A DNA stretch of 64,000 nucleotides, from NCBI GenBank assembly GCA_021785515.1, contig JAJYEX010000005.1, forward strand, positions 187,515-251,514. Reading direction: 5' to 3'. Numbering within the stretch: position 1 is the stretch's first letter; each line of letters opens with the position of its first letter. This stretch comes from Pseudomonadota bacterium. Its GTDB lineage: Bacteria; Pseudomonadota; Gammaproteobacteria; Acidiferrobacterales; UBA6901. The notes under the pieces are model-generated. The model was not told the origin of the DNA. It did not search any database and saw only the letters and a program-made list of their open reading frames with translations. The position numbers and the translations under genes are program-made. Below are positions 1 to 64,000 of the stretch, piece after piece.

Positions 1-1461
1 CGCGCCCTCGGTAATCTCCAGCTCCAGCAGCGGCGGATCGATCCCGGCCTCTGCCAGCACACGCTTCACCAGGCCGGGAAGATCCTGTTGATGGAACTGG
101 CGCGCCGATATGTTGACCGCCATCGGCAGCTTTGCCAAACCGGCGTTGCTCCAGGTCTTGCACTGGGTGCACGCGGCCCGCAGCGTCCACTCGCCAATGT
201 CGACCACCAGCCCGGTTTCCTCGGCGAGCGGGATGAATTCCGAGGGCATGATCACGCCGCGTTCCGGATGCTTCCAGCGCAGCAGTACCTCGGCACCGAT
301 GACGCGTCCGGTGCGGGTCTCTACCTCCGGCTGGAAATTGAGGCATAGCTCATTGTGTTCGATGGCATGGCGCAGGTAGTTCTGGAGCGAGAGGGATTCG
401 ACGGCGCGTGCGTTCATGTCTTGCGAGTAGGCCTGGAAGTGATTTCCACCGCGCTGCTTGGCGCGGTGCATGGCGGTGTCTGCATTGCGCAGCAGCACAA
501 GACTGTCACTGCCGTCCCGCGGATAGATGCTGACCCCGACGCTGAACGTGAGAAAGTATTCGCGGGTGTTCACATACAGCGGTTGCTGTATGCCGGAGAC
601 CATCCGCCTGGCGAGCTCCAGCGGGGCGTGGCGGTCGGTGAATCCGGACACCAACAGCGCGAATACGTCGGCTTCAAACCGGTAGAGCATCGCCTCGGTG
701 CCGGTGGCGCGCTCCTCGGTCAGCAGATGTTCCAGACGGGCCGTGACGGCCTGCAGGAGCCCGTCACCCACGCCATGGCCCAGGCTGCGGGTGATGACAT
801 TGAACCGGTCCAGATCCATCAGTATCACTGCCAGGCGCTGCCTGCGGCCGGGGCCTGCTGCCAGGGCCTGTTCGATGTGTTCCTGAAACCGCCTGCGGTT
901 GGGCAGTCCCGTGAGCGTGTCGTGGTGCGCCTGATGCGACAGCCGGGCTTCCACCCGGCTGTGGCGGGTGATGTCCGCAATGTAGGCGTGGAATTCTCCC
1001 AGATCCGGTAGGTAGTGGACGCTGCAGGCGAGCACGTGTTTGTCCTTCGGGTATTCCCACACCTGGCGGCCTTCCGGCAGCGCCCGCAACGCTGACAGGC
1101 GCTTTCCCAGATCCGACGGCAGTAGGGCTGCCGGCTCATCGACCGCTGTGCCCAGGTCCCGAAGCATGTCGCCGGCGCCCGCGTTCGCGTAGAGCACCCT
1201 GCCGTCAGCGGACAGCGCCAGCACCGGGTTGGGATTGCGTTCCGCAAACAGCAGTAGCCGCCGGCGCTGGGTTGCAGTCGCCAGAAGCGGAAGCATTCGC
1301 AGGCCAAACACCGCCATGACAGCAATGACCGCCGCGCACAGCGCAATGATGACAACGGGCGCCACGTGCATTGCCGACAGTATGGCCACCACGGCCCACA
1401 TTGCCACCAGCGCAACATAGGCGGTGATGATCTTGATCCTCGGTCCGACCATCCTGTTCAT
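1..1461 (-). CDS. Membrane GGDEF/EAL protein, likely c-di-GMP phosphodiesterase (C-terminus cut by window edge)
   Basis: About 487 residues are visible and the gene runs off the left edge inside its EAL domain. The N-terminus, read from the ATG at 1461 (a second in-frame ATG lies at 1452), has two hydrophobic helices. A PAS-like sensor region follows at about residues 60-165, then a GGDEF domain with the HDTLTGLPNRR opening, then EAL. The GGDEF signature has decayed to EADVF (complement of 661-675), so cyclase activity is doubtful. The EAL part keeps EVLLRW (near 260-290) and VNISARQF, which belong to the substrate/metal site. I infer an inner-membrane c-di-GMP hydrolase whose degenerate GGDEF may sense GTP. 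No operon partner is visible. Confidence 0.88.
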   Translation of the reverse strand, partial: MNRMVGPRIKIITAYVALVAMWAVVAILSAMHVAPVVIIALCAAVIAVMAVFGLRMLPLLATATQRRRLLLFAERNPNPVLALSADGRVLYANAGAGDMLRDLGTAVDEPAALLPSDLGKRLSALRALPEGRQVWEYPKDKHVLACSVHYLPDLGEFHAYIADITRHSRVEARLSHQAHHDTLTGLPNRRRFQEHIEQALAAGPGRRQRLAVILMDLDRFNVITRSLGHGVGDGLLQAVTARLEHLLTEERATGTEAMLYRFEADVFALLVSGFTDRHAPLELARRMVSGIQQPLYVNTREYFLTFSVGVSIYPRDGSDSLVLLRNADTAMHRAKQRGGNHFQAYSQDMNARAVESLSLQNYLRHAIEHNELCLNFQPEVETRTGRVIGAEVLLRWKHPERGVIMPSEFIPLAEETGLVVDIGEWTLRAACTQCKTWSNAGLAKLPMAVNISARQFHQQDLPGLVKRVLAEAGIDPPLLELEITEGA

Positions 1462-1637
1462 CGAGGGATACCGCAGCTGGGGGGCCGGCGGCCGGCGCCG
1501 ACCGAACCCAGCCTATTTTACACCCGGCTTCAGTACGTGCCAGCGCGCAGTTTGCCGTGGCGGCAGCGGAGGCTGTGATACACTATACGGGAAGTCCAGG
1601 CTGCTCCCGCCGCCACCCGAGCTGACAATCGCCCACA

Positions 1638-2588
1638 ATGACCGCAGCACTGTCCATTCGGAATCTCATCAAGAACTACCAAAGTGGTTACATGGCGCTC
1701 AAGGGCATAGACCTTGAGGTGCAGCCGGGGGATTTTTTTGCCCTGCTCGGACCCAACGGTGCCGGTAAATCAACCACCATAGGCATTGTGACATCGCTGG
1801 TTACGAAAACCTCCGGCAAGGTCTTGGTTTTCGGGCAGGATATCGACAAGGATTTCAGCCGGGCCAAGAGCTTCATTGGCCTGGTTCCGCAGGAGATGAA
1901 TCTCAACATATTCGAGCCGCTTCTCCAGATTCTGGTCAACCAGGCGGGATATTATGGAATTCCGCGGTCGCGCGCGCTTGAACGTGCCGAATACCTTCTT
2001 GGTCGGCTCGGTCTGTGGGAACGGCGCGACGACGCGGTGCGCACTCTCTCTGGCGGCATGAAGCGGCGCATGATGATCGCCCGCGCTCTCATTCATGACC
2101 CGAAGCTGGTGATTCTCGACGAACCGACGGCCGGCGTAGACATCGAGATCCGCCATTCGATGTGGGAATTTCTCCGCGACATCAATGCTGCCGGCACGAC
2201 CATCATCCTCACGACCCATTATCTGGAGGAGGCCGAGAGCCTGTGCCGGCATATCGCCATCATCGACAACGGGGTGCTGGTGGAGAACACGACGATGAAG
2301 AAGCTGCTTGCGAAGATGCGCACCGAGACCTTCGTTCTCGATCTGCGCACCCCGCTTGCGCAGCTTCCGCAGTTTCACGACCACGAGGTCCGTATGCTGG
2401 ATGACCACACCCTGGAGGTCGAGGTCGTGCGCGATGTCGGCATCAGCAGGCTGTTCGCCGAGCTTTCGTCGCACAACATAGACGTGCTCAGCATGCGGAA
2501 CAAGACCAACCGCCTGGAGCAGCTGTTCATGCGCCTGGTGGAGGACAACCGGAGACAGCAGGACGCGGTGCGGAGAAAACAGGCATGA
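1638..2588 (+). CDS. ABC transporter ATP-binding protein, YadG-like
   Basis: This 316-residue protein is a single ABC ATPase. Walker A is GPNGAGKST (residues 38-46), the signature is LSGGM (137-141), Walker B is LVILDEP (157-163) and the switch histidine is H194. The roughly 100-residue tail after the ATPase core is usual for exporters of the YadG/CcmA/NodI class. The next gene, a matching ABC-2 permease, overlaps its stop by four bases, so the two are translationally coupled and form one exporter. The substrate of YadGH-type exporters is not established and nothing here reveals it. The start ATG has no strong ribosome-binding site, but the N-terminus aligns with the family's usual start. Confidence 0.93.
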   Translation: MTAALSIRNLIKNYQSGYMALKGIDLEVQPGDFFALLGPNGAGKSTTIGIVTSLVTKTSGKVLVFGQDIDKDFSRAKSFIGLVPQEMNLNIFEPLLQILVNQAGYYGIPRSRALERAEYLLGRLGLWERRDDAVRTLSGGMKRRMMIARALIHDPKLVILDEPTAGVDIEIRHSMWEFLRDINAAGTTIILTTHYLEEAESLCRHIAIIDNGVLVENTTMKKLLAKMRTETFVLDLRTPLAQLPQFHDHEVRMLDDHTLEVEVVRDVGISRLFAELSSHNIDVLSMRNKTNRLEQLFMRLVEDNRRQQDAVRRKQA

Positions 2589-3358
2589 CCCGCAATCAGA
2601 TGCTGGTTGCCTATATGACGATTTGCCGCAAGGAGTTTATCCGGTTCGTGCGCATCTGGGTGCAGACCATACTGCCGCCGGTCATCACCACGTCCCTGTA
2701 TTTCATAATATTCGGTGGGCTCATCGGCAGCCAGATTCATGACATGGAAGGGTTCCGGTACATGGATTTCATTGTTCCCGGGCTGATCCTGATGGCGGTC
2801 ATCACCAATTCCTACGCGAACGTCGTATCGTCCTTTTACAGCGCGAAATTCCAGCGCAGCGTCGAGGAAATCCTGGTTTCACCGACCCCCAGCTGGGTGG
2901 TGCTGTCCGGGTTCATCACGGGCGGTGTGGCACGCGGACTGGTGGTGGGACTGGCAGTGACCGTGGTGTCGCTGTTTTTCAGCCATCTGCACATCTACAA
3001 CGCGTGGGTATCCGTCTCGGTGGTGGTGCTCACGTCCACGCTCTTTTCGCTCGGCGGTTTCATCAACAGCGTCCTGGCCAGGAACTTCGATGACATCACA
3101 ATCGTGCCGACGTTTGTGCTTACCCCGCTTACCTATCTGGGCGGCGTCTTCTATTCCATACAGATGCTGCCGGCGTTCTGGCAGCGGATGTCGCTGGCGA
3201 ATCCGATCCTATACATGATCAATGCGTTCCGTTATGGCTTTCTGGGCGTCACGGACATCAATCTCTATCTGTCGTACGGAATCATTCTCTGTTTCATCGC
3301 AGTGCTTGCGGCGATCAGCCTGTACCTGCTGGAACGGGGCTATGGAATGCGCACCTGA
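2585..3358 (+). CDS. ABC-2 type permease, YadH-like
   Basis: The 257-residue product has about six hydrophobic segments and the ABC-2 membrane fold. An amphipathic N-terminus (FIRFVRIWVQT) precedes the first helix, and residues around 165-200 carry the PLTYLGGVFYSIQMLP loop typical of YadH/NodJ permeases. Its ATG lies inside the stop region of the upstream ATPase gene (ATGA overlap), so both subunits should be made in step. The two would assemble as a 2+2 inner-membrane exporter, by analogy with other ABC-2 systems. The substrate is unknown. A NYN-domain gene follows after a 57-bp gap on the same strand. Confidence 0.93.
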   Translation: MTRNQMLVAYMTICRKEFIRFVRIWVQTILPPVITTSLYFIIFGGLIGSQIHDMEGFRYMDFIVPGLILMAVITNSYANVVSSFYSAKFQRSVEEILVSPTPSWVVLSGFITGGVARGLVVGLAVTVVSLFFSHLHIYNAWVSVSVVVLTSTLFSLGGFINSVLARNFDDITIVPTFVLTPLTYLGGVFYSIQMLPAFWQRMSLANPILYMINAFRYGFLGVTDINLYLSYGIILCFIAVLAAISLYLLERGYGMRT

Positions 3359-3415
3359 GGCGTAACGGGCGCGGGGCGGACCATCAACGCGGGAACTGTC
3401 GAGAGAGGGGGCGGG

Positions 3416-4246
3416 ATGTCGGGATCTAATGAAACGCGCAACATGGCGCTGTTCTGCGACTTCGAGAATATCGCGCTCGGCGCGCGCGACGCGGAATATG
3501 CGCGGTTCGACATCGAAAAGGTTCTGGAGCGGCTGCTGCTCAAAGGCAGCATCGTCGTTAAAAAGGCTTACTGCGACTGGGAGCGCTACAAGGAATTCAA
3601 GGCGCCGATGCACGAAGCGTCGTTCGAGCTGATCGAGATTCCTCACGTCCGCCAGTCGGGCAAGAATTCGGCGGACATCCGCATGGTGGTGGATGCCCTC
3701 GACCTGTGTTACACCAAGTCGCACGTCGACACCTTCGTAATCATCAGCGGGGATTCGGATTTCTCGCCGCTCGTGAGCAAACTGCGCGAGAACAACAAGG
3801 TGGTGATCGGGGTGGGCGTGAAGCAGGCCTCCTCGGATTTATTGGTGGCGAATTGCGATGAGTTCATCTTCTATGATGACCTCGTGCGCGAGGAAGAGAG
3901 CAAGAAAAAGGCACGCCGCCGGGCTGCCGAACGGAAGGCTCCGGTTCCCGAGAAGAAGTCAGGGGAAAAGTCAGGGGAGAAGGACGAGGATCGCAAGCAG
4001 CAGGCGCTCGATATGGTGCTCGAGACAGTGGAAGCCCTGTTCAGCGAGCGCGGCAGCGAGGAGAAGGTGTGGGGATCCATGGTCAAGCAGGCGCTCAAGC
4101 GCCGCAAACCCGGATTCAATGAGTCGTCCTACGGATTTCGCACCTTCAGCAAACTGCTGGACGAGGCCGAAGCCCGGAATCTGCTGCGGCTCGACCGGGA
4201 TGAGAAATCCGGCGGGGTGGTCATCACCGGATTTACCCACGACTGA
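3416..4246 (+). CDS. NYN-domain (LabA/DUF88) putative RNase with C-terminal OST-HTH/LOTUS domain
   Basis: The 276-residue protein has an N-terminal NYN (PIN-like) nuclease fold at about residues 8-157. The expected acidic metal-binding residues are present: D15 in FCDFEN, D87 in SADIRM, and D113/D115 in SGDSDFSPL. A charged K/R/E linker (158-195) leads to a C-terminal winged-helix region (about 196-272, ending GGVVITGF) that resembles OST-HTH/LOTUS RNA-binding domains. This architecture is known for bacterial NYN proteins, and RNA processing or decay is the likely role, though targets are unknown. A GAGAGGGGGCGGG stretch sits just before the ATG. It is downstream of the YadGH genes, but a functional link is not evident. 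Confidence 0.88.
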   Translation: MSGSNETRNMALFCDFENIALGARDAEYARFDIEKVLERLLLKGSIVVKKAYCDWERYKEFKAPMHEASFELIEIPHVRQSGKNSADIRMVVDALDLCYTKSHVDTFVIISGDSDFSPLVSKLRENNKVVIGVGVKQASSDLLVANCDEFIFYDDLVREEESKKKARRRAAERKAPVPEKKSGEKSGEKDEDRKQQALDMVLETVEALFSERGSEEKVWGSMVKQALKRRKPGFNESSYGFRTFSKLLDEAEARNLLRLDRDEKSGGVVITGFTHD

Positions 4247-4442
4247 TGCGCATCGGATCGGTTTCCGTAAATTGTTCAATGCGTTGCCCACCACAGGCAG
4301 ACTCGGGGCACGGGGCCTGTCCGGACACAAGCCCGTCATATTCCCGGTCGACTATACTAAAAGCTGAGGAGCGCCGAAGTGTCGATTGGACGCCGCCGGC
4401 GACGGTAGGGCGCGGGCGGCTTGGGCCTGGTTTCTGGAGAGC

Positions 4443-5060
4443 ATGTCGGCAATGCGTGGATTTCTGCTGGGTTGCATCGTCATGGCGCTGTTTTTCGCCG
4501 GGGCGGCGCATGCGGAATCGTATTCACCAACGCCGGACCAGAAGGCCCGTCTGGACCAGTTCGGCTACGACGTGTTTCAGACCAGCCTGCCAGGCCTCGA
4601 GAACCAGAGTGGAGAGGTAAGCCCCAAGCTGCTGGTAGCACGGTTTGGGCAACCCCTGCGCCGCGTGCTGGCTCTCGGCCGCTACGGAGACGGGTTCCCG
4701 GGCGACAGCACTGTCATCCACTGGACGACCTGGTATTTCCGCGGACTGGCGTTTGCGATGTCCCGCCTTCCACGCCGGCATCACGGGGTCGGCAATGCGG
4801 ACCTGGTGGTTGTCGGCGTCAGCGTGACCAGTCCGGCGTATATTCTCAAGTATGGTCTGCATGTGGGCGAGACCCGTGCGCGGTTTTTCCGTGTGCTGGG
4901 GCCGCCTACCTATGAAGGTCACGGGCGGGTGCAATACGATGTGGAGAATGCCGCGCGGATCGCTCCCGACGATTACGAGATAGAGCCGTACCAGATCGAG
5001 ATGGATCTTGATCACCGTGATCGGGTGCGTCGTATCGTTTGGAGCTGGTGGTCCGACTAG
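4443..5060 (+). CDS. Secreted hypothetical protein, BamE/SmpA-like pattern
   Basis: I chose the ATG at 4443 because GGAG lies six bases upstream and it gives a clean signal peptide (MSAMRGFLLGCIVMALFFAG, cleavage near AHA-ES). An earlier in-frame TTG at 4386 only adds a non-signal leader. The mature protein of about 180 residues is soluble. It contains a GLHVGETRARFFRVLGPP segment followed by strands ending in a hydrophobic W-rich C-terminus, which resembles the short helix-strand repeat of BamE/SmpA-like periplasmic proteins. I do not recognise a named family. Location in the periplasm is supported; function is not. Confidence 0.7.
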   Translation: MSAMRGFLLGCIVMALFFAGAAHAESYSPTPDQKARLDQFGYDVFQTSLPGLENQSGEVSPKLLVARFGQPLRRVLALGRYGDGFPGDSTVIHWTTWYFRGLAFAMSRLPRRHHGVGNADLVVVGVSVTSPAYILKYGLHVGETRARFFRVLGPPTYEGHGRVQYDVENAARIAPDDYEIEPYQIEMDLDHRDRVRRIVWSWWSD

Positions 5061-5674
5061 CTTCGGGTTGTACCCCGGTAGCGCCCTGGTGCTGTGATCC
5101 GCGGGATTATTGTGCGGTGCGGGTGCGGTGGCCTGACTCGATCCATGAATTCTTGAAGCGTCTGAATCGAGTGGCGGGTCGAGAGCGCCCGATATTTGGC
5201 CACCCGAGCGCGGCCGGTATGTTTTCGTTCCCTCTGATTCCCGCTTCCCTGTTTTTGTCCCGGCGTTCGTCGCTTCCCGATCGGACTGACTTGCGACCCT
5301 TACCCAAGCTGGGTGGCACGCTAAATGGAGATGTTAGTGATTCGGGTTGTCGAATTTCTTAACTACGAATTTGCGAGGTGATTTTGAACGTAGGTAATTG
5401 TTAGAACGCTTGTTATTGGCTGGTACGTATTCTTAGTTACTGACAAAACAAGTGTTTTTTGGCGCGCTTGCCTCAGCGCACTGCCGGTTTTTTTTACAGT
5501 TTCAGAGAAGTTTTTCGCCTGAGCGTAGTCAGGCGTCTTGTATCATCATGATTTTGCGTAATATTCTTCAGCTTGCATGAATTTTGCATCAGAAAATGCT
5601 TAAAGACAGCAGGAGGAGTGAGTCGCCGGACAATGAAAGCGGCTCGTACACCACCTGAGGATCGGGCCAAAAAA
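5061..5674. other. 614-bp AT-rich intergenic leader without a convincing gene
   Basis: No reading frame here has a signal, domain or coding-like composition. The stretch from about 5330 to 5630 is clearly richer in A and T than its surroundings, with several T-runs (for example 5454-5460 and 5488-5495). It is probably the regulatory region of the following VPLPA-CTERM gene. I looked for a sigma-54 box of the kind described upstream of PEP-CTERM genes. The best match (TGGCGCGCTTGC near 5459) has the wrong spacing, so I do not call a promoter. Confidence 0.6.
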
Positions 5675-6337
5675 ATGAAACGCAAAATTGCGCTGTTACC
5701 GTTCAGTTTGTTGTTCTGGGCAATAACAGGGACCGCTCAAGCAAGCACGGTCACCTATGCTCTGACCCTCTCCAATACCAGCTCAAGCGGTCTGATCGAC
5801 GGTCCCACCTACGCTACGGTCAGCATCGCCGACAGCGGGACTCCCGGCAGCGTGATTTTCACTGTGGCACCGAATATGTCGGTGCTGACACCCGGCACCG
5901 GCACCTTTGGAATTTCGTCCTTCGGCTTCAACTCGACGATGAACTTGAGCAGTGCCACGTATTTCTTCGGTACGGGCACCAGCAGCAACGCTAAGTGGCG
6001 CACAGCCGGTAGCGGTCGCGAGGATGGGTTCGGGCTGTTTCAGTACCGGGTCGACACGAAAAGCAACAAGTATGCTCAGAATCCCCTGACGTTCACCATC
6101 AGTGGTATAGCGGGCCTGACTGCCACGGATTTCGCGGTTGCCTCGACCGGCACTGCCACTGCCGGCGAAGGTAACGTTGACTTTGCGGCCCATGTGGTCA
6201 ACTACTCGGTGAACGGGACGACGAATACTGGCTACGTTGGCGGGCCCGCGCCGGTTCCGCTACCGGGCGCCGTGTGGCTGTTTGGTTCCGGCTTGATGGG
6301 CTTGGTCGGTATCGCACGACGCCGCACCAGGATCTGA
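5675..6337 (+). CDS. VPLPA-CTERM (PEP-CTERM-like) sorted extracellular protein
   Basis: Read from the ATG at 5675 the product is 220 residues, starting with a signal peptide (MKRKIALLPFSLLFWAITG, cleavage after AQA). The body is rich in Ser, Thr, Gly and Ala with alternating strands and no catalytic motif. The C-terminus is the decisive feature: VPLPGAVWLFGSGLMGLVG followed by an Arg-rich end, the tripartite sorting signal of VPLPA-CTERM/PEP-CTERM proteins. These are processed by an exosortase-type enzyme and are linked to exopolysaccharide or biofilm formation. No exosortase is in this window. In-frame starts at 5633 and 5573 exist; AGGAGG at 5611-5616 would suit neither well. Confidence 0.85.
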   Translation: MKRKIALLPFSLLFWAITGTAQASTVTYALTLSNTSSSGLIDGPTYATVSIADSGTPGSVIFTVAPNMSVLTPGTGTFGISSFGFNSTMNLSSATYFFGTGTSSNAKWRTAGSGREDGFGLFQYRVDTKSNKYAQNPLTFTISGIAGLTATDFAVASTGTATAGEGNVDFAAHVVNYSVNGTTNTGYVGGPAPVPLPGAVWLFGSGLMGLVGIARRRTRI

Positions 6338-6472
6338 CCGTTAATCTTGCAAGGTACCGGCTCTGACGGAAGCGTTGTTAGGTATCAGCGCAAAGCGTGG
6401 TTGGGTATTACGTGCCTTCAGGACGCATGCGGATGCGGGACTTTGATGTCGGCCTATGCGCCAGTTGAGTCG

Positions 6473-6727
6473 TCAGTTCAGATTGGTTGCCGAGAAGAGC
6501 AGCACTTTCCCGCCGGTAAAGGTCACGTTGATCGACCGTTTTTTATTTCCCCAGGTGCAGTAACGCAGACCCATCACGTCATCGCACTTTGCCGGTGCGC
6601 CAATCAGTCCGGTAACGTCACGGTATGACATGCCAACCGCGATCTTGTTATAATTTTTTTCCGTCAGCCTGCTGCAACCCGATAAGGCCGCCAACAACAA
6701 CGCGGCCACGATGATCCTGCTTTTCAT
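6473..6727 (-). CDS. Small lipoprotein, BamE/SmpA-like fold
   Basis: The 84-residue product begins with a lipoprotein signal peptide and a clear lipobox, LSGC, so the mature protein starts at a lipidated cysteine at about residue 18. The rest has KIAVGMSYRDVTGLIGAP followed by strands that end in VTFTGGKVLLFSATNL. That pattern (GMS..V..LLG.P, then W or V/F strands) is characteristic of small BamE/DUF3862-type outer-membrane lipoproteins. Two further cysteines (CDD, YC) could form a disulfide. It stands alone, convergent to the VPLPA-CTERM gene. A role in envelope assembly is only a guess. Confidence 0.75.
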   Translation of the reverse strand: MKSRIIVAALLLAALSGCSRLTEKNYNKIAVGMSYRDVTGLIGAPAKCDDVMGLRYCTWGNKKRSINVTFTGGKVLLFSATNLN

Positions 6728-6876
6728 GGCAATTTTCGAAGTCGAACGATGAATTGTCCGTCATTCTAGCATTGATATCCCGTCCGGCCGCAAATTTACG
6801 AAGTCTCGACTTCGCCGATCCTCACAGATACGTCCGGCAGTGGGCGATCCGGCCCGGGCTGTCCAATAAAGCCTTT

Positions 6877-7812
6877 TCAAGACTTGTTTTCGGCAAGAGT
6901 GAGCGCCACCGCATTGGAAGCACCTTCCGCAGCGATGTAATCCAGGAACGCCCGGGTAACCGTCGAAAGCTGTTTTCCCATGGGGTAGACGGCATACCAT
7001 TGACGCAGCAAAGGGAAACCCCTTACGTCAAGCACCGCGAAGGCGCCGGATGCCGCGTCCAGAGTCAGTGCGTGACGGGACAGCACCGCCAGCCCTAGCC
7101 CGCCGGCCACCGTCTGTTTCACCGCTTCGTTGCTGCCGAGTGTCATGCGCACCGTGAGGCGCACGCCATGCTTCTCGAAAAAGCGTTCCGCGGCAAGCCG
7201 TGTTCCGGATCCTGACTCACGCATAATGAAGGGTTCGCCGGCAAGCCGCGCCGGGTCAATGTCCTGTTCGAGGGCGAGGGGATGATCGGCCGGCGCCAGG
7301 ACCACCAGAGGGTTTTCCATGAAGGGCTGTGCGATCACACTCAGATTCTCCGGTACCTGTCCCATGATGTAGAGATCGTCCAGGTTCTGCTTCAGTCGCT
7401 CCAGGATCTGATCGCGATTGGACATTTCCATGCTGGCTTCGATACCGGGATGGCGCTTGCAGAACGCGCCCAGAAGATGGGGCGCGATGTATTTCGCGGT
7501 CGTTATAATGGACAGCTTCAAATGGCCGCGCTCCAGACCCTGGGCTTCAGCCAGATCTATGACCAGTCTTTCCAGACGTTCGAAAATATCCCGGCTGGCT
7601 GCATCAACCAATCGCCCGGCGCCGGTAAGAGACAGCCGCTTGCCGATCTGCTCATGCAGCGGTGCGCCCACCGCTTCAGACAGTTGCTTGATCTGAATCG
7701 ACAGAGCAGCCGGTGTCATATGCAATTCCGCGGCGGCACGGGTGACATTCAGGTGCCGTACGAAGGCCGTGAAAACCTTCAACTGATGCAAAGTCGCATG
7801 GCGCAATGGCAT
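6877..7812 (-). CDS. LysR-family regulator, CbbR-like, of the dab carbon-uptake operon
   Basis: This 311-residue protein has an N-terminal winged helix-turn-helix (residues 8-66; TRAAAELHMTPAALSIQIKQL is the recognition region) and a LysR effector-binding domain from about 92 on. Its start matches CbbR proteins (LHQLKVFTAFVRHLNVTRAA). It is divergent from dabB with a 132-bp AT-rich gap holding two T-N11-A-type inverted repeats, the layout in which a LysR regulator controls the neighbouring operon and itself. I infer that it senses a carbon-status metabolite and activates dabBA. The ligand is unknown, and whether it also controls Calvin-cycle genes elsewhere cannot be seen. Confidence 0.88.
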   Translation of the reverse strand: MPLRHATLHQLKVFTAFVRHLNVTRAAAELHMTPAALSIQIKQLSEAVGAPLHEQIGKRLSLTGAGRLVDAASRDIFERLERLVIDLAEAQGLERGHLKLSIITTAKYIAPHLLGAFCKRHPGIEASMEMSNRDQILERLKQNLDDLYIMGQVPENLSVIAQPFMENPLVVLAPADHPLALEQDIDPARLAGEPFIMRESGSGTRLAAERFFEKHGVRLTVRMTLGSNEAVKQTVAGGLGLAVLSRHALTLDAASGAFAVLDVRGFPLLRQWYAVYPMGKQLSTVTRAFLDYIAAEGASNAVALTLAENKS

Positions 7813-7815
7813 TTG

Positions 7816-7831
7816 TTATACCAAAATATAA
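7816..7831. promoter_or_regulatory. Candidate LysR operator 1 (TTATA-N6-TATAA)
   Basis: TTATACCAAAATATAA is a perfect 5-bp inverted repeat with a 6-base spacer and fits both T-N11-A and the TNA-N7-TNA motif described for CbbR sites. It lies four bases upstream of the regulator's start codon, suggesting autoregulation. Confidence 0.45.
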
Positions 7832-7847
7832 CGTAATGTAATTTATG

Positions 7848-7863
7848 TTTAAATTAACTTAAA
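7848..7863. promoter_or_regulatory. Candidate LysR operator 2 (TTTAA-N6-TTAAA)
   Basis: TTTAAATTAACTTAAA is a second perfect 5-bp inverted repeat with the same 6-base spacer, 32 bp from the first (about three helical turns) and 82 bp upstream of dabB. AT-rich sequence can produce such repeats by chance; the same geometry twice in a divergent LysR promoter makes it worth listing. Confidence 0.38.
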
Positions 7864-7944
7864 TATACCAGCCCTGTAAAGTGGTTTCCGCCCCGCACGT
7901 TCAAGGCGGGTATCCGAAAGTTAAGTTCAACACAGGAGACCACT

Positions 7945-9597
7945 ATGGTGGGTAATACGACATCGGCGCTCATGTTAGTTCTGCCGTGGCCATTGCTGGG
8001 GGTCGGCCTTGTTGCCGGGATCGGTGCCGACCGCCACGCCCGACTCATGAGGCGTTTGACTAAGGGTGCAGCCTATTTCGCCTTCGTTTGCGCGGTGTTG
8101 GCGGCACTGACATACGCATTGGGAGCGACCCAGTCCGAGACCTATCTCTCGGCAAATCTGCCGACGGGTCTGGGTGTATTAGCGGTCACTATTTATGTTA
8201 ATGCCCTCACGGTCATTATGCTTTTGCTGGTGGCATTCGTCGGCATGATCGTCGCCCGCTATTCGTCCACGTATATGGATGGTGACGTCCATGAAGGACG
8301 CTTTCATCGGTGGCTGAGTCTCACGCTGGGGGCATTCTTTACGTTGATCGCGGCCGGCAATATGTGGGGCTTCCTGATCTCCTGGGTTGCCACGAGCCTG
8401 TGTCTGCATGAGTTGCTTGCGTTCTATCGCGATCGTCCCGGCGCGGTGCTTGCTGCTCGCAAGAAACATCTGCTCCACCGGGTTGCAGATGCGAGCCTGC
8501 TGGTGGCCTTTGTGCTCATAGCCTATGCGCTGCACACGTCGCAATTTGCCGACATTGCGCCGGCGCTCGCCGCAATGCCTGGGCCGCTGCCGGAAACCCT
8601 CCAGATCGCGTGCGGGCTGATCGCTTTGAGCGCGATCCTGAAGAGCGCGCAATTCCCGTTCCACGGCTGGCTTATTCAGGTCATGGAAGCGCCCACGCCG
8701 GTGTCAGCGTTAATGCATGCTGGCATCATCTACACCGGTGCATTTCTGGTCCTGCGCACGAGTCCGATCATGTCTCAGGTGGGTTGGGCAGGGGACGCGC
8801 TGATCCTGGTGGGGCTGGTCTCCATCGCGGCAGCCTCTCTCATGATGATGGCCGCGACCAACATTAAGGGGTCACTGGCCTATTCCACGTGCGCGCAGAT
8901 GGGGTTCATGTTGATGGAATGCGGCCTCGGTCTGTACAGCGTGGCCGTTCTGCACATCATCGCGCATTCAGTCTACAAGGCCCATGCCTTTCTGTCCTCG
9001 GGAAGCGTGGTCGACAATTTCCGGGCTCCGGCGTTGCCGGTTGTATCCGGCGCCGCCGCAGCATGGCGAACGGTATTGGGGCTTGTCGTTGCGGCACCGA
9101 TGGCGATCGGCATTGGGACCGGTTTTGGAGTGACGTTGCAGCAACAGCCAACACTGATCGCCATGGGGGTGATTCTGACGGTGGCCATGACCCAGTTGCT
9201 GTTGCAGGCGCTGAATGCGCGTACGACCGGCACGGGTCGATTGCTGCTGCGGATGGGGGGCCTGAGCGCGCTGGTGTGCGTGGCCTACTTCAGTCTCCAC
9301 ATGTTGTTCACGCGGATGCTGGGCGCAAGCCTGCCTGCCGACCGGTTACAGGCCGATGACATCCAGCAGGGGTTGCTCGGGCTGATCGTGGTCGTGTTCC
9401 TGGGCTTGCTGTTCGTCCAGCAGGCGCTGCCTCGGATACTGCGTAAGCCTTTCTGGCAAGTTGCCTATGTGTATCTCTATAACGACCTCTATATCGATGT
9501 CTTTCTGACCCGTATGGTTCGAAGGTTCGGGCCGGTCGATGTCGCGGGGTGGCCGCTCGCATCAACCGGAACCCAATCACGCGAGGTGCAATCATGA
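7945..9597 (+). CDS. dabB: DabB, membrane subunit of the DAB inorganic-carbon transporter
   Basis: The 550-residue protein is a polytopic NuoL/MrpA-like membrane protein with roughly 13-14 helices. The proton-antiporter core is visible as FPFHGWLIQVMEAPTPVSAL and HIIAHSVYKAHAFLSSG, and the MEAPTPVSA form is the one seen in DabB rather than in respiratory complex I. No other complex I genes are present, and the next gene is dabA, overlapping by four bases (ATGA). Known DAB systems use DabB to couple the cation gradient to vectorial CO2 hydration by DabA at the inner membrane. The ATG at 7945 has CAGGAGA at a normal distance. It may have been annotated as NADH dehydrogenase subunit 5 in other genomes. 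Confidence 0.93.
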   Translation: MVGNTTSALMLVLPWPLLGVGLVAGIGADRHARLMRRLTKGAAYFAFVCAVLAALTYALGATQSETYLSANLPTGLGVLAVTIYVNALTVIMLLLVAFVGMIVARYSSTYMDGDVHEGRFHRWLSLTLGAFFTLIAAGNMWGFLISWVATSLCLHELLAFYRDRPGAVLAARKKHLLHRVADASLLVAFVLIAYALHTSQFADIAPALAAMPGPLPETLQIACGLIALSAILKSAQFPFHGWLIQVMEAPTPVSALMHAGIIYTGAFLVLRTSPIMSQVGWAGDALILVGLVSIAAASLMMMAATNIKGSLAYSTCAQMGFMLMECGLGLYSVAVLHIIAHSVYKAHAFLSSGSVVDNFRAPALPVVSGAAAAWRTVLGLVVAAPMAIGIGTGFGVTLQQQPTLIAMGVILTVAMTQLLLQALNARTTGTGRLLLRMGGLSALVCVAYFSLHMLFTRMLGASLPADRLQADDIQQGLLGLIVVVFLGLLFVQQALPRILRKPFWQVAYVYLYNDLYIDVFLTRMVRRFGPVDVAGWPLASTGTQSREVQS

Positions 9598-12149
9598 ACG
9601 CGAACACAATCGGTGCGCCTGGCGCTGATGATACGACGTTGATGGACCGGGTGGACGCCATCTGCCAGCGCATCGCGCCGCTGTGGCCGCTCAAAAATTT
9701 CGTGGCGGTCAACCCCTATTTCGGTCTGAGCCATCAGCCGTTCTGGCAAGCCGATAATACGCTCAAACGGGTTGCCGGCGTGGGACTCTGCATGCCGCGT
9801 GCTTATTATGAGGAACAACTCGCAAGCGGGCGGATCACGCATGCCGATCTGGTGGCTGCACTGCAGGAGTTGGGCAGTTCGTGGGATGTCCAGGCGTTTG
9901 AGAAGGAACGCGCCCGTGCGGCCCCGGCTTCGCCGCCGCTTGCGCTCGTTGCAGACGTGCTCGGTGGCCTCGAACGCCAGGACTGGTCGCATTTCGTGGT
10001 CGATCGAATAAGTCGGTACTGTGCGGCCTATTTTGACGATGGTCAGGCGCTGTGGCCGATGCCGTGGCGTGACAAGTCGCTCTATCGGGGTTGGCTGGAA
10101 TATGCGCGCATTGACAAGACTCCATGGATGATGGGCGTGGGAGGTGTGGGTAAGGCGATCGAGGCCTTACCGGGCACAGCGCACGACACCATTGGGTGGG
10201 TTATGCGACAGCTGGCCGTGCCGCCGGCGGCCGTCGATGATTATCTGTATGCGGCGTTATTGAGCGTCGGCGGTTGGGCGGCGTGGACGCGCTACCGGCG
10301 CTGGCAGGCAGAACTTAAAAAGGGCCGCGATGACTCGATAAGCGATTTGCTCGCCATTCGTCTTGCGTGGGATTTCCTGCTCTATAAGCTGCGCCATAGC
10401 GAGGCGCTAAAGACGCGCTGGCGCCAGGCCACGGCGGCGTTTTCCAGGCCGATTGGCCATGTCGATGCCGCCAAGCAGGTTGATGCCGTGCTGCAGACCG
10501 CCTTCGAGATCGGTTACCAGCGCCAACTGGTGGCGTCTTTGACGGCTGCCAATGTTCCGGCGGAACCGCGTGGTCGTCCCGCTGTGCAGGCCGTGTTTTG
10601 TATTGATGTGCGTTCGGAGATCTTCCGGCGCGCGCTAGAAACGGTCGCACCGGCCGTCCAGACGCTCGGTTTCGCCGGGTTCTTCGGCATCCTCATGGAA
10701 TATCTTCCCTTTGGCGCCGCCGAGACCAAGGGTCACCTCCCGATACTATTCAATCCTGCCTATCGCATATGTGAACATCCGGCCGGCGCAGATGCGCGGG
10801 AGGCGGGCGACCTGATTGCCGCGCGCCACGCCCGGATGCGCGCGGCCAACGCCTGGAAGACTTTCAAGACTTCGGCCTCCTCGTGTTTTACGTTTGTCGA
10901 GGCGGCAGGCCTGTTGTATGCCCCGAAGATTCTCGGCGATAGCATGGGATGGAGCCGGCCGGTGTCGCACCCCGACTACAAAGGCCTGAATGCCAGAGTG
11001 TACAAACGTCTGGGACCGAGACTGGCCACCGCAAAGCAGGGACCGGTCGGGCAAGTACGATGCGCGGGTTCGGGTATTCCCGAAGCCGATCGCGCCGCAG
11101 CGGCGGAGTTCGCCCTGCGGAACATGGGAATGATCCGGAACTTCGCGCGGCTGGTGCTGCTGGTTGGACATGGCAGCACCACTGTCAATAACCCGCAGGG
11201 TACCGGGCTTGATTGTGGCGCCTGTGCCGGTCAGACCGGTGAGGCCAGTGCCCGTATCGCGGTTGCGTTGTTGAATGATTCACCGACCCGCAGTGGTCTC
11301 GCTGAAAAGGGTATTGTCATTCCGGCCGATACGTACTTCATCGCTGGTCTGCATAATACAATGACCGATACCGTGCGCTTGTTCGACACGGATAGCGTGC
11401 CGTTCTCGCACGCCGGAGATCTGGCTCAACTGCGGCAGTGGCTGGACTCGGCCGGGCAAATAACCCGCATGGAGCGCGCAGCCCGTTTGGGGACCGGTGA
11501 TTTACCGCCGTCGGCGGTCACCGCCGATATGCAGCGCCGCACTCGCGACTGGGCGCAGGTACGCCCAGAATGGGCGCTGGCCGGTAATGCGGCTTTTATA
11601 GCCGCCCCGCGCGCCCGTACGGCGCGCTGCAATCTTGCCGGCCGCTCGTTTTTACATGAATACAACTGGCCGGACGACACCAACTTCAAGACGCTGCAGC
11701 TGATCATGACCGCGCCGATGGTGGTAGGTAACTGGATCAATCTGCAGTATTACGGATCGATGGTCGATAATCTCCGGTTCGGCAGCGGTAACAAAGTTCT
11801 GCACAATGTCGCGGGCGGCTCGATCGGTGTGCTTGAAGGCAATGGCGGAGATCTGCGTGTCGGCCTGGCATTGCAGTCTTTGCATGACGGAACACGGTGG
11901 ATCCATGAGCCGATGCGCCTCAATGTTTTCATTGAAGCACCACAAGCCGCAATTGATGATGTGATTGCGCGCCATGACACGGTGCGTGATCTCATCGAAA
12001 ACGCATGGCTTCATTTTTACCAGATCGACGACGATGGGAGCATTTATCGTCGCGGGACCGGCAAGCAGTGGCGTCGAGTGTCATCTGAATTTCAGACAGC
12101 CACCCATGCACACCTAACCGGTGGCGAGGGGGATTCTGGAGCAATATGA
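9594..12149 (+). CDS. dabA: DabA, carbonic-anhydrase-like subunit of the DAB transporter (DUF2309)
   Basis: Read from the ATG at 9594 (GAGGTG upstream, overlapping the dabB stop) the protein has 851 residues, normal for DabA. The zinc/active-site residues of the beta-carbonic-anhydrase-like core are present: C336 and D338 in FCIDVRSE, H526 in LVGHGS and C541 in LDCGACAGQ. The 15-residue His-Cys spacing agrees with characterised DabA. With DabB it forms the energy-coupled pump that traps CO2 as cytoplasmic bicarbonate, supplying autotrophic fixation. RuBisCO and carboxysome genes are not in the window. A longer in-frame start at 9549 would overlap dabB further and is not favoured. Confidence 0.95.
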   Translation: MNANTIGAPGADDTTLMDRVDAICQRIAPLWPLKNFVAVNPYFGLSHQPFWQADNTLKRVAGVGLCMPRAYYEEQLASGRITHADLVAALQELGSSWDVQAFEKERARAAPASPPLALVADVLGGLERQDWSHFVVDRISRYCAAYFDDGQALWPMPWRDKSLYRGWLEYARIDKTPWMMGVGGVGKAIEALPGTAHDTIGWVMRQLAVPPAAVDDYLYAALLSVGGWAAWTRYRRWQAELKKGRDDSISDLLAIRLAWDFLLYKLRHSEALKTRWRQATAAFSRPIGHVDAAKQVDAVLQTAFEIGYQRQLVASLTAANVPAEPRGRPAVQAVFCIDVRSEIFRRALETVAPAVQTLGFAGFFGILMEYLPFGAAETKGHLPILFNPAYRICEHPAGADAREAGDLIAARHARMRAANAWKTFKTSASSCFTFVEAAGLLYAPKILGDSMGWSRPVSHPDYKGLNARVYKRLGPRLATAKQGPVGQVRCAGSGIPEADRAAAAEFALRNMGMIRNFARLVLLVGHGSTTVNNPQGTGLDCGACAGQTGEASARIAVALLNDSPTRSGLAEKGIVIPADTYFIAGLHNTMTDTVRLFDTDSVPFSHAGDLAQLRQWLDSAGQITRMERAARLGTGDLPPSAVTADMQRRTRDWAQVRPEWALAGNAAFIAAPRARTARCNLAGRSFLHEYNWPDDTNFKTLQLIMTAPMVVGNWINLQYYGSMVDNLRFGSGNKVLHNVAGGSIGVLEGNGGDLRVGLALQSLHDGTRWIHEPMRLNVFIEAPQAAIDDVIARHDTVRDLIENAWLHFYQIDDDGSIYRRGTGKQWRRVSSEFQTATHAHLTGGEGDSGAI

Positions 12150-12843
12150 GGGCGGCACATTGCGGGACCGTCAGCTGCTGGCGATGAACGGTGGGCAACA
12201 ACGACGGAGGTTTCTTATTGAACGGCTCAAAGAGTCCTCGGAATCTTTGCGAGAAAACGTCATTCAGCAACGTGAACGGCCTGCGCGATCGCGGAACGAC
12301 CGGTCGCGCAAGCTGGCGGATGCCTACAGCCGGATGTGGGGTGCGTGGGCGAGGATGTGGGCCATATTGAACGACGCGTATTTCTCTGTGCCTTATTGCA
12401 AGTGTCTATACGCGTCCGACACGAACGTGGCGCAGATTGCGCTCAACATCAGCCGTGAAGGGCTCGTTGTGGGGCTTGTCAGGCGGGACCGGTCAGGGTG
12501 TCCCTGTACGCGAGAAGCGCTGTGGGCTGCCGGGGGTTGAGGAGGAAACCCGACGCCGCCATGTTTCCGGGGCACAGGAGACTGCAACGCCATTGCACAC
12601 TGAGCTCGATTTCCTCGGTAAACGCCCGGTGCTGATCGCGGGGGGTGGTGACAGCCATTATGCTTGCTTGCGGGTTCTTGCCCGGCAAGCCCGATCAGCT
12701 GACCGGATGCGGCGTCCGGGAGGAGGTGCCTGCCTTTGCCCAGGGATATCCGCCAGGCCGCGATGGGCATGGTTGCAGACGAAAGCGTGATTTTGACGAC
12801 GGACGTTATCGCCACGGTTGCAAGTTTTTGCTGGGAGAGATCT
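12150..12843. other. 694-bp stretch between dabA and the DUF6671-like gene, no convincing gene
   Basis: All six frames hold only short open stretches with mixed, non-coding-like composition. The best plus-strand one (ATG 12184 to 12540, about 118 codons) begins with a charged R/E-rich segment (RRRFLIERLKESSESLRE) that could be a short coil, but it loses coherence after about codon 60. A minus-strand frame at 12479-12688 is also open. Neither has a ribosome-binding site I trust or a recognisable family. It may be a decayed gene or a regulatory/UTR region. I also see no strong terminator after dabA, so read-through into the next gene is possible. Confidence 0.5.
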
Positions 12844-13707
12844 ATGGTTTCAGCTGATCATTGCCTTACCCAGCTTGCGGATCAGTGTATCGCGCTGCTC
12901 ACCCAGCACGGAAAGGAGCGGGTGATCGCCCCCGTGCTGGATGCCGCGTTAGGTTGCCGGGTGGAACGGGTGGCGGGTTATGACACCGATCTTCTCGGCA
13001 CCTTTACCCGCGACATTCCGCGCGCTGGCACGCAGATTGAGGCGGCGCGAAGGAAGGCGCGGATCGGCATGGAGCTCGCCGGGTTGTCGCTGGGGTTGGC
13101 CAGTGAGGGCTCTTTTGGGCCGGACCCGTTCGCGGGAATGTTTCCATGGAACGTGGAGTTTTTGATTTTCATTGATGACCTTCGCGAAATCGAGGTAGTC
13201 GGTGTGGCAGAGGGCAAGGCGGCCAGCGCCTACCATCTGGCGGAAGACTGGACCGCGGTCGAGGTGTTCGCCCGCAAGGTCGGCTTTCCCGGGCACTATC
13301 TGGTGCTGAGGCCAGAAGGTGAGGGCGATCCGCGTATCCGCAAGGGGATAACCGCCTGGTCGGAGCTCGAGGCCGCCTACGCCTGGGCGGTTATGCAGTC
13401 GACAAACGGCCGGGTGTTTCTCGAGGTTGATCACCGTGCCCATGCCAATCCCACACGCATGGACAACATTCGCCTGGCGGCCGAGGATCTGGTAAGGAAG
13501 CTTCTGTCACAGTGTTCCGCTTGCGGTGCGCCCGGATTTTGGATCATCGAGCGGGTCGCGGGACTGCCCTGCGGTGACTGCGGGGCGCCGACCCGGGAGA
13601 TCCGCGCCGAGATCCATGGTTGCATCAAGTGCGGGCACCGCGTCACGCGCGAGCGCACTGACCGGCAATACGCTGACCCGGGTCGCTGTGCTTACTGCAA
13701 CCCGTGA
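12844..13707 (+). CDS. DUF6671-like protein with four C-terminal CxxC motifs
   Basis: Read from the ATG at 12844 (GGGAGAGA just upstream) the protein has 287 residues. The N-terminal two thirds look like a globular alpha/beta domain with the block GPDPFAGMFPWNVEFLIFID, which I associate with the DUF6671 family. The C-terminus has four cysteine pairs: CSAC (224-227), CGDC (243-246), CIKC (260-263) and CAYC (282-285), enough for two zinc ribbons. The function of this family is not known to me. It lies on the same strand as dabBA but 694 bp away, so membership in that operon is possible, not shown. In-frame starts upstream (for example 12736) lack a ribosome-binding site. Confidence 0.75.
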   Translation: MVSADHCLTQLADQCIALLTQHGKERVIAPVLDAALGCRVERVAGYDTDLLGTFTRDIPRAGTQIEAARRKARIGMELAGLSLGLASEGSFGPDPFAGMFPWNVEFLIFIDDLREIEVVGVAEGKAASAYHLAEDWTAVEVFARKVGFPGHYLVLRPEGEGDPRIRKGITAWSELEAAYAWAVMQSTNGRVFLEVDHRAHANPTRMDNIRLAAEDLVRKLLSQCSACGAPGFWIIERVAGLPCGDCGAPTREIRAEIHGCIKCGHRVTRERTDRQYADPGRCAYCNP

Positions 13708-14014
13708 GGCCGAGGTGCATGGGGACGGATCGCATCATGAGAACGACCGCCCAAGAAACCGGGATTAGTCGCGCACCGGGGTTGCGTCTCTTTTCAGAAC
13801 CGATGACGCTGCAATTAGGCCGCGATGTCATGGTGAAGAGCCGGCCTCGGGATTTCCTCACACGAAGCGAAGGACAACTGAAACGCGGTCCAGCCATTGG
13901 GTGGGTCGGACTGCTTGGCATGCACTGGAAGTGCGTGCCGTTAACCGAGGCAGAGCGGGCCCGGCATTTCGCAGCGTGACAGTTTCATCTGGATCATCGC
14001 CCCGTTCAGCCCTG
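13708..14014. other. 307-bp gap with no supported gene
   Basis: A single open frame (13704-13979) covers most of it, but the translation shows no domain, signal or strand/helix pattern, and it overlaps the preceding stop region. The stretch lies between the ends of two convergent genes. I see no hairpin with a T-run that would serve as a terminator for either. Confidence 0.5.
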
Positions 14015-15565
14015 TCATTCGATAGCCGCGGACAATCCCCCGCCTTCAGTTTTGTATACGGAATTCCGGATGAGCAGCACCATGGGCAGCATCGCGATAA
14101 AGCTCAAAAAAATGAACTTGAACGCGTCGACCATGCCCAGCATCTGGGATTGACGCAATAGCAGGTGGGCGAGCACGGCCGTTGCCCCGGGCTTGCCGGG
14201 GGCGACCCCGAGTCCGCGGAGGTAGGCGGGCAGCGCTGAGCGGTAGATGTTGATCATTCCGCCCATCTGATTCCATCCGACCTGGGCATAGCGCGTCATG
14301 ATGGTCGTAGCGATCGAAATGCCGATCGATGAGCCGATGGTCCGCATAAGGCTGTACACGCCCGCGGCCTCTGCCGACTGTTCCTTGGGAAGTGTTGCAA
14401 ACGCCACAGTCGACAACGGCACGAATATCATTCCCAGGCCCAGGCCTTGTACCACGATCGGCCATATGAGCCACCAGCTGTCGACGTTGAGATTGTACAG
14501 GGTCATGGCGTGGGCACCGATGGCGGACAGGGTGATGCCGCAGAACATCAGGGTGCGCGGTCCGACGCGATTGATCAGTTTGCCGACCAGGATCATGCCG
14601 AGCATGCTGGAGATGCCGCGTGGCGCCATGACCAGGCCGGTGGTGGATGTGGGGTAGTTGAGCAGACCTTCGAGCATCATCGGTTGCAGGACCATGGCGC
14701 CGTACATTCCCAGGCCGAACACCGACAGCAGCAGGCTCGCAGTAGCAAAGTTGCGGTCATAAAAAATGCGCGGATCAAACAGCGCCGTAGTCGGGTTTCG
14801 GAATCCGTGATACAGGATTCCCATGAAGCCCGCTACGCTCACGGCGGTGGCTGTGCGTATTACCCAGGATCCGAACCAGTCGTATTGGGTACCGCGGTCG
14901 AGGACAAACTGCAGTCCGCCCACCGCCATGGCGATCAGGACGAATCCCAGCCAGTCCATGTTCCGTTCCCGCCGCGGCGTGTCAGGCACGATGCGCCAGG
15001 TCAGTAGCAGCGACAGCAGCCCGACCGGAAGATTGATGTAGAACGTCCAGCGCCAGTTAAGAGCCTGGGTGATGTATCCGCCGAGCGTCGGGCCGAGGAT
15101 TGGTCCGACCATGACCCCGATGCCCCAGATGGCCATGGCGCGACCGCGTTCCTTCTGCGGAAAGGTCTGGACCAGCACCGCCTGGGACATGGGCACGAGC
15201 GCGGCACCGAATACGCCCTGCAGGAGCCGGAAGAGCACAATTTCCGCCAGATTTCCGGAAAGGCCGCACAGTGCCGAGGTCACCACGAAACCGAAGATGC
15301 TGATCAGCAGGAATTTCTTCTGTCCCAGACGGTCGGCGAAGTATCCGGTCAAGGGCATGAAAATGCCGGATGCCACCAGATAGCTCGTGAGCACCCAGCC
15401 GATCTGGTCGGAAGTGGCCCCGAGCTGCCCCTGCATGTGCGGCAGCGCTACGTTGACGATGGTGGTGTCCAGCGCCTGCAGCACGGTCGCCGACATCACC
15501 GCCAGTGATATCAGAAAGCGGTGCGGCGATCCGTCCTGGGCGGGCCCCGCTGAAGGGCTGCTCAC
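14015..15565 (-). CDS. DHA2-family MFS drug efflux transporter, EmrB-like
   Basis: The 516-residue protein has about 14 hydrophobic segments and the DHA2 hallmarks: LDTTIVNVALPHMQGQLGA after helix 1, the GYFADRLGQKKF loop between helices 2 and 3, and the motif C region GPILGPTLGGYI. EmrB proteins export hydrophobic drugs or uncouplers by proton antiport. Its start overlaps the end of the upstream emrA-like gene by four bases. With that periplasmic adaptor and an outer-membrane channel encoded elsewhere it would form a tripartite pump. The substrate cannot be read from sequence. Confidence 0.93.
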   Translation of the reverse strand: MSSPSAGPAQDGSPHRFLISLAVMSATVLQALDTTIVNVALPHMQGQLGATSDQIGWVLTSYLVASGIFMPLTGYFADRLGQKKFLLISIFGFVVTSALCGLSGNLAEIVLFRLLQGVFGAALVPMSQAVLVQTFPQKERGRAMAIWGIGVMVGPILGPTLGGYITQALNWRWTFYINLPVGLLSLLLTWRIVPDTPRRERNMDWLGFVLIAMAVGGLQFVLDRGTQYDWFGSWVIRTATAVSVAGFMGILYHGFRNPTTALFDPRIFYDRNFATASLLLSVFGLGMYGAMVLQPMMLEGLLNYPTSTTGLVMAPRGISSMLGMILVGKLINRVGPRTLMFCGITLSAIGAHAMTLYNLNVDSWWLIWPIVVQGLGLGMIFVPLSTVAFATLPKEQSAEAAGVYSLMRTIGSSIGISIATTIMTRYAQVGWNQMGGMINIYRSALPAYLRGLGVAPGKPGATAVLAHLLLRQSQMLGMVDAFKFIFLSFIAMLPMVLLIRNSVYKTEGGGLSAAIE

Positions 15566-16590
15566 GGATGCGATTCCGTGGTGCGCGGCGGCCGGGGTGT
15601 GGCGGTGGTGTTGATCGTGACTTCGGCGCTTGTTCCCACGCGTAGCGGGTGGGCCGGATCCGGATTGAGAACCTCAACGCGAACGGGCACACGCTGTGTC
15701 ACCTTTACCCAGTTGCCGGTCGCGTTTTCCGGTGGCAGCAGGGAGAACGCGGTACCGGCTGCGCCGCTGACATGCGCCACCCGCCCCCGGAACGGGTGGC
15801 CAGGGTACATATCCACAGAAATCGTAGCCGGCTGTCCACGCCGTATGCGCCCAACCCCGGTCTCCTTGAAGTTGGCGTCGATCCAGAATTCACGGTCGCA
15901 TACCAGGGTGAACAGCGGAATACCTTCCTGGACCACGTCGCCCGGGCGCAGCGAGAGCTTGGCAATCCGGCCATCGCAGGCCGCAGACACGCGGGTATCC
16001 CCGAGAAAAAGCCGGGCCTCGGCCACCGCTGCCCGCGCTTCGCGCACCCGTTCGTTGCGCCCCCCTGTGTTGCCGAGGGTCATCCGTGCCTGGCGTAGTT
16101 TGGCCAGCGCCAGCGTCAGCTGGGCTTTCGCTCCCTTCAGGGTGGTCTCGGCGTTGTCGTAGGCCTGGGCTGAGACGAAGCCCCGGTCGCGCAGCCGCCG
16201 TATGCGTCCGGTAGTCACCTCCGCATTGTCCAGTACGACGCGGCGGTCGGCCACGGCCGCTTGTGCGGCCACCACCATTGCCGAGTCGGCAGATACGGCT
16301 TGACGCGCCAGCGCAAGACGCGCTTGTGCCCGGGCAAGCGCAATCCGGAATGATGCGGGATCGATGGTGAACAACAGTTCGCCGCTGTGAACCGACTGCT
16401 GGTTGTTGACGTATACGTCGTTGATCGAGCCGCTGACCTGGGCCGCTACCTGTACGACGTGGGCATTGACGTAGGCATCATCGGTGCTGGGATACCGTTC
16501 CGAATGGCGCCAATAGGCATAAATGCCGCCACCCAGCACAATAAGGACTAGTGCCGAAAACATCCACTTCCATCTAATTAGTAATTGCAT
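15562..16590 (-). CDS. HlyD/EmrA-family membrane fusion protein
   Basis: The 342-residue product has one N-terminal membrane helix (about residues 9-27), then the STDDAYVNAHVVQVAAQVSG start of the EmrA barrel/lipoyl region, a coiled-coil hairpin (about 90-195, rich in Ala, Arg and Glu), the second lipoyl half around KLSLRPGDVVQEG, and a C-terminal beta-barrel. Such proteins link an inner-membrane MFS pump to an outer-membrane channel. It lies between the marR-like and emrB-like genes on the same strand, so emrR-A-B order is kept. The visible tail after about 320 is short and Pro/Thr-rich. Confidence 0.93.
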   Translation of the reverse strand: MQLLIRWKWMFSALVLIVLGGGIYAYWRHSERYPSTDDAYVNAHVVQVAAQVSGSINDVYVNNQQSVHSGELLFTIDPASFRIALARAQARLALARQAVSADSAMVVAAQAAVADRRVVLDNAEVTTGRIRRLRDRGFVSAQAYDNAETTLKGAKAQLTLALAKLRQARMTLGNTGGRNERVREARAAVAEARLFLGDTRVSAACDGRIAKLSLRPGDVVQEGIPLFTLVCDREFWIDANFKETGVGRIRRGQPATISVDMYPGHPFRGRVAHVSGAAGTAFSLLPPENATGNWVKVTQRVPVRVEVLNPDPAHPLRVGTSAEVTINTTATPRPPRTTESHP

Positions 16591-16651
16591 GTTCCGTGTT
16601 GGGAGTCCGGTGTGCCGCTGGCCGCCGCTGTGCCCGCAGAGCGCGGGCCGG

Positions 16652-17080
16652 TCATAGATTTTCCGCTTTTTCCTTGATCTTTCTGAGCGTGCCGGTGCAC
16701 TGATCCAGATCGCTCTTGCTCAGGCCCGATAGCAGCTCATGGCGCAGCTCGGTTGCGACGGCCTTGATTTTGCGCAGTATTTCGTTGGATTTCTCGGTGA
16801 GATGTACCGTCTTGCTGCGGCGATCTTCTGCAGACTCGCGCCGTTCCAGCCAGCCGTCGCGTGCCATGCGGTCCAGCAGGCCGACCAGGGTCGGTCCTTC
16901 AATTCCCATACGGCAGGCAAGATCCTTCTGAATCATGGCGTCTCCCCCGTGTGAAAGGTGAAGCAGCACCAGCCACTTGGCCTGGCTCAGCCCCAGAGGC
17001 TTCAGACGCTGGTCGAGGCGCGCGCGCCAGGCGCGTGCAGTTTCAGCCAGAAGCACGGGAAACGTTTCAGTGTCAGGCAT
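16652..17080 (-). CDS. MarR-family repressor of the emrAB-like operon
   Basis: The 142-residue protein has the MarR winged-helix core: DNA-recognition helix region DLACRMGIEGPTLVGLLDRMARDGWLE at about 68-96, and the wing ERRESAEDRRSKTVHLT that follows. It is the first gene of the emr-like operon, 61 bp before the adaptor gene, and is probably its ligand-released repressor, as EmrR is. A perfect 13-bp palindrome sits 16-28 bp upstream of its start codon and is a likely operator. The effector is unknown. Confidence 0.9.
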   Translation of the reverse strand: MPDTETFPVLLAETARAWRARLDQRLKPLGLSQAKWLVLLHLSHGGDAMIQKDLACRMGIEGPTLVGLLDRMARDGWLERRESAEDRRSKTVHLTEKSNEILRKIKAVATELRHELLSGLSKSDLDQCTGTLRKIKEKAENL

Positions 17081-17095
17081 CTATAATATAAGCAG

Positions 17096-17108
17096 GCTAA
17101 TAATTAGC
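17096..17108. promoter_or_regulatory. Candidate MarR operator (GCTAATAATTAGC)
   Basis: GCTAAT-A-ATTAGC is a perfect inverted repeat with a one-base centre, directly upstream of the marR-like gene in a locally AT-rich promoter region. MarR dimers usually bind short palindromes of this size near the -10 or start site. Confidence 0.45.
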
Positions 17109-17198
17109 GTACTAAACAATTCTAATCCGCCGGTACGGTGATGGCAAGCCCGGCAGCGTGCCGTCTATCGCCGGCGAGGGTGGGGCTGACCCGGCCCG

Positions 17199-20909
<3,711 letters not shown>

Positions 20910-21059
20910 GGTCACGGTATGGTTCAGCCTAGGGAGCCGTGGAACGGCGGCCAAGTTTAACGAAAAGTGCAGCAAATTGCGCGGTCTGAGATTGCCCGGA
21001 CGCGGGCAGCGAGCCTACACTAGGGCGAGCCATATGTGGCTGGACGCGGAGTGGGCCGG

Positions 21060-21704
21060 GTGTTTCGCGATCGGGACGATGCGGCACGTCAGCTGGCGGG
21101 GAGTCTGGCCCGGTACCGGGGCCAACGACCGCTGGTGCTCGCAATTCCCCGCGGAGCCGTGCCTATGGGCCGGATCATTGCCGATGTTCTGGATGGCGAG
21201 CTCGATGTGGTGCTGGTCCGCAAGATTGGCGCGCCCCACAACCCCGAGTTTGCGGTCGGTTCTGTGGATGAAAGCGGTCAGACCTACATCACCGAGGCTG
21301 CCGCGGGTGCGGGGGCGTCCGCCGCGTACCTTGCCGAGCGCGGACAGACGGAGCTGGCGGTGATGCACGCGCGTCGCGCGCTTTATACGCCAGTCCGTCC
21401 GCCGGTCGATCCCGCCGGGCGTGTTGTGATTGTGGTGGATGATGGCCTGGCGACGGGTGCCACTATGATCTCGGCGCTGCGTTCGGTGCGCACCAGGAAC
21501 CCGGCCCGCCTGATTGCGGCCGTTCCGGTATCCGCACCCGATGCCCTTGCCCGTGTCCGGGAACTGGCCGATGAGACCGTATGCCTGGAGGTGCCCGCCG
21601 GTTTTGCGGCGGTCGGGCAGTTCTACCGGGATTTTCCGCAGGTCGATGATGCCGAAGTGATTGCCGCCCTGGCGGCAGCGTGTGCGGGCAGTCACGCGGA
21701 CTGA
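21060..21704 (+). CDS. Phosphoribosyltransferase-family protein
   Basis: I favour the GTG at 21060 (214 residues), which follows GGAG by eight bases and gives the usual MFRDRDDAARQLA start; in-frame GTGs at 21051 and 21036 also exist. The Rossmann-like PRTase fold is marked by the PRPP motif VVIVVDDGLATGATM near residues 128-142. AIPRGAVPMG near the N-terminus and the VRKIGAPHNPEFA loop are typical of the ComF/erythromycin-esterase-associated PRTase-like family, whose true substrate is generally unknown. It is followed after 30 bp by a CBS-domain gene on the same strand, and the two are probably cotranscribed. Confidence 0.82.
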   Translation: MFRDRDDAARQLAGSLARYRGQRPLVLAIPRGAVPMGRIIADVLDGELDVVLVRKIGAPHNPEFAVGSVDESGQTYITEAAAGAGASAAYLAERGQTELAVMHARRALYTPVRPPVDPAGRVVIVVDDGLATGATMISALRSVRTRNPARLIAAVPVSAPDALARVRELADETVCLEVPAGFAAVGQFYRDFPQVDDAEVIAALAAACAGSHAD

Positions 21705-21734
21705 GCGCGGCCGCACGTTCGCCGGAGGAGACTC

Positions 21735-22190
21735 ATGCCGCTATCCAACCTCAAGCACGCACCCCAGGTCATGCTGGTCATGACGCCGTTTCCGCACTCA
21801 ATCGGTATCGACGAGTCGGTTGCGGCGGCGTATGACATGATGGAGCGGCACGCGATCAGGCACCTGCCGGTCAAGGATGGGGGAGCGCTGGTCGGAGTCA
21901 TCAGCGAGCGCGACGTGGCATTGGCCATGGGAAAGGGGGTGCATCTTCCGTCGGCCCAGACCCTGCGCGTGCGGGAGGTGTACCTCCCGCAGGCTTACGT
22001 TGTGAACGTTCACGAGCGCCTGGACAGCGTGTTGTTGCATATGGCGCAGCAACATATCGGGTCCGCGCTGGTGGTCAAGGATGGGCGGCTGGCGGGGATC
22101 TTCACGATGGCCGACGCCTGCCGGCTTCTGGGAGGGATGTTACGTGACCGTTTCCCGGTTTCCCCCGACGATGATCCCGACGCCGCCTGA
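21735..22190 (+). CDS. CBS-domain pair protein
   Basis: The 151-residue protein consists almost wholly of two CBS repeats (about 12-70 and 82-138), recognisable by HLPVKDGGALVGVISERD and ALVVKDGRLAGIFTMADA. Stand-alone CBS pairs bind adenine nucleotides and act as energy or redox sensors, partners unknown. A strong GGAGGAG lies just before the ATG. The gene follows the PRTase-family gene; linkage of a nucleotide-sensing module to a PRPP-binding fold is suggestive only. It converges on the AmmeMemoRadiSam operon. Confidence 0.88.
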   Translation: MPLSNLKHAPQVMLVMTPFPHSIGIDESVAAAYDMMERHAIRHLPVKDGGALVGVISERDVALAMGKGVHLPSAQTLRVREVYLPQAYVVNVHERLDSVLLHMAQQHIGSALVVKDGRLAGIFTMADACRLLGGMLRDRFPVSPDDDPDAA

Positions 22191-22231
22191 TCATTGTCAC
22201 TGCCGGGAGGGCCAGCGTTGCCTATGCCCTC

Positions 22232-22252
22232 GGCCGGGATTCCGCCCCGGCC
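22232..22252. terminator. GC-rich hairpin between convergent genes
   Basis: GGCCGGG (22232-22238) pairs perfectly with CCCGGCC (22246-22252) around a 7-base loop, in the 77-bp gap between the CBS gene and the radical SAM gene. There is no T-run on either side, so it may aid termination but is not a classic intrinsic terminator. Confidence 0.3.
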
Positions 22253-22267
22253 AGACCGTCCCGGACG

Positions 22268-23347
22268 TTACTCCTGGTGGATCGCCAGCGGGATGCGGCG
22301 GTTGCCAAAGCGGCCCGGAGAATCCGCGTAGCGGCCGGCCAGGATCGTGCCGCAGGAGCGGCATTGTCCGGCGGGACCGAGCTGGTAGCTGACAAGGTCG
22401 TACCAGTCCCGTTCGATGAGAGGGGCGCGACAGCCGGGGCAGTACGTGGTGGCGCCGGCGCGGTCATGTACATTCCCGGTGTAGACATGGTGCAGTCCGG
22501 CACGCAGCGCAATATCGCGGGCCCGCCGCAGGGTGCGCGGCGGAGTGGGCGGCACGTCGGTCATCCTGTAGTCGGGATGGAAGGCGCTGAAGTGCAGGGG
22601 TATATCCGGTCCGAGCTGTTCCGCTATCCATGTGCTGAGTGCCGTGATCTCTGCATCCGAGTCGTTTTTTCCGGGTATCAGGAGCGTGGTGATCTCCAGC
22701 CATACCGCGGTTTCGTGGTGCAGATACTGCAGGGTATCGAGTACCGGCTGCAGGTGCGCGCCGGTGACTTTGAAGTAGAAGTCCTCGCTGAACGCCTTGA
22801 GGTCGACATTGGCCGCGTCCATCCTGGAGAAAAATTCCCGTCGCGGTCCGGGGTGCACGTAGCCGGCGGTCACCGCCACGGTGTGAATGCCGCGCGCGCG
22901 GCAGGCGTCCGCGACGTCCATGGCGTACTCGGTGAATATGATGGGATCGTTGTAGGTAAAGGCGACGCTGGCGCAGTTCGCCCGCTGCGCGGCAGCGGCG
23001 ATTTCCTCCGGCGAGGCCTGATCGGCGAGGCGTTCAAGGTCGCGCGATTTGCTGATGTCCCAGTTCTGGCAGAATTTGCAGGCAAGGTTGCAACCGGCCG
23101 TCCCGAAGGACAGCACGCTTGATCCCGGATAGAAATGGTGCAGCGGCTTCTTTTCGATCGGATCGACGCAGAATCCCGATGACCGGCCATAGGCGGTCAA
23201 TTCCATGTGGTCACCGCGGCGCTGGCGCACGAAACATGCGCCGCGCTGGCCATCGTTGAGGCGGCAGTCGCGCGGACACAGATCGCACTGGATGCGTCCA
23301 TCGGGAAGCAGGTGCCAGTAGCGGGCCAGGCCGGACGGGGTATTCAC
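22268..23347 (-). CDS. AmmeMemoRadiSam system radical SAM enzyme
   Basis: I choose the GTG at 23347 (359 residues): it forms an exact GTGA overlap with the AMMECR1 stop and gives the usual family start before RYWHLLPDGRIQCDLCPRDC. An ATG at 23386 would add 13 residues inside the upstream gene. The 4Fe-4S/AdoMet motif is CNLACKFC (CxxxCxxC). An N-terminal CDLCPRDC set and a C-terminal cysteine cluster (YCPGCRAPL, CRSCG) suggest further metal sites. The enzyme is the catalytic partner in the three-gene AmmeMemoRadiSam system, whose product is not known. A relation to PflA-like activases is visible in sequence style only. Confidence 0.93.
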   Translation of the reverse strand: MNTPSGLARYWHLLPDGRIQCDLCPRDCRLNDGQRGACFVRQRRGDHMELTAYGRSSGFCVDPIEKKPLHHFYPGSSVLSFGTAGCNLACKFCQNWDISKSRDLERLADQASPEEIAAAAQRANCASVAFTYNDPIIFTEYAMDVADACRARGIHTVAVTAGYVHPGPRREFFSRMDAANVDLKAFSEDFYFKVTGAHLQPVLDTLQYLHHETAVWLEITTLLIPGKNDSDAEITALSTWIAEQLGPDIPLHFSAFHPDYRMTDVPPTPPRTLRRARDIALRAGLHHVYTGNVHDRAGATTYCPGCRAPLIERDWYDLVSYQLGPAGQCRSCGTILAGRYADSPGRFGNRRIPLAIHQE

Positions 23348-23916
23348 GGGGTCGCTGCCGCCGAATCCGTTGTGGATTCGCGCCATTTTTGCACCGTGTA
23401 GCGCGATAGCCGCAGCGATTCGTGCCAGAAATCACCGGGCAGGCCTGCCTTGCGCTTCAGATGGACCAGGAACTGCTGCGGCTCCGGCAGCTGTGCCCAG
23501 ACCTGCGGCAGAAACGTACTGCGGTGCGATCCGAATTCGAGCACCACCCCGTCTACGCCCGGACGCAGAAGTGCGCGGGCGTGGCGTTCGTCGTCTGCGG
23601 GCAGGGGTTCGGACGCAGACAGCAGCGATACCTCGACGGTGGTGTCCGCCACCTCATAGCGTGCAAGCGGTGCAAAGCGGGGGTCGCGAAAGGCCGCGGC
23701 CCTGGCGTTTTCCTGGGCGTCGATACGCAGCGGGCGCGTCGCTTCGAGGCTGCCGATGCAGCCGCGCAGTTCACCGCGACGCGTAAGCGTCACAAATGTC
23801 GCGCCCGCTTGCGACAGTCGCGGCAAGTCCCTGTAATTCCGGCATGGCTCCTCCAGCGCCGCGGCGATCGCATTGCGGGCGATGATCAGCAGCGATTGGC
23901 CGAGAGCCTCAGTCAT
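23344..23916 (-). CDS. AmmeMemoRadiSam system protein A (AMMECR1 domain)
   Basis: Read from the ATG at 23916 the protein has 190 residues and is essentially one AMMECR1 domain. The near-invariant LRGCIGSLE motif is at about 51-59, with the FRDPRFAPL and EVSLLS blocks after it. The human homologue is linked to a developmental syndrome, but biochemical activity remains unproven in any organism. Its start overlaps the MEMO1-like stop by eight bases and its stop overlaps the radical SAM start by four, so the three proteins should be made together. A longer start at 23934 is less likely. Confidence 0.92.
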   Translation of the reverse strand: MTEALGQSLLIIARNAIAAALEEPCRNYRDLPRLSQAGATFVTLTRRGELRGCIGSLEATRPLRIDAQENARAAAFRDPRFAPLARYEVADTTVEVSLLSASEPLPADDERHARALLRPGVDGVVLEFGSHRSTFLPQVWAQLPEPQQFLVHLKRKAGLPGDFWHESLRLSRYTVQKWRESTTDSAAATP

Positions 23917-24751
23917 GGCCGTAGTCCGGCACAATCAGGGCGGCGTAGCCTACGACCTGTTCGCGGTCACCCGCGGTGTCCCCGGAGTTGCGCAGGTCCA
24001 GAAGCTCAGGACGCAGTCCGCGGGCGCGGGCAACGCGCAGCAGGCCGCCGAGTGGCGTGCTGCCACAGGCCTCGCTACCGCTTATGGCGCGATCGTCCAA
24101 CGCCAGAATCGACTCGACCGTGCGGCGGTCGGTGGCGCGCGCCACGGCGTAGGGCAGGTAATGGGACAGGTCGGTACTGATTACGAACACAGTCCGCGGA
24201 TCATCCCAAAGGAGTTCGATGACTTCCGCCACTTCCGCCGCGGTCGCATCGCCGACGGCAAAAGGGAGTATCCGGAATGCGCCGAGTACCCGCTGCAAGA
24301 AGGGCAGCTGCACCTCGAGCGAATGTTCACGGGCGTGGACGGCATCGCTCGTGACGACCTGGGGCAGACCCAGGCTCGCCGCTGCGGCCTGTGGGTCGAC
24401 GTCCACGACACCGAGCGGCGTGGCGAAATGCCGGGCGGCGGGCAGCGCCAGGCCCCGGACCAGCAGGCGGTGTGCGGGGCCGAGCAGTACCACCCGTGCG
24501 ACGGAACCGGAATGGGCCCGTAGCCTGGCGTAGGCGCAGGCAGCCACGGCTCCTGAATAGATATAGCCGGCGTGAGGGACGATGAGCGCCTTGGGTCTGC
24601 GGGCATCGGCCGGCGGCGGGATCTGCGACAGCAGCGTATCCACCGTGCGTGTCAGCGTTTCCCGGTCCGCAGGGTAAAAGCTGCCGCTCACGGCCGCCGG
24701 ACGGATACCGGAAGGGGTGTTGAGGGGCTCGCCTCGCGTGAATTCAATCAT
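23909..24751 (-). CDS. AmmeMemoRadiSam system protein B (MEMO1 family)
   Basis: The 280-residue product has the MEMO1 fold, related to extradiol dioxygenases. The expected metal ligands are present: H60 in VPHAGY, H94 in GPAHR, H197 in DLSHY and C229 in SEACGSTPL. MEMO1 proteins bind iron or copper, and a redox role has been proposed. It is the first gene of the three-gene operon and lies 62 bp downstream of the thioesterase gene on the same strand. No strong ribosome-binding site precedes the ATG, so the start is moderately certain. Confidence 0.92.
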   Translation of the reverse strand: MIEFTRGEPLNTPSGIRPAAVSGSFYPADRETLTRTVDTLLSQIPPPADARRPKALIVPHAGYIYSGAVAACAYARLRAHSGSVARVVLLGPAHRLLVRGLALPAARHFATPLGVVDVDPQAAAASLGLPQVVTSDAVHAREHSLEVQLPFLQRVLGAFRILPFAVGDATAAEVAEVIELLWDDPRTVFVISTDLSHYLPYAVARATDRRTVESILALDDRAISGSEACGSTPLGGLLRVARARGLRPELLDLRNSGDTAGDREQVVGYAALIVPDYGHD

Positions 24752-24813
24752 GCTTGTGGAAAATGGGGGCGGGTGGCCCCCAATGCAAGCCGCTGTCGCC
24801 GGGCGCGCACCGG

Positions 24814-25224
24814 TCAGTCCGTCTCCGGCGGAACCTCCCGCGGGCGGCGTTGGTCATCAATTGCGACGTATGTGATGGTTGCCTCCGTGACCTTGACGCA
24901 CTCCGCCGCCCACCCGTCGTTGTGCCGGATACGTTCGGCGTAGACCACCACGTCTACCGTGATGGAGGTGCGTCCGACCCGCACCACTTCGGCATAGAAG
25001 CTCACCACGTCGTTCACGAAAACCGGTTTGCGGAACTGAAAGGCATTTACGGCCACGGTGACGATGCGCCCGCGTGCCCGCCGAAGGGCGGCCACGCTGC
25101 CGGCGATGTCCACCTGCGACATCATCCAGCCGCCGAATATGTCGCCCGCGGAATTGGTATCACAGGGCATAGGCATAATGCGCAATGTGGGGTGACGGTT
25201 GACAGGCAGTTGATCGTTGGTCAT
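24814..25224 (-). CDS. YciA-like acyl-CoA thioesterase (hot-dog fold)
   Basis: From the ATG at 25224 the product has 136 residues, normal for YciA. The family block is clear: PCDTNSAGDIFGGWMMSQVDIAG with the catalytic Asp, then AFQFRKPVFVNDVVSFYAEV. Such enzymes hydrolyse a range of acyl-CoAs in the cytoplasm and help recycle CoA. The in-frame start at 25290 would overlap the ATP-grasp gene and is not favoured. The gene starts 14 bp after the ATP-grasp stop on the same strand, so it may share that transcript. Confidence 0.9.
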   Translation of the reverse strand: MTNDQLPVNRHPTLRIMPMPCDTNSAGDIFGGWMMSQVDIAGSVAALRRARGRIVTVAVNAFQFRKPVFVNDVVSFYAEVVRVGRTSITVDVVVYAERIRHNDGWAAECVKVTEATITYVAIDDQRRPREVPPETD

Positions 25225-25238
25225 GAGTTGTGCTCCCG

Positions 25239-26267
25239 TTACTGTATCCGCGCGGAGGCGTATGCGCGCAGGCCAAGCTGGAGGGTACACTGGATGAATT
25301 CCTCATAGCTCATTCCCGCCCGGCGGGCGGACAGGGTGGTGTCCTCATCGCGGGCGATGCCGGGATTGGGGTTAGCCTCAAGTACATAGAACTGGCCGTT
25401 GCGGGTCAGGCGCAGGTCTATGCGGGCGTAGCCGCTCATGCCCAGTGCGCGGTAGATTCGTTTGCACAGCCGGCCCATGCGTTCCACGGTCTCGGAATCC
25501 AGGTCCGTTGCGAACTGATAGTCTATTCCTCTGCGCTCCCGGTATTTGTCGTCCCATTTGACGCGGTAGGTCGCCAGGCGTGGTTCGCCGTCGGCGGCAT
25601 TGTGGAAGAGCAGCTCGCGCGCCGGCAGCACCCGCAGCCGCGCGTTGCCCAGCACCGTGACGTAGATTTCGCGGCCGTCTATATAGTGTTCGGCAATGGC
25701 ATCATCATGGATGCGGTCGTGGATGAGCTGTACCCGCTCCTGCAGCTGGCGCTCCGTTTCCACGTAGGACGCTTGGGCGATGCCCAGCGAGCCTTCCTCG
25801 GTGAGCGCCTTGACGATTACCGGATAGCGTACGCGTCGCAGCGACAGCGACGCACGGCCGCGCGGGAATACGTGGAAATCCGGAACCTGGATGCGGTGGT
25901 AGGCCAGAAGTTTCTTCGACAGCGCCTTGTCGCGCGCGAGCAGCAGGCCGCGCGGATTGCATCCGGTGTACGGCAGCTTCATCATCTCCAGATAGCTCAC
26001 CAGATAGTAGTCAAATGCCGCGATGCCGGCGAACTCCTCGAGCAGATTGAAAGCAATGTCCGGTTTCCATTCCTCTATCGCGGTGCGTATCGGAAGGAGG
26101 TCATCATAGACCCCGACCACGCGGACTTCGTGACCGAGTTTGAGCAGGGCATGTTTGACGTCGTATTCGGTACGAAACTTGTCCATCCGCGGATCGTCTG
26201 CCGAGTGCAGATCATCAGGCGGGACCAGCGAGTAATGCACTAGCATCATGACCCGGAGCTTTTTCAT
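25239..26267 (-). CDS. ATP-grasp ligase, D-alanine-D-alanine-ligase-like
   Basis: The 342-residue protein (ATG at 26267) has three ATP-grasp parts: an N-terminal pre-grasp domain with a PDIAFNLLEEFAG block, the central lid with YPVIVKALTEEGSLGI, and the C-terminal metal/ATP site ARIDLRLTRNGQFYVLEANP with acidic/Asn ligands. This is closest in pattern to D-Ala-D-Ala ligases, but a cell normally carries its true ddl with the cell-division genes, so this is probably a paralogue joining another carboxylate to an amine. Its ATG overlaps the stop of the metallopeptidase gene (ATGA). Substrate unknown. Confidence 0.82.
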   Translation of the reverse strand: MKKLRVMMLVHYSLVPPDDLHSADDPRMDKFRTEYDVKHALLKLGHEVRVVGVYDDLLPIRTAIEEWKPDIAFNLLEEFAGIAAFDYYLVSYLEMMKLPYTGCNPRGLLLARDKALSKKLLAYHRIQVPDFHVFPRGRASLSLRRVRYPVIVKALTEEGSLGIAQASYVETERQLQERVQLIHDRIHDDAIAEHYIDGREIYVTVLGNARLRVLPARELLFHNAADGEPRLATYRVKWDDKYRERRGIDYQFATDLDSETVERMGRLCKRIYRALGMSGYARIDLRLTRNGQFYVLEANPNPGIARDEDTTLSARRAGMSYEEFIQCTLQLGLRAYASARIQ

Positions 26268-27292
26268 AGTGTCAGACGCGAACTTCCGGCGTGCAGCGAT
26301 CCCATGTACAGCATGATCAGCGCGGATATGAGGGGTTGCTGCGGGCAATCCCGTCCGGGGGAGGCCTGCAGCTCGAGTTCATCGGCGAGTTGTGCCATGT
26401 GTTCGAGTGTCAGGTGCACCCGGTAGCGCGGTGTTCCGGTCCAGAGCGAAACCGCCGCGAGGGCGGCGCGGCGGTGGCGCCGGATGAAGCGCGCAGCCGG
26501 CACGGTGCGACGCGCCTTGGTGGCGGGAAAAATGCGCTCGAGCTGCTGACGATGAAAGTGCGGGACGCCGACGCTCAGCCGCTGCTGCTTCTGTTCGAAA
26601 TACTGGTGTAGCGTCAGGCGCAGCGAGCTTAAAGAATCAATCTGGGTACGGTTGCGCACTGGCGGGTGGTGCGGGCCGATCTCGCGCATCAGTTCATCGA
26701 CGTACTCGAGCTTGCGCAGGGCCGGCCAGCCGCGATAGCGCTCGCGCCAGTCCGAATGCGGGTTCATCCATACCGCGAAGGTCTCCGCCCAGTCTTCGTG
26801 CGGATGGCTCTGTGCATACCAGCCCTCGAGGTGGATGACATAGCGACGGCTGTCGGGGCGCGGAAGGTAGCTTTCCGGATAGGTGCGCCCGGCGCGCCCG
26901 AAGCGCCGTCGCCATTGCTGCCTGCGGTGCAGGCGGTAGGCATTGGCCAGCGCATGCGCTGTCTCGTGACGCATGAGTTTCTGGCACTCGCTGGCATTGC
27001 CGCCCTCGGTCTCGAGTATCCAGCGTCGCTCCAACTGCCGCAGGCGGGGATGCGCCAGATAGAAGGGGATGGCAAAGCCCGGCACGCCATCGGGGCTGAA
27101 CCAGCAGTCCGACAGCCAGCAGTGTGGCCGGAACGCGATGCCACGACGCTGCATGCCGTGATAGAGCGCGGCAAGCTGCGGTTCCAGAGGGCTGCCCGCG
27201 ATGGCGAGACCAAGGTCGCAGATCCGGGTTTCGAGTAATCGCTCCTCGGGCCAGCCAGCCCAACGATGGTGTCTGGCGCGCCGGTGTGCCAT
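26264..27292 (-). CDS. Putative zinc-dependent metallopeptidase coupled to ATP-grasp gene
   Basis: From the ATG at 27292 the product has 342 residues; a GTG at 27343 would add 17. The gluzincin-like motif HETAH lies at 109-113, and a downstream PHEDWAETFAVW block supplies an acidic third ligand (E or D near 166-170). There is no signal peptide and the sequence is strongly Arg/His-rich, so a cytoplasmic location is likely. Proteins of this kind are annotated only as putative zinc-binding metallopeptidases. The four-base overlap with the ATP-grasp gene indicates coupled synthesis of a peptide-cleaving and a peptide-bond-forming type enzyme. Substrate unknown. Confidence 0.8.
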   Translation of the reverse strand: MAHRRARHHRWAGWPEERLLETRICDLGLAIAGSPLEPQLAALYHGMQRRGIAFRPHCWLSDCWFSPDGVPGFAIPFYLAHPRLRQLERRWILETEGGNASECQKLMRHETAHALANAYRLHRRQQWRRRFGRAGRTYPESYLPRPDSRRYVIHLEGWYAQSHPHEDWAETFAVWMNPHSDWRERYRGWPALRKLEYVDELMREIGPHHPPVRNRTQIDSLSSLRLTLHQYFEQKQQRLSVGVPHFHRQQLERIFPATKARRTVPAARFIRRHRRAALAAVSLWTGTPRYRVHLTLEHMAQLADELELQASPGRDCPQQPLISALIMLYMGSLHAGSSRLTL

Positions 27293-27611
27293 GCCGGCAT
27301 GCAGCGTGACGTCCGGACTCACGAAACGCCGATGGTGCGGCACTGGAGGCGGAGCGGTGCAGGCATGTGTCAGGGTGGGCCGTCGCTAAGTGGTTAGCAC
27401 GTAATATAATCGAAACCCGGTCAGTGTAAATCCCGTCAGGCGCGTGGCGGCCGCTTGCGGCGGGTGCAGGCGCTGCGCTTTTCCAGTACCCTGTGTTTCG
27501 GTGGAATGTGCGGGGGCGTACACCCTGCGCAAGCCGTCAGATCGGGGCAGGCCAGCGAGGATTCATCTGAACGCCGAAAACGAACTGTATCCGTCCCCGG
27601 TGCGTACCCGC

Positions 27612-28454
27612 ATGCCCTGGCTTGGCCGCCAGGGCGTGGTGGCGGTCACGCTGCTTTCAATCGTGGCCGTGTCGGCGCACGCCGGCCAGCGGCCCCTGTG
27701 GGAGGCGGGTCTCGGTGTGGCGCCGCTCACAATCCCCGACTATCCCGGTTCAGACCAGCGGCACAGCTACGTGCTGCCGCTGCCATACTTTGTGTATCGC
27801 GGGCGGATTCTGACTGTCGGACGCAATGGCATCGCGGGGCATCTGCTGCGGAGCCGTCGAATCCACCTCTCCGTCAGCGTTAATGCCGGGGCCCCGGTAA
27901 ACAGCAGCAGCAGCGATGCCCGCGCCGGAATGCCCAGTCTCTACCCGACGCTGGAGATCGGGCCAGTGCTCGACGTGTGCCTCGATCCGGTCTGCAGGCG
28001 CGCGTCTGGCTGGTCCGTCAGTTTGCCGCTGCGCGCGGTGATCGCGACCGACGTGCGTCATTCGCATTTCATTGGCTGGGTCTTCAACCCGCTGGTGGGT
28101 TATGACACCCGACTGTGGTTGGGCGGCCTGCCTTGGCATTTCGGCGGAACACTCGGTCCGGTATTCGCAACCGCCGAACATAACGCCTACTACTACCAGG
28201 TCGACCCGGTCTATGCCACGGTGGTGCGGCCGCCGTACGTGGCGCACGGCGGCTATAGCGGAATGCGGCTGACCTTTGCAGTCAGCCGGCGCTTCCGCAA
28301 TACCTGGTTCGGTGCGTTTGTGCGCTACGACAACCTGTACGCGGCGGTATTCGAGAACAGTCCGCTCGTGCGTACCCGGAATTCCGTTATGGCGGGGTTC
28401 GGCGTGGCCTGGATCTTCGCGCATTCCGCTGCCATGGCTCCGGCCCGGCGGTGA
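27612..28454 (+). CDS. MipA/OmpV-family outer-membrane protein
   Basis: The ATG at 27612 gives 280 residues with a signal peptide (hydrophobic VVAVTLLSIVAVSAHA). The mature part is a beta-barrel type sequence with alternating strands and the MipA opening GVAPLTIPDYPGSDQRHSYVLPLPYF. It ends in aromatic strands near SVMAGFGVAWIF. MipA/OmpV proteins are outer-membrane scaffolds for murein enzymes or small porins; the role here is undefined. An in-frame GTG at 27600 and a much longer frame from 27444 are possible, but the upstream part lacks coding character. Confidence 0.85.
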   Translation: MPWLGRQGVVAVTLLSIVAVSAHAGQRPLWEAGLGVAPLTIPDYPGSDQRHSYVLPLPYFVYRGRILTVGRNGIAGHLLRSRRIHLSVSVNAGAPVNSSSSDARAGMPSLYPTLEIGPVLDVCLDPVCRRASGWSVSLPLRAVIATDVRHSHFIGWVFNPLVGYDTRLWLGGLPWHFGGTLGPVFATAEHNAYYYQVDPVYATVVRPPYVAHGGYSGMRLTFAVSRRFRNTWFGAFVRYDNLYAAVFENSPLVRTRNSVMAGFGVAWIFAHSAAMAPARR

Positions 28455-28581
28455 ACCGCGCGGCGTGCGCGGTTCGGCGCTGCTGTGCGGTGGCGATACG
28501 GCAATCCTATGGATATCCGCGATTCCAGCCGTTACACTCTTGCTCATCCCCACGAGCCTGCAGACGCCGTCCGGACCCAAC

Positions 28582-28890
28582 ATGCAGCAGCCGCAGTCCC
28601 TGGAAGAGTATCTCGATATCATCGAACAGGCCCAGTTCGAGATCGAGGACCTGTTGCGCTGTGCGGAGGAGGAGGGCGACGGTCTGCAGGAGTTCGGCGC
28701 GCGCATTCCAATATATCACCAGCTCGGTGCGGCGCTGGACCGGCTGCACGCGGAGGTCGCGGACGGGTCCCATGAGTTCGCAAACGCCCAGGATCTGGCC
28801 ATGATGCCCCTGGTGCGCGAGTGGAAGGCGTACATACCGTTCCACGTTCTGCTCGAGACGATCAATACCGTTCACCTGTCTGGCTTCTGA
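28582..28890 (+). CDS. Small acidic hypothetical protein upstream of aroC
   Basis: The ATG at 28582 opens a 102-residue, strongly acidic, helical protein (SLEEYLDIIEQAQFEIEDLL, then RIPIYHQLGAALDRLHAEV) without signal peptide or membrane helix. I do not recognise the family. Its coherent amphipathic helices and position directly before aroC on the same strand (51-bp gap) argue that it is a real gene. A longer in-frame start at 28276 overlaps mipA and is rejected. Confidence 0.65.
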   Translation: MQQPQSLEEYLDIIEQAQFEIEDLLRCAEEEGDGLQEFGARIPIYHQLGAALDRLHAEVADGSHEFANAQDLAMMPLVREWKAYIPFHVLLETINTVHLSGF

Positions 28891-28941
28891 CCGGTTTTCC
28901 GGCCCCTGTCGGGGCTGGACCAAATCCGGTACCATGCCGTC

Positions 28942-30039
28942 ATGTCCGGCAATACCTTCGGCAAGCTGTTCTCGGTCACCACCTGCGGAGAGAGTCACGG
29001 TCCCGCGTATCTGTGTATCGTCGACGGCTGCCCACCGGGCATGGCGCTGTGCGAGGCCGATCTGCAACATGACCTGGACCGGCGAAAGCCGGGACAGTCG
29101 CGTCATACCACCCAGCGGCGCGAGGCCGACGAGGTGACGATTCTCTCGGGCGTATTCGAGGGCCGCACCACGGGAACGCCGATAGGCCTGATGATCCAGA
29201 ACACGGATCAGCGGTCACAGGACTATTCGAAGATCATGGACCGGTTCCGGCCCGGCCATGCGGATTACACCTATCAGCAGAAATACGGGTTGCGCGATTA
29301 TCGCGGCGGCGGGCGGGCATCGGCGCGCGAGACGGCGATGCGCGTGGCCGCTGGGGCGATCGCGAAGAAGTATCTGGCCGAGCGCTTCGGCATTGCGGTA
29401 CGCGGCTATCTGTCGGAGCTCGGACCGATCCGCATGGAGCGGATCGAATGGGACCAGGTCGAGGCCAATCCGTTTTTCTGCCCGGACCCGCAGAAGCTGC
29501 CGCAGCTGGAGGCCTACATGGATGCGCTGCGCAAGGAGGGTGATTCCATCGGGGCGCGCGTCAACGTTGTTGCGACCCAGGTACCCGTCGGTCTGGGAGA
29601 GCCGGTGTTCGGGCGCCTCGATGCCGACATCGCGGCGGCGCTCATGAGTATCAATGCCGTCAAGGGTGTGGAGATAGGGGCGGGTTTTGCCAGCATCGGC
29701 CAGAAGGGCAGCAGCCATCGCGATGAGATGACACCGCAGGGTTTTCTGAGCAATCACGCCGGCGGCATACTCGGCGGCATATCGACGGGTCAGGACATCG
29801 TTGCAAGCATCGCACTCAAGCCTACCTCCAGCATCCGGCTGCCGGGTCGCACGGTCGACCTCGCAGGCAATCCGGTCGAGATCGTGACCACCGGACGGCA
29901 CGATCCCTGTGTTGGCATCCGGGCCACCCCCATCGCCGAGGCCATGCTCGCTATCGTGCTGATGGACCATGTCTTGCGCCAGCGCGCGCAGAATGCCGAT
30001 GTGGTGCGTACTACGCCTGATATCGCGAGTCGTTGTTAA
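28942..30039 (+). CDS. aroC: Chorismate synthase
   Basis: The 365-residue protein has the family landmarks: N-terminal [19 protein letters not shown], the [18 protein letters not shown] block, and [23 protein letters not shown] near 250. It converts EPSP to chorismate in the last shared step of aromatic amino-acid synthesis, in the cytoplasm, with reduced FMN. Length matches bacterial AroC. The methyltransferase gene follows 32 bp later, probably in the same transcript. Confidence 0.97.
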
Positions 30040-30071
30040 CACCCGGTGGGCGCAGCCGGGAGTCACCCAAA

Positions 30072-30908
30072 GTGACGCAGCGTGATGCGGTTTCCATCGA
30101 TGACGGGGGCCAGCTTCTCGCGCGCATCCAGGCGGCACTCGAACGGCTGGGCAAGTGGCCGGCTTCCGTCACGACCGACGATCTGTCCGCAGTCGATGAG
30201 TTCCACATCGGGGGTCGCCAGGCCTGCGACGGGCTCATCCCCCAGCTGGGGCTATCGCCAACAAGCCACGTGCTTGACGTGGGCTGCGGACTTGGAGGGA
30301 CGGCGCGGCTGATGGCAAGCCGCTACCGCTGCCGGGTGAGCGGTGTGGAGCGGTCACGGGAGTACGTGGCGACCGCCGCCGGGCTCAGTGCGTGGACCGG
30401 GTTTCGCGGGCAGGTGGATTTCTGTCAGGGAGACGCGTTGCGCCTGCCGTATGGTGACGGGGTTTTCGACGTTGCCACCATGCTGCACGTCGGAATGGGC
30501 ATCGAAAACAAGACTGCCCTGTGGTGCGAGGTGCACAGGGTGTTGCGTCCCGGAGCACGCTTCGGAATCTACGATGTGATGCAGACGGCCGCGGGATCCC
30601 TGGACTACCCCATGCCCTGGGCGGCCAGCGCCGCAACCAGCCACCTGTGCTCGCCTGAGGTATACCGGCAGACCCTGCAGGATTGCGGTTTCTCGGTCAT
30701 TGCCGAGCGCGACCGCCGCCAGTTTGCGCTCGAGTTCTTCGGGGATGTGCGCAGACAGCTTGCCGCCGCGGGCGCGCCGGTTCTCGGAGTGCACCTGCTT
30801 CTGGGTTCGAGCACCGCTGCCCGGATGCAGAACATCGTAAGCGGCGTGTCGGCAGGCCTTGTGGCGCCCGTCGAGCTCATCGTGCGCAAGGGCTGTGGCC
30901 GGGACTGA
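30072..30908 (+). CDS. SAM-dependent methyltransferase (class I)
   Basis: I choose the GTG at 30072, nine bases after GGGAG, giving 278 residues. Motif I VLDVGCGLGGTAR is at about 68-80, with the acidic SAM-binding end of strand 2 at SGVERSREY and motif post-I at FCQGDALRLPYGDG. The FHIGGRQACDGLIPQLGL opening resembles small-molecule N-methyltransferases of the glycine/sarcosine type and UbiE/COQ5-like enzymes. The substrate cannot be assigned. It follows aroC and precedes an MFS gene. Confidence 0.82.
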   Translation: MTQRDAVSIDDGGQLLARIQAALERLGKWPASVTTDDLSAVDEFHIGGRQACDGLIPQLGLSPTSHVLDVGCGLGGTARLMASRYRCRVSGVERSREYVATAAGLSAWTGFRGQVDFCQGDALRLPYGDGVFDVATMLHVGMGIENKTALWCEVHRVLRPGARFGIYDVMQTAAGSLDYPMPWAASAATSHLCSPEVYRQTLQDCGFSVIAERDRRQFALEFFGDVRRQLAAAGAPVLGVHLLLGSSTAARMQNIVSGVSAGLVAPVELIVRKGCGRD

Positions 30909-31003
30909 CGTGACGGGCTCCCGCATTCGCGCCGCCGGCACACCACTTGTTCCATCGGCAGCGCGCACCGGCGCTGCGCGTTCGCCCTGACGGGCCGGCT
31001 GCT

Positions 31004-32167
31004 GTGGCCCGCCGTCCCGTTGCGAAGTTCCATGTCCAGCTGAGCGGACTGTATTTCTTCTATTTCGCGGCTCTCGGCGGCCTGATTCCCTATCTCAGCC
31101 TCTATTTGCGTTCGGTCGGATTCGCAGCGGGAGCCATAGGCAGCATCATGGCCCTGCTGATGGGCTCGCGCGTCGTGGCGCCGCTCATCTGGGGCTGGCT
31201 CGCCGACCACCAGAAGCGGCGCATGGTATTTGTGCGTCTTGCCTCGCTGCTGGCCGTGGTTGCGTTCTTCGGAGTGTATCTGGCGCGGGGATTCTGGAGC
31301 ATGGCGGCAACGGTGTTCGTGTTCGGCTTCTTCTGGAACGCGTCGCTGCCGCTGGTGGAAGCGACCACCATGAGCCATCTCGGGTCGGATCCGGGCGCCT
31401 ACGGCCGGGTGCGGCTGTGGGGTTCGGTCGGTTTCATCGCGAGCGTGCTCGCGCTCGGTGTCGCCACCGGGAAGTATGGCCCCGAGTCCTTGATCCCCGG
31501 ACTGTTGCTGCTGCTGTCGGTCATATGGCTGGTCGCGCTGAGCCTGCCGGAGTCCGAACTGCGCGGACATCTTGGCCATCCCGGACCGCTGCGCCAGGTG
31601 CTGCTGCGACGCGACGTGTTCGCATTTCTGGCTGCCTGTTTCCTGATGCAGCTGAGCCATGGGCCTTACTACACCTTCTATTCGCTGTATCTGGCCGGTT
31701 ACGGGTACTCGAACGCCGCGATCGGCGCGCTGTGGGCGTTTGCGGTGGTCTGCGAGATCGGGGTGTTTCTGGCGATGCGCCGGCTGCTGGCGCGCATCGC
31801 CTTGCGGCCGGTGCTGCTGGCAAGTTTCGCCCTTGCGGCCCTGCGTTGGTTGCTTATCGGCTATTTCCCGCAACACCTGGCGGTGCTCATATTCGCGCAG
31901 GCCTTGCACGCAGCCACCTTCGGCGCATTTCATGCTGTGGCCATGCAGCTGATTCATCAGTTCTTCACCGGGCGCCATCAGCACCGTGGCCAGGCCATCT
32001 ACGGCAGTGCAAGTATCGGGTTGGGCGGAGCGGTGGGCAGTTTCTGGGCCGGGCGCGCCTGGACGGCCCTTGGTCCGGCGCAGACATTCACGCTGGCCGC
32101 GGCCGCCGCCAGCCTGGCTTTCCTGGTGGCGCTGTTCCTGCTTAGGCCGCGCGCCTCGCAACCGTAG
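31004..32167 (+). CDS. MFS transporter, 3-phenylpropionate/nucleoside-permease-like (MFS_1-like)
   Basis: The 387-residue form starting at the GTG 31004 begins shortly before helix 1 (LSGLYFFYFAALGGLIPYLSLYL). An in-frame TTG at 30947 would add an Arg/Pro-rich leader. About 12 helices are seen, with the GWLADHQKRRM loop and the YGRVRLWGSVGFI segment typical of the HcaT/LacY-like MFS_1 group. The substrate is not evident. It stands 95 bp downstream of the methyltransferase gene on the same strand. Confidence 0.85.
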   Translation: MARRPVAKFHVQLSGLYFFYFAALGGLIPYLSLYLRSVGFAAGAIGSIMALLMGSRVVAPLIWGWLADHQKRRMVFVRLASLLAVVAFFGVYLARGFWSMAATVFVFGFFWNASLPLVEATTMSHLGSDPGAYGRVRLWGSVGFIASVLALGVATGKYGPESLIPGLLLLLSVIWLVALSLPESELRGHLGHPGPLRQVLLRRDVFAFLAACFLMQLSHGPYYTFYSLYLAGYGYSNAAIGALWAFAVVCEIGVFLAMRRLLARIALRPVLLASFALAALRWLLIGYFPQHLAVLIFAQALHAATFGAFHAVAMQLIHQFFTGRHQHRGQAIYGSASIGLGGAVGSFWAGRAWTALGPAQTFTLAAAAASLAFLVALFLLRPRASQP

Positions 32168-32199
32168 CTGCCGCTTTCACCGGTCCGCAGACGCCCGGG

Positions 32200-32625
32200 T
32201 CAGACAACCGACTTGATGCGCCGCCGTGCCGCATCCAGGCTGACCAGTTCACCATGCTGCGGGACGGGCGATGGAGCCGGCGGCTGCGGCGTCACGGCAA
32301 TGCGGTGGGTGTCGAAAATCTTGGCGACCACGGCGCACAGTTCCTCCATGAACCGGTAGGCGTCCACGTCCGTGCCCGCAGAATCCAGCAGGCCGGCGCG
32401 GATCGGACCGAGCGCTTCGAATGTGGGCTGGGCCGTGACCGGGTCGCAGAGACCGCGGCAGTCATTGCGTTCGTAGATCGCGCGCACGATCCCGCTGGCC
32501 AGGTCATAGTGCAGCGCACTCGAATCGACAAGCGTCCGGACATTGCCGGCGGCGGTGTTCACCGGAAACTGATGTTGGCCAATACGAACGCTTAGCTGTT
32601 CGATCAGCTGCATGAATTTCATCAT
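32200..32625 (-). CDS. Hypothetical protein coupled to LysR gene
   Basis: The 141-residue product overlaps the upstream lysR stop by four bases (ATGA), so it is surely translated with it. It has no signal or membrane helix. An N-terminal helical region and a DAYRFMEELCAVVAKIFDTHRIAV helix are followed by a Pro-rich linker and a basic tail (SLDAARRRIKSVV). No family is recognised. Three cysteines (RNDCRGLCD, EELCAV) might bind metal, but there is no supporting motif. Confidence 0.7.
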   Translation of the reverse strand: MMKFMQLIEQLSVRIGQHQFPVNTAAGNVRTLVDSSALHYDLASGIVRAIYERNDCRGLCDPVTAQPTFEALGPIRAGLLDSAGTDVDAYRFMEELCAVVAKIFDTHRIAVTPQPPAPSPVPQHGELVSLDAARRRIKSVV

Positions 32626-33491
32626 CTGGTCGTCCGTATCGCCTCAATAATCGCCGCTGCCGCATTTGACAGGGTGCGGGCCGCATGGGTCACGACGCCG
32701 AGTTCGCGCACAATGCGGATTTCTTCAATCTGGACCACTTTGAGGTTGTCGTCAATTAACGTGTATGGCAGTGCGCTCCAGCCCAGACCGATTGACACCA
32801 GCATCTTGATCAGTTCGAGATAGTTGGTCTCCAGACCGATGCGCAGCTGCCGGCGTATCGGGGCCAGCGCTGCAAGCACCAGTTCACGCGTGGTGGCACC
32901 GGGAACGGGAAGGATGGCCGGATATTCCGCCAGCGCCTGCAATGACAGTGTGCGGTGGGCAGCCAGCGGGTGGGCTGGGGAGACTACGATTTCGAGCGGA
33001 TCGTCCCAAATCTTCTCCTGCCGCAGGCGCGGGTTCGGACCACGGGGCAGCGTAACCACCGCCAGGTCTAGCTCTCCATGCTCCACGGCGGTGCAGGCGG
33101 CCTCCGAGTCCATGAACCGCAGATCGAGCTGGACTCTCGGGTGGGCAGTATAGAATTGCCGCAGCGCCGTCGGGAGACGGTGGAGACCGACGTGGTAGCT
33201 GGTTCCCAGCCGCAATGGTCCGGCAATTTCGAGCGACAGTGCGGTAATCCGGCGCTTGGCTTCCTCTACCCCGTCGAGAATGGCGCGTGCCTGCGGCAGC
33301 AGCGCCGAGCCCGTCGGAGTCAGCTGCACCCTGCGGCCAACCCGGTCGAACAGTCTGGCGCCGAGTTCCGCCTCCAGCGCGGCGACGCGTTTGCTGACCG
33401 CCGGCTGGGTAAGAAAACTTCGCTCCGCCGCGTGCGAGAATGAACCGCTTTCGGCTACGGCCAAGAAGGTTGAGAGGTCCGCTATATTCAT
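32622..33491 (-). CDS. LysR-family regulator divergent from leuCDB
   Basis: The 289-residue protein has the LysR helix-turn-helix at 1-60 (SFSHAAERSFLTQPAVSKRVAALE) and an effector domain with HPRVQLDLRFMDSEA. It is divergent from leuC across a 108-bp AT-rich gap that carries an inverted repeat overlapping a promoter-like pair. This suggests control of the leucine operon, but LysR genes beside leu genes in other bacteria do not all regulate them. The ligand is unknown. The next gene on its strand is coupled by a four-base overlap. Confidence 0.88.
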   Translation of the reverse strand: MNIADLSTFLAVAESGSFSHAAERSFLTQPAVSKRVAALEAELGARLFDRVGRRVQLTPTGSALLPQARAILDGVEEAKRRITALSLEIAGPLRLGTSYHVGLHRLPTALRQFYTAHPRVQLDLRFMDSEAACTAVEHGELDLAVVTLPRGPNPRLRQEKIWDDPLEIVVSPAHPLAAHRTLSLQALAEYPAILPVPGATTRELVLAALAPIRRQLRIGLETNYLELIKMLVSIGLGWSALPYTLIDDNLKVVQIEEIRIVRELGVVTHAARTLSNAAAAIIEAIRTTR

Positions 33492-33514
33492 AACCGTATG
33501 GAATTGATTTAATG

Positions 33515-33539
33515 ATAAATATGACTTTGTGTTATTTAT
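33515..33539. promoter_or_regulatory. Candidate LysR operator (ATAAATA-N11-TATTTAT)
   Basis: ATAAATA (33515-33521) and TATTTAT (33533-33539) are exact reverse complements 11 bases apart, midway between the divergent lysR and leuC genes. The right arm lies directly after the -35-like element of the leuC promoter candidate, the place where LysR activators bind. Confidence 0.4.
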
Positions 33540-33555
33540 AACCGCTGCCTAGAAT
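33527..33555 (+). promoter_or_regulatory. Candidate leuC promoter
   Basis: TTGTGT (33527-33532) and TAGAAT (33550-33555) are separated by exactly 17 bp and lie 45 bp upstream of the leuC start codon. Both hexamers are partial matches to the sigma-70 consensus. Confidence 0.42.
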
Positions 33556-33599
33556 AGGCGCAACCATTTCGGCAGGCCCTCGCCAAGGAGCGAACGGTA

Positions 33600-35006
33600 A
33601 TGAGCGGAAAGACGTTGTACGACAAGCTTTGGGAAGGCCATGTGGTGCGCTCGAACCCGGACGGCACCACGCTGATCTACATCGACCGCCACCTCGTGCA
33701 CGAGGTGACGAGTCCGCAGGCGTTCGAGGGTCTGAAACTGGCGGGCCGCAAACTGTGGCGCGCGGATGCCAATCTTGCCACTGCCGACCATAACGTACCG
33801 ACGACCGGCAGGAGTGCCGGAATCGCCGATCCGGTGGCGCGACTGCAGGTGGAGACGCTGGACCGCAACTGTACGCAGTTCGGAATTGTCGAATTCGGAA
33901 TGAATGATCCCCGCCAGGGGATCGTGCATGTGATTGGACCGGAACAGGGTGCAACGCTGCCCGGCATGACTGTCGTGTGCGGAGATTCCCATACGTCCAC
34001 CCACGGTGCATTCGGTGCGCTCGCTTTCGGTGTTGGCACCTCCGAGGTGGAGCATGTACTGGCAACGCAATGTCTGCTGATGACGAAGTCCAAGAACATG
34101 CGGGTGCGCGTCGATGGCCGCATTCCTGCAGGCGTTACCGCCAAGGATGTCATCCTGGCCGTCATCGGCCGCATCGGCACCGCCGGGGGTACGGGATATG
34201 CCATCGAGTTTGCCGGTTCGGCGATCGGCTCGCTGTCCATGGAGGGCCGCATGACCGTGTGCAACATGGCGATCGAGGCGGGCGCGCGCGCCGGGCTGAT
34301 CGCGGTGGACGACCGGACGATCGACTACCTGCGCGGACGCCCCTATGCGCCGGCACCGCAGTTGTGGGATCAGGCGCAGGCGGCGTGGCGCCGCCTGTAC
34401 AGCGACGAGGACGCGCTGTTTGACCGCGAAGTGCAGATCGATGCGGCCGCCATAGCGCCCCAGGTGACCTGGGGCACCTCGCCGGAGATGGTGGTGGGCG
34501 TCGATGGGCGGGTTCCCGATCCGGAACGGGAGAAGGATGCGACCCGGCGCGAGAGCATGCGCCGTGCGCTCGAGTACATGGGGCTCGCCCCGGGGACGGC
34601 CATCGGGGATATTACGATCGACAAGGTGTTCATAGGATCCTGCACGAACTCACGCATCGAGGATCTGCGTGCCGCGGCCGCCGTGGTAAAAGGTCGGCGG
34701 GTGGCGCGCACCATCCGGCTGGCCATGGTGGTGCCGGGATCCGGACCGGTCAAGGCGCAGGCTGAGAGCGAGGGTCTCGACAAGGTTTTTGCGGCCGCCG
34801 GATTCGAGTGGCGCGAGCCGGGCTGTTCGATGTGCCTGGCGATGAACGCTGACCGGCTGGAGCCGGGAGAACGCTGCGCCTCCACATCGAATCGCAACTT
34901 CGAGGGGCGCCAGGGTTCGGGCGGGCGCACCCATCTGGTGAGTCCGGCGATGGCGGCAGCCGCGGGGATCGCGGGCCGTTTTGTCGATGTGCGCAGCTGG
35001 AACTGA
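33600..35006 (+). CDS. leuC: 3-isopropylmalate dehydratase large subunit
   Basis: The 468-residue protein belongs to the aconitase superfamily. The 4Fe-4S ligands are in SCTNSR (near 347) and in the CSMCL pair (near 407-410), and the [23 protein letters not shown] block is intact. With LeuD it isomerises 2- to 3-isopropylmalate in leucine synthesis. It heads the leuCDB-asd run; leuA is not in the window. The GGAGCG before the ATG serves as ribosome-binding site. Confidence 0.97.
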
Positions 35007-35070
35007 GTGGCGCCGCCCGGGGAGATGCAATCCCGGGCCGGTTTGCGTTGCGCCCTAACAACGGGGAGAC

Positions 35071-35712
35071 ATGATGCAGAAATTCACGACACTGAGCGGT
35101 ATTGTGGCGCCAATGGACCGGGCGAACGTCGATACCGATGCAATCATTCCGAAACAGTATCTGAAATCGATCAAGCGCAGCGGGTTTGGTCCGAACCTGT
35201 TCGATGCCTGGCGCTATCTGGACCAGGGCGAGCCGGGCATGGACCACAGTCGCCGTCCGCTGAACCGGGACTTTGTGCTGAATCAGCCGCGCTATGCCGG
35301 CGCCAGCATCCTGCTGGCGCGGGCCAATTTCGGCTGCGGTTCGTCGCGCGAACACGCGCCCTGGGCGCTGCTGGACTACGGATTTCAGGCCATCATCGCC
35401 CCCAGCTATGCGGACATTTTCTTCAATAACTGCATGAAGAACGGGCTGCTTCCGGTGATCCTTGATGAGTCCCGCGTGCAGCGCCTGTTCGAACAGACCA
35501 TTGCGCAAGAGGGTTACCGCCTGAACATCGATCTTGGCCGGCAGAGCGTCACGACGCCATCCGGCGAGACGATGCATTTCGACATTGATCCGTTTCGCAA
35601 GCATTGTCTTATCAACGGGCTGGACGACATCGGTCTAACCTTGGAGCATGTTGATGACATCCGGGCGTACGAGACGCGCCGCCGCCAGGAGGCGCCATGG
35701 CTTTTCCGTTAG
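35071..35712 (+). CDS. leuD: 3-isopropylmalate dehydratase small subunit
   Basis: The 213-residue product carries the LeuD landmarks [17 protein letters not shown] and [19 protein letters not shown]. It is the swivel-domain partner of LeuC. A GGGGAG lies before the ATG; the next codon is also ATG-like only in the ORF start pair (ATGATGC), so the start could shift by one codon. It follows leuC after 64 bp on the same strand. Confidence 0.96.
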
Positions 35713-35781
35713 AAACGACAGCGTGTTGGGGTCCGGCGGCCAGGTGCGGCGGACAAATATTGCGGCTTTGGGAGCTGATCG

Positions 35782-36858
35782 ATGAGTCATAAGATTCTGG
35801 TGCTCGCGGGCGACGGAATCGGTCCGGAAATAGTCGCCGAAGCGATGAAGGTGCTTGCGGTGCTGCGCGCCGAGGGTGTGGACATCGAGATCGAGCAGGC
35901 GCTGGTGGGCGGGGCGGCGTACGATGCAACGGGCACTCCGCTGCCCGAGGAGACCTTGCGCCTCGCGCGCGCGGCCGACGCGGTGCTGCTCGGCGCTGTG
36001 GGCGGACCGAAATGGGAGTCCCTGAAGATAGCGCTGCGTCCGGAGAAGGGTCTGCTCGGTCTGCGCTCGGAACTCGGGTTGTTTGCGAACCTGCGTCCGG
36101 CGCTGCTCTATCCCGAGCTTGCATCGGCTTCCAGCCTGAAGCCGGAGGTGGTTGCCGGGCTTGACCTTATGATCGTTCGTGAGCTTACCGGGGGCATCTA
36201 TTTCGGTCAGCCGCGCGGCATACGCACGCGCAACGACGGCCAGCGCGAAGGATTCAATACGCTCGTGTACAGCGAAGCGGAAATCCAGCGGATCGCGCGC
36301 GTGGCTTTCGACATCGCGATGAAGCGTGGCCGGCGCGTATGTTCAGTCGACAAGGCCAATGTGCTTGAGTGCACGGAGCTGTGGCGCGAGGTGGTCAGCG
36401 TTGTGGCCAGGGATTATCCGCAGGTCAGTCTGACGCACATGTACGTGGACAATGCGGCGATGCAGCTGGTGCGGGCGCCGAAGCAGTTCGACGTGATCGT
36501 TACCACCAACATGTTCGGCGATATCCTCTCGGACGAGGCGGCCATGCTGACCGGATCAATCGGCATGCTGCCGTCGGCTTCCCTGGATGCCGCGCACAAG
36601 GGCATGTACGAGCCGATCCACGGTTCCGCCCCCGACATTGCCGGTAAAGGCGTCGCCAATCCCCTGGGCACGATCCTGTCGGTAGCGATGCTGCTGCGAT
36701 ACACTCTCGGGAAACCGGATCTGGCGCTGCGCGTTGAGCGGGCGGTGCAGGCGGTTCTGGCCCAAGGCTTGCGCACGGCCGATATTTTTGCGGATGGCTG
36801 TTCCCGTGTCGGTACAGCGCAGATGGGTGCAGCGGTGGTGGCAGCGTTGCGTGGGTAG
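35782..36858 (+). CDS. leuB: 3-isopropylmalate dehydrogenase
   Basis: The 358-residue protein is an NAD-dependent beta-decarboxylating dehydrogenase. It shows the nucleotide-site start [19 protein letters not shown], the [12 protein letters not shown] substrate block, the catalytic Lys/Asp region [29 protein letters not shown], and [18 protein letters not shown] near the NAD site. It oxidises 3-isopropylmalate to the precursor of leucine. Length and order agree with leuB in gammaproteobacterial leuCDB-asd clusters. Confidence 0.97.
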
Positions 36859-36886
36859 ACAGCTCAGCGGGCAGAGGCTTGATCAT

Positions 36887-37999
36887 ATGATGCGGGTGGG
36901 TGTGGTGGGGTGGCGAGGCATGGTCGGTTCGGTGCTGATGCAGCGCATGCGAGCCGAGGGCGATTTTGCCTTGGTCGAACCGGTGTTTTTCACGACCTCT
37001 CAGGTCGGCCGGCCGGGTCCGGCCATAGGCAAGGACATCCCGCCGCTTGCCGACGCCTACGACCTGCACGCGCTGGGTGCCATGGATGTCATCATCTCCT
37101 GCCAGGGCGGGGACTATACGACCGCGGTCTTTTCGAAGCTGCGGACGGCCGGCTGGACGGGGTACTGGATCGATGCTGCGTCCACTCTGCGCATGGATCC
37201 GGACAGTGTCATCGTGCTGGATCCGGTGAATCGTGATGTGATCAGCACGGCGCTTAAGCGGGGGGTGCGGAACTACATCGGGGGCAACTGCACCGTGAGC
37301 CTGATGCTCATGGCGCTGGGTGGCCTGTTCCAGCATGGTCTGATCGAGTGGATGACGGCCATGACCTATCAGGCAGCCTCAGGGGCCGGCGCGCAGAACA
37401 TGCGCGAACTGCTAAAACAGATGGGCTCGGCGCACGAGGCGGCGTTGCCGATGCTCGATGATCCGGCATCGGCCATTCTCGAAATCGACCAGTCGGTCGC
37501 GGACCGGCTGCGTGACCCGGTGTTTCCGAGCGAATATTTCGGCGCGCCCCTTGCCGGAAGCCTGATCCCGTGGATCGACAAGGATCTGGGCAACGGACAG
37601 AGCCGCGAGGAATGGAAGGGGCAGGCGGAGACCAACAAGATCCTGGGTCGGGAATCGAAGCCGGTGCCGGTGGACGGGCTGTGTGTACGCGTTGGCGCCA
37701 TGCGCTGCCACAGCCAGGCGCTGACGATAAAGCTGAGCGGCGATATCCCGCTCGACGAGATCGAGGGCATGCTGGCCGCGGCGAACGACTGGGTGCAGGT
37801 CGTTCCCAATGAGCGTGAACGCACCGTGCGCGAGCTGACGCCGGCGGCCGTTACCGGAACGCTCAAGGTGCCTGTGGGCCGGCTGCGCAAACTGGCCATG
37901 GGTGGCCAGTACCTTTCGGCGTTCACGGTCGGAGACCAGCTGCTTTGGGGCGCGGCCGAACCCCTGCGGCGCATGCTCCGCATCCTGCTGCAGGCCTAG
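36887..37999 (+). CDS. asd: Aspartate-semialdehyde dehydrogenase
   Basis: From the ATG at 36887 (AGAGG upstream; a second ATG follows at once) the enzyme has 370 residues. The NADP-binding start [18 protein letters not shown], the catalytic cysteine in [13 protein letters not shown] (C about 135) and the [17 protein letters not shown] block are those of gram-negative Asd. It reduces aspartyl phosphate to the semialdehyde, feeding lysine, diaminopimelate, threonine and methionine. The gene follows leuB by 28 bp. Confidence 0.97.
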
Positions 38000-38178
38000 C
38001 CACGGCCGGTCCGCCGCCGGCGCCCTGCCGGCGCATGGACGGATCCTGCGAAAACGACTATATACCGTTTTAGAGCAAGCCTTTTCGTGTTACCGGTACT
38101 ACCGCAGTTTTGGCGGCGGTCCGGCCCGCCTGCTGGCGTTCCGTACGCCCGATCGGGTCAAATGATCCGCCGTAAGGG

Positions 38179-38207
38179 TTGGTAGAACGGTATTTGTGGG
38201 CTATAGT
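38179..38207 (+). promoter_or_regulatory. Candidate fimV promoter
   Basis: TTGGTA (38179-38184) and TATAGT (38202-38207) are spaced by 17 bp. They lie about 100 bp upstream of fimV and directly before the 16-bp palindrome. Confidence 0.4.
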
Positions 38208-38212
38208 TACCA

Positions 38213-38228
38213 GATGTTTATAAACATC
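38213..38228. promoter_or_regulatory. Perfect 16-bp palindrome upstream of fimV
   Basis: GATGTTTATAAACATC equals its own reverse complement. It falls about where the transcript from the promoter candidate would begin, so it could be an operator. The binding protein is unknown. Confidence 0.4.
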
Positions 38229-38307
38229 ATTCATACTATGTGCATGCAACTCCAAGTATCAGAAGTGGTTATCGGATGATGCAGGGGCATTCGGGGGAGT
38301 GAAGGCC

Positions 38308-41112
38308 ATGCGCTATACGAAGTCGGATTCGGGCAGGCATCAGCGCCTGGCCGCTATTATTCTTGGTGCTGTGGTAACGGTCTCACCGGGACTTGCCTAC
38401 GGGCTCGGCCTCGGGAGGCTTGTGGTCGAATCGGGACTGAACGAGCCCCTGAAGGCGTATGTCAGAATCATCGATGCGACGCCCAACAACATCAAGACCC
38501 TCAGCCCCAAGCTGGCATCCCCCGCGATATTTGCCGCGGCCGGCATGGATCGCCATGAGTTCCTCTCGCAGATCCACTACAGCGTCACCCTGCACAAGGA
38601 CGGAAAGTACTATATCGATTTTACGACCCGCCAAGGGTTCAACGAACCTTTCATACAGACTCTGCTCGAGGTCGACTGGGCCGGGGGTCAGCTGGTTCGC
38701 GAATACACCGCCCTGCTGGATCCGCCCCATTGGGTGGCCAGCCGGCATCCGGCAATCTCGGCGCCGATCGTAGCAGCATCTGCCGCGGCGCCCACGGGGG
38801 TTACCGCCCAGCCCCCAGCACAAACGCCCGTGGCCACACCTTCACCGTCGCAGCCCGTGGCCGAGCCGCTGCTCGGACCTACCGCAAGCGCGAACGTGGC
38901 CTCAAGCGCGACCCCGGTCGTCGGTGCGGCGCCACAGATTCCGGCAGCCGAAGCGAGCGCAGTTCCGGCACGTAACCGGTCGTTCTGGGCAAATACCACC
39001 CGTTATAAGGTCAGGCGGGGAGATACGCTCAGCGGGATTGCCCACCGCATCACGGCGGACCGAAGCATCAGCCCGCAACAGGTCATGATCGCGCTGCTTC
39101 AGTCCAATCCAGATGCGTTCTTCAAACATAACGTCAATGATCTGATTTCCGGGAAGATCCTCAAGGTTCCGCCGCGCCAGCAGGTGGTGGCGCTGTCAAA
39201 GGCGCAGGCCGCCAGGCAATTCCGGCTCCAGTTTGATGCATGGCAGGAATACAAGGTGCGACTCGCCGCCGCGAGTCGCGGCATAACGGTGCCGAGCGCG
39301 GCCCAGGCGGGGTCCGCGAATACGACCCCGGCGACTGCGGCGCGGGTTCCTGCAACATCGAAGCCTGCGACGGCAGCGGTCAAGACGAAGGCCGGCACGC
39401 CGGTTGCCACAGCGAAAGCCGGGTCGGAGGGCGGAGCGTTGCTGCGCATCGTCCGCTCCGAGCTGAACTCGGAATCCATCGGCGGCCAGACTGCGGGTCC
39501 GGCTGGACCGAAGACGGCCAAGAAGGAGGCGGCCCAGGAACGCGCGGTGCTCTCGAACAGGATGACCACTCTCGAAGAGCAGATTGACGCGCGCCAGGAA
39601 AAGAACAAGGAGCTGAGTCAGAAAGTCGGCACGATGCGCAAACAGGTGCGGAATACTGCGCGCCTGATCACGGTCGACAACCAGGAACTGGCCCTGGAAG
39701 AGAAGAAGGCGGCCGAACCGAAGCCGGTCGTGAAGCCGGTCGTCAAGCGCCCCGCAGTCAAGAGTCCGGTGGTGCGCAGACCGATCGTGCACCCGCCGTT
39801 TCACCACTTCGTCCCGGCGCAGCCGGCAGGTGAGGGGCTGATAGCCGGTATACTCAGCGGCATCTTGGGCAACCCGCTCACGCTCGCCCTGCTTGGCGGA
39901 GTGGTCGTGCTGGGTCTCGGGATTCTGCTGATGTACTACATGCGACGCCGCCGTGCCAAGGCCGAATTCGAGGAAAGCATCCTGTCGGGCGGCAGTCTGG
40001 CTGCTGAGGCCTCGAGCGTTACGGACAGTGGCAGCCAGGCTGCCGCCAGCGATACCTCGTTCCTGAGTGACTTCAGCCAGGGCGGGATGGGTAATATCCA
40101 TACCGATGAAGTGGATCCGATTGCCGAAGCCGAGGTCTACCTGGCCTATGGGCGTGACGAGCAGGCGGAGGAGATTCTGAAGGAGGCGGTCGTCAAGGAT
40201 CCGCAGCGGCAGGAGCTCAAACAAAAGCTGCTTGAGATCTACTTGCAGCGCAACGACGTTGTGGCGTTCGAGACCCTGGCCGAGGAGCTGTATGCCCAGA
40301 TCGAAGGGAAGGGCGGCCGTGTCTGGGAGAAGGTAGAGGACATGGGCCGCAAGATCAGCCCCGCCAATCCCATGTTCCGCGGCGGTGCTCCGGCTGCCGG
40401 CGGGACCCACGCGTTCCGCGGTGCGGGTACAGACACCGGTCCGTACGCACCCGTTGGATACGCCGCCGGCGCCGATACGGCCCGGCATGCAGCACCGGCT
40501 GCGAAGGCTGCGCCGGAATCCCTTGGTGCCGGTTTCGCGTCTGCCGGCAAGGCAGCGGGCGATGTTCCGGTCGGGCAAACGATAGCCGCAGATGCGGCCG
40601 ATACGTCGGCAACCGGCCTGTCGGATGGCATCAACTTCGACTTCGACATGACTCCGGAGTCAGGTGCAGAGCGGCCGGCTTCGGGGTCCGGCGAGCAGTC
40701 ACTGGCACCGCTCAGTACGGCCGACAATGATTTCGGGCTGGACTACAAGTTTGACAGCACGCTGTCGGCGGCGGACGCCAGCGCACCAAAGGTTGCTGCC
40801 ACGACGTCAGCGGACGAGCCGGCAATCGATTTCGAGGCCGTCACATCGGAGATTCCACGGGCTGATGAGGGCATCGCATTCCTGGCCGATTCGGTCTCCG
40901 ATGCTCCGGTGTTGGAGTTTGAAGGGGCGACCGAAGGCGATGCCACGGAACAGCCGCACTGGGATGAAACCACTACGAAGCTGGATCTTGCCAAGGCCTA
41001 TATCGACATGGGCGATTCCGACGGAGCACGCAGCATCCTCGATGAGGTCATTGCCGAAGGAAACGAGAGCCAGAAGAACCAAGCCCGCGAACTGGCTGCC
41101 CAGATCGCGTGA
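38308..41112 (+). CDS. fimV: FimV-family peptidoglycan-binding pilus/motility regulator
   Basis: I choose the ATG at 38308 (GGGGGAG ten bases upstream) over the GTG at 38299, which is too close; length 934. After a signal peptide (to about residue 32) comes the conserved FimV N-terminal domain (LGRLVVESGLNEPLKAYVRI). Then a LysM domain at about 230-285 (YKVRRGDTLSGIAHRI), a coiled coil near 410-470, one membrane helix at about 515-548, an acidic cytoplasmic part with TPR-like helices, and the C-terminal FimV domain (KLDLAKAYIDMGDSDGARSILDEV). FimV proteins organise polar complexes and type IV pili. It follows asd, as usual; truA is not downstream. Confidence 0.94.
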   Translation: MRYTKSDSGRHQRLAAIILGAVVTVSPGLAYGLGLGRLVVESGLNEPLKAYVRIIDATPNNIKTLSPKLASPAIFAAAGMDRHEFLSQIHYSVTLHKDGKYYIDFTTRQGFNEPFIQTLLEVDWAGGQLVREYTALLDPPHWVASRHPAISAPIVAASAAAPTGVTAQPPAQTPVATPSPSQPVAEPLLGPTASANVASSATPVVGAAPQIPAAEASAVPARNRSFWANTTRYKVRRGDTLSGIAHRITADRSISPQQVMIALLQSNPDAFFKHNVNDLISGKILKVPPRQQVVALSKAQAARQFRLQFDAWQEYKVRLAAASRGITVPSAAQAGSANTTPATAARVPATSKPATAAVKTKAGTPVATAKAGSEGGALLRIVRSELNSESIGGQTAGPAGPKTAKKEAAQERAVLSNRMTTLEEQIDARQEKNKELSQKVGTMRKQVRNTARLITVDNQELALEEKKAAEPKPVVKPVVKRPAVKSPVVRRPIVHPPFHHFVPAQPAGEGLIAGILSGILGNPLTLALLGGVVVLGLGILLMYYMRRRRAKAEFEESILSGGSLAAEASSVTDSGSQAAASDTSFLSDFSQGGMGNIHTDEVDPIAEAEVYLAYGRDEQAEEILKEAVVKDPQRQELKQKLLEIYLQRNDVVAFETLAEELYAQIEGKGGRVWEKVEDMGRKISPANPMFRGGAPAAGGTHAFRGAGTDTGPYAPVGYAAGADTARHAAPAAKAAPESLGAGFASAGKAAGDVPVGQTIAADAADTSATGLSDGINFDFDMTPESGAERPASGSGEQSLAPLSTADNDFGLDYKFDSTLSAADASAPKVAATTSADEPAIDFEAVTSEIPRADEGIAFLADSVSDAPVLEFEGATEGDATEQPHWDETTTKLDLAKAYIDMGDSDGARSILDEVIAEGNESQKNQARELAAQIA

Positions 41113-41126
41113 CGGCAGTGCCGCAC

Positions 41127-41160
41127 CCTTCTTCTGCCGCACAAGGCCGGCAGAAGGAGG
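41127..41160. terminator. Hairpin between convergent fimV and folA
   Basis: CTTCTGCCG (41131-41139) pairs exactly with CGGCAGAAG (41148-41156), and the stem can be extended to 41127/41160 with one G-T pair; the loop is 8 bases. It sits in the 66-bp gap where both genes end. No T-run follows on either strand, so intrinsic termination is only possible. Confidence 0.38.
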
Positions 41161-41178
41161 AGAATCAGGGGCGCATGG

Positions 41179-41694
41179 TCACGCTCCTGCGCCAGACCTG
41201 CGATCCCACGTGACGAAGCAGTAGTTGAACGGATTCTGTTCGTCGGCGAGATGCGCCTCCCGGGCGGTTTCGGTCCAGGCCCGCTCGTCGAATTCCGGGA
41301 ACAGGGTGTCGCCCTGCACCTGCGCATCGATCAAGGTCGCGTACAGGCGGTCGGCCAGGCCCAGGGTCTGGGCGTAGAGTGTTGCGCCGCCGATAATGAA
41401 GATTTCCGGATTGCCAGCCGTTTTACGCAGCGCATCCTCAAGAGAACCTGCCACCTCACAACCCTCCGCGCGGTAGTCGGCCTGGCGGGTCACCACGATG
41501 TTTTTGCGCCCCGGCAGCGGACGCCCCAGCGATTCGTAGTTCCTGCGGCCCATAATCACGGGATGACCGAGCGTGAGAAGCCGGAAATGCCGCAAGTCGG
41601 CCGGCATGCGCCAGGGCAGGGTGTTGTTGGCCCCGATAACACGGTTGTTCGCCATTGCCCAAATCAGCGAAATGCGCCCCCGCGCAGCGGTCAT
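41179..41694 (-). CDS. folA: Dihydrofolate reductase
   Basis: The 171-residue enzyme has the DHFR blocks [29 protein letters not shown] (catalytic acid D33), [12 protein letters not shown] and [15 protein letters not shown]. It regenerates tetrahydrofolate with NADPH, which is needed after the thymidylate synthase reaction. Its ATG overlaps the thyA stop by four bases, so the two steps of the dTMP cycle are coupled. It also indirectly supplies the folate used by MetH and FolD in this window. Confidence 0.96.
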
Positions 41695-42485
41695 ACCGCC
41701 ACAGCTGCCGCGATAACGGGGTGCGGGTCGTAATTCAGCAGCTCGAAATCTTCATAGCGGAAATCGAACAGCGATCGGACATCCGGGTTAAGGCGCATTG
41801 TCGGCAAGGTCCGCGGTGCGCGCGTGAGCTGTTCGGTGGCCTGCGCCAGGTGATTGCGGTAGAGGTGGGCGTCACCGAGCGTATGGATGAAATCGCCAGG
41901 TTCCAGTCCGCTTACCTGCGCGATCATAAGGGTGAGCAGGGCGTAGGAAGCAATATTGAACGGTACGCCCAGAAATATGTCGGCGCTGCGCTGATAAAGC
42001 TGACAGGACAGCCGGCCCCCAGCCACATAGAACTGGAACAGGGTGTGGCAGGGCGGCAGGGCCATGCGGTCGATGTCGGCGACGTTCCAGGCGCTGACTA
42101 TAAGCCTGCGCGAATCCGGGTTTTCCCTCAGTTCCCGCAGGATCCAGCTGATCTGATCGATGTGGCGACCATCTGGGGCGGGCCACGACCGCCACTGGTA
42201 ACCGTAGATCGGTCCCAAGTCGCCGCATTCGTCAGCCCACTCGTTCCAGATAGAGACCCCATGTTCGCGCAGATAGCGAACGTTTGTGTCGCCGCTCAGG
42301 AACCACAACAGTTCGTGAATGATGGATTTGAGGTGGACTTTTTTGGTCGTGAGAAGCGGGAAGCCAGCGCTGAGATCGAACCGCATCTGATGGCCGAATA
42401 TGCTGAGCGTTCCGGTGCCTGTGCGGTCACCCTTCTCGGTCCCGTGGGCGAGCACCTGTGCCATCAAATCGAGATATTGCCGCAT
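41691..42485 (-). CDS. thyA: Thymidylate synthase
   Basis: From the ATG at 42485 the enzyme has 264 residues, the same as E. coli ThyA, starting [12 protein letters not shown]. An in-frame GTG at 42536 would add 17 residues without support. The catalytic cysteine is in [11 protein letters not shown], and [16 protein letters not shown] and [14 protein letters not shown] are the folate/dUMP blocks. It makes dTMP from dUMP and methylene-tetrahydrofolate. It is cotranscribed with folA. Confidence 0.96.
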
Positions 42486-42692
42486 CGGGACATTGTCCCA
42501 CGAATTCTGCACCGAATGTAAGGCGGGCAGGGACACCGTACCGGTGCCAAAGTGGCCGTCTGCAGGGCCGTTCGTCGGCCCGATTGCACATTTAGGGGGA
42601 TTTCAAGGACGGTATGCCAAAGTGCGGGATAAAATCAGGGAAAACAAGCGGTGGTTTGAGCACCGCCGACCGGGTGCCCGGGAGTAGCTGTC

Positions 42693-43316
42693 ATGGAAAA
42701 ATACTTCTTTATGCGACGCGTGCTGGAGCTTCTGCACCAGCCGGGGTTTCTCAACAGACTCGCCGCCATTACGCTGCGGGCCATCGCTGGCTTTGTGGTA
42801 CTCCTGAGCCTGGTCACCTTCTTCAAGGTGGGCAAGGTCATCTTCGGCTTGCCGCCGAGCGGGATTCTGGGCGGGGTCCTGTTCCTGATCTGCTACTTCC
42901 TGGGGATTTACGCCGTGGTCCACACCCTGATCATCAGGGCGCGTGAGGCGGTCAAGATCGTGGGGTTCGAGTTCAGCACTTTTCCGCTGGTGGCGATCCT
43001 TATCAAGACCTGCGGAGAAGTCTTTGCGGCGTTCGTGAGCCTGGCGGCCGTAGGCGGCGGGATATATGTCTGGTTCACCGGTAAAAGCGTGGCCACCATC
43101 CTCGATCCGCTCCAGCGGCTGATACCGGTATTTGGCGACGCGACCTTTCTTGGAGGAATACAGTTCATCCTCGGGGGCGTCCTCTTGGCGCTGGTTGTCC
43201 TCATCGTGAGCTATGCGCTTGCCGAGGCGGTGAACCTTCTGTCCGAAGCCAAGCGGCGGTTACGCGAGACGGAGCGCGTCTCGGAGCACAGCTTCAAGTT
43301 CCGGTCGGGAACCTGA
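42693..43316 (+). CDS. Hypothetical inner-membrane protein
   Basis: The 207-residue product has about four hydrophobic helices (roughly 24-44, 52-78, 95-125 and 145-172) and a charged C-terminal tail with EAKRRLRETERVSEHSFK. GGGAG lies eight bases before the ATG. I do not recognise a family; the helix layout does not match a known transporter. It is divergent from thyA-folA and convergent with the DUF302 gene. Confidence 0.75.
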   Translation: MEKYFFMRRVLELLHQPGFLNRLAAITLRAIAGFVVLLSLVTFFKVGKVIFGLPPSGILGGVLFLICYFLGIYAVVHTLIIRAREAVKIVGFEFSTFPLVAILIKTCGEVFAAFVSLAAVGGGIYVWFTGKSVATILDPLQRLIPVFGDATFLGGIQFILGGVLLALVVLIVSYALAEAVNLLSEAKRRLRETERVSEHSFKFRSGT

Positions 43317-43344
43317 ATTCCCGGCCACCCGGCATCCGGCGCTG

Positions 43345-43806
43345 TTACCGGCCGCTGCGGCGGACCGCCCTGAATATCGCCCGTACATCCTGCGCCCATT
43401 CTGCAAAGTGTGGTTGCAGCGCGCGTTGCGGAAAGAGTGTCGCGATTTCCGCCGGATCGGTTGTCAATATGAGCGTATGGTGACGCTCGGCAAAAATCAC
43501 GATTGACAGCGGCAGGTAGGCGGCGATCTGTGGATCCAGTGCAGGCAATGCACGCATCTCCGCGGGCTTGGCGAAAAATACGATCTGGTAGGGTGCAGTG
43601 GTGTAGCCGTTGGCTTTCAGACCGGCGTTGACGCGCTGCACCCGGGCTATGGTATAGCCCTGGTGCACGATGCTGTCTTGAAGCTGTACCATCGCTTCCG
43701 GAAATGGAAGGTCCACGCGTGCCAGCAGCAGGCCGGCGGCCCGGGCCGGGGCTAGCGCCAGCACCGCAAGCAGCAGTACGCCGAGAATCGTCTGGCCGCG
43801 GCGCAT
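43345..43806 (-). CDS. Periplasmic DUF302 protein
   Basis: The 153-residue protein has an N-terminal signal peptide (LGVLLLAVLALAPARA, mature from about residue 24). The remainder matches the DUF302 fold pattern: an early amphipathic helix (PEAMVQLQDSIVHQGYTI), then PYQIVFFAK, and the closing LPLSIVIFAERHHTLILTTDPAEIATLFP. DUF302 function is unknown. It starts three bases after the stop of the cytochrome c-DUF302 fusion gene, so the two proteins, both periplasmic and both with DUF302, are very likely produced together. Confidence 0.88.
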   Translation of the reverse strand: MRRGQTILGVLLLAVLALAPARAAGLLLARVDLPFPEAMVQLQDSIVHQGYTIARVQRVNAGLKANGYTTAPYQIVFFAKPAEMRALPALDPQIAAYLPLSIVIFAERHHTLILTTDPAEIATLFPQRALQPHFAEWAQDVRAIFRAVRRSGR

Positions 43807-43809
43807 GGC

Positions 43810-44910
43810 TCAGAAGGTCGCCTCCTCGATCACATCGCGGTACCGGTGGTACATCTCATCGCAAAGCCGGCTGAGTGCGGCGTTGTTGAACAGCGTACTC
43901 AGACGCTTGGGGTTGACCGACATGACCAGAACCTTGCCGCGGTGCTGGAGCACCGTGATGCGGCAGGGCAGGAATACGCCTACGCGCGGGTCCACCTGCA
44001 GCGCGGTGTTGAGAAAGCCGAAGTCGCAGGAATAGACGATGACCTGGTGTTTGTTTTCCATCCCGGGTGTCACGAATCCCTGATCCAGATACTGGACCCG
44101 TATCAGCCGCATGTTGGCTGCCTGGACCGCATCCTTAAGACGCGCAATAGTCGGCGCAAGCCCATCGGGCGATACGCCCACGATATCCGGCCCCCCTCGG
44201 ACCGGGGGTGTGGCGGGCTGTGGCCGGTTCTGGAGGCTGCGGATATAGGCAACGAGATCATCGACGTTCTTCGCCGTCAGTCCTTCCCGGCGGGATGAGG
44301 GCATCGGTGTGCCCGCCACACCGCGCACCACCGCCGTGCGGATGACGGGATCGGAAGCGGAAGCGAGATATCCCGGGTTGTCGAGTGCCGGCGCCATGAT
44401 GGGCTGGCTGCGCGGTCGCGAGAGGGTGACCCCGGTACTAGGGGCTCCCACGCCGGCGGCGCCGTGACAGAGGGCACAGTGCGCGGCGAACAGGACCGCC
44501 CCGCGGGCCGGGTTTCCGGGTTTTCCCGCACCTACCAGCGTCGCTGGCCGGTTGCCGGCCCAGCGACGAATGTATCGCACCATGCTTCGCAGTTGCGCCC
44601 CTGAAAGACGGGGAGACGGCGGCATGATGCGCCCGCGACGGCCGTAGCGGATCGTGCGGCGCAGGTAGCGGTTGTCGACATTCTGCTGAAATGAAGGCAG
44701 TGAGAGGGGGAGTCCGATTCCGCCCCGGCCGCGTTCGCCGTGGCAGGCGGCACAGTCCCGATTGTACAGGCGGGCGCCAATGGTGGCCGGACGGGCTGCG
44801 GCGATCTGTGGCCCCAGCGCCCAGAAGACCACTACGAACGCGCTGCCCGCTCCCAACCGACGGCTGGCCGGCTTTCTTTCCCTCGGCTTTATAGATACGC
44901 TTAGGGCCAT
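43810..44910 (-). CDS. Dihaem cytochrome c fused to a DUF302 domain
   Basis: From the ATG at 44910 the protein has 366 residues (a start at 44934 adds eight). A membrane/signal helix lies at about 24-40 (FVVVFWALGPQIAAA). Two class-I cytochrome c domains follow, with haem motifs CAACH (53-57) and CALCH (145-149). Candidate axial methionines are in IMPPSP and GTPMPSS. Residues from about 230 to the end form a DUF302 domain (PTIARLKDAVQAANMRLIRV, VIVYSCDFGF, PCRITVLQHRGKVLVMSV). It is exported and, if the helix is uncleaved, membrane-anchored. I infer electron transfer to or from a DUF302 reaction centre; the partner is unknown. Confidence 0.88.
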   Translation of the reverse strand: MALSVSIKPRERKPASRRLGAGSAFVVVFWALGPQIAAARPATIGARLYNRDCAACHGERGRGGIGLPLSLPSFQQNVDNRYLRRTIRYGRRGRIMPPSPRLSGAQLRSMVRYIRRWAGNRPATLVGAGKPGNPARGAVLFAAHCALCHGAAGVGAPSTGVTLSRPRSQPIMAPALDNPGYLASASDPVIRTAVVRGVAGTPMPSSRREGLTAKNVDDLVAYIRSLQNRPQPATPPVRGGPDIVGVSPDGLAPTIARLKDAVQAANMRLIRVQYLDQGFVTPGMENKHQVIVYSCDFGFLNTALQVDPRVGVFLPCRITVLQHRGKVLVMSVNPKRLSTLFNNAALSRLCDEMYHRYRDVIEEATF

Positions 44911-44957
44911 TAATTGGAGTCTCACACAGACCATGGGACATGTACAGCGCCGGGGCC

Positions 44958-45413
44958 ATGAAGCTCTACATCAGACAGAGTGATCAGCATGGTCAGGGCG
45001 TATTTGCCTCGATGCCCATCGCATCCGGTGAGGCGATCATCGTGTTCACTGGACCTCTGCTGCACCGTTCTGAGGTCGATTTCGGCGATTATCATCTGCA
45101 GATCGGCGAGGAGCTGTACCTCGGACCGTCCGGAAGCGCCGATGACTACATTAATCATTCCTGCCATCCCAACTCCGGGTTCCGTGACGGCCTCACCCTG
45201 TATGCGCTGCGCGATATTGCGGCCGGGGAGGAAATCACATGGGATTACAGCACCGCCATCGATGAGGAGGATTTCCCCGGATTCCCCTGTGCCTGCGGTG
45301 CGCCGGGCTGTCGTGGAACAGTCAGATCCTTCCGGCATCTGCTGCCGGATGTTCAAGCACGCCTGCGCCCCCTGCTGTTGCCCTATCTCAACAGCCGCTA
45401 TTTCCGGGATTGA
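44958..45413 (+). CDS. SET-domain protein (putative protein-lysine methyltransferase)
   Basis: The ATG at 44958 gives 151 residues; an in-frame ATG at 44940 adds six. The SET core is visible: GQGVFASMPIASGEAIIVFTG, the NHSCHPN SAM-binding/pseudoknot motif (near 66-72), GEEITWDYS, and a post-SET cysteine cluster CACGAPGCRG (near 117-126). Such single-domain SET proteins occur in bacteria and methylate mostly unknown proteins. It is divergent from the cytochrome c-DUF302 gene with about 47 bp between starts, so promoters must overlap. Horizontal acquisition is possible but not shown. Confidence 0.85.
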   Translation: MKLYIRQSDQHGQGVFASMPIASGEAIIVFTGPLLHRSEVDFGDYHLQIGEELYLGPSGSADDYINHSCHPNSGFRDGLTLYALRDIAAGEEITWDYSTAIDEEDFPGFPCACGAPGCRGTVRSFRHLLPDVQARLRPLLLPYLNSRYFRD

Positions 45414-45826
45414 TGCGGCGACTGTATTTGGCAGTCACGATGGCGGGTCGAGCGCGCGAGCACCCGGCGGGGAGGGGTTGAAGTGATGGGGCGGCAGCCG
45501 GTAATATGTCGTGTTCCCCGGTTTGGGGATGATGTCGCCGCGGTTGTTACCTGTGATGCAACCGCACGGCGCCGCGATATCCGCCGCGGGGCTGCCATGG
45601 CTGCAGACGGAAGGTCTGTGTGTCCTCCGGGGCAAGCATCGAAGCTTATCATGGATCCCGCAGTGATCCGTGAAGGTTGCGCGGAAAATATTTTTATTGC
45701 GTTTTGACCGTGCAACTAGCCGGTAGGGGCCTTACCTGTATAATCGGCGCCGGCCACGAGCCTCGCATAGCCTTACAGGTTATCGCGATTTCCGAGTATG
45801 ATCACAGTATTTTTGGGAGAAGCGAA
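45414..45826. other. 413-bp gap before the small lipoprotein gene, no supported gene
   Basis: Open frames here have arbitrary composition. The right half is AT-richer and holds TGTATAAT (TATAAT at 45739-45744), a good -10 hexamer without a -35 at normal distance; TTGACC at 45704 is 29 bp away. It is probably the promoter/leader of the lipoprotein gene at 45827. Confidence 0.5.
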
Positions 45827-46066
45827 ATGAAAAAGTTGCTGGTTCTGTTTGCCATCGCATTCGCGGTTGCCGCATGCCAGAAGAAGACCCCCGAAACTCC
45901 GGCTCCGGCACCTGCCGCGCCGGCAACCCAGAGCGCGCCGGCGATGCCTACCCCGGCCACGACCGCCGCTCCTGCAACGAGCACGGCGCCCGCTAACGGT
46001 GGAAGCTCGACAGCTCCAAGCAGCAGTGGGGCGGCTCCGGCCGGCGGTTCGGGTAGTTCCAACTAA
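45827..46066 (+). CDS. Small low-complexity (Ala/Pro/Thr/Ser) lipoprotein
   Basis: The 79-residue product begins MKKLLVLFAIAFAVAACQKK, a lipoprotein signal peptide with the cysteine at about residue 17. The mature part is almost wholly Ala, Pro, Thr, Ser and Gly (for example PAPAPAAPATQSAPAM) with no aromatic residue, so it is likely an unstructured, surface-exposed tail. GGGAGA before the ATG supports the start. No function is known. Confidence 0.75.
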   Translation: MKKLLVLFAIAFAVAACQKKTPETPAPAPAAPATQSAPAMPTPATTAAPATSTAPANGGSSTAPSSSGAAPAGGSGSSN

Positions 46067-46122
46067 CCGAATCAGGCGGTAGCAGCTGGCTGAGAAGCTG
46101 TCGGACAGTCGGACGGTCGAGG

Positions 46123-46995
46123 TTATATCGGTGTCGTAGCCTGACCGGCTGGCTGTTCGGCGGCTTCCAGTGTATTGAGGAGCAGGGTGGCGACCGTCAT
46201 CGGTCCTACTCCGCCAGGGACCGGCGTGATCCACGCCGCGCGCTGTCGCGCGCCTTCAAATTCCACGTCCCCCACCAGGGTGCCATCGGGCCGGCGGTTT
46301 ATGCCGACATCGATGACCACGCTGCCGGTCTTGATCCAGTCACCCTTAATAAGGTATGGCTTGCCGACCGCCACCACCAGTATATCGGCGGCGGCAATGT
46401 GTGTGGGCAGGTTTTGGGTAAACCGGTGGCAGATGGTCACCGTGCATCCGGCAAGCAGCAGCTCCAGCGCCATGGGGCGGCCCACCAGATTGGATGCTCC
46501 CACGACGACCGCGTGCTGTCCGCGGATCGCCGTGTTCGTACTTGCCAGCAGGGTCATCACGCCGCGTGGTGTGCAGGGGCGCAACACCGGCATCCGTAGC
46601 GCCAGTCTGCCGATGTTGTAGGGATGAAATCCGTCGACGTCCTTGCCGGGAAGGATACGTTCAATGACGGTTTGCGGGTCGATATGGGCGGGCAGCGGGA
46701 GCTGGACCAGAATCCCGTCCACCCGCGGGTCGCCATTGAGCTGGTCGATGAGCGCCAGCAACTCCGACTGGGGGGTAGACCCGGATAAGTTGTGGGAGAA
46801 GGAGAGGATGCCGGCATCGACGCAGGCTTTGCGCTTGCTGCGGACATAGACCTGCGATGCGGGGTCTTCTCCGACCATGATCACGGCGAGCCCCGGTGTC
46901 CGTTGGCCGCTCTCGCTCAGCCGGAGCACCCGCTGCTTGATCTCCGCCTGAAGCGATGCCGCAATCGCCTTGCCATCGATGATGTTTGCGCCCAT
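46123..46995 (-). CDS. folD: Bifunctional methylenetetrahydrofolate dehydrogenase/cyclohydrolase
   Basis: The 290-residue enzyme shows [21 protein letters not shown] (catalytic Lys/Tyr region), [25 protein letters not shown], and the NADP-binding [19 protein letters not shown]. It interconverts one-carbon folate forms in the cytoplasm and connects with ThyA, FolA and MetH also encoded here. It ends convergent to the lipoprotein gene and begins 243 bp from the tRNA cluster. Confidence 0.96.
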
Positions 46996-47097
46996 GCGTG
47001 CCTACTCTCCGCGCCCCCGGAAAGGGGCGCATCATCGCACGAGCTTAAGCGGAGCGCCAAGTGCCCGTGCGGGCGCCTATCCGTCCCGTCCCTGCCA

Positions 47098-47126
47098 TTG
47101 ACCGGGGTGGTGGCAGCGCGTATATT
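47098..47126 (+). promoter_or_regulatory. Promoter of the tRNA Pro-Arg-His-Lys-Leu cluster
   Basis: TTGACC (47098-47103) and TATATT (47121-47126) are 17 bp apart, the best sigma-70 pair in this area. They are followed by a GC-rich discriminator (GCGCCC), as is usual for stable-RNA promoters under stringent control. The first tRNA begins about 110 bp downstream. Confidence 0.6.
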
Positions 47127-47238
47127 TTGCGCCCTTGCGCGGCGCCGGCATGCTCTCCGGTTGACGGTTACGGGCCAGCGCAGAGGGTGGACCCGGGTAC
47201 AGCGGGCAGGCACGATGCGGACCGGACCGCGTGGTCTT

Positions 47239-47315
<77 letters not shown>

Positions 47316-47410
47316 TTTATACTTTTGGAAAGTTAGGAAGCGTGAGACCGACGGGGACCGCGGGATCGCGGGGAGTTGGGCTCGTGATGTCCGTTGCTCT
47401 GACTGGGCAT

Positions 47411-47487
47411 GCGCCCGTAGCTCAACCGGATAGAGCACCAGCCTTCTAAGCTGGGGGTTACAGGTTCGATTCCTGTCGGGCGCGCCA
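47411..47487 (+). tRNA. tRNA-Arg (TCT)
   Basis: 77 bases with encoded CCA. The acceptor GCGCCCG pairs with CGGGCGC; the anticodon arm CCAGC-CTTCTAA-GCTGG gives TCT. T arm GGTTCGATTC is standard. Confidence 0.97.
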
Positions 47488-47576
47488 TAAAAGTTGTCCG
47501 GCTGGAACGGTCTGGAAGGTGCAAAACAAGGGCGGGCGAGTTGCCGATGCCCCTTCCTCGACCGACTCGGTTTATG

Positions 47577-47653
47577 GTGAGCGTAGCTCAGCTGGTCAGA
47601 GTCCCGGATTGTGATTCCGGTTGTCGTGGGTTCGAATCCCATCGCTCACCCCA
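47577..47653 (+). tRNA. tRNA-His (GTG)
   Basis: 77 bases with encoded CCA; the base before (G at 47576) can serve as the extra G-1 of tRNA-His, opposite the discriminator C at 47650. The acceptor GTGAGCG pairs with CGCTCAC, and CCGGA-TTGTGAT-TCCGG gives anticodon GTG. Confidence 0.97.
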
Positions 47654-47678
47654 GTTTTGCCGATGTCAGGCAGTTTGC

Positions 47679-47754
47679 GGGCCGTTAGCTCAGTTGGTAG
47701 AGCTGGAGACTCTTAATCTCTAGGTCGTAGGTTCAAGTCCTACACGGCCCACCA
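47679..47754 (+). tRNA. tRNA-Lys (CTT)
   Basis: 76 bases with encoded CCA. The acceptor GGGCCGT pairs with ACGGCCC; the anticodon arm GGAGA-CTCTTAA-TCTCT gives CTT. A long hairpin follows it after seven bases. Confidence 0.95.
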
Positions 47755-47761
47755 TCCCGCC

Positions 47762-47788
47762 AGGCTCGGTGTCCCGGACACCGAGCCT
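47762..47788 (+). terminator. 12-bp perfect hairpin after tRNA-Lys
   Basis: AGGCTCGGTGTC (47762-47773) pairs fully with GACACCGAGCCT (47777-47788) around a 3-base loop. It lies between tRNA-Lys and tRNA-Leu. There is no T-run, so it may be a processing or attenuating structure rather than an intrinsic terminator. Confidence 0.4.
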
Positions 47789-47884
47789 AAGCCATCCTTC
47801 CCGGTCCGCTCTTGCCGGATTCTGCGGCCCCAGCCGGCCGCCGGGGATCGCAGGACGGGTAGCCCCGGGCGCGGATCCCGGGAC

Positions 47885-47969
47885 GCGAATGTGGCGGAAC
47901 TGGTAGACGCGCTGGATTTAGGTTCCAGTGGGGTAACCCGTGGGAGTTCGAGTCTCCCCATTCGCACCA
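47885..47969 (+). tRNA. tRNA-Leu (TAG)
   Basis: 85 bases with encoded CCA and a long variable arm (TGGGGTAACCCGT), as expected for tRNA-Leu. The acceptor GCGAATG pairs with CATTCGC; CTGGA-TTTAGGT-TCCAG gives anticodon TAG. Trigger factor follows 121 bp later. Confidence 0.97.
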
Positions 47970-48090
47970 TTCCTTCCGGATGGCAGCACCCTCCGTTCTT
48001 GGCCTCCCGTCAGCTACACGGTATGATGCAAGACGCACGGTCTGACGGGGTCAGGCCGGCGATAGGGTCTTTCCTGAATAGGATTTCTTG

Positions 48091-49413
48091 ATGCAAATAT
48101 CCGTTGAAGCCACCGGCGGTCTGGGTCGGAGGATGACTGTTGCGCTACCCGCCGAGCGGTTGGAGAGCGAAGTATCCGCCCGCCTGCAGCGTATTCTGAG
48201 AACGTCGCACCTGCCCGGTTTCCGTCCCGGAAAGGCGCCCATGAGGCTTGTCGAGGCCCAGTATGCGGGCAAGATCATGGAGGAAGTCGCGGGCGACCTG
48301 ATCCAGTCCAGTTTCTACGAAGCGGTTGCCGGGCAGGGCCTCAAGCCGGCCGGCGGACCGACCGTGGAGTCGCGATTGCTCAAGCGCGGGGAGGCCTTGC
48401 AGTACACGGTCGTTTTCGAGGTGTATCCCGAAGTGCAGCGGCTGGACATTTCCGGTTCGCGGATCGAGAGACCGGTAAGCGGTATCACCGACGCCGATAT
48501 CGACCGGACTATCGAATCATTGCGTCAGCAGCGCATGACGTGGACCGGGGTGCAGCGCGCCGCGCGCGCCGGTGATCGTCTGGTGATCGATTTCGAGGGC
48601 CGCAAGGGAGGCGTGTCTTTCGAGGGAGGGCGTGCCAAAGGGTTCCGGCTGGTGCTGGGAGACCGCAGCCTGGTGGATGGATTCGAGGAAGGCCTCGTGG
48701 GTGCGATGCCCGGGGAAACCCGTAACATCACAGTGCAGTTTCCGGCCGATTATCGGGACAAGTCCCTGGCCGGCCAGACGGTCGAATTCGAGGTGCGCGT
48801 CAACAGCATCGAGGAGCCGGTGCTGCCAAATGTCGATGACGAGTTCGCGCGCGGGTTCGGCATCAAGGATGCCACCGTGGCTGGACTGCGATCCGAGGTG
48901 CGGGCTAATCTGGAGCGCGAGATGGGCGACCAGGTCCGGGTGCGGGTCCGCGACCAGGTGTTCAATCTGTTGCTGCAGCAGAATGAGCTGCCAGTGCCGG
49001 CGGCCCTGGAGGAGGCGGAGATTGACCGGTTGATCACCGTCGCCGGAGACAACCTCGAGGCTCAGGGTCTTCCTCGCGGCCGTGTCCCGCAGGATCGCGC
49101 CCGCTACGCGGATGAGGCCCGGCGCCGCGTGGCCCTCGGCCTTATACTGGCCGAGATTGTCAGGTCGCGCGGCATGGTGGCTGACCCGTCGCAGGTACGC
49201 GCGCGTGTCGAACGGTTGGCGGAGAGCTACGAATCGCCACAGGAGTTCATTGACTGGCATTACGCAGAGCCAAACCGGCTCTCGCAGATCGAGTCCCTCG
49301 TTCTGGAGGAGCAGGTCGTGACCGTTTTGCTGGAAGCCGCCGACATTCATGATCGTACGATGTCGTTTGAGGAACTGGTGGGACGTAGTCCCGATCGGCA
49401 GGAGACCAGATAG
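48091..49413 (+). CDS. tig: Trigger factor
   Basis: From the ATG at 48091 the chaperone has 440 residues. The ribosome-binding signature is [21 protein letters not shown] (near 37-57). The PPIase (FKBP) domain follows at about 150-240 ([30 protein letters not shown]), and the long helical C-terminal arm ends near residue 430. It binds the ribosome exit tunnel and folds nascent chains in the cytoplasm. It heads the conserved tig-clpP-clpX-lon block. Confidence 0.97.
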
Positions 49414-49442
49414 AGGTTATGGGATTTCAGCTGGAGGCAGGA

Positions 49443-50078
49443 ATGAGCATGAACGAATTCAACCGTGGCCAGGGTGCGCAGGACGCTCGCGCTCTCGGGC
49501 TGGTGCCAATGGTGATCGAGTCTACCGGTCGCGGCGAGCGCGCCTATGACATCTATTCGCGTATGCTCAAGGAGCGTCTGGTGTTTCTCGTCGGACCGAT
49601 AGAGGACCACATGGCGAACCTGATTGTGGCGCAGCTGCTGTTTTTAGAGTCGGAGAACCCCGACAAGGATATCAACCTCTATATCAACTCCCCCGGCGGG
49701 GCGGTCAATGCCGGACTTGCGATCTACGATACGATGCAGTTCATCAAGCCGGACGTGAGCACGGTCTGCATCGGCCAGGCGGCCAGCATGGGTGCGCTGC
49801 TGCTGGCGGGCGGGGCGAAAGGCAAACGGTTCTGCCTGCCTCATGCGCGCATGATGATCCACCAGCCGCTGGGCGGTTTCCAGGGCCAGGCGACCGATAT
49901 TGACATCCATGCCAGGGAGATTCTGCGGGTGCGGGAGCGGTTGAACCACATCCTGGCCAGGCATACGGGTCAAAATCTGGCGAAGATTGAGCAAGATACG
50001 GAGCGCGATAATTTTATGGACGGGCCGGAAGCGGTGACGTACGGCCTGGTTGATTCGGTGATCGAAAAGCGCGCCTGA
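49443..50078 (+). CDS. clpP: ATP-dependent Clp protease proteolytic subunit
   Basis: The ATG at 49443 (GGAGG five bases upstream) gives 211 residues; an in-frame ATG at 49419 is less likely. The catalytic triad is S115 ([10 protein letters not shown]), H140 (MMIHQPLGG) and D189 (TERDNF), at the E. coli spacing. The short N-terminal propeptide is removed by self-cleavage in homologues. It forms the barrel protease with ClpX, encoded 101 bp downstream. Confidence 0.97.
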
Positions 50079-50179
50079 ACGAGTTATGCTATATAGTTGA
50101 TAGAGGGCCATGGGGCTTGCAATCTGCGGTGTGGGTAGGCATTTTGTGAATAACCCTCCAGGGCTATAGTGAGGCTGAG

Positions 50180-51481
50180 ATGGCTGACGACAACCACGGC
50201 GACCGGGGTAACGGGAAGAGCGAAAAGCTCTTGTATTGCTCGTTCTGCGGCAAAAGCCAGCACGAAGTGCGCAAGCTCATTGCCGGGCCCTCCGTTTTCG
50301 TCTGCGATGAATGCGTGGAATTGTGCAATGACATCATCCGCGAAGAGGTCCAGGAGGAGTCCAGCGCTGCGGCCGCAAAGAGCAAGTTCCCGACTCCTAA
50401 AGAGATCTGCCAGATTCTCGACGAATACGTAATCGGACAGCCGAATGCCAAGAAAGTCCTGTCGGTGGCTGTCTACAATCACTACAAGCGCATCGAAAAC
50501 GAGAGCAATATCGGGGACGTCGAACTCTCGAAGAGCAATATCCTGCTGATTGGTCCGACCGGATCCGGCAAGACGCTGCTGGCGGAGACGCTCGCGCGGC
50601 TGCTCAACGTGCCGTTTACGATTGCCGATGCGACTACCCTCACTGAAGCGGGTTACGTGGGTGAGGACGTCGAGAACATCATCCAGAAACTGCTCCAGAA
50701 GTGCGACTACGACGTCGAGAAGGCACAGAAGGGAATTGTCTACATCGACGAGATTGACAAGATCTCGCGCAAGTCCGACAACCCTTCGATAACCCGGGAC
50801 GTTTCCGGGGAGGGTGTGCAGCAGGCGCTGCTCAAGCTGATCGAGGGCACCATCGCCTCGGTGCCGCCGCAGGGCGGCCGCAAGCATCCGCAGCAGGAGT
50901 TTCTGCAGGTGGATACCCGCAACATCCTGTTTATCTGCGGCGGCGCATTTTCGGGCCTGGAGCGGGTGATCCGGGATCGCTCTGAAAAAGGCGGTATCGG
51001 CTTCAGCGCGGACATCAAGAGCAAGACCGCGAACCGGGCAGCCGGGGAGGTGTTGCGTGCTGTCGAGCCTGAGGATCTCATCAAGTATGGTCTTATCCCG
51101 GAGTTCGTGGGACGGTTGCCGGTGGTGGCGATACTGGATGAGCTCGATGAACAGGCACTCATCCGGATCCTCACTGAGCCCAAGAACGCGCTGATCAAGC
51201 AGTACCAGAAGCTCATGAAGCTTGAGGGCGTTGAGCTCGAAGTGAGAACCGATGCGCTTATTGCTGTCGCCAGGCGCGCGATGGAGCGCAAGACCGGAGC
51301 GCGGGGCCTGCGCTCCATCCTGGAAGCGGCGCTGCTCGATACGATGTTCGAGCTGCCGTCGGTCGACGACGTCCGGAAGGTGGTCGTCGAGGAAGGCGTG
51401 ATCAAGGACGGCTCCAAGCCGCTCGTGATCTATGCCGATGGCGAGGATCAGAGCCACAGGCGCGCATCAACCCGTACCTGA
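50180..51481 (+). CDS. clpX: ATP-dependent Clp protease ATP-binding subunit ClpX
   Basis: The 433-residue AAA+ unfoldase has the zinc-binding domain (C20, C23, C42, C45), Walker A GPTGSGKT (near 122-129), Walker [10 protein letters not shown], and the RVIRDRSEK and GFSADI regions of ClpX. The ClpP-docking loop IGF-type tripeptide appears as IGF in GGIGFSAD. It delivers tagged substrates to ClpP. Confidence 0.97.
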
Positions 51482-51626
51482 CCAGAGGTAGCGCGGGTTT
51501 GGTGGGTGGTGTTTCGCGGCTGTTCTGACAGCGCTTCTCCGGCGCGGCTATTGAAATCGCGCGCGAATGTCCCCAGACTACTCCAAATGCAGTTGCCGGA
51601 ATCGGCCGCCAATCCTTGCATCAGGC

Positions 51627-51649
51627 GTTGGACCGGGACCGAACCCCAT
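51627..51649 (+). promoter_or_regulatory. Weak sigma-32-like promoter candidate for lon
   Basis: CCCCAT followed by GT (51644-51651) is a good heat-shock -10 element; the -35 side (GTTGGAC, 51627-51633) is a poor match to CTTGAAA at 10 bp spacing. lon is a heat-shock gene in many proteobacteria and its start codon is about 50 bp downstream. Confidence 0.28.
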
Positions 51650-51702
51650 GTCTCAGTCGGGCCGGTGCGCCTGAATCGCCAGAACCGAGGTATTTTTCTT
51701 AT

Positions 51703-54132
51703 ATGACGCAGGAAACCAAATCTCAGGCCCCCGCCGGTTCGGCGATCACTCTCCCGGTGCTTCCGCTGCGTGACGTGGTCGTCTTTCCGTACATGGTCAT
51801 CCCGCTGTTTGTCGGACGTAAGAAATCCATCAAGGCGCTGGAGCAGGCCATGGAGTCCGGCAAGCAGATTATGCTGGTGGCGCAGCGAAGCGCCTCGGAC
51901 GACGATCCGGTTCCGGAACAGATTCATGAAATTGGCACCATCGCCAGCATTCTGCAGCTGCTCAAGCTGCCGGACGGTACCGTCAAGGTGTTGGTCGAGG
52001 GCGAGCAGCGTGCCCGGGTTCGCGAGTTTATTGAGACCGCGGAGTACTTTTCTGCGGAGGTCGTGACCTTGGCGTCGGAGACGGTCGACGACAAGGAAGG
52101 GGAAGCGCTCATGCGCTCGGTACTGGCCGAGTTTGACCAGTACGTCAAGCTCAATATGAAGATCCCGCCCGAACTGCTTACCTCTCTTGCAGGCATCGAT
52201 GATCCGGGGCGTCTGGCTGATGCCATTGCCGCGCACCTGAGCCTGAAGATCGAGGAGAAGCAGCAGATCCTCGAGATGCAGGGTGTGCGTGAGCGCCTGG
52301 AGCACATACTCGGTGTGATGGAGACCGAGATCGACCTGCTCCAGGTTGAAAAGCGCATCCGCGGACGGGTCAAGCGCCAGATGGAGAAGAGCCAGCGCGA
52401 GTATTACCTGAACGAACAGATGAAGGCGATCCAGAAGGAGTTGGGCGAGCTCGAGGAGGCGCCTAACGAAGCCGAGGAGCTGGCGCAGAAGATCGAGAAG
52501 GCGGGCATGCCGAAAGAGGCCAAGGAAAAGGCCCAGGCCGAACTGAACAAGTTGAAGCTGATGTCACCGATGGCTGCCGAGGCTACGGTGGTGCGCAACT
52601 ACATCGACTGGCTGCTCAACGTTCCCTGGAAGAAGCGCACCAAGATCCGCAAGGATCTGGCGGCCGCGGAAAAAATACTGGAGGCCGATCATTACGGCCT
52701 CGAGAAGGTCAAGGAACGCATTCTGGAGTATCTGGCAGTTCAGCAGCGCGTCAACAAGCTTAAGGGACCGATCCTGTGTCTGGTGGGGCCGCCGGGGGTG
52801 GGCAAGACTTCACTGGGGCAGTCGCTTGCGCGCGCCACCAACCGGAAGTTTGTCCGTATATCGCTCGGTGGTGTACGCGATGAGGCCGAGATTCGCGGCC
52901 ATCGGCGGACCTATATCGGGTCGTTGCCCGGAAAAGTCGTCCAGAACATGGCGAAAGTCAAGGTGCGCAACCCGCTGTTCATGCTTGACGAAGTGGACAA
53001 GATGTCGATGGATTTTCGCGGTGATCCGTCCTCGGCGCTGCTGGAGGTTCTGGATCCGGAGCAGAATCACGCCTTCGGCGACCACTATCTCGAGGTGGAT
53101 TACGACCTGTCTGACGTCATGTTCGTGGCCACTGCCAACAGCCTTAATATTCCGGCTCCGCTGCTCGATCGCATGGAGGTCATCCGTCTGTCGGGTTACA
53201 CCGAGGACGAGAAGATTAATATCGCCATGCGTTATCTCGTGTCCAAGCAGCGCAAGAACAACGGTCTGAAGGAATCCGAGATCACCATTTCGGAGAGCGC
53301 CGTGCGGGATATAGTGCGTTATTACACGCGGGAGGCAGGCGTACGTAGTCTTGAGCGGGAGATTTCCAAGATCTTCCGCAAGGTGGCCAAGGAACTGCTG
53401 CTCGGGAAAAAGAGCGTCAAGGTCAACGTAACGGCCAAGAACCTGGAGAAGTATCTGGGGGTGCGGCGTTACCGATACGGTGTTGCCGAACAGACCAACC
53501 AGGTGGGGCAGGTGACGGGGCTCGCCTGGACCGAGGTCGGCGGTGAACTGCTGACGGTGGAGAGTGTCATCGTGCCCGGCAAGGGCCGGCTTACCATCAC
53601 GGGCAAGCTTGGTGATGTGATGCAGGAGTCCATTCAGGCCGCCATGAGCGTGGTGCGCAGCCGTGCAGCCGCGCTGGGAATACCGGTGGACTTTTATCAG
53701 AAGCACGATTTCCATGTACACGTGCCGGAAGGCGCCACGCCCAAGGACGGACCGAGCGCCGGTATCGCGATGTGCACCGCCATGGTCTCAGCCCTTACGC
53801 GCATACCGGTGCGGGCTGACGTGGCCATGACCGGGGAAATCACGCTACGCGGCGAGGTGTTACCGATTGGGGGGCTCAAGGAGAAGTTGCTGGCGGCGCA
53901 CCGCGGTGGCATCAAGATCGTGGTCATTCCGGAGGAAAACCGCAAGGACCTGGTAGACATCCCGAAGAATGTCCGGGACGGTCTCGATATCCGGCCATAC
54001 CGCTGGATCGATGAGGTGCTCGAGACGGCGCTGGAACGGCCGCCCGAGCCGCTGAAGGAGTCGGAGTCGGGGGCGTCGTCGGAGGCGGTGGAGGAGAAGC
54101 CGGAAGCAGCCAAGGTACTTACCACGCACTGA
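51703..54132 (+). CDS. lon: ATP-dependent Lon protease
   Basis: The ATG at 51703 gives 809 residues; the longer frame from 51616 has no coding character before it. The LON substrate domain starts [20 protein letters not shown], Walker A is GPPGVGKTS (near 364-371), and the protease domain holds the Ser-Lys dyad, with S685 in [11 protein letters not shown] and a lysine near 728. It degrades misfolded and regulatory proteins in the cytoplasm. The C-terminal 25 residues are Glu/Ser/Pro-rich and not conserved. hupB follows, as usual. Confidence 0.97.
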
Positions 54133-54376
54133 TCGAACTCGTCCTTGCACGCGATGCCTGAGGATAGCGCGGCGCCGGGTGATGTGTTATTGTAAATCCA
54201 CCGATAAATTAAGGGTACGCGTGTGCTGCCGCGGTACCCGGCCGCGACGCTGGCGTTCCTCAGGACTTCAAGAATGCGCAGGGATGGTGTGGCGGCCCTG
54301 GTGGTCGGTGCGCTGGCGGCGAAGATGCCGGGAGTCGGCGCCACTACTTGGTGCATTGATCTAGGGGAAAAGGAAA

Positions 54377-54649
54377 ATGAATAAAGCCGAACTGGTCGAC
54401 AAAATCATCGAAGCAACGGATCTGAACAAGGCCTCGGCGGCACGGGCAGTGGATGCAGTGTTTGATACGATCACGAGTGCCCTGAAGAGCGGCGATCAGG
54501 TGACGATCGTCGGGTTTGGAACCTTTTCGGTGAGCAGCCGCGCCGAGCGTGCCGGGCGCAATCCGCAGACCGGTCAGACGATCACGATTCCCGCCTCGAA
54601 AAACCCCAAGTTCAAGGCTGGTAAAGGCCTGAAGGATGCCGTAAACTAG
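54377..54649 (+). CDS. hupB: DNA-binding protein HU-beta
   Basis: The 90-residue protein is a typical [22 protein letters not shown] start, [21 protein letters not shown] with the DNA-binding arm, and [12 protein letters not shown] end. GGGGAAAAGGA lies before the ATG. HU dimers bend and compact DNA. The order lon-hupB-(tRNAs)-ppiD is common in Gammaproteobacteria. Confidence 0.97.
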
Positions 54650-54659
54650 CGCACCTTTC

Positions 54660-54735
54660 GGGTGCTTAGCTCAGCTGGTAGAGCGTCGCCCTTACAAGGC
54701 GAATGTCGGGGGTTCGAACCCCTCAGCACCCACCA
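54660..54735 (+). tRNA. tRNA-Val (TAC)
   Basis: 76 bases with encoded CCA, 10 bp after hupB. The acceptor GGGTGCT pairs with AGCACCC; the anticodon arm TCGCC-CTTACAA-GGCGA gives TAC. Confidence 0.97.
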
Positions 54736-54761
54736 CGTTGTTGCGGAACATTCAAAGACCT

Positions 54762-54838
54762 GGAGTGGTAGTTCAGTTGGTTAGAATACCGGCCTGTCAC
54801 GCCGGGGGTCGCGGGTTCGAGTCCCGTCCACTCCGCCA
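54762..54838 (+). tRNA. tRNA-Asp (GTC)
   Basis: 77 bases with encoded CCA. The acceptor GGAGTGG pairs with CCACTCC; the anticodon arm CCGGC-CTGTCAC-GCCGG gives GTC. Probably one transcript with tRNA-Val. Confidence 0.97.
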
Positions 54839-54845
54839 GTGGCCT

Positions 54846-54881
54846 GAAGGGCGAGTGGCGGCACTCGCCCTTCTGCGTTTT
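54846..54881 (+). terminator. Rho-independent terminator after tRNA-Asp
   Basis: GAAGGGCGAGTG (54846-54857) and CACTCGCCCTTC (54862-54873) form a perfect 12-bp stem with a GCGG loop, followed by TGCGTTTT. It ends the hupB/tRNA transcript seven bases after tRNA-Asp. Confidence 0.65.
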
Positions 54882-54963
54882 GGCAGATCGGACGTCCGCG
54901 TACCGGTCACTGCAGGGCTGCTGTCCTTCAAACGTACGCCCGTCGCAACTGGATTCTGATTGC

Positions 54964-56880
54964 ATGCTTACAACCATCCACGAAAAGACCAAGGGCTGGA
55001 TCACATCGGTTATCCTTGGACTGATCACCATCCCCTTTGCCCTGTGGGGCGTCAATTCCTACTTCCAGTATACCGGCGGAACGAGCGTTGCGACCGTGAA
55101 TGGAAAACGCATCAGTGTCGCGGCTTACCAGAATGACCTGGAACGCCAGCAGGCCATCGTTGAGCAGGAGATGGGCCAGGAGTTTGATCCGCGCGTCATC
55201 GAGTCGGCCGGATTCAAGAAGCAGGTTTTGAACAGCCTGATTGACCAGGTGCTGCTGGACCATGTGGCGGCGTCTGAAGGTTATCGCATCAGCAACACCG
55301 ATCTTGCGGAATACATCCGGCATGCCCCCCAATTCCGCGCAGACGGCAGGTTCAGTCCCCGGCTCTACCGCAACTTCGTGCGGAGCAAAGGTTACGGGGT
55401 ACGGCAGTTCGAGGCGCGCCTGCGGGAGTTGCGCATCCGGCAACAGATCGAGGTCGGGCTTGCGGCGGGCACGATCGTGACCGATGACGATTTGGCGAAT
55501 TTGGTGCGTCTGATGGGCGAGACGCGGGTGATCTCATATGCCCTGTTCGGGCCACAGCAGTTCATGGCGGGCCTGAAAATCGCTCCGGCGGAGATTAAAG
55601 CCTACTACGAGGCCAATCTACACCAGTACGAGACGCCCGAGGAAGTCCGCGTGCAGTATGTGGAGTTCTCGGCAGCCGGACTGGAAAAGACCCTGCACCC
55701 CACTGCACAGCAGCTTCAGCAGTCTTACCAGAACAATATCGGCAGCTACACGACCCCAGAGGAGCGCCGCGCCAGCCATATTCTCATCGCCCTTCCGCCG
55801 AACGCGTCTGCGCAGGCGGCGGCCAAGGCCCTGGCCAAGGCCCAGAGCATCCGTGCCGAGCTGCTGCACGGCGCGAATTTCGCAACGCTGGCCAGGAAAT
55901 ACTCGGCGGATACGGTGTCCGCGGCCAGGGGCGGGGATCTCGGTTTCCTGACGCCGGGGTCGCTTGATAAGAGCTTCATGACTGCGCTGTTCAGCCTGAA
56001 GAAACCGGGCGACATCAGCGAGCCGGTGCGCACCCGTTTCGGGTACCACATCATTAAGCTGACTGCCATCCATCCGGCCGTGACCGCGCCGTACGCCCAG
56101 GTCAAGAACCAGGTGGCTGCCAACTGGCGCAAGCGCCACGCGGTGGATCTTTATTACAGTGAAGCTGACCAGTTCCGGAACCTGATCTTCGAGCAGTCCG
56201 ACAGTCTGAAACCGGCGGCCAAGGCCTACGGCCTGAAGATCGGCGAGAGCGGCTGGTTCCCGCGCTCGGGTGGCCCGGGTATTGCGGCAAATGCGAAGGT
56301 AGTGGCGGCCGCGTTCGATCGGGATGTGCTGTCGCAGGGACACAACAGCCGTGGCATAAGTCTCGGGTCCCATACCCTGCTCGCAATCCGCGATGTCGCG
56401 CACCGGCCGGCGTCCGTCCGGTCCCTGGCGGCAGTGAGCGGCCAGATCCGTAAGGTGCTGCTGATGAAAGCGGCACTGGCCAGGGCGGCCGGGGCGGAAT
56501 CACAGATGCTGCAGTCGCTGAACCCGCACACCTCCCTGGCAGCGGCTGCGCACCGCGCAGGCCTGAAGGTGATTGGTCCGGTCACCGTCACGCGCAACGG
56601 CAACGGTGACCTTCCTGCGGCGCTGGTCGAAGCCGCGTTCCGCTCCGCTGACCCCCAGGGTAGCCACCCGGTGTACGGCGGAGCAGACCTGGGGAGTGAC
56701 GGCTATGCGGTATTTGCCCTCACGCAAGTCACGCCGGGCAGCATGGCGACGGCCACGAAGGGCCTGAAGGACCGGGCGGCCCGCATACTGGCGCAACGCC
56801 GCGGTGGCGACTATTTTGCCGACTATCTGAACGGATTGCGCCAGAAGGCGAAGATCAAGATTAACCGCAAACTGCTCTAG
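54964..56880 (+). CDS. ppiD: Periplasmic folding chaperone PpiD (SurA_N/PpiC family)
   Basis: The ATG at 54964 gives 638 residues; the frame open from 54880 begins in the tRNA terminator. One membrane helix (about 12-34) anchors the protein with its bulk in the periplasm. A SurA-like N-terminal domain and a PpiC rotamase domain at about 264-369 (RRASHILIALP, RGGDLGFLTPGSLDKSFM, RFGYHIIKL) follow. It helps proteins leaving the Sec translocon fold. Position after hupB is the conserved one. Confidence 0.94.
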   Translation: MLTTIHEKTKGWITSVILGLITIPFALWGVNSYFQYTGGTSVATVNGKRISVAAYQNDLERQQAIVEQEMGQEFDPRVIESAGFKKQVLNSLIDQVLLDHVAASEGYRISNTDLAEYIRHAPQFRADGRFSPRLYRNFVRSKGYGVRQFEARLRELRIRQQIEVGLAAGTIVTDDDLANLVRLMGETRVISYALFGPQQFMAGLKIAPAEIKAYYEANLHQYETPEEVRVQYVEFSAAGLEKTLHPTAQQLQQSYQNNIGSYTTPEERRASHILIALPPNASAQAAAKALAKAQSIRAELLHGANFATLARKYSADTVSAARGGDLGFLTPGSLDKSFMTALFSLKKPGDISEPVRTRFGYHIIKLTAIHPAVTAPYAQVKNQVAANWRKRHAVDLYYSEADQFRNLIFEQSDSLKPAAKAYGLKIGESGWFPRSGGPGIAANAKVVAAAFDRDVLSQGHNSRGISLGSHTLLAIRDVAHRPASVRSLAAVSGQIRKVLLMKAALARAAGAESQMLQSLNPHTSLAAAAHRAGLKVIGPVTVTRNGNGDLPAALVEAAFRSADPQGSHPVYGGADLGSDGYAVFALTQVTPGSMATATKGLKDRAARILAQRRGGDYFADYLNGLRQKAKIKINRKLL

Positions 56881-56889
56881 GGCGCGGGT

Positions 56890-57678
56890 TCAGGCGAAGC
56901 TGTGGCCGATCCCCACGGTGTTGAAGCCGGCATCCACATAGGTGATTTCACCGGTGATGCCGGAGGCCAGGTCGGAGCACAGGAACGCCGCGGCGTTGCC
57001 CACCTCCTCTATGGTCACACCACGTCCGAGCGGCGTGGATCTCTCGTAGTAGTCCAGCATTTTCTTGAAATCGCTGATGCCGGCGGCAGCCAGGGTGCGG
57101 ATCGGTCCGGCCGATATCCCGTTTACCCGGATGCCCTCCGGGCCGAGCGATTGCGCCAGGTAGCGCACGTTGGCCTCGAGGCTTGCCTTCGCCAGCCCCA
57201 TGACATTGTAATGGGGAATGGAGCGTACCGCCCCGATGTAGGACAGGGTGAGGAGGGCGCCCGCGCGTCCCGCCATCAGGGGGCGTCCGGCCTTGGCCAG
57301 GGCGGCGAAGCTGTAGGAGCTGATGTCGTGGGCGGTGAGGAACCCGGAGCGGGTCACGGCGTCTATGTAGGAGCCGCTCAATTCTTCGCGCGGGGCATAG
57401 GCAACCGAATGTACGATGATATCCATCCGATCCCACTGCCGGGCGAGACTGTCGAAGACATCCTGGATCTCGGTATCGCTGCCGACGTCGCAGGGCAGGA
57501 CGATCGAGGACGCCGTCTCATCGGCGAGTTTCCGGACCCGTGACAGAAGCTTCTCATTCTGGTAGGTATACGCGAGTTCGGCGCCTTCCCGATGCATGGC
57601 CTTGGCTATGCCGCTCGCAATGGAGCGTTCGCTTGCGACGCCGACAATCAGTGCCCGTTTTCCGGCGAGGAATCCCAT
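56890..57678 (-). CDS. fabI: Enoyl-[acyl-carrier-protein] reductase (NADH)
   Basis: The 262-residue short-chain dehydrogenase has the FabI start [20 protein letters not shown] and the active-site Tyr-x6-Lys in [13 protein letters not shown] (Y156, K163 as in E. coli). [15 protein letters not shown] is the substrate loop. It makes the final reduction in each fatty-acid elongation round and is the target of triclosan in other species. It converges on ppiD with a 9-bp gap. Confidence 0.96.
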
Positions 57679-57939
57679 GGTGAATTACCTGTATCCGTCA
57701 TTGTGTGATGCACGACCGGCCACGGTTCTACGACCATCGCCGGAGGAGATGAAGGCGCTACACTACCGGAATTTGACGCAGGCTGGAAGGGAGGAACCCG
57801 GGGTCGCGGACCGGACCGCGGTGGTTGGTCGAATCACCCGGCAGAGCTCTCTCAGCCGGCGGCGCTATGCCGTCAGCCGGCTTTCGCTGCGGCGGACTGA
57901 CCAGCGGGTTGGATACAGTCCAGGGATTGTCTGCGCGGC

Positions 57940-60132
57940 ATGAATATCTTGGCGGGGCGCTTGCGGCGGATGGCGGCCTTGCTGGGACTGTTTACGCTCC
58001 TGCTCGCACGGCCGCAGCCGCTGTGGGCGCAGTGGAATGATCCCTATCCGCAGCGCGACAGCGGCCGGAACATCCTGTATGCCGCGTTTACGGAGCGTCC
58101 CAAGCGTCTCGATCCGGCCCAGGCATACAGCAGCGATGAGTACACGATCATCTCGCAGATCTACGAGCCGCCCTTCGAGTACCAGTATCTGCTGCGACCC
58201 TACACCCTGGTGCCGCTGACCGCCCGGGCGATACCCAAGCCGGTCTATCTCGACAGCAAGGGCCGGCGTCTGCCCGCGGATGCACCCGCAGACCGGATCG
58301 CGTACAGCGTCTATACGATACACATCCGTCACGGCATCCTGTATCAGCCGTCCCCCTGCTTTGCGCGCAATGCCTCCGGACAGTATCTGTATCAATCGCT
58401 CACTGCGGCGCAGCTGCGGGGGATCCGGACCCTTTCGGGATTCCGGCACACCGGTACCCGCGAGCTGGTGGCAGCCGACTATGTGTACGAAATCAAGCGT
58501 CTGGCAAGCCCCTGGGTCCAGTCCCCGCTGTTCAGCGTGCTTCGCCACTACATCGTCGGATTCAAGCGTTTCGCCCGCACTGTGGGGCATCTGCGTGCGA
58601 CCCTGCCCAGGGTGGACGGCCGGCCGCCATATATCGATCTGGCGCAGGTTCCGATGGTCGGTGTGAAGGTGCTGGGACGCTATACCTACAGCATCGAAGT
58701 CCGCGGCAAGTACCCGCAGTTCCTCTACTGGATGGCGATGCCGTTTTTCGCCCCCATGCCGCCTGAAGCCGCCCACTTTTTCTCGCAGCCAGGCATGGCG
58801 CGCAGGGATCTGACGCTCGACTGGTATGCGGTGGGTACCGGACCGTACATGCTGACCGTCAACAATCCCGCACGCGAAATGGTTTTACAACGCAATCCCA
58901 ACTATCACCCTGATTTCTATCCGCGGCGGGGCGATTCCTCGGATGTCAAGGACGGACTACTGAAGGACGCGGGCATGCGGCTGCCGTTCATTAACCGCGT
59001 GGTGTTCATCCGGGAACGGGAAACCATACCGTACTGGGACAAGTTCATGCAGGGTTATTACGACGAATCCGGGGTCAGCGCCGAGAGCTTCAACCAGGTC
59101 GTGCAATATTCGCCCGGCGGCCAGGCACAGCTCACTCCTGCGATGCGCGCCAGGGGCATCCGGCTCGTGACCAGCACGGCGCCGTCAATCATGTATTACG
59201 GTTTCAACATGCTCGACCCGGTTGTGGGGGGCTACTCGCGGCGCAGCCGCCTGCTGCGCCGGGCGATCTCGATTGCCATCAATACCCGCCAGTACATTTT
59301 GATTTTTCGCAACGGCCGGGGCATTCCGGCGCAAAGTCCCCTGCCTCCGGGGATATTCGGCTACCAGCCTGGCTGTGCCGGGCGTGACCCCTATGTCTAC
59401 GACTGCGTCGACGGGCGCATCCGTCGCAAGCCGATCGCCGTGGCGCGCCGGCTTCTGGCCGAGGCCGGTTATCCGGATGGCCGTGACCAACGTACCGGCA
59501 AGCCGCTGCTGCTGTATTACGACACGCCCGAGACCGGACCCGAGGCCAAGGCCAACATGGACTGGATGCGCAAGCAGTTCCGCAAGCTTAATATCCAGCT
59601 CGTGATCCGCTCCACGGACTACAACCGGTTCCAGCAGAAGATGCGTCAAGGCGAGGAGCAGATTTTCTCCTGGGGATGGAACGCCGACTATCCCGATCCG
59701 GAGGATTTCCTGATGCTGCTGTACGGGCCGAACAGCGAAGTCAAATTCAACGGCGAAAATTCCGCCAACTATAATGACCCGGAATTTAACCGCCTGTTCA
59801 ACGAAATGCGGAACATGAATAATGGTCCGGCGCGCGCGGCTATAATCAGGCGCATGGTCAGCCTGGTCCAGCGTGATGCCCCCTGGGTATGGGGCTACTA
59901 CCCGGTGAGCTATCTTCTTCGTCAGGCCTGGGTCCACAACGTCAAACCCAACTACATGGCGACCAACAATCTGAAGTACCTGCGTCTGGATCCGGCGCTG
60001 CGCGCGCGTGACCGCAAAGCGTGGAACAGGCCCGTGGTCTGGCCGCTGTGGGTTATCGCGGCGCTGCTGGTGGCGGTCATGCTGCCGGCAGTCCTGGTCT
60101 ACCGGCAGAAGGAGCGCAAGTCCCCGCTGTGA
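57940..60132 (+). CDS. Peptide ABC transporter substrate-binding protein (family 5) with C-terminal membrane helix
   Basis: The 730-residue protein has a signal peptide (about 10-30, ending LWAQ) and an SBP family 5 fold (PKRLDPAQAYSSDEYTIISQIYEPPFEY; DWYAVGTGPYMLTVN; FSWGWNADYPDPEDFLMLLYG). It is longer than the roughly 540-600 residues usual for such proteins. The C-terminus ends with a hydrophobic helix (VVWPLWVIAALLVAVMLPAVLVY) and a basic tail (RQKERKSPL), which would fix it in the inner membrane. The permease start overlaps its stop. It is the periplasmic recognition part of a YejABEF/Opp-like importer for peptides. No ribosome-binding site is obvious. Confidence 0.87.
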   Translation: MNILAGRLRRMAALLGLFTLLLARPQPLWAQWNDPYPQRDSGRNILYAAFTERPKRLDPAQAYSSDEYTIISQIYEPPFEYQYLLRPYTLVPLTARAIPKPVYLDSKGRRLPADAPADRIAYSVYTIHIRHGILYQPSPCFARNASGQYLYQSLTAAQLRGIRTLSGFRHTGTRELVAADYVYEIKRLASPWVQSPLFSVLRHYIVGFKRFARTVGHLRATLPRVDGRPPYIDLAQVPMVGVKVLGRYTYSIEVRGKYPQFLYWMAMPFFAPMPPEAAHFFSQPGMARRDLTLDWYAVGTGPYMLTVNNPAREMVLQRNPNYHPDFYPRRGDSSDVKDGLLKDAGMRLPFINRVVFIRERETIPYWDKFMQGYYDESGVSAESFNQVVQYSPGGQAQLTPAMRARGIRLVTSTAPSIMYYGFNMLDPVVGGYSRRSRLLRRAISIAINTRQYILIFRNGRGIPAQSPLPPGIFGYQPGCAGRDPYVYDCVDGRIRRKPIAVARRLLAEAGYPDGRDQRTGKPLLLYYDTPETGPEAKANMDWMRKQFRKLNIQLVIRSTDYNRFQQKMRQGEEQIFSWGWNADYPDPEDFLMLLYGPNSEVKFNGENSANYNDPEFNRLFNEMRNMNNGPARAAIIRRMVSLVQRDAPWVWGYYPVSYLLRQAWVHNVKPNYMATNNLKYLRLDPALRARDRKAWNRPVVWPLWVIAALLVAVMLPAVLVYRQKERKSPL

Positions 60133-61106
60133 TCAGATATATCATCCGCCGCCTTCTGTACGCCATACCGATTCTTGTCGGCGTGAACGTGCTCACCTTT
60201 GCGCTGTTCTTCTTCGTCAATACCCCGAACGACATGGCGCGCTTCCATCTCGGCATCAAGCGGGTGACGCCGCAGGCCATTACGGAATGGAAGATCGAAC
60301 ACGGCTATAACGATCCGCTGTTTTACAATGCCCGCGCGCCGGGCATCGACAAGCTTACGCGGACGATTTTCTTTCAGCACTCGGTGAAACTATTGGTATT
60401 CGACTTCGGCCAGTCCGACAGCGGGCGCGACATCGGTTATGACATCCGCCAGCGCATGTGGCCGAGCCTGGCGATCCAGGTGCCCACGTTCGTGGTAGGG
60501 CTCGCGGTCTATATTTCGGTGGCGCTCATGACGGTGTTTTTCCGGGGCACCTACCTGGACCTTGGCGGAGTGATACTGGCCGTTGTCATGATGTCCATAT
60601 CGATGCTGTTCTACGTCATCGGCGGGCAGTACTTGTTCAGCAAAGTCCTGCGGCTGGTACCGATATCGGGCTATGACACCGGCCTGTCGGCGTTCAAGTT
60701 TGTGGTGTTGCCGGTGGTGCTGGGTATTGTCAGCGGCATCGGTGCCAGTATGCGTCTGTACCGGACCTTCTTTCTCGAGGAAGCGCCCCGGGATTATGTG
60801 CGTACCGCCCGCGCCAAGGGCCTGTCGGAGATCCGCGTCCTGTTTCGACACGTGCTCAAGAATGCGATGATCCCGATTCTTACCGGAGTGGTGGTGGTGA
60901 TCCCGACGCTGTTCATCGGTGGCCTTATCATGGAATCGTTTTTCGGTATTCCCGGTCTTGGTGCCTACACGATCGATGCGGTTCGCTCTCAGGATTTCGG
61001 CATTGTGCATGCCATGGTCTATCTCGGTGCAGTGCTGTACATCGTCGGACTCATAATGACTGACCTGGCGTACACTCTTGTTGACCCCCGTGTGCGGCTG
61101 GAATGA
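60129..61106 (+). CDS. Peptide ABC transporter permease, YejB/DppB-like
   Basis: The GTG at 60129 overlaps the SBP stop (GTGA) and gives 325 residues. The first helix is at about 9-27 (YAIPILVGVNVLTFALFFFV), and the transmembrane domain follows from about 110, with the EAA-type loop RDYVRTARAKGLSEIRVLFRHVLKNAM near the end. The FFGIPGLGAYTIDA ending block is typical of DppB/YejB. The long soluble insert between helices 1 and 2 (about 30-105, including FDFGQSDSG) is a YejB-like trait. It pairs with the next permease gene. Confidence 0.9.
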   Translation: MIRYIIRRLLYAIPILVGVNVLTFALFFFVNTPNDMARFHLGIKRVTPQAITEWKIEHGYNDPLFYNARAPGIDKLTRTIFFQHSVKLLVFDFGQSDSGRDIGYDIRQRMWPSLAIQVPTFVVGLAVYISVALMTVFFRGTYLDLGGVILAVVMMSISMLFYVIGGQYLFSKVLRLVPISGYDTGLSAFKFVVLPVVLGIVSGIGASMRLYRTFFLEEAPRDYVRTARAKGLSEIRVLFRHVLKNAMIPILTGVVVVIPTLFIGGLIMESFFGIPGLGAYTIDAVRSQDFGIVHAMVYLGAVLYIVGLIMTDLAYTLVDPRVRLE

Positions 61107-61172
61107 GATGCGCCGCCAGGACCCGTTCATGACGGTGATTGCCGGCCACGGTGCCTGGGGGAAGCCCTAGCC

Positions 61173-62585
61173 ATGGCGTTCAAGTTTGTCCTTCTGCCAA
61201 CCGATGCGCTTCTGTACCTGCTGGTTGTTGTCGCGGTGATCTACGGCATGTATGCCGCGCGGCACGAACACCTGCGTGCGCCATGGAGACAGGTGCGGCG
61301 TAATCCCGTGGCCATGGCGGCGCTCGTGGTGCTGGCAGCCTACGTTGCTACCGGTCTGCTTGACTCCATCCATTTCCGGATGCGGCTGGACGTTCCGGGA
61401 GCGGGCCATCATCAGGCGATCTACGCGCCGCAGGTACGCAGTGTGCTGGACGTGCTGTGCGGACCCCTGCGCAAACATGTGGAGCGGACCTATTCGGCCC
61501 CCTTTGCCCTGCGCTCGTTCACGCCGCAGATGGTGCGGCTACCCGGCGGACAGCGCGTGCTGGAATATCCGCGGCTGCAATACGGGGGTGCGGGGATCAG
61601 GACATCAACGGACCGGGCGCGCGATATTGCCCTGCGCTGTCTGCGGGCGACAGGCGAGACGCTCGCGCTGTGGGTGGCCCTGGTCTGCGCGGTGGTGTGG
61701 TGGCGTGTACGACATCCTGGTGAATTCATGCGTACCGCGTTTGTTCGCCTGGCGCGGGGCGCGACGGATACGCCCTGGCGCACCATCCTGGTCACGCTTG
61801 CAGTCGTGATCCTGCTGGTCGCCGCGATTGTGAACCTCGGCGGCGAATACCACATCCTGGGCACCGATCAGGTCGGACAGGACGTCCTGTACGAGGCGAT
61901 CAAGAGCATCCGCACCGGCCTGGTGATCGGTACCCTGTCGACACTGGTGATGCTGCCGTTCGCCGTGGCCATGGGCGTGATGGCGGGTTATTTCGGTGGC
62001 TGGGTGGATGACCTCATCCAGTATCTGTACACGACACTCAACTCGATCCCCAGCGTGCTGCTGATTATTGCCGTGATACTCAGCCTGCAACTGTATATGG
62101 CCAACCATGCTGCTTCGATCGACAACATTGCCCAGCGCCAGGACATACGGTTGCTGGCGCTGTGCGTTGTCCTCGGGGTAACCAGCTGGACCGGACTGTG
62201 CCGGCTTCTGCGGGGAGAGGCGATGAAGCTGCGCAACATGGACTACATTCAGGCGGCCACAGCCCTGGGGGTGCGGTCTCGCAGCATCATGACCCGGCAT
62301 ATCCTGCCCAATGTGATGCACATCGTCCTGATTAGTGTCGTACTCGATTTCAGCGGCCTGGTGCTGGCCGAGGCGATTCTGTCGTATATCGGAGTCGGTG
62401 TGGATCCCAGCATGAACAGCTGGGGCAACATGATCAACGGGGCGAGGCTGGAGCTGGCCCGGGACCCTGTGGTGTGGTGGTCGCTTGCCGCCGCCTTTCT
62501 GTTCATGGTGACGCTGGTGCTGGCGGCAAATCTTTTTGCCGATGCGGTACGCGATGCCTTCGACCCGCGCTTGAGGACGTCATGA
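61173..62585 (+). CDS. Peptide ABC transporter permease, YejE/DppC-like with N-terminal extension
   Basis: The 470-residue protein is about 100-150 residues longer than DppC-type permeases. The extra N-terminal part has two helices (about 10-25 and 44-62), a soluble segment of about 90 residues with no recognised motif, and a third helix near 150-168. The conserved DppC part follows: EYHILGTDQVGQDVLYEAIKS, IQYLYTTLNSIPSVLL, and the EAA loop YIQAATALGVRSRSIMTRHILPN. Together with the upstream permease and the ATPase it forms the inner-membrane importer. It starts 66 bp after the previous gene. Confidence 0.87.
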   Translation: MAFKFVLLPTDALLYLLVVVAVIYGMYAARHEHLRAPWRQVRRNPVAMAALVVLAAYVATGLLDSIHFRMRLDVPGAGHHQAIYAPQVRSVLDVLCGPLRKHVERTYSAPFALRSFTPQMVRLPGGQRVLEYPRLQYGGAGIRTSTDRARDIALRCLRATGETLALWVALVCAVVWWRVRHPGEFMRTAFVRLARGATDTPWRTILVTLAVVILLVAAIVNLGGEYHILGTDQVGQDVLYEAIKSIRTGLVIGTLSTLVMLPFAVAMGVMAGYFGGWVDDLIQYLYTTLNSIPSVLLIIAVILSLQLYMANHAASIDNIAQRQDIRLLALCVVLGVTSWTGLCRLLRGEAMKLRNMDYIQAATALGVRSRSIMTRHILPNVMHIVLISVVLDFSGLVLAEAILSYIGVGVDPSMNSWGNMINGARLELARDPVVWWSLAAAFLFMVTLVLAANLFADAVRDAFDPRLRTS

Positions 62586-62610
62586 ACAGGTCGGGGGTGC
62601 ACGGAAAGTC

Positions 62611-64000
62611 ATGACGGCGCTGCTGCGAATAGACGGCCTCAAGGTCTGCTTTAACACTGCGGGCGGGATTCTGCGTGCAGTTGATGGCGTGTCGCTCGAC
62701 ATCGGGCAGGGAGAGTCCGTAGCGCTGCTCGGCGAGTCGGGAAGCGGCAAGTCGGTGGCGGCGCTGGCGCTGCTGCAGCTGTTGCCGCAGCCGGCAGGTC
62801 GGGTGGTGGCGGGGCGGGTTCTGCTCGGCGAGCGCGACCTCCTGCGGACACCGGAACGCGAGATGCGGGCCGTGCGCGGCCGGCGTATCGCGATGATCTT
62901 TCAGGAACCCCAGACCTCACTCAATCCGGTGATGACTGTGGGCGAGCAGATCAGCGAAATTCTTCCGGTGTCCTGGACGCGGCGCAAGCGGCGCGAACGG
63001 GTCATGCACTGGCTGGACGCAGTGGGGATCGGCGACCCGGCGCGCCGTTACCGGGAGTATCCCCACCAGCTGTCAGGGGGCATGAAGCAGCGGGCGATGA
63101 TCGCCCTGGCGCTTGCCGCCGAGCCCGAGCTGCTGATTGCCGACGAACCGACCACCGCCCTGGATGTGACCATCCAGGCCCAGGTCCTCGATCTGCTGAA
63201 GGACATGCAGCGGCGTTCCGGCATGGCGCTGCTGTTCATCACCCACGATCTGGCGGTGGCCTACCAGGTGGCGGACCGCATCGCGGTGATGTACGCGGGT
63301 GAAATCGTGGAACTGGCGTCCAGGGAGGCATTTTTCTCCGGTGCCCGCCACCCCTACGCCCAGAAGCTGTTCCGGGCAGTGCCGGGTCGCGGCAAACGCG
63401 GCGGAATGCTCGAGGTCATTCCGGGCGGGGTTCCCGCGCTGACCCGTGAATTCCGGGGTTGCCGGTTTGCCGATCGCTGTGACCGCGCTTGGGCGCTGTG
63501 TCAGACGGTGGCGCCGCAATGGCGGATGGAGTCGGGTCACGGCGTGCGGTGCCATCTCTACGGCGCGGATTCCGGCCGACCGGTGCCGTCCGTTACGCCG
63601 TCGGTGCCCGCGGTCGTCCGGGATGCGGAGGAGGGTGTGGCCCAGCCCCTCCTCGAAGTCCGCGACCTCAAAGTCCACTTTCCGATCCATCGCGGCCTGC
63701 TGCGGCGTGTTGTGGGCCATGTGCGTGCGGTCGACGGGGTGTCGCTGTCGATCGGCGCAGGCCGCACGCTGGCGCTTGTCGGGGAATCGGGCTGCGGCAA
63801 GACCACCGTCGGCAAGGCGATCCTCCAGCTGATCACCCCGACCGGCGGCACGGTGCAATTCGAGGGCGCGCGGCTGGACCGTATGAGCCGCTCGCGGCTG
63901 CGGCCGGTGCGCCGCCATCTGCAGGTTATTTTTCAGGATCCCTATGCCTCCCTCGATCCCCGGATGCTGATCAGCGAGATCCTGGAGGAGGGCATGCGCG
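62611..64000 (+). CDS. Peptide ABC transporter dual ATP-binding protein, YejF-like (cut by window edge)
   Basis: The ATG at 62611 opens 463 visible residues of a double ABC ATPase. The first half has Walker A GESGSGKS (near 41-48), signature LSGGMKQR, Walker B LLIADEPT and the oligopeptide/dipeptide C-terminal zinc-like cysteine block (CRFADRCDRAWALC). The second half begins at about residue 350 and shows Walker A GESGCGKT before the sequence ends. Two fused ATPases replace separate DppD and DppF. The gene follows the permease by 25 bp and completes the YejABEF-like order. Confidence 0.92.
   Translation, partial: MTALLRIDGLKVCFNTAGGILRAVDGVSLDIGQGESVALLGESGSGKSVAALALLQLLPQPAGRVVAGRVLLGERDLLRTPEREMRAVRGRRIAMIFQEPQTSLNPVMTVGEQISEILPVSWTRRKRRERVMHWLDAVGIGDPARRYREYPHQLSGGMKQRAMIALALAAEPELLIADEPTTALDVTIQAQVLDLLKDMQRRSGMALLFITHDLAVAYQVADRIAVMYAGEIVELASREAFFSGARHPYAQKLFRAVPGRGKRGGMLEVIPGGVPALTREFRGCRFADRCDRAWALCQTVAPQWRMESGHGVRCHLYGADSGRPVPSVTPSVPAVVRDAEEGVAQPLLEVRDLKVHFPIHRGLLRRVVGHVRAVDGVSLSIGAGRTLALVGESGCGKTTVGKAILQLITPTGGTVQFEGARLDRMSRSRLRPVRRHLQVIFQDPYASLDPRMLISEILEEGMR

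Follow-up and report, generated by a model that had tools for sequence, protein, structure and literature searches.

A complete AmmeMemoRadiSam operon in a gammaproteobacterial genome and the position of its radical SAM gene beside the MEMO and AMMECR1 pair

Introduction

The AmmeMemoRadiSam system comprises a MEMO protein, an AMMECR1 protein and a radical SAM enzyme; it has been given a name and, as the first-pass annotation of the DNA considered here pointed out, no reaction is assigned to it, the NCBIfam models being of the kind 'hypoth_equivalog'. A 64,000-nucleotide stretch from a Pseudomonadota bacterium (contig JAJYEX010000005.1, positions 187,515 to 251,514; hereafter the window) carries the three genes in a gapless layout, from which a stoichiometric complex of their products had been proposed. 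The locus therefore raises the question of which of the three proteins belong together, and on what kind of substrate they might act.

Organization of the operon

Three complete frames lie on the minus strand, collinear in the order MEMO, AMMECR1, radical SAM enzyme. MEMO (AmmeMemoRadiSam protein B, amrB; 280 aa; 23909..24751) extends from an ATG at 24751 to a TGA at 23909 and matches TIGR04336 at 264.3 bits (1e-78; cut-off 26) and PF01875 at 3.3e-53. AMMECR1 (AmmeMemoRadiSam protein A, amrA; 190 aa; 23344..23916), from an ATG at 23916 to a TGA at 23344, matches TIGR04335 at 190.5 bits (1.6e-56; cut-off 99) and PF01871 at 3e-44, and the radical SAM enzyme (amrS; 359 aa from GTG; 22268..23347), which runs from a GTG at 23347 to 22268, matches TIGR04337 at 632.5 bits (1.5e-190; cut-off 220) and PF04055. 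All three proteins are well over the NCBIfam cut-offs and are encoded here by a single operon, so that the set is complete, as had been claimed, and shows no essential difference from the named system.

The overlaps that had been described between the frames can be read directly on the minus strand: eight base pairs (ATGACTGA; 23916-23909) where the AMMECR1 start lies within the MEMO stop, and four (GTGA; 23347-23344) where the radical SAM start lies within the AMMECR1 stop. The same -8 overlap between MEMO and AMMECR1 is found in three loci of the same genus (L047, L050, and L051). The GTG at 23347 is a choice of start, an alternative in-frame ATG being situated 39 bp upstream at 23386, and is supported by the presence of an ATG at the same -4 position in each of the three same-genus loci. 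Between 17000 and 30000 no RNA element scored above the Rfam gathering scores. A promoter scan returned two promoter-like sites past the 3′ end of the operon with 0.7 expected, and a terminator scan one terminator-like site, on the opposite strand, with 2.1 expected; neither result is usable.

These tight overlaps, here and in the three same-genus loci, favor an explanation in which all three proteins form one stoichiometric complex, the overlaps coupling translation to give equal amounts. Against this, 7 of the 28 other same-strand neighbor pairs in the window are likewise compatible with an overlap of 4 or 8 bp; overlaps of such size are commonplace, and it is the gene content of the locus that is beyond chance. 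The locus is a complete, intact and ordinary AmmeMemoRadiSam operon of a widespread bacterial three-gene set.

Gene order, fusion and co-occurrence

MEMO and AMMECR1 are adjacent in every one of the 98 three-gene loci, and are fused in 16. All three genes share a strand in 65 of these loci, as a single complex would lead one to expect; in the other 33 the radical SAM gene lies on the opposite strand. At the order level the collinear copy in the window differs from most of its relatives, the radical SAM gene being on the other strand in 24/29 three-gene loci. One locus (L130) scored as AMMECR1-first, an artefact caused by the truncation of a frame at a contig end; its junction runs from MEMO into AMMECR1, with an overlap of -4. 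In 15 of the 17 fusions of named loci the linker is 7-23 aa long, the other two values being artefacts of split matches.

Among 249 genomes of the phylum, MEMO and AMMECR1 occur together in 92 and each occurs alone in one. MEMO accompanies an over-cut-off radical SAM match in 86, with MEMO only in seven and the radical SAM gene only in five; all three genes are present in 85. Completeness ranges from 57 to 96% in the seven genomes that have MEMO but no over-cut-off radical SAM match. AMMECR1 is missing from genome G174, as also from genomes G306, G308, and G317. Partial sets are found in G174, G200, and G217, all three of which are listed as 100% complete, a further point against a complex of three. 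In Chloroflexota, counts made within the stretches around 40 MEMO loci give 24 with no AMMECR1 gene; the radical SAM gene lies on the upstream side, not the downstream, in 16 and is absent in 22, and MEMO stands without either partner in 20.

Members of the system also occur on plasmids. With the window proteins as queries against 72,556 plasmid records, MEMO was found in at least two and AMMECR1 in at least one (E 1e-5), and the radical SAM protein in six (E 1e-30); the MEMO and AMMECR1 counts are a lower bound, since the AMMECR1 part of a Segatella fusion was found by profile only. One MEMO-AMMECR1 fusion is carried by an Ideonella plasmid. Among 50,697 phage records MEMO was detected in one, an unverified fecal clone that may be bacterial.

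The proposed stoichiometric complex thus receives some support for MEMO and AMMECR1, through their adjacency and fusion, and breaks down for the radical SAM protein, whose strand, order and presence vary; a complex of all three is unlikely. This gene arrangement suggests that two of the proteins often act as one unit, with the third as a separate helper enzyme.

The MEMO iron site and the AMMECR1 motif

The first-pass annotation had stated that the named metal ligands are kept, and the alignments bear this out. In human MEMO1 the iron ligands are H49, H81, and C244, according to the cited portion of PMC11081632. The equivalent residues in the window protein are H60 (24572..24574, minus strand) and H94 (24470..24472, minus strand), each present in 108/108 other rows of the alignment, and C229 (24065..24067, minus strand), present in 106/106 other rows with a residue, two being gapped. 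A later and wider set includes four divergent fusions with Ser at the C229 position. The human protein is matched by family profile A4 at 5.3e-38, and its fold (PDB 7kq8, 3bcz) is common to a homologous fusion.

That fusion (L052) was modeled with a mean pLDDT of 94.1 and a pTM of 0.81. It matches MEMO1 (Z 33.9) and, for the other part, the AMMECR1 relative 1vaj (Z 22.0), whereas its similarity to named class III extradiol dioxygenases is weaker (Z 13.2-16.2), LigAB (1bou) and aminophenol dioxygenase (3vsh, 7txy) resembling the fold of the MEMO part at Z 13.9-16.2; in the match tables for this model, as in those for the radical SAM model, the absence of a family from the list excludes nothing. 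The two-His-one-carboxylate iron site of class III enzymes is not present in MEMO, the third ligand being Cys (C229) where the extradiol dioxygenases have Glu, as described in the quoted part of PMC11081632. The same part of that source reports that dioxygenase activity of human MEMO1 was not found with the substrates tried.

Human MEMO1 binds iron and shows genetic interactions with iron genes, as far as the cited text of PMC11081632 goes, and these properties, with the conserved ligands, are in keeping with a role for MEMO in iron handling or redox protection, in which the radical SAM enzyme would be its client and the set would guard iron-sulfur enzymes such as other radical SAM proteins. 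The Chloroflexota stretches where MEMO stands without the other two fit this proposal, but AMMECR1 is left unexplained by it, and inspection of the recurrent neighbors by eye revealed no gene for iron uptake or iron-sulfur assembly; we consider it improbable.

AMMECR1 carries the motif LRGCIG (L50-G55; 23752..23769, minus strand), of which G52, C53, and G55 are present in 105/105 other rows. The human mutation G177D falls within this motif, as given in the cited section of PMC5502304. Together with the link between human MEMO1 and cancer (PMC11081632, the part cited above), this agrees with the earlier statement that human relatives of two of the proteins are associated with disease. Solved relatives of AMMECR1 are archaeal PH0010 (1vaj), ST0229 (1wsc), and MM0484 (1zq7), which are similar in sequence to the window protein and share with human AMMECR1 the AMMECR1 fold and the LRGCIG motif. 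The archaeal family is placed among top-priority unknowns, with a different linked gene, in the quoted portion of PMC6393860. In LigAB a small partner completes the active site (PMC10094722, in the passage cited), and by analogy AMMECR1, with its invariant LRGCIG cysteine, may sit against MEMO to form a composite site.

The radical SAM enzyme and MEMO residue G268

The cluster motif CxxxCxxC (C86, C90, C93; 23069..23092, minus strand) is present in 112/112 other rows. The closest solved fold to the model of this enzyme is pyruvate formate-lyase activase (3cb8: Z 22.8, 225 residues, rmsd 2.9; also 3c8f), which has a similar radical SAM core (model residues 52-290) and differs in that the window enzyme has additional Cys-rich ends (C21, C24, C28, C38 and C303, C306, C329, C332); these extra cysteines are conserved at both ends in aligned relatives. 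The fold resembles that of a glycyl radical enzyme activase. A search of the window's genome for glycyl radical enzymes (PF01228) gave no match, with the control positive in 3/14, and the idea that the radical SAM protein activates a glycyl radical enzyme of the ordinary kind was accordingly rejected.

As aligned, ten second-type radical SAM paralogues showed one TGA inside, after GVWx. Selenocysteine at this site was rejected because no conservation is seen beyond the TGA, and the 55 bases that follow, folded singly, had by eye no hairpin in common; the TGA is an ordinary stop overrun by the alignment.

A candidate target for such an activase could lie in the operon itself. The C-terminal strand QVVGYA of MEMO (Q265-A270; 23942..23959, minus strand) contains a glycine, G268, in 102 of the 107 rows, the window among them, that have a residue there, and we take this strand to resemble the glycyl-radical loop of pyruvate formate-lyase. 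The radical SAM enzyme might then act on G268 as pyruvate formate-lyase activase does on its glycyl-radical enzyme. The nearest solved fold was determined with a peptide substrate, the V-V-G-Y strand is conserved, the genome offers no glycyl radical enzyme as an alternative target, and the equivalent residue is Ser in human MEMO1 and in 12 of 14 alignable second-type paralogues (10 more are unalignable there). Set against these points, Gly is kept in the Chloroflexota genome G347, where no TIGR04337 match was found (its completeness is not given), and in two second-type paralogues (L010 and L011), and G268 opens a predicted strand. Glycyl radicals are destroyed by oxygen, and several of the named hosts are aerobes. 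We regard this role as highly improbable, and it would be just as surprising if hydrogen abstraction from G268 then made MEMO-AMMECR1 a glycyl-radical (or backbone-modified) enzyme, built on an extradiol-dioxygenase fold and acting on RNA or a nucleotide.

Gly268 is present in all 110 distinct MEMO rows whose neighboring radical SAM gene is of type 1 (≥540 bits). Beside other radical SAM types there are five Ser, four Gly and three unaligned rows, the four Gly being the second-type L010 and L011 together with L069 and L205, which are placed there by score only; where the locus has no radical SAM gene, 23 rows have Gly, seven have Ser and seven are unaligned. The idea that Gly268 marks dependence on the radical SAM enzyme was not upheld, and it survives only within the improbable activase reading. 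Most of the Ser268 rows belong to one paralogue clade. Were the radical SAM enzyme the activase for MEMO, eukaryotic MEMO1, with Ser and no activase, would have kept the iron site only. Man is not known to have such an operon, nor human MEMO1 to have a radical SAM partner of this kind.

Genomic neighborhood and possible substrates

Two RNA-repair genes, archease and RtcB, follow on from the radical SAM gene in sister families. At the order level archease lies within 1 kb in 19/32 loci and RtcB within 2 kb in 18/32, all on the strand of the radical SAM gene, and on the Segatella plasmid, from a different phylum, RtcB is separated from the system by two genes. Neither gene is needed, since searches of the genome from which the window comes, listed as 99.9% complete, gave no match to archease or RtcB. 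Four genus mates have both, on contigs other than that of the radical SAM gene. Archease occurs in just 5 of the 249 phylum genomes, three with the system (G219, G056, and G148) and two without it, and neither profile found a match in any of the 40 Chloroflexota loci. At the order level 25 of 26 archease genomes carry the radical SAM gene, a co-occurrence confounded by kinship, as family f66 is without both.

On the strength of this neighborhood in sister families, the substrate class would be RNA or a nucleotide, undergoing base modification or repair. The account that we tentatively put forward is that MEMO and AMMECR1 constitute a two-part metalloprotein, in which MEMO, with its extradiol-dioxygenase fold, would coordinate Fe(II) by a two-His-one-Cys ligand set, and that the pyruvate formate-lyase activase-like radical SAM protein would act separately in the same pathway, not as a fixed subunit, with RNA or a nucleotide as the most likely substrate. 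Confidence in this account was lowered slightly because MEMO and AMMECR1 sometimes occur apart.

An alternative of about the same, rather low probability is that the three proteins synthesize or alter a small molecule such as an isoprenoid or a cofactor, and not RNA. Burroughs and colleagues (2019) reportedly predicted modification of nucleotide bases and isoprenoids, which can be counted in favor of such a role, as can the extradiol-dioxygenase fold of MEMO and the Chloroflexota neighbors, which offer no RNA hint; no biosynthetic gene set was recognized by eye among the recurrent neighbors, most of which the family scan left unnamed, and this counts against it. The same work serves as the reference for 'Memo-Ammecr1 systems' in the cited part of PMC7159879.

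Implications

The operon is an ordinary member of an already named system. It matters in that human relatives of two of its three proteins are without a known reaction, and the iron ligands and the LRGCIG motif are the same in the window copy. A bacterial operon in which these two genes adjoin, and in whose relatives they are often fused, allows the biochemistry that they share with the human proteins to be tested in a simple host. Adjacency and fusion point to MEMO and AMMECR1 as the pair to purify together, and the archease-RtcB neighborhood in the window's order makes RNA nucleosides the first place to look.

The operon and its surroundings

The AmmeMemoRadiSam system is already named and widespread, and the copy in the window is an ordinary member. 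It comprises three complete genes on the minus strand (24751-22268), encoding MEMO (protein B; 24751-23909), AMMECR1 (protein A; 23916-23344) and a radical SAM enzyme (23347-22268), an identification made in the first-pass annotation and borne out by NCBIfam scores far over the cut-offs (264.3 bits against 26, 190.5 against 99 and 632.5 against 220, respectively), with which Pfam concurs. The two overlaps described there are found in the sequence, 8 bp between MEMO and AMMECR1 (ATGACTGA) and 4 bp between AMMECR1 and the radical SAM gene (GTGA). For the radical SAM gene, an alternative in-frame ATG lies 39 bp upstream of the GTG taken as start; the GTG is favoured because an ATG occupies the same -4 place in three same-genus loci. 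The system was also said to be known by name without an assigned reaction, and none is assigned among the literature matches listed, from a search that left subscription journals mostly outside; the accessible part of one survey places AMMECR1 among the top-priority unknown archaeal families (PMC6393860).

Only one MEMO copy was found in the window's genome. The sequence NTPSG is present near the starts of both MEMO (24751-24700, LNTPSGI) and the radical SAM enzyme (23347-23330, VNTPSGL), probably by chance. Beyond the radical SAM gene, on the strand opposite to the operon, are genes for a CBS protein (21735-22190) and then a phosphoribosyltransferase (21036-21704); a metH-like gene, identified by eye, lies at 17199-20975, and a YciA-like thioesterase and an ATP-grasp ligase are encoded upstream of the operon. 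Across the window's order, the surroundings of the system repeatedly include a CBS protein, a phosphoribosyltransferase and a hydrolase (window 21036-22190; loci L132-L163), a grouping that resembles a stress island.

Conserved residues and predicted structures

MEMO H60 and H94 do not vary among the 108 other distinct rows aligned, and each of the 106 rows with a residue at C229 has Cys; by profile alignment the three correspond to H49, H81 and C244 of human MEMO1, given as iron ligands in the crystal in the accessible part of PMC11081632. C86, C90 and C93 of the radical SAM enzyme are kept in 112/112 other rows, as are eight more near its two ends (C21, C24, C28, C38, C303, C306, C329 and C332). 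The metal ligands reported as kept at first pass are conserved across the aligned rows. AMMECR1 G52, C53 and G55, all within LRGCIG, are kept in 105/105 other rows, and the claimed human disease link is confirmed for this protein by G177D in the same motif, disease-causing according to the accessible text of PMC5502304. In a later, wider MEMO set, C229 is replaced by Ser in four divergent fusions. When aligned, the MEMO-like fusions of loci L183, L184, L185 and L187 have Ser for the third ligand Cys and one of the two His replaced, and are possibly metal-free relatives.

One natural MEMO-AMMECR1 fusion, a 452-aa protein of locus L052 with 62-63% identity to its counterparts in the window, was modelled together with 43 further rows; mean pLDDT was 94.1 and pTM 0.81, the latter suggesting moderate confidence in the predicted placement of MEMO relative to AMMECR1. 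VIA structure matches to this model include human MEMO1 7kq8 (Z 33.9, rmsd 1.8, 257 residues), the archaeal AMMECR1 relative 1vaj (Z 22.0, rmsd 2.7, 184 residues) and, with Z between 13.2 and 16.2, named extradiol dioxygenases. The window's radical SAM model (mean pLDDT 86.6, pTM 0.89) has its nearest match, over model residues 52-290, in pyruvate formate-lyase activating enzyme (3cb8; Z 22.8, rmsd 2.9, 225 residues). A bolder reading, originating in the V-V-G-Y-A strand of MEMO, is that the radical SAM enzyme acts on G268 as that activase does on its glycine loop; it is very improbable, however, the Gly being kept in genome G347 without any radical SAM match.

Gene layout across loci

Layout was compared across 113 distinct loci selected by a radical SAM match >500 bits, the window counted and two duplicates removed. 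All three genes occur in 98; in 15, one or both partners are missing within the stretch covered, in part through truncation of the loci. In 98/98 three-gene loci MEMO and AMMECR1 are encoded on a single strand, and in 16 they are fused; gaps in the 82 unfused loci range from -26 to +18 bases, a measure biased toward overlaps by taking the start nearest the upstream stop. Radical SAM lies on the pair's strand in 65 loci and opposite it in 33; these 33 are not independent, since 24 come from the window's own order (24/29 three-gene loci there). Overlaps of 4 or 8 bp, possible in 9/30 same-strand neighbour pairs of the window (crude gene set; two belong to the operon), are commonplace and make no special argument. 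The proposal that the gapless layout argues for a stoichiometric complex has some support for MEMO and AMMECR1, from their adjacency and fusions, but does not extend to the radical SAM enzyme.

The pair is common, not universal. Among 400 Chloroflexota genomes, MEMO is over cut-off in 143 and radical SAM in 116. In 40 loci chosen by MEMO from those 143, AMMECR1 is fused in 10, separate in 6 and outside the stretch in 24. For radical SAM, 16 of these loci have the gene upstream in the same orientation, 2 have it on the opposite strand and 22 lack it in the stretch; neither lies in the stretch of 20/40 (L246-L285). A small gene directly adjoins the lone MEMO gene in L254-L256, and a priA-like gene and a RarA-like ATPase gene, both named by eye (L267-L283 and L246-L262), lie near MEMO in 10/40 and 9/40, respectively.

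Second-type systems (L002-L011) combine, within one locus, a MEMO-AMMECR1 fusion and a radical SAM paralogue (460-484 bits) without the C-terminal tail and ending in GVWx; position 268 is Ser in several fusions and Gly in L010 and L011 (L007-L009 not aligned). Neither MEMO nor AMMECR1 occurs in loci L013-L015, which carry a third radical SAM type (frame 495-542 aa); an adjoining gene of L014 and L015 resembles, by eye, a PLP-dependent sulfur amino acid enzyme.

Co-occurrence and the possible substrate

Across 249 phylum genomes, MEMO and AMMECR1 are each found in 93 and together in 92, the exceptions being G174 (MEMO only of the two) and G184 (AMMECR1 only). Radical SAM is over cut-off in 91, accompanying MEMO in 86; MEMO occurs without it in seven (completeness 57-96%) and it without MEMO in five, the full set being present in 85. 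AMMECR1 was found in 11 of 14 genomes reached by way of loci; in four of the 11 (G305, G307, G309 and G318) the stretch surrounding radical SAM has none. Genome search did not find it in G306, G308 and G317.

In the window's order (57 genomes), radical SAM is over cut-off in 34; archease is present in 26, of which 25 also carry radical SAM, and RtcB in 33. In a frequent arrangement among 32 order-level loci, genes for a hydrolase and a phosphoribosyltransferase share a strand with AMMECR1 and MEMO, and the opposite strand carries radical SAM, archease and RtcB, often with another phosphoribosyltransferase; archease lies ≤1 kb from the radical SAM gene in 19/32 and RtcB ≤2 kb in 18/32, always on its strand. 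On a Segatella plasmid that carries radical SAM and a MEMO-AMMECR1 fusion, RtcB is on the other strand, separated from them by two genes. Sinorhizobium terangae (megaplasmid, L214) and S. chiapasense have radical SAM genes 66-67% identical to the window's on plasmids that gave no match to MEMO or AMMECR1; in L214, ~4.6 kb away, two frames (608-1188) match archease weakly and in part (best 47.8 bits).

RNA is the best lead for a substrate, but no more, since neither archease nor RtcB is matched in the window's genome, archease is found in 5/249 phylum genomes, profiles from the window's order, which may miss distant forms, gave no match to either in the 40 Chloroflexota loci, and both could alternatively belong to one stress island. 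Their absence from the window's genome is either a joint loss or an assembly gap; both are present in four genus mates. The recount of lone MEMO loci reduces confidence in the whole proposal, which we offer as tentative and rather doubtful: MEMO and AMMECR1 would be a metalloprotein sharing a composite site and acting on RNA or a nucleotide, with the radical SAM protein a separate enzyme that may serve it.
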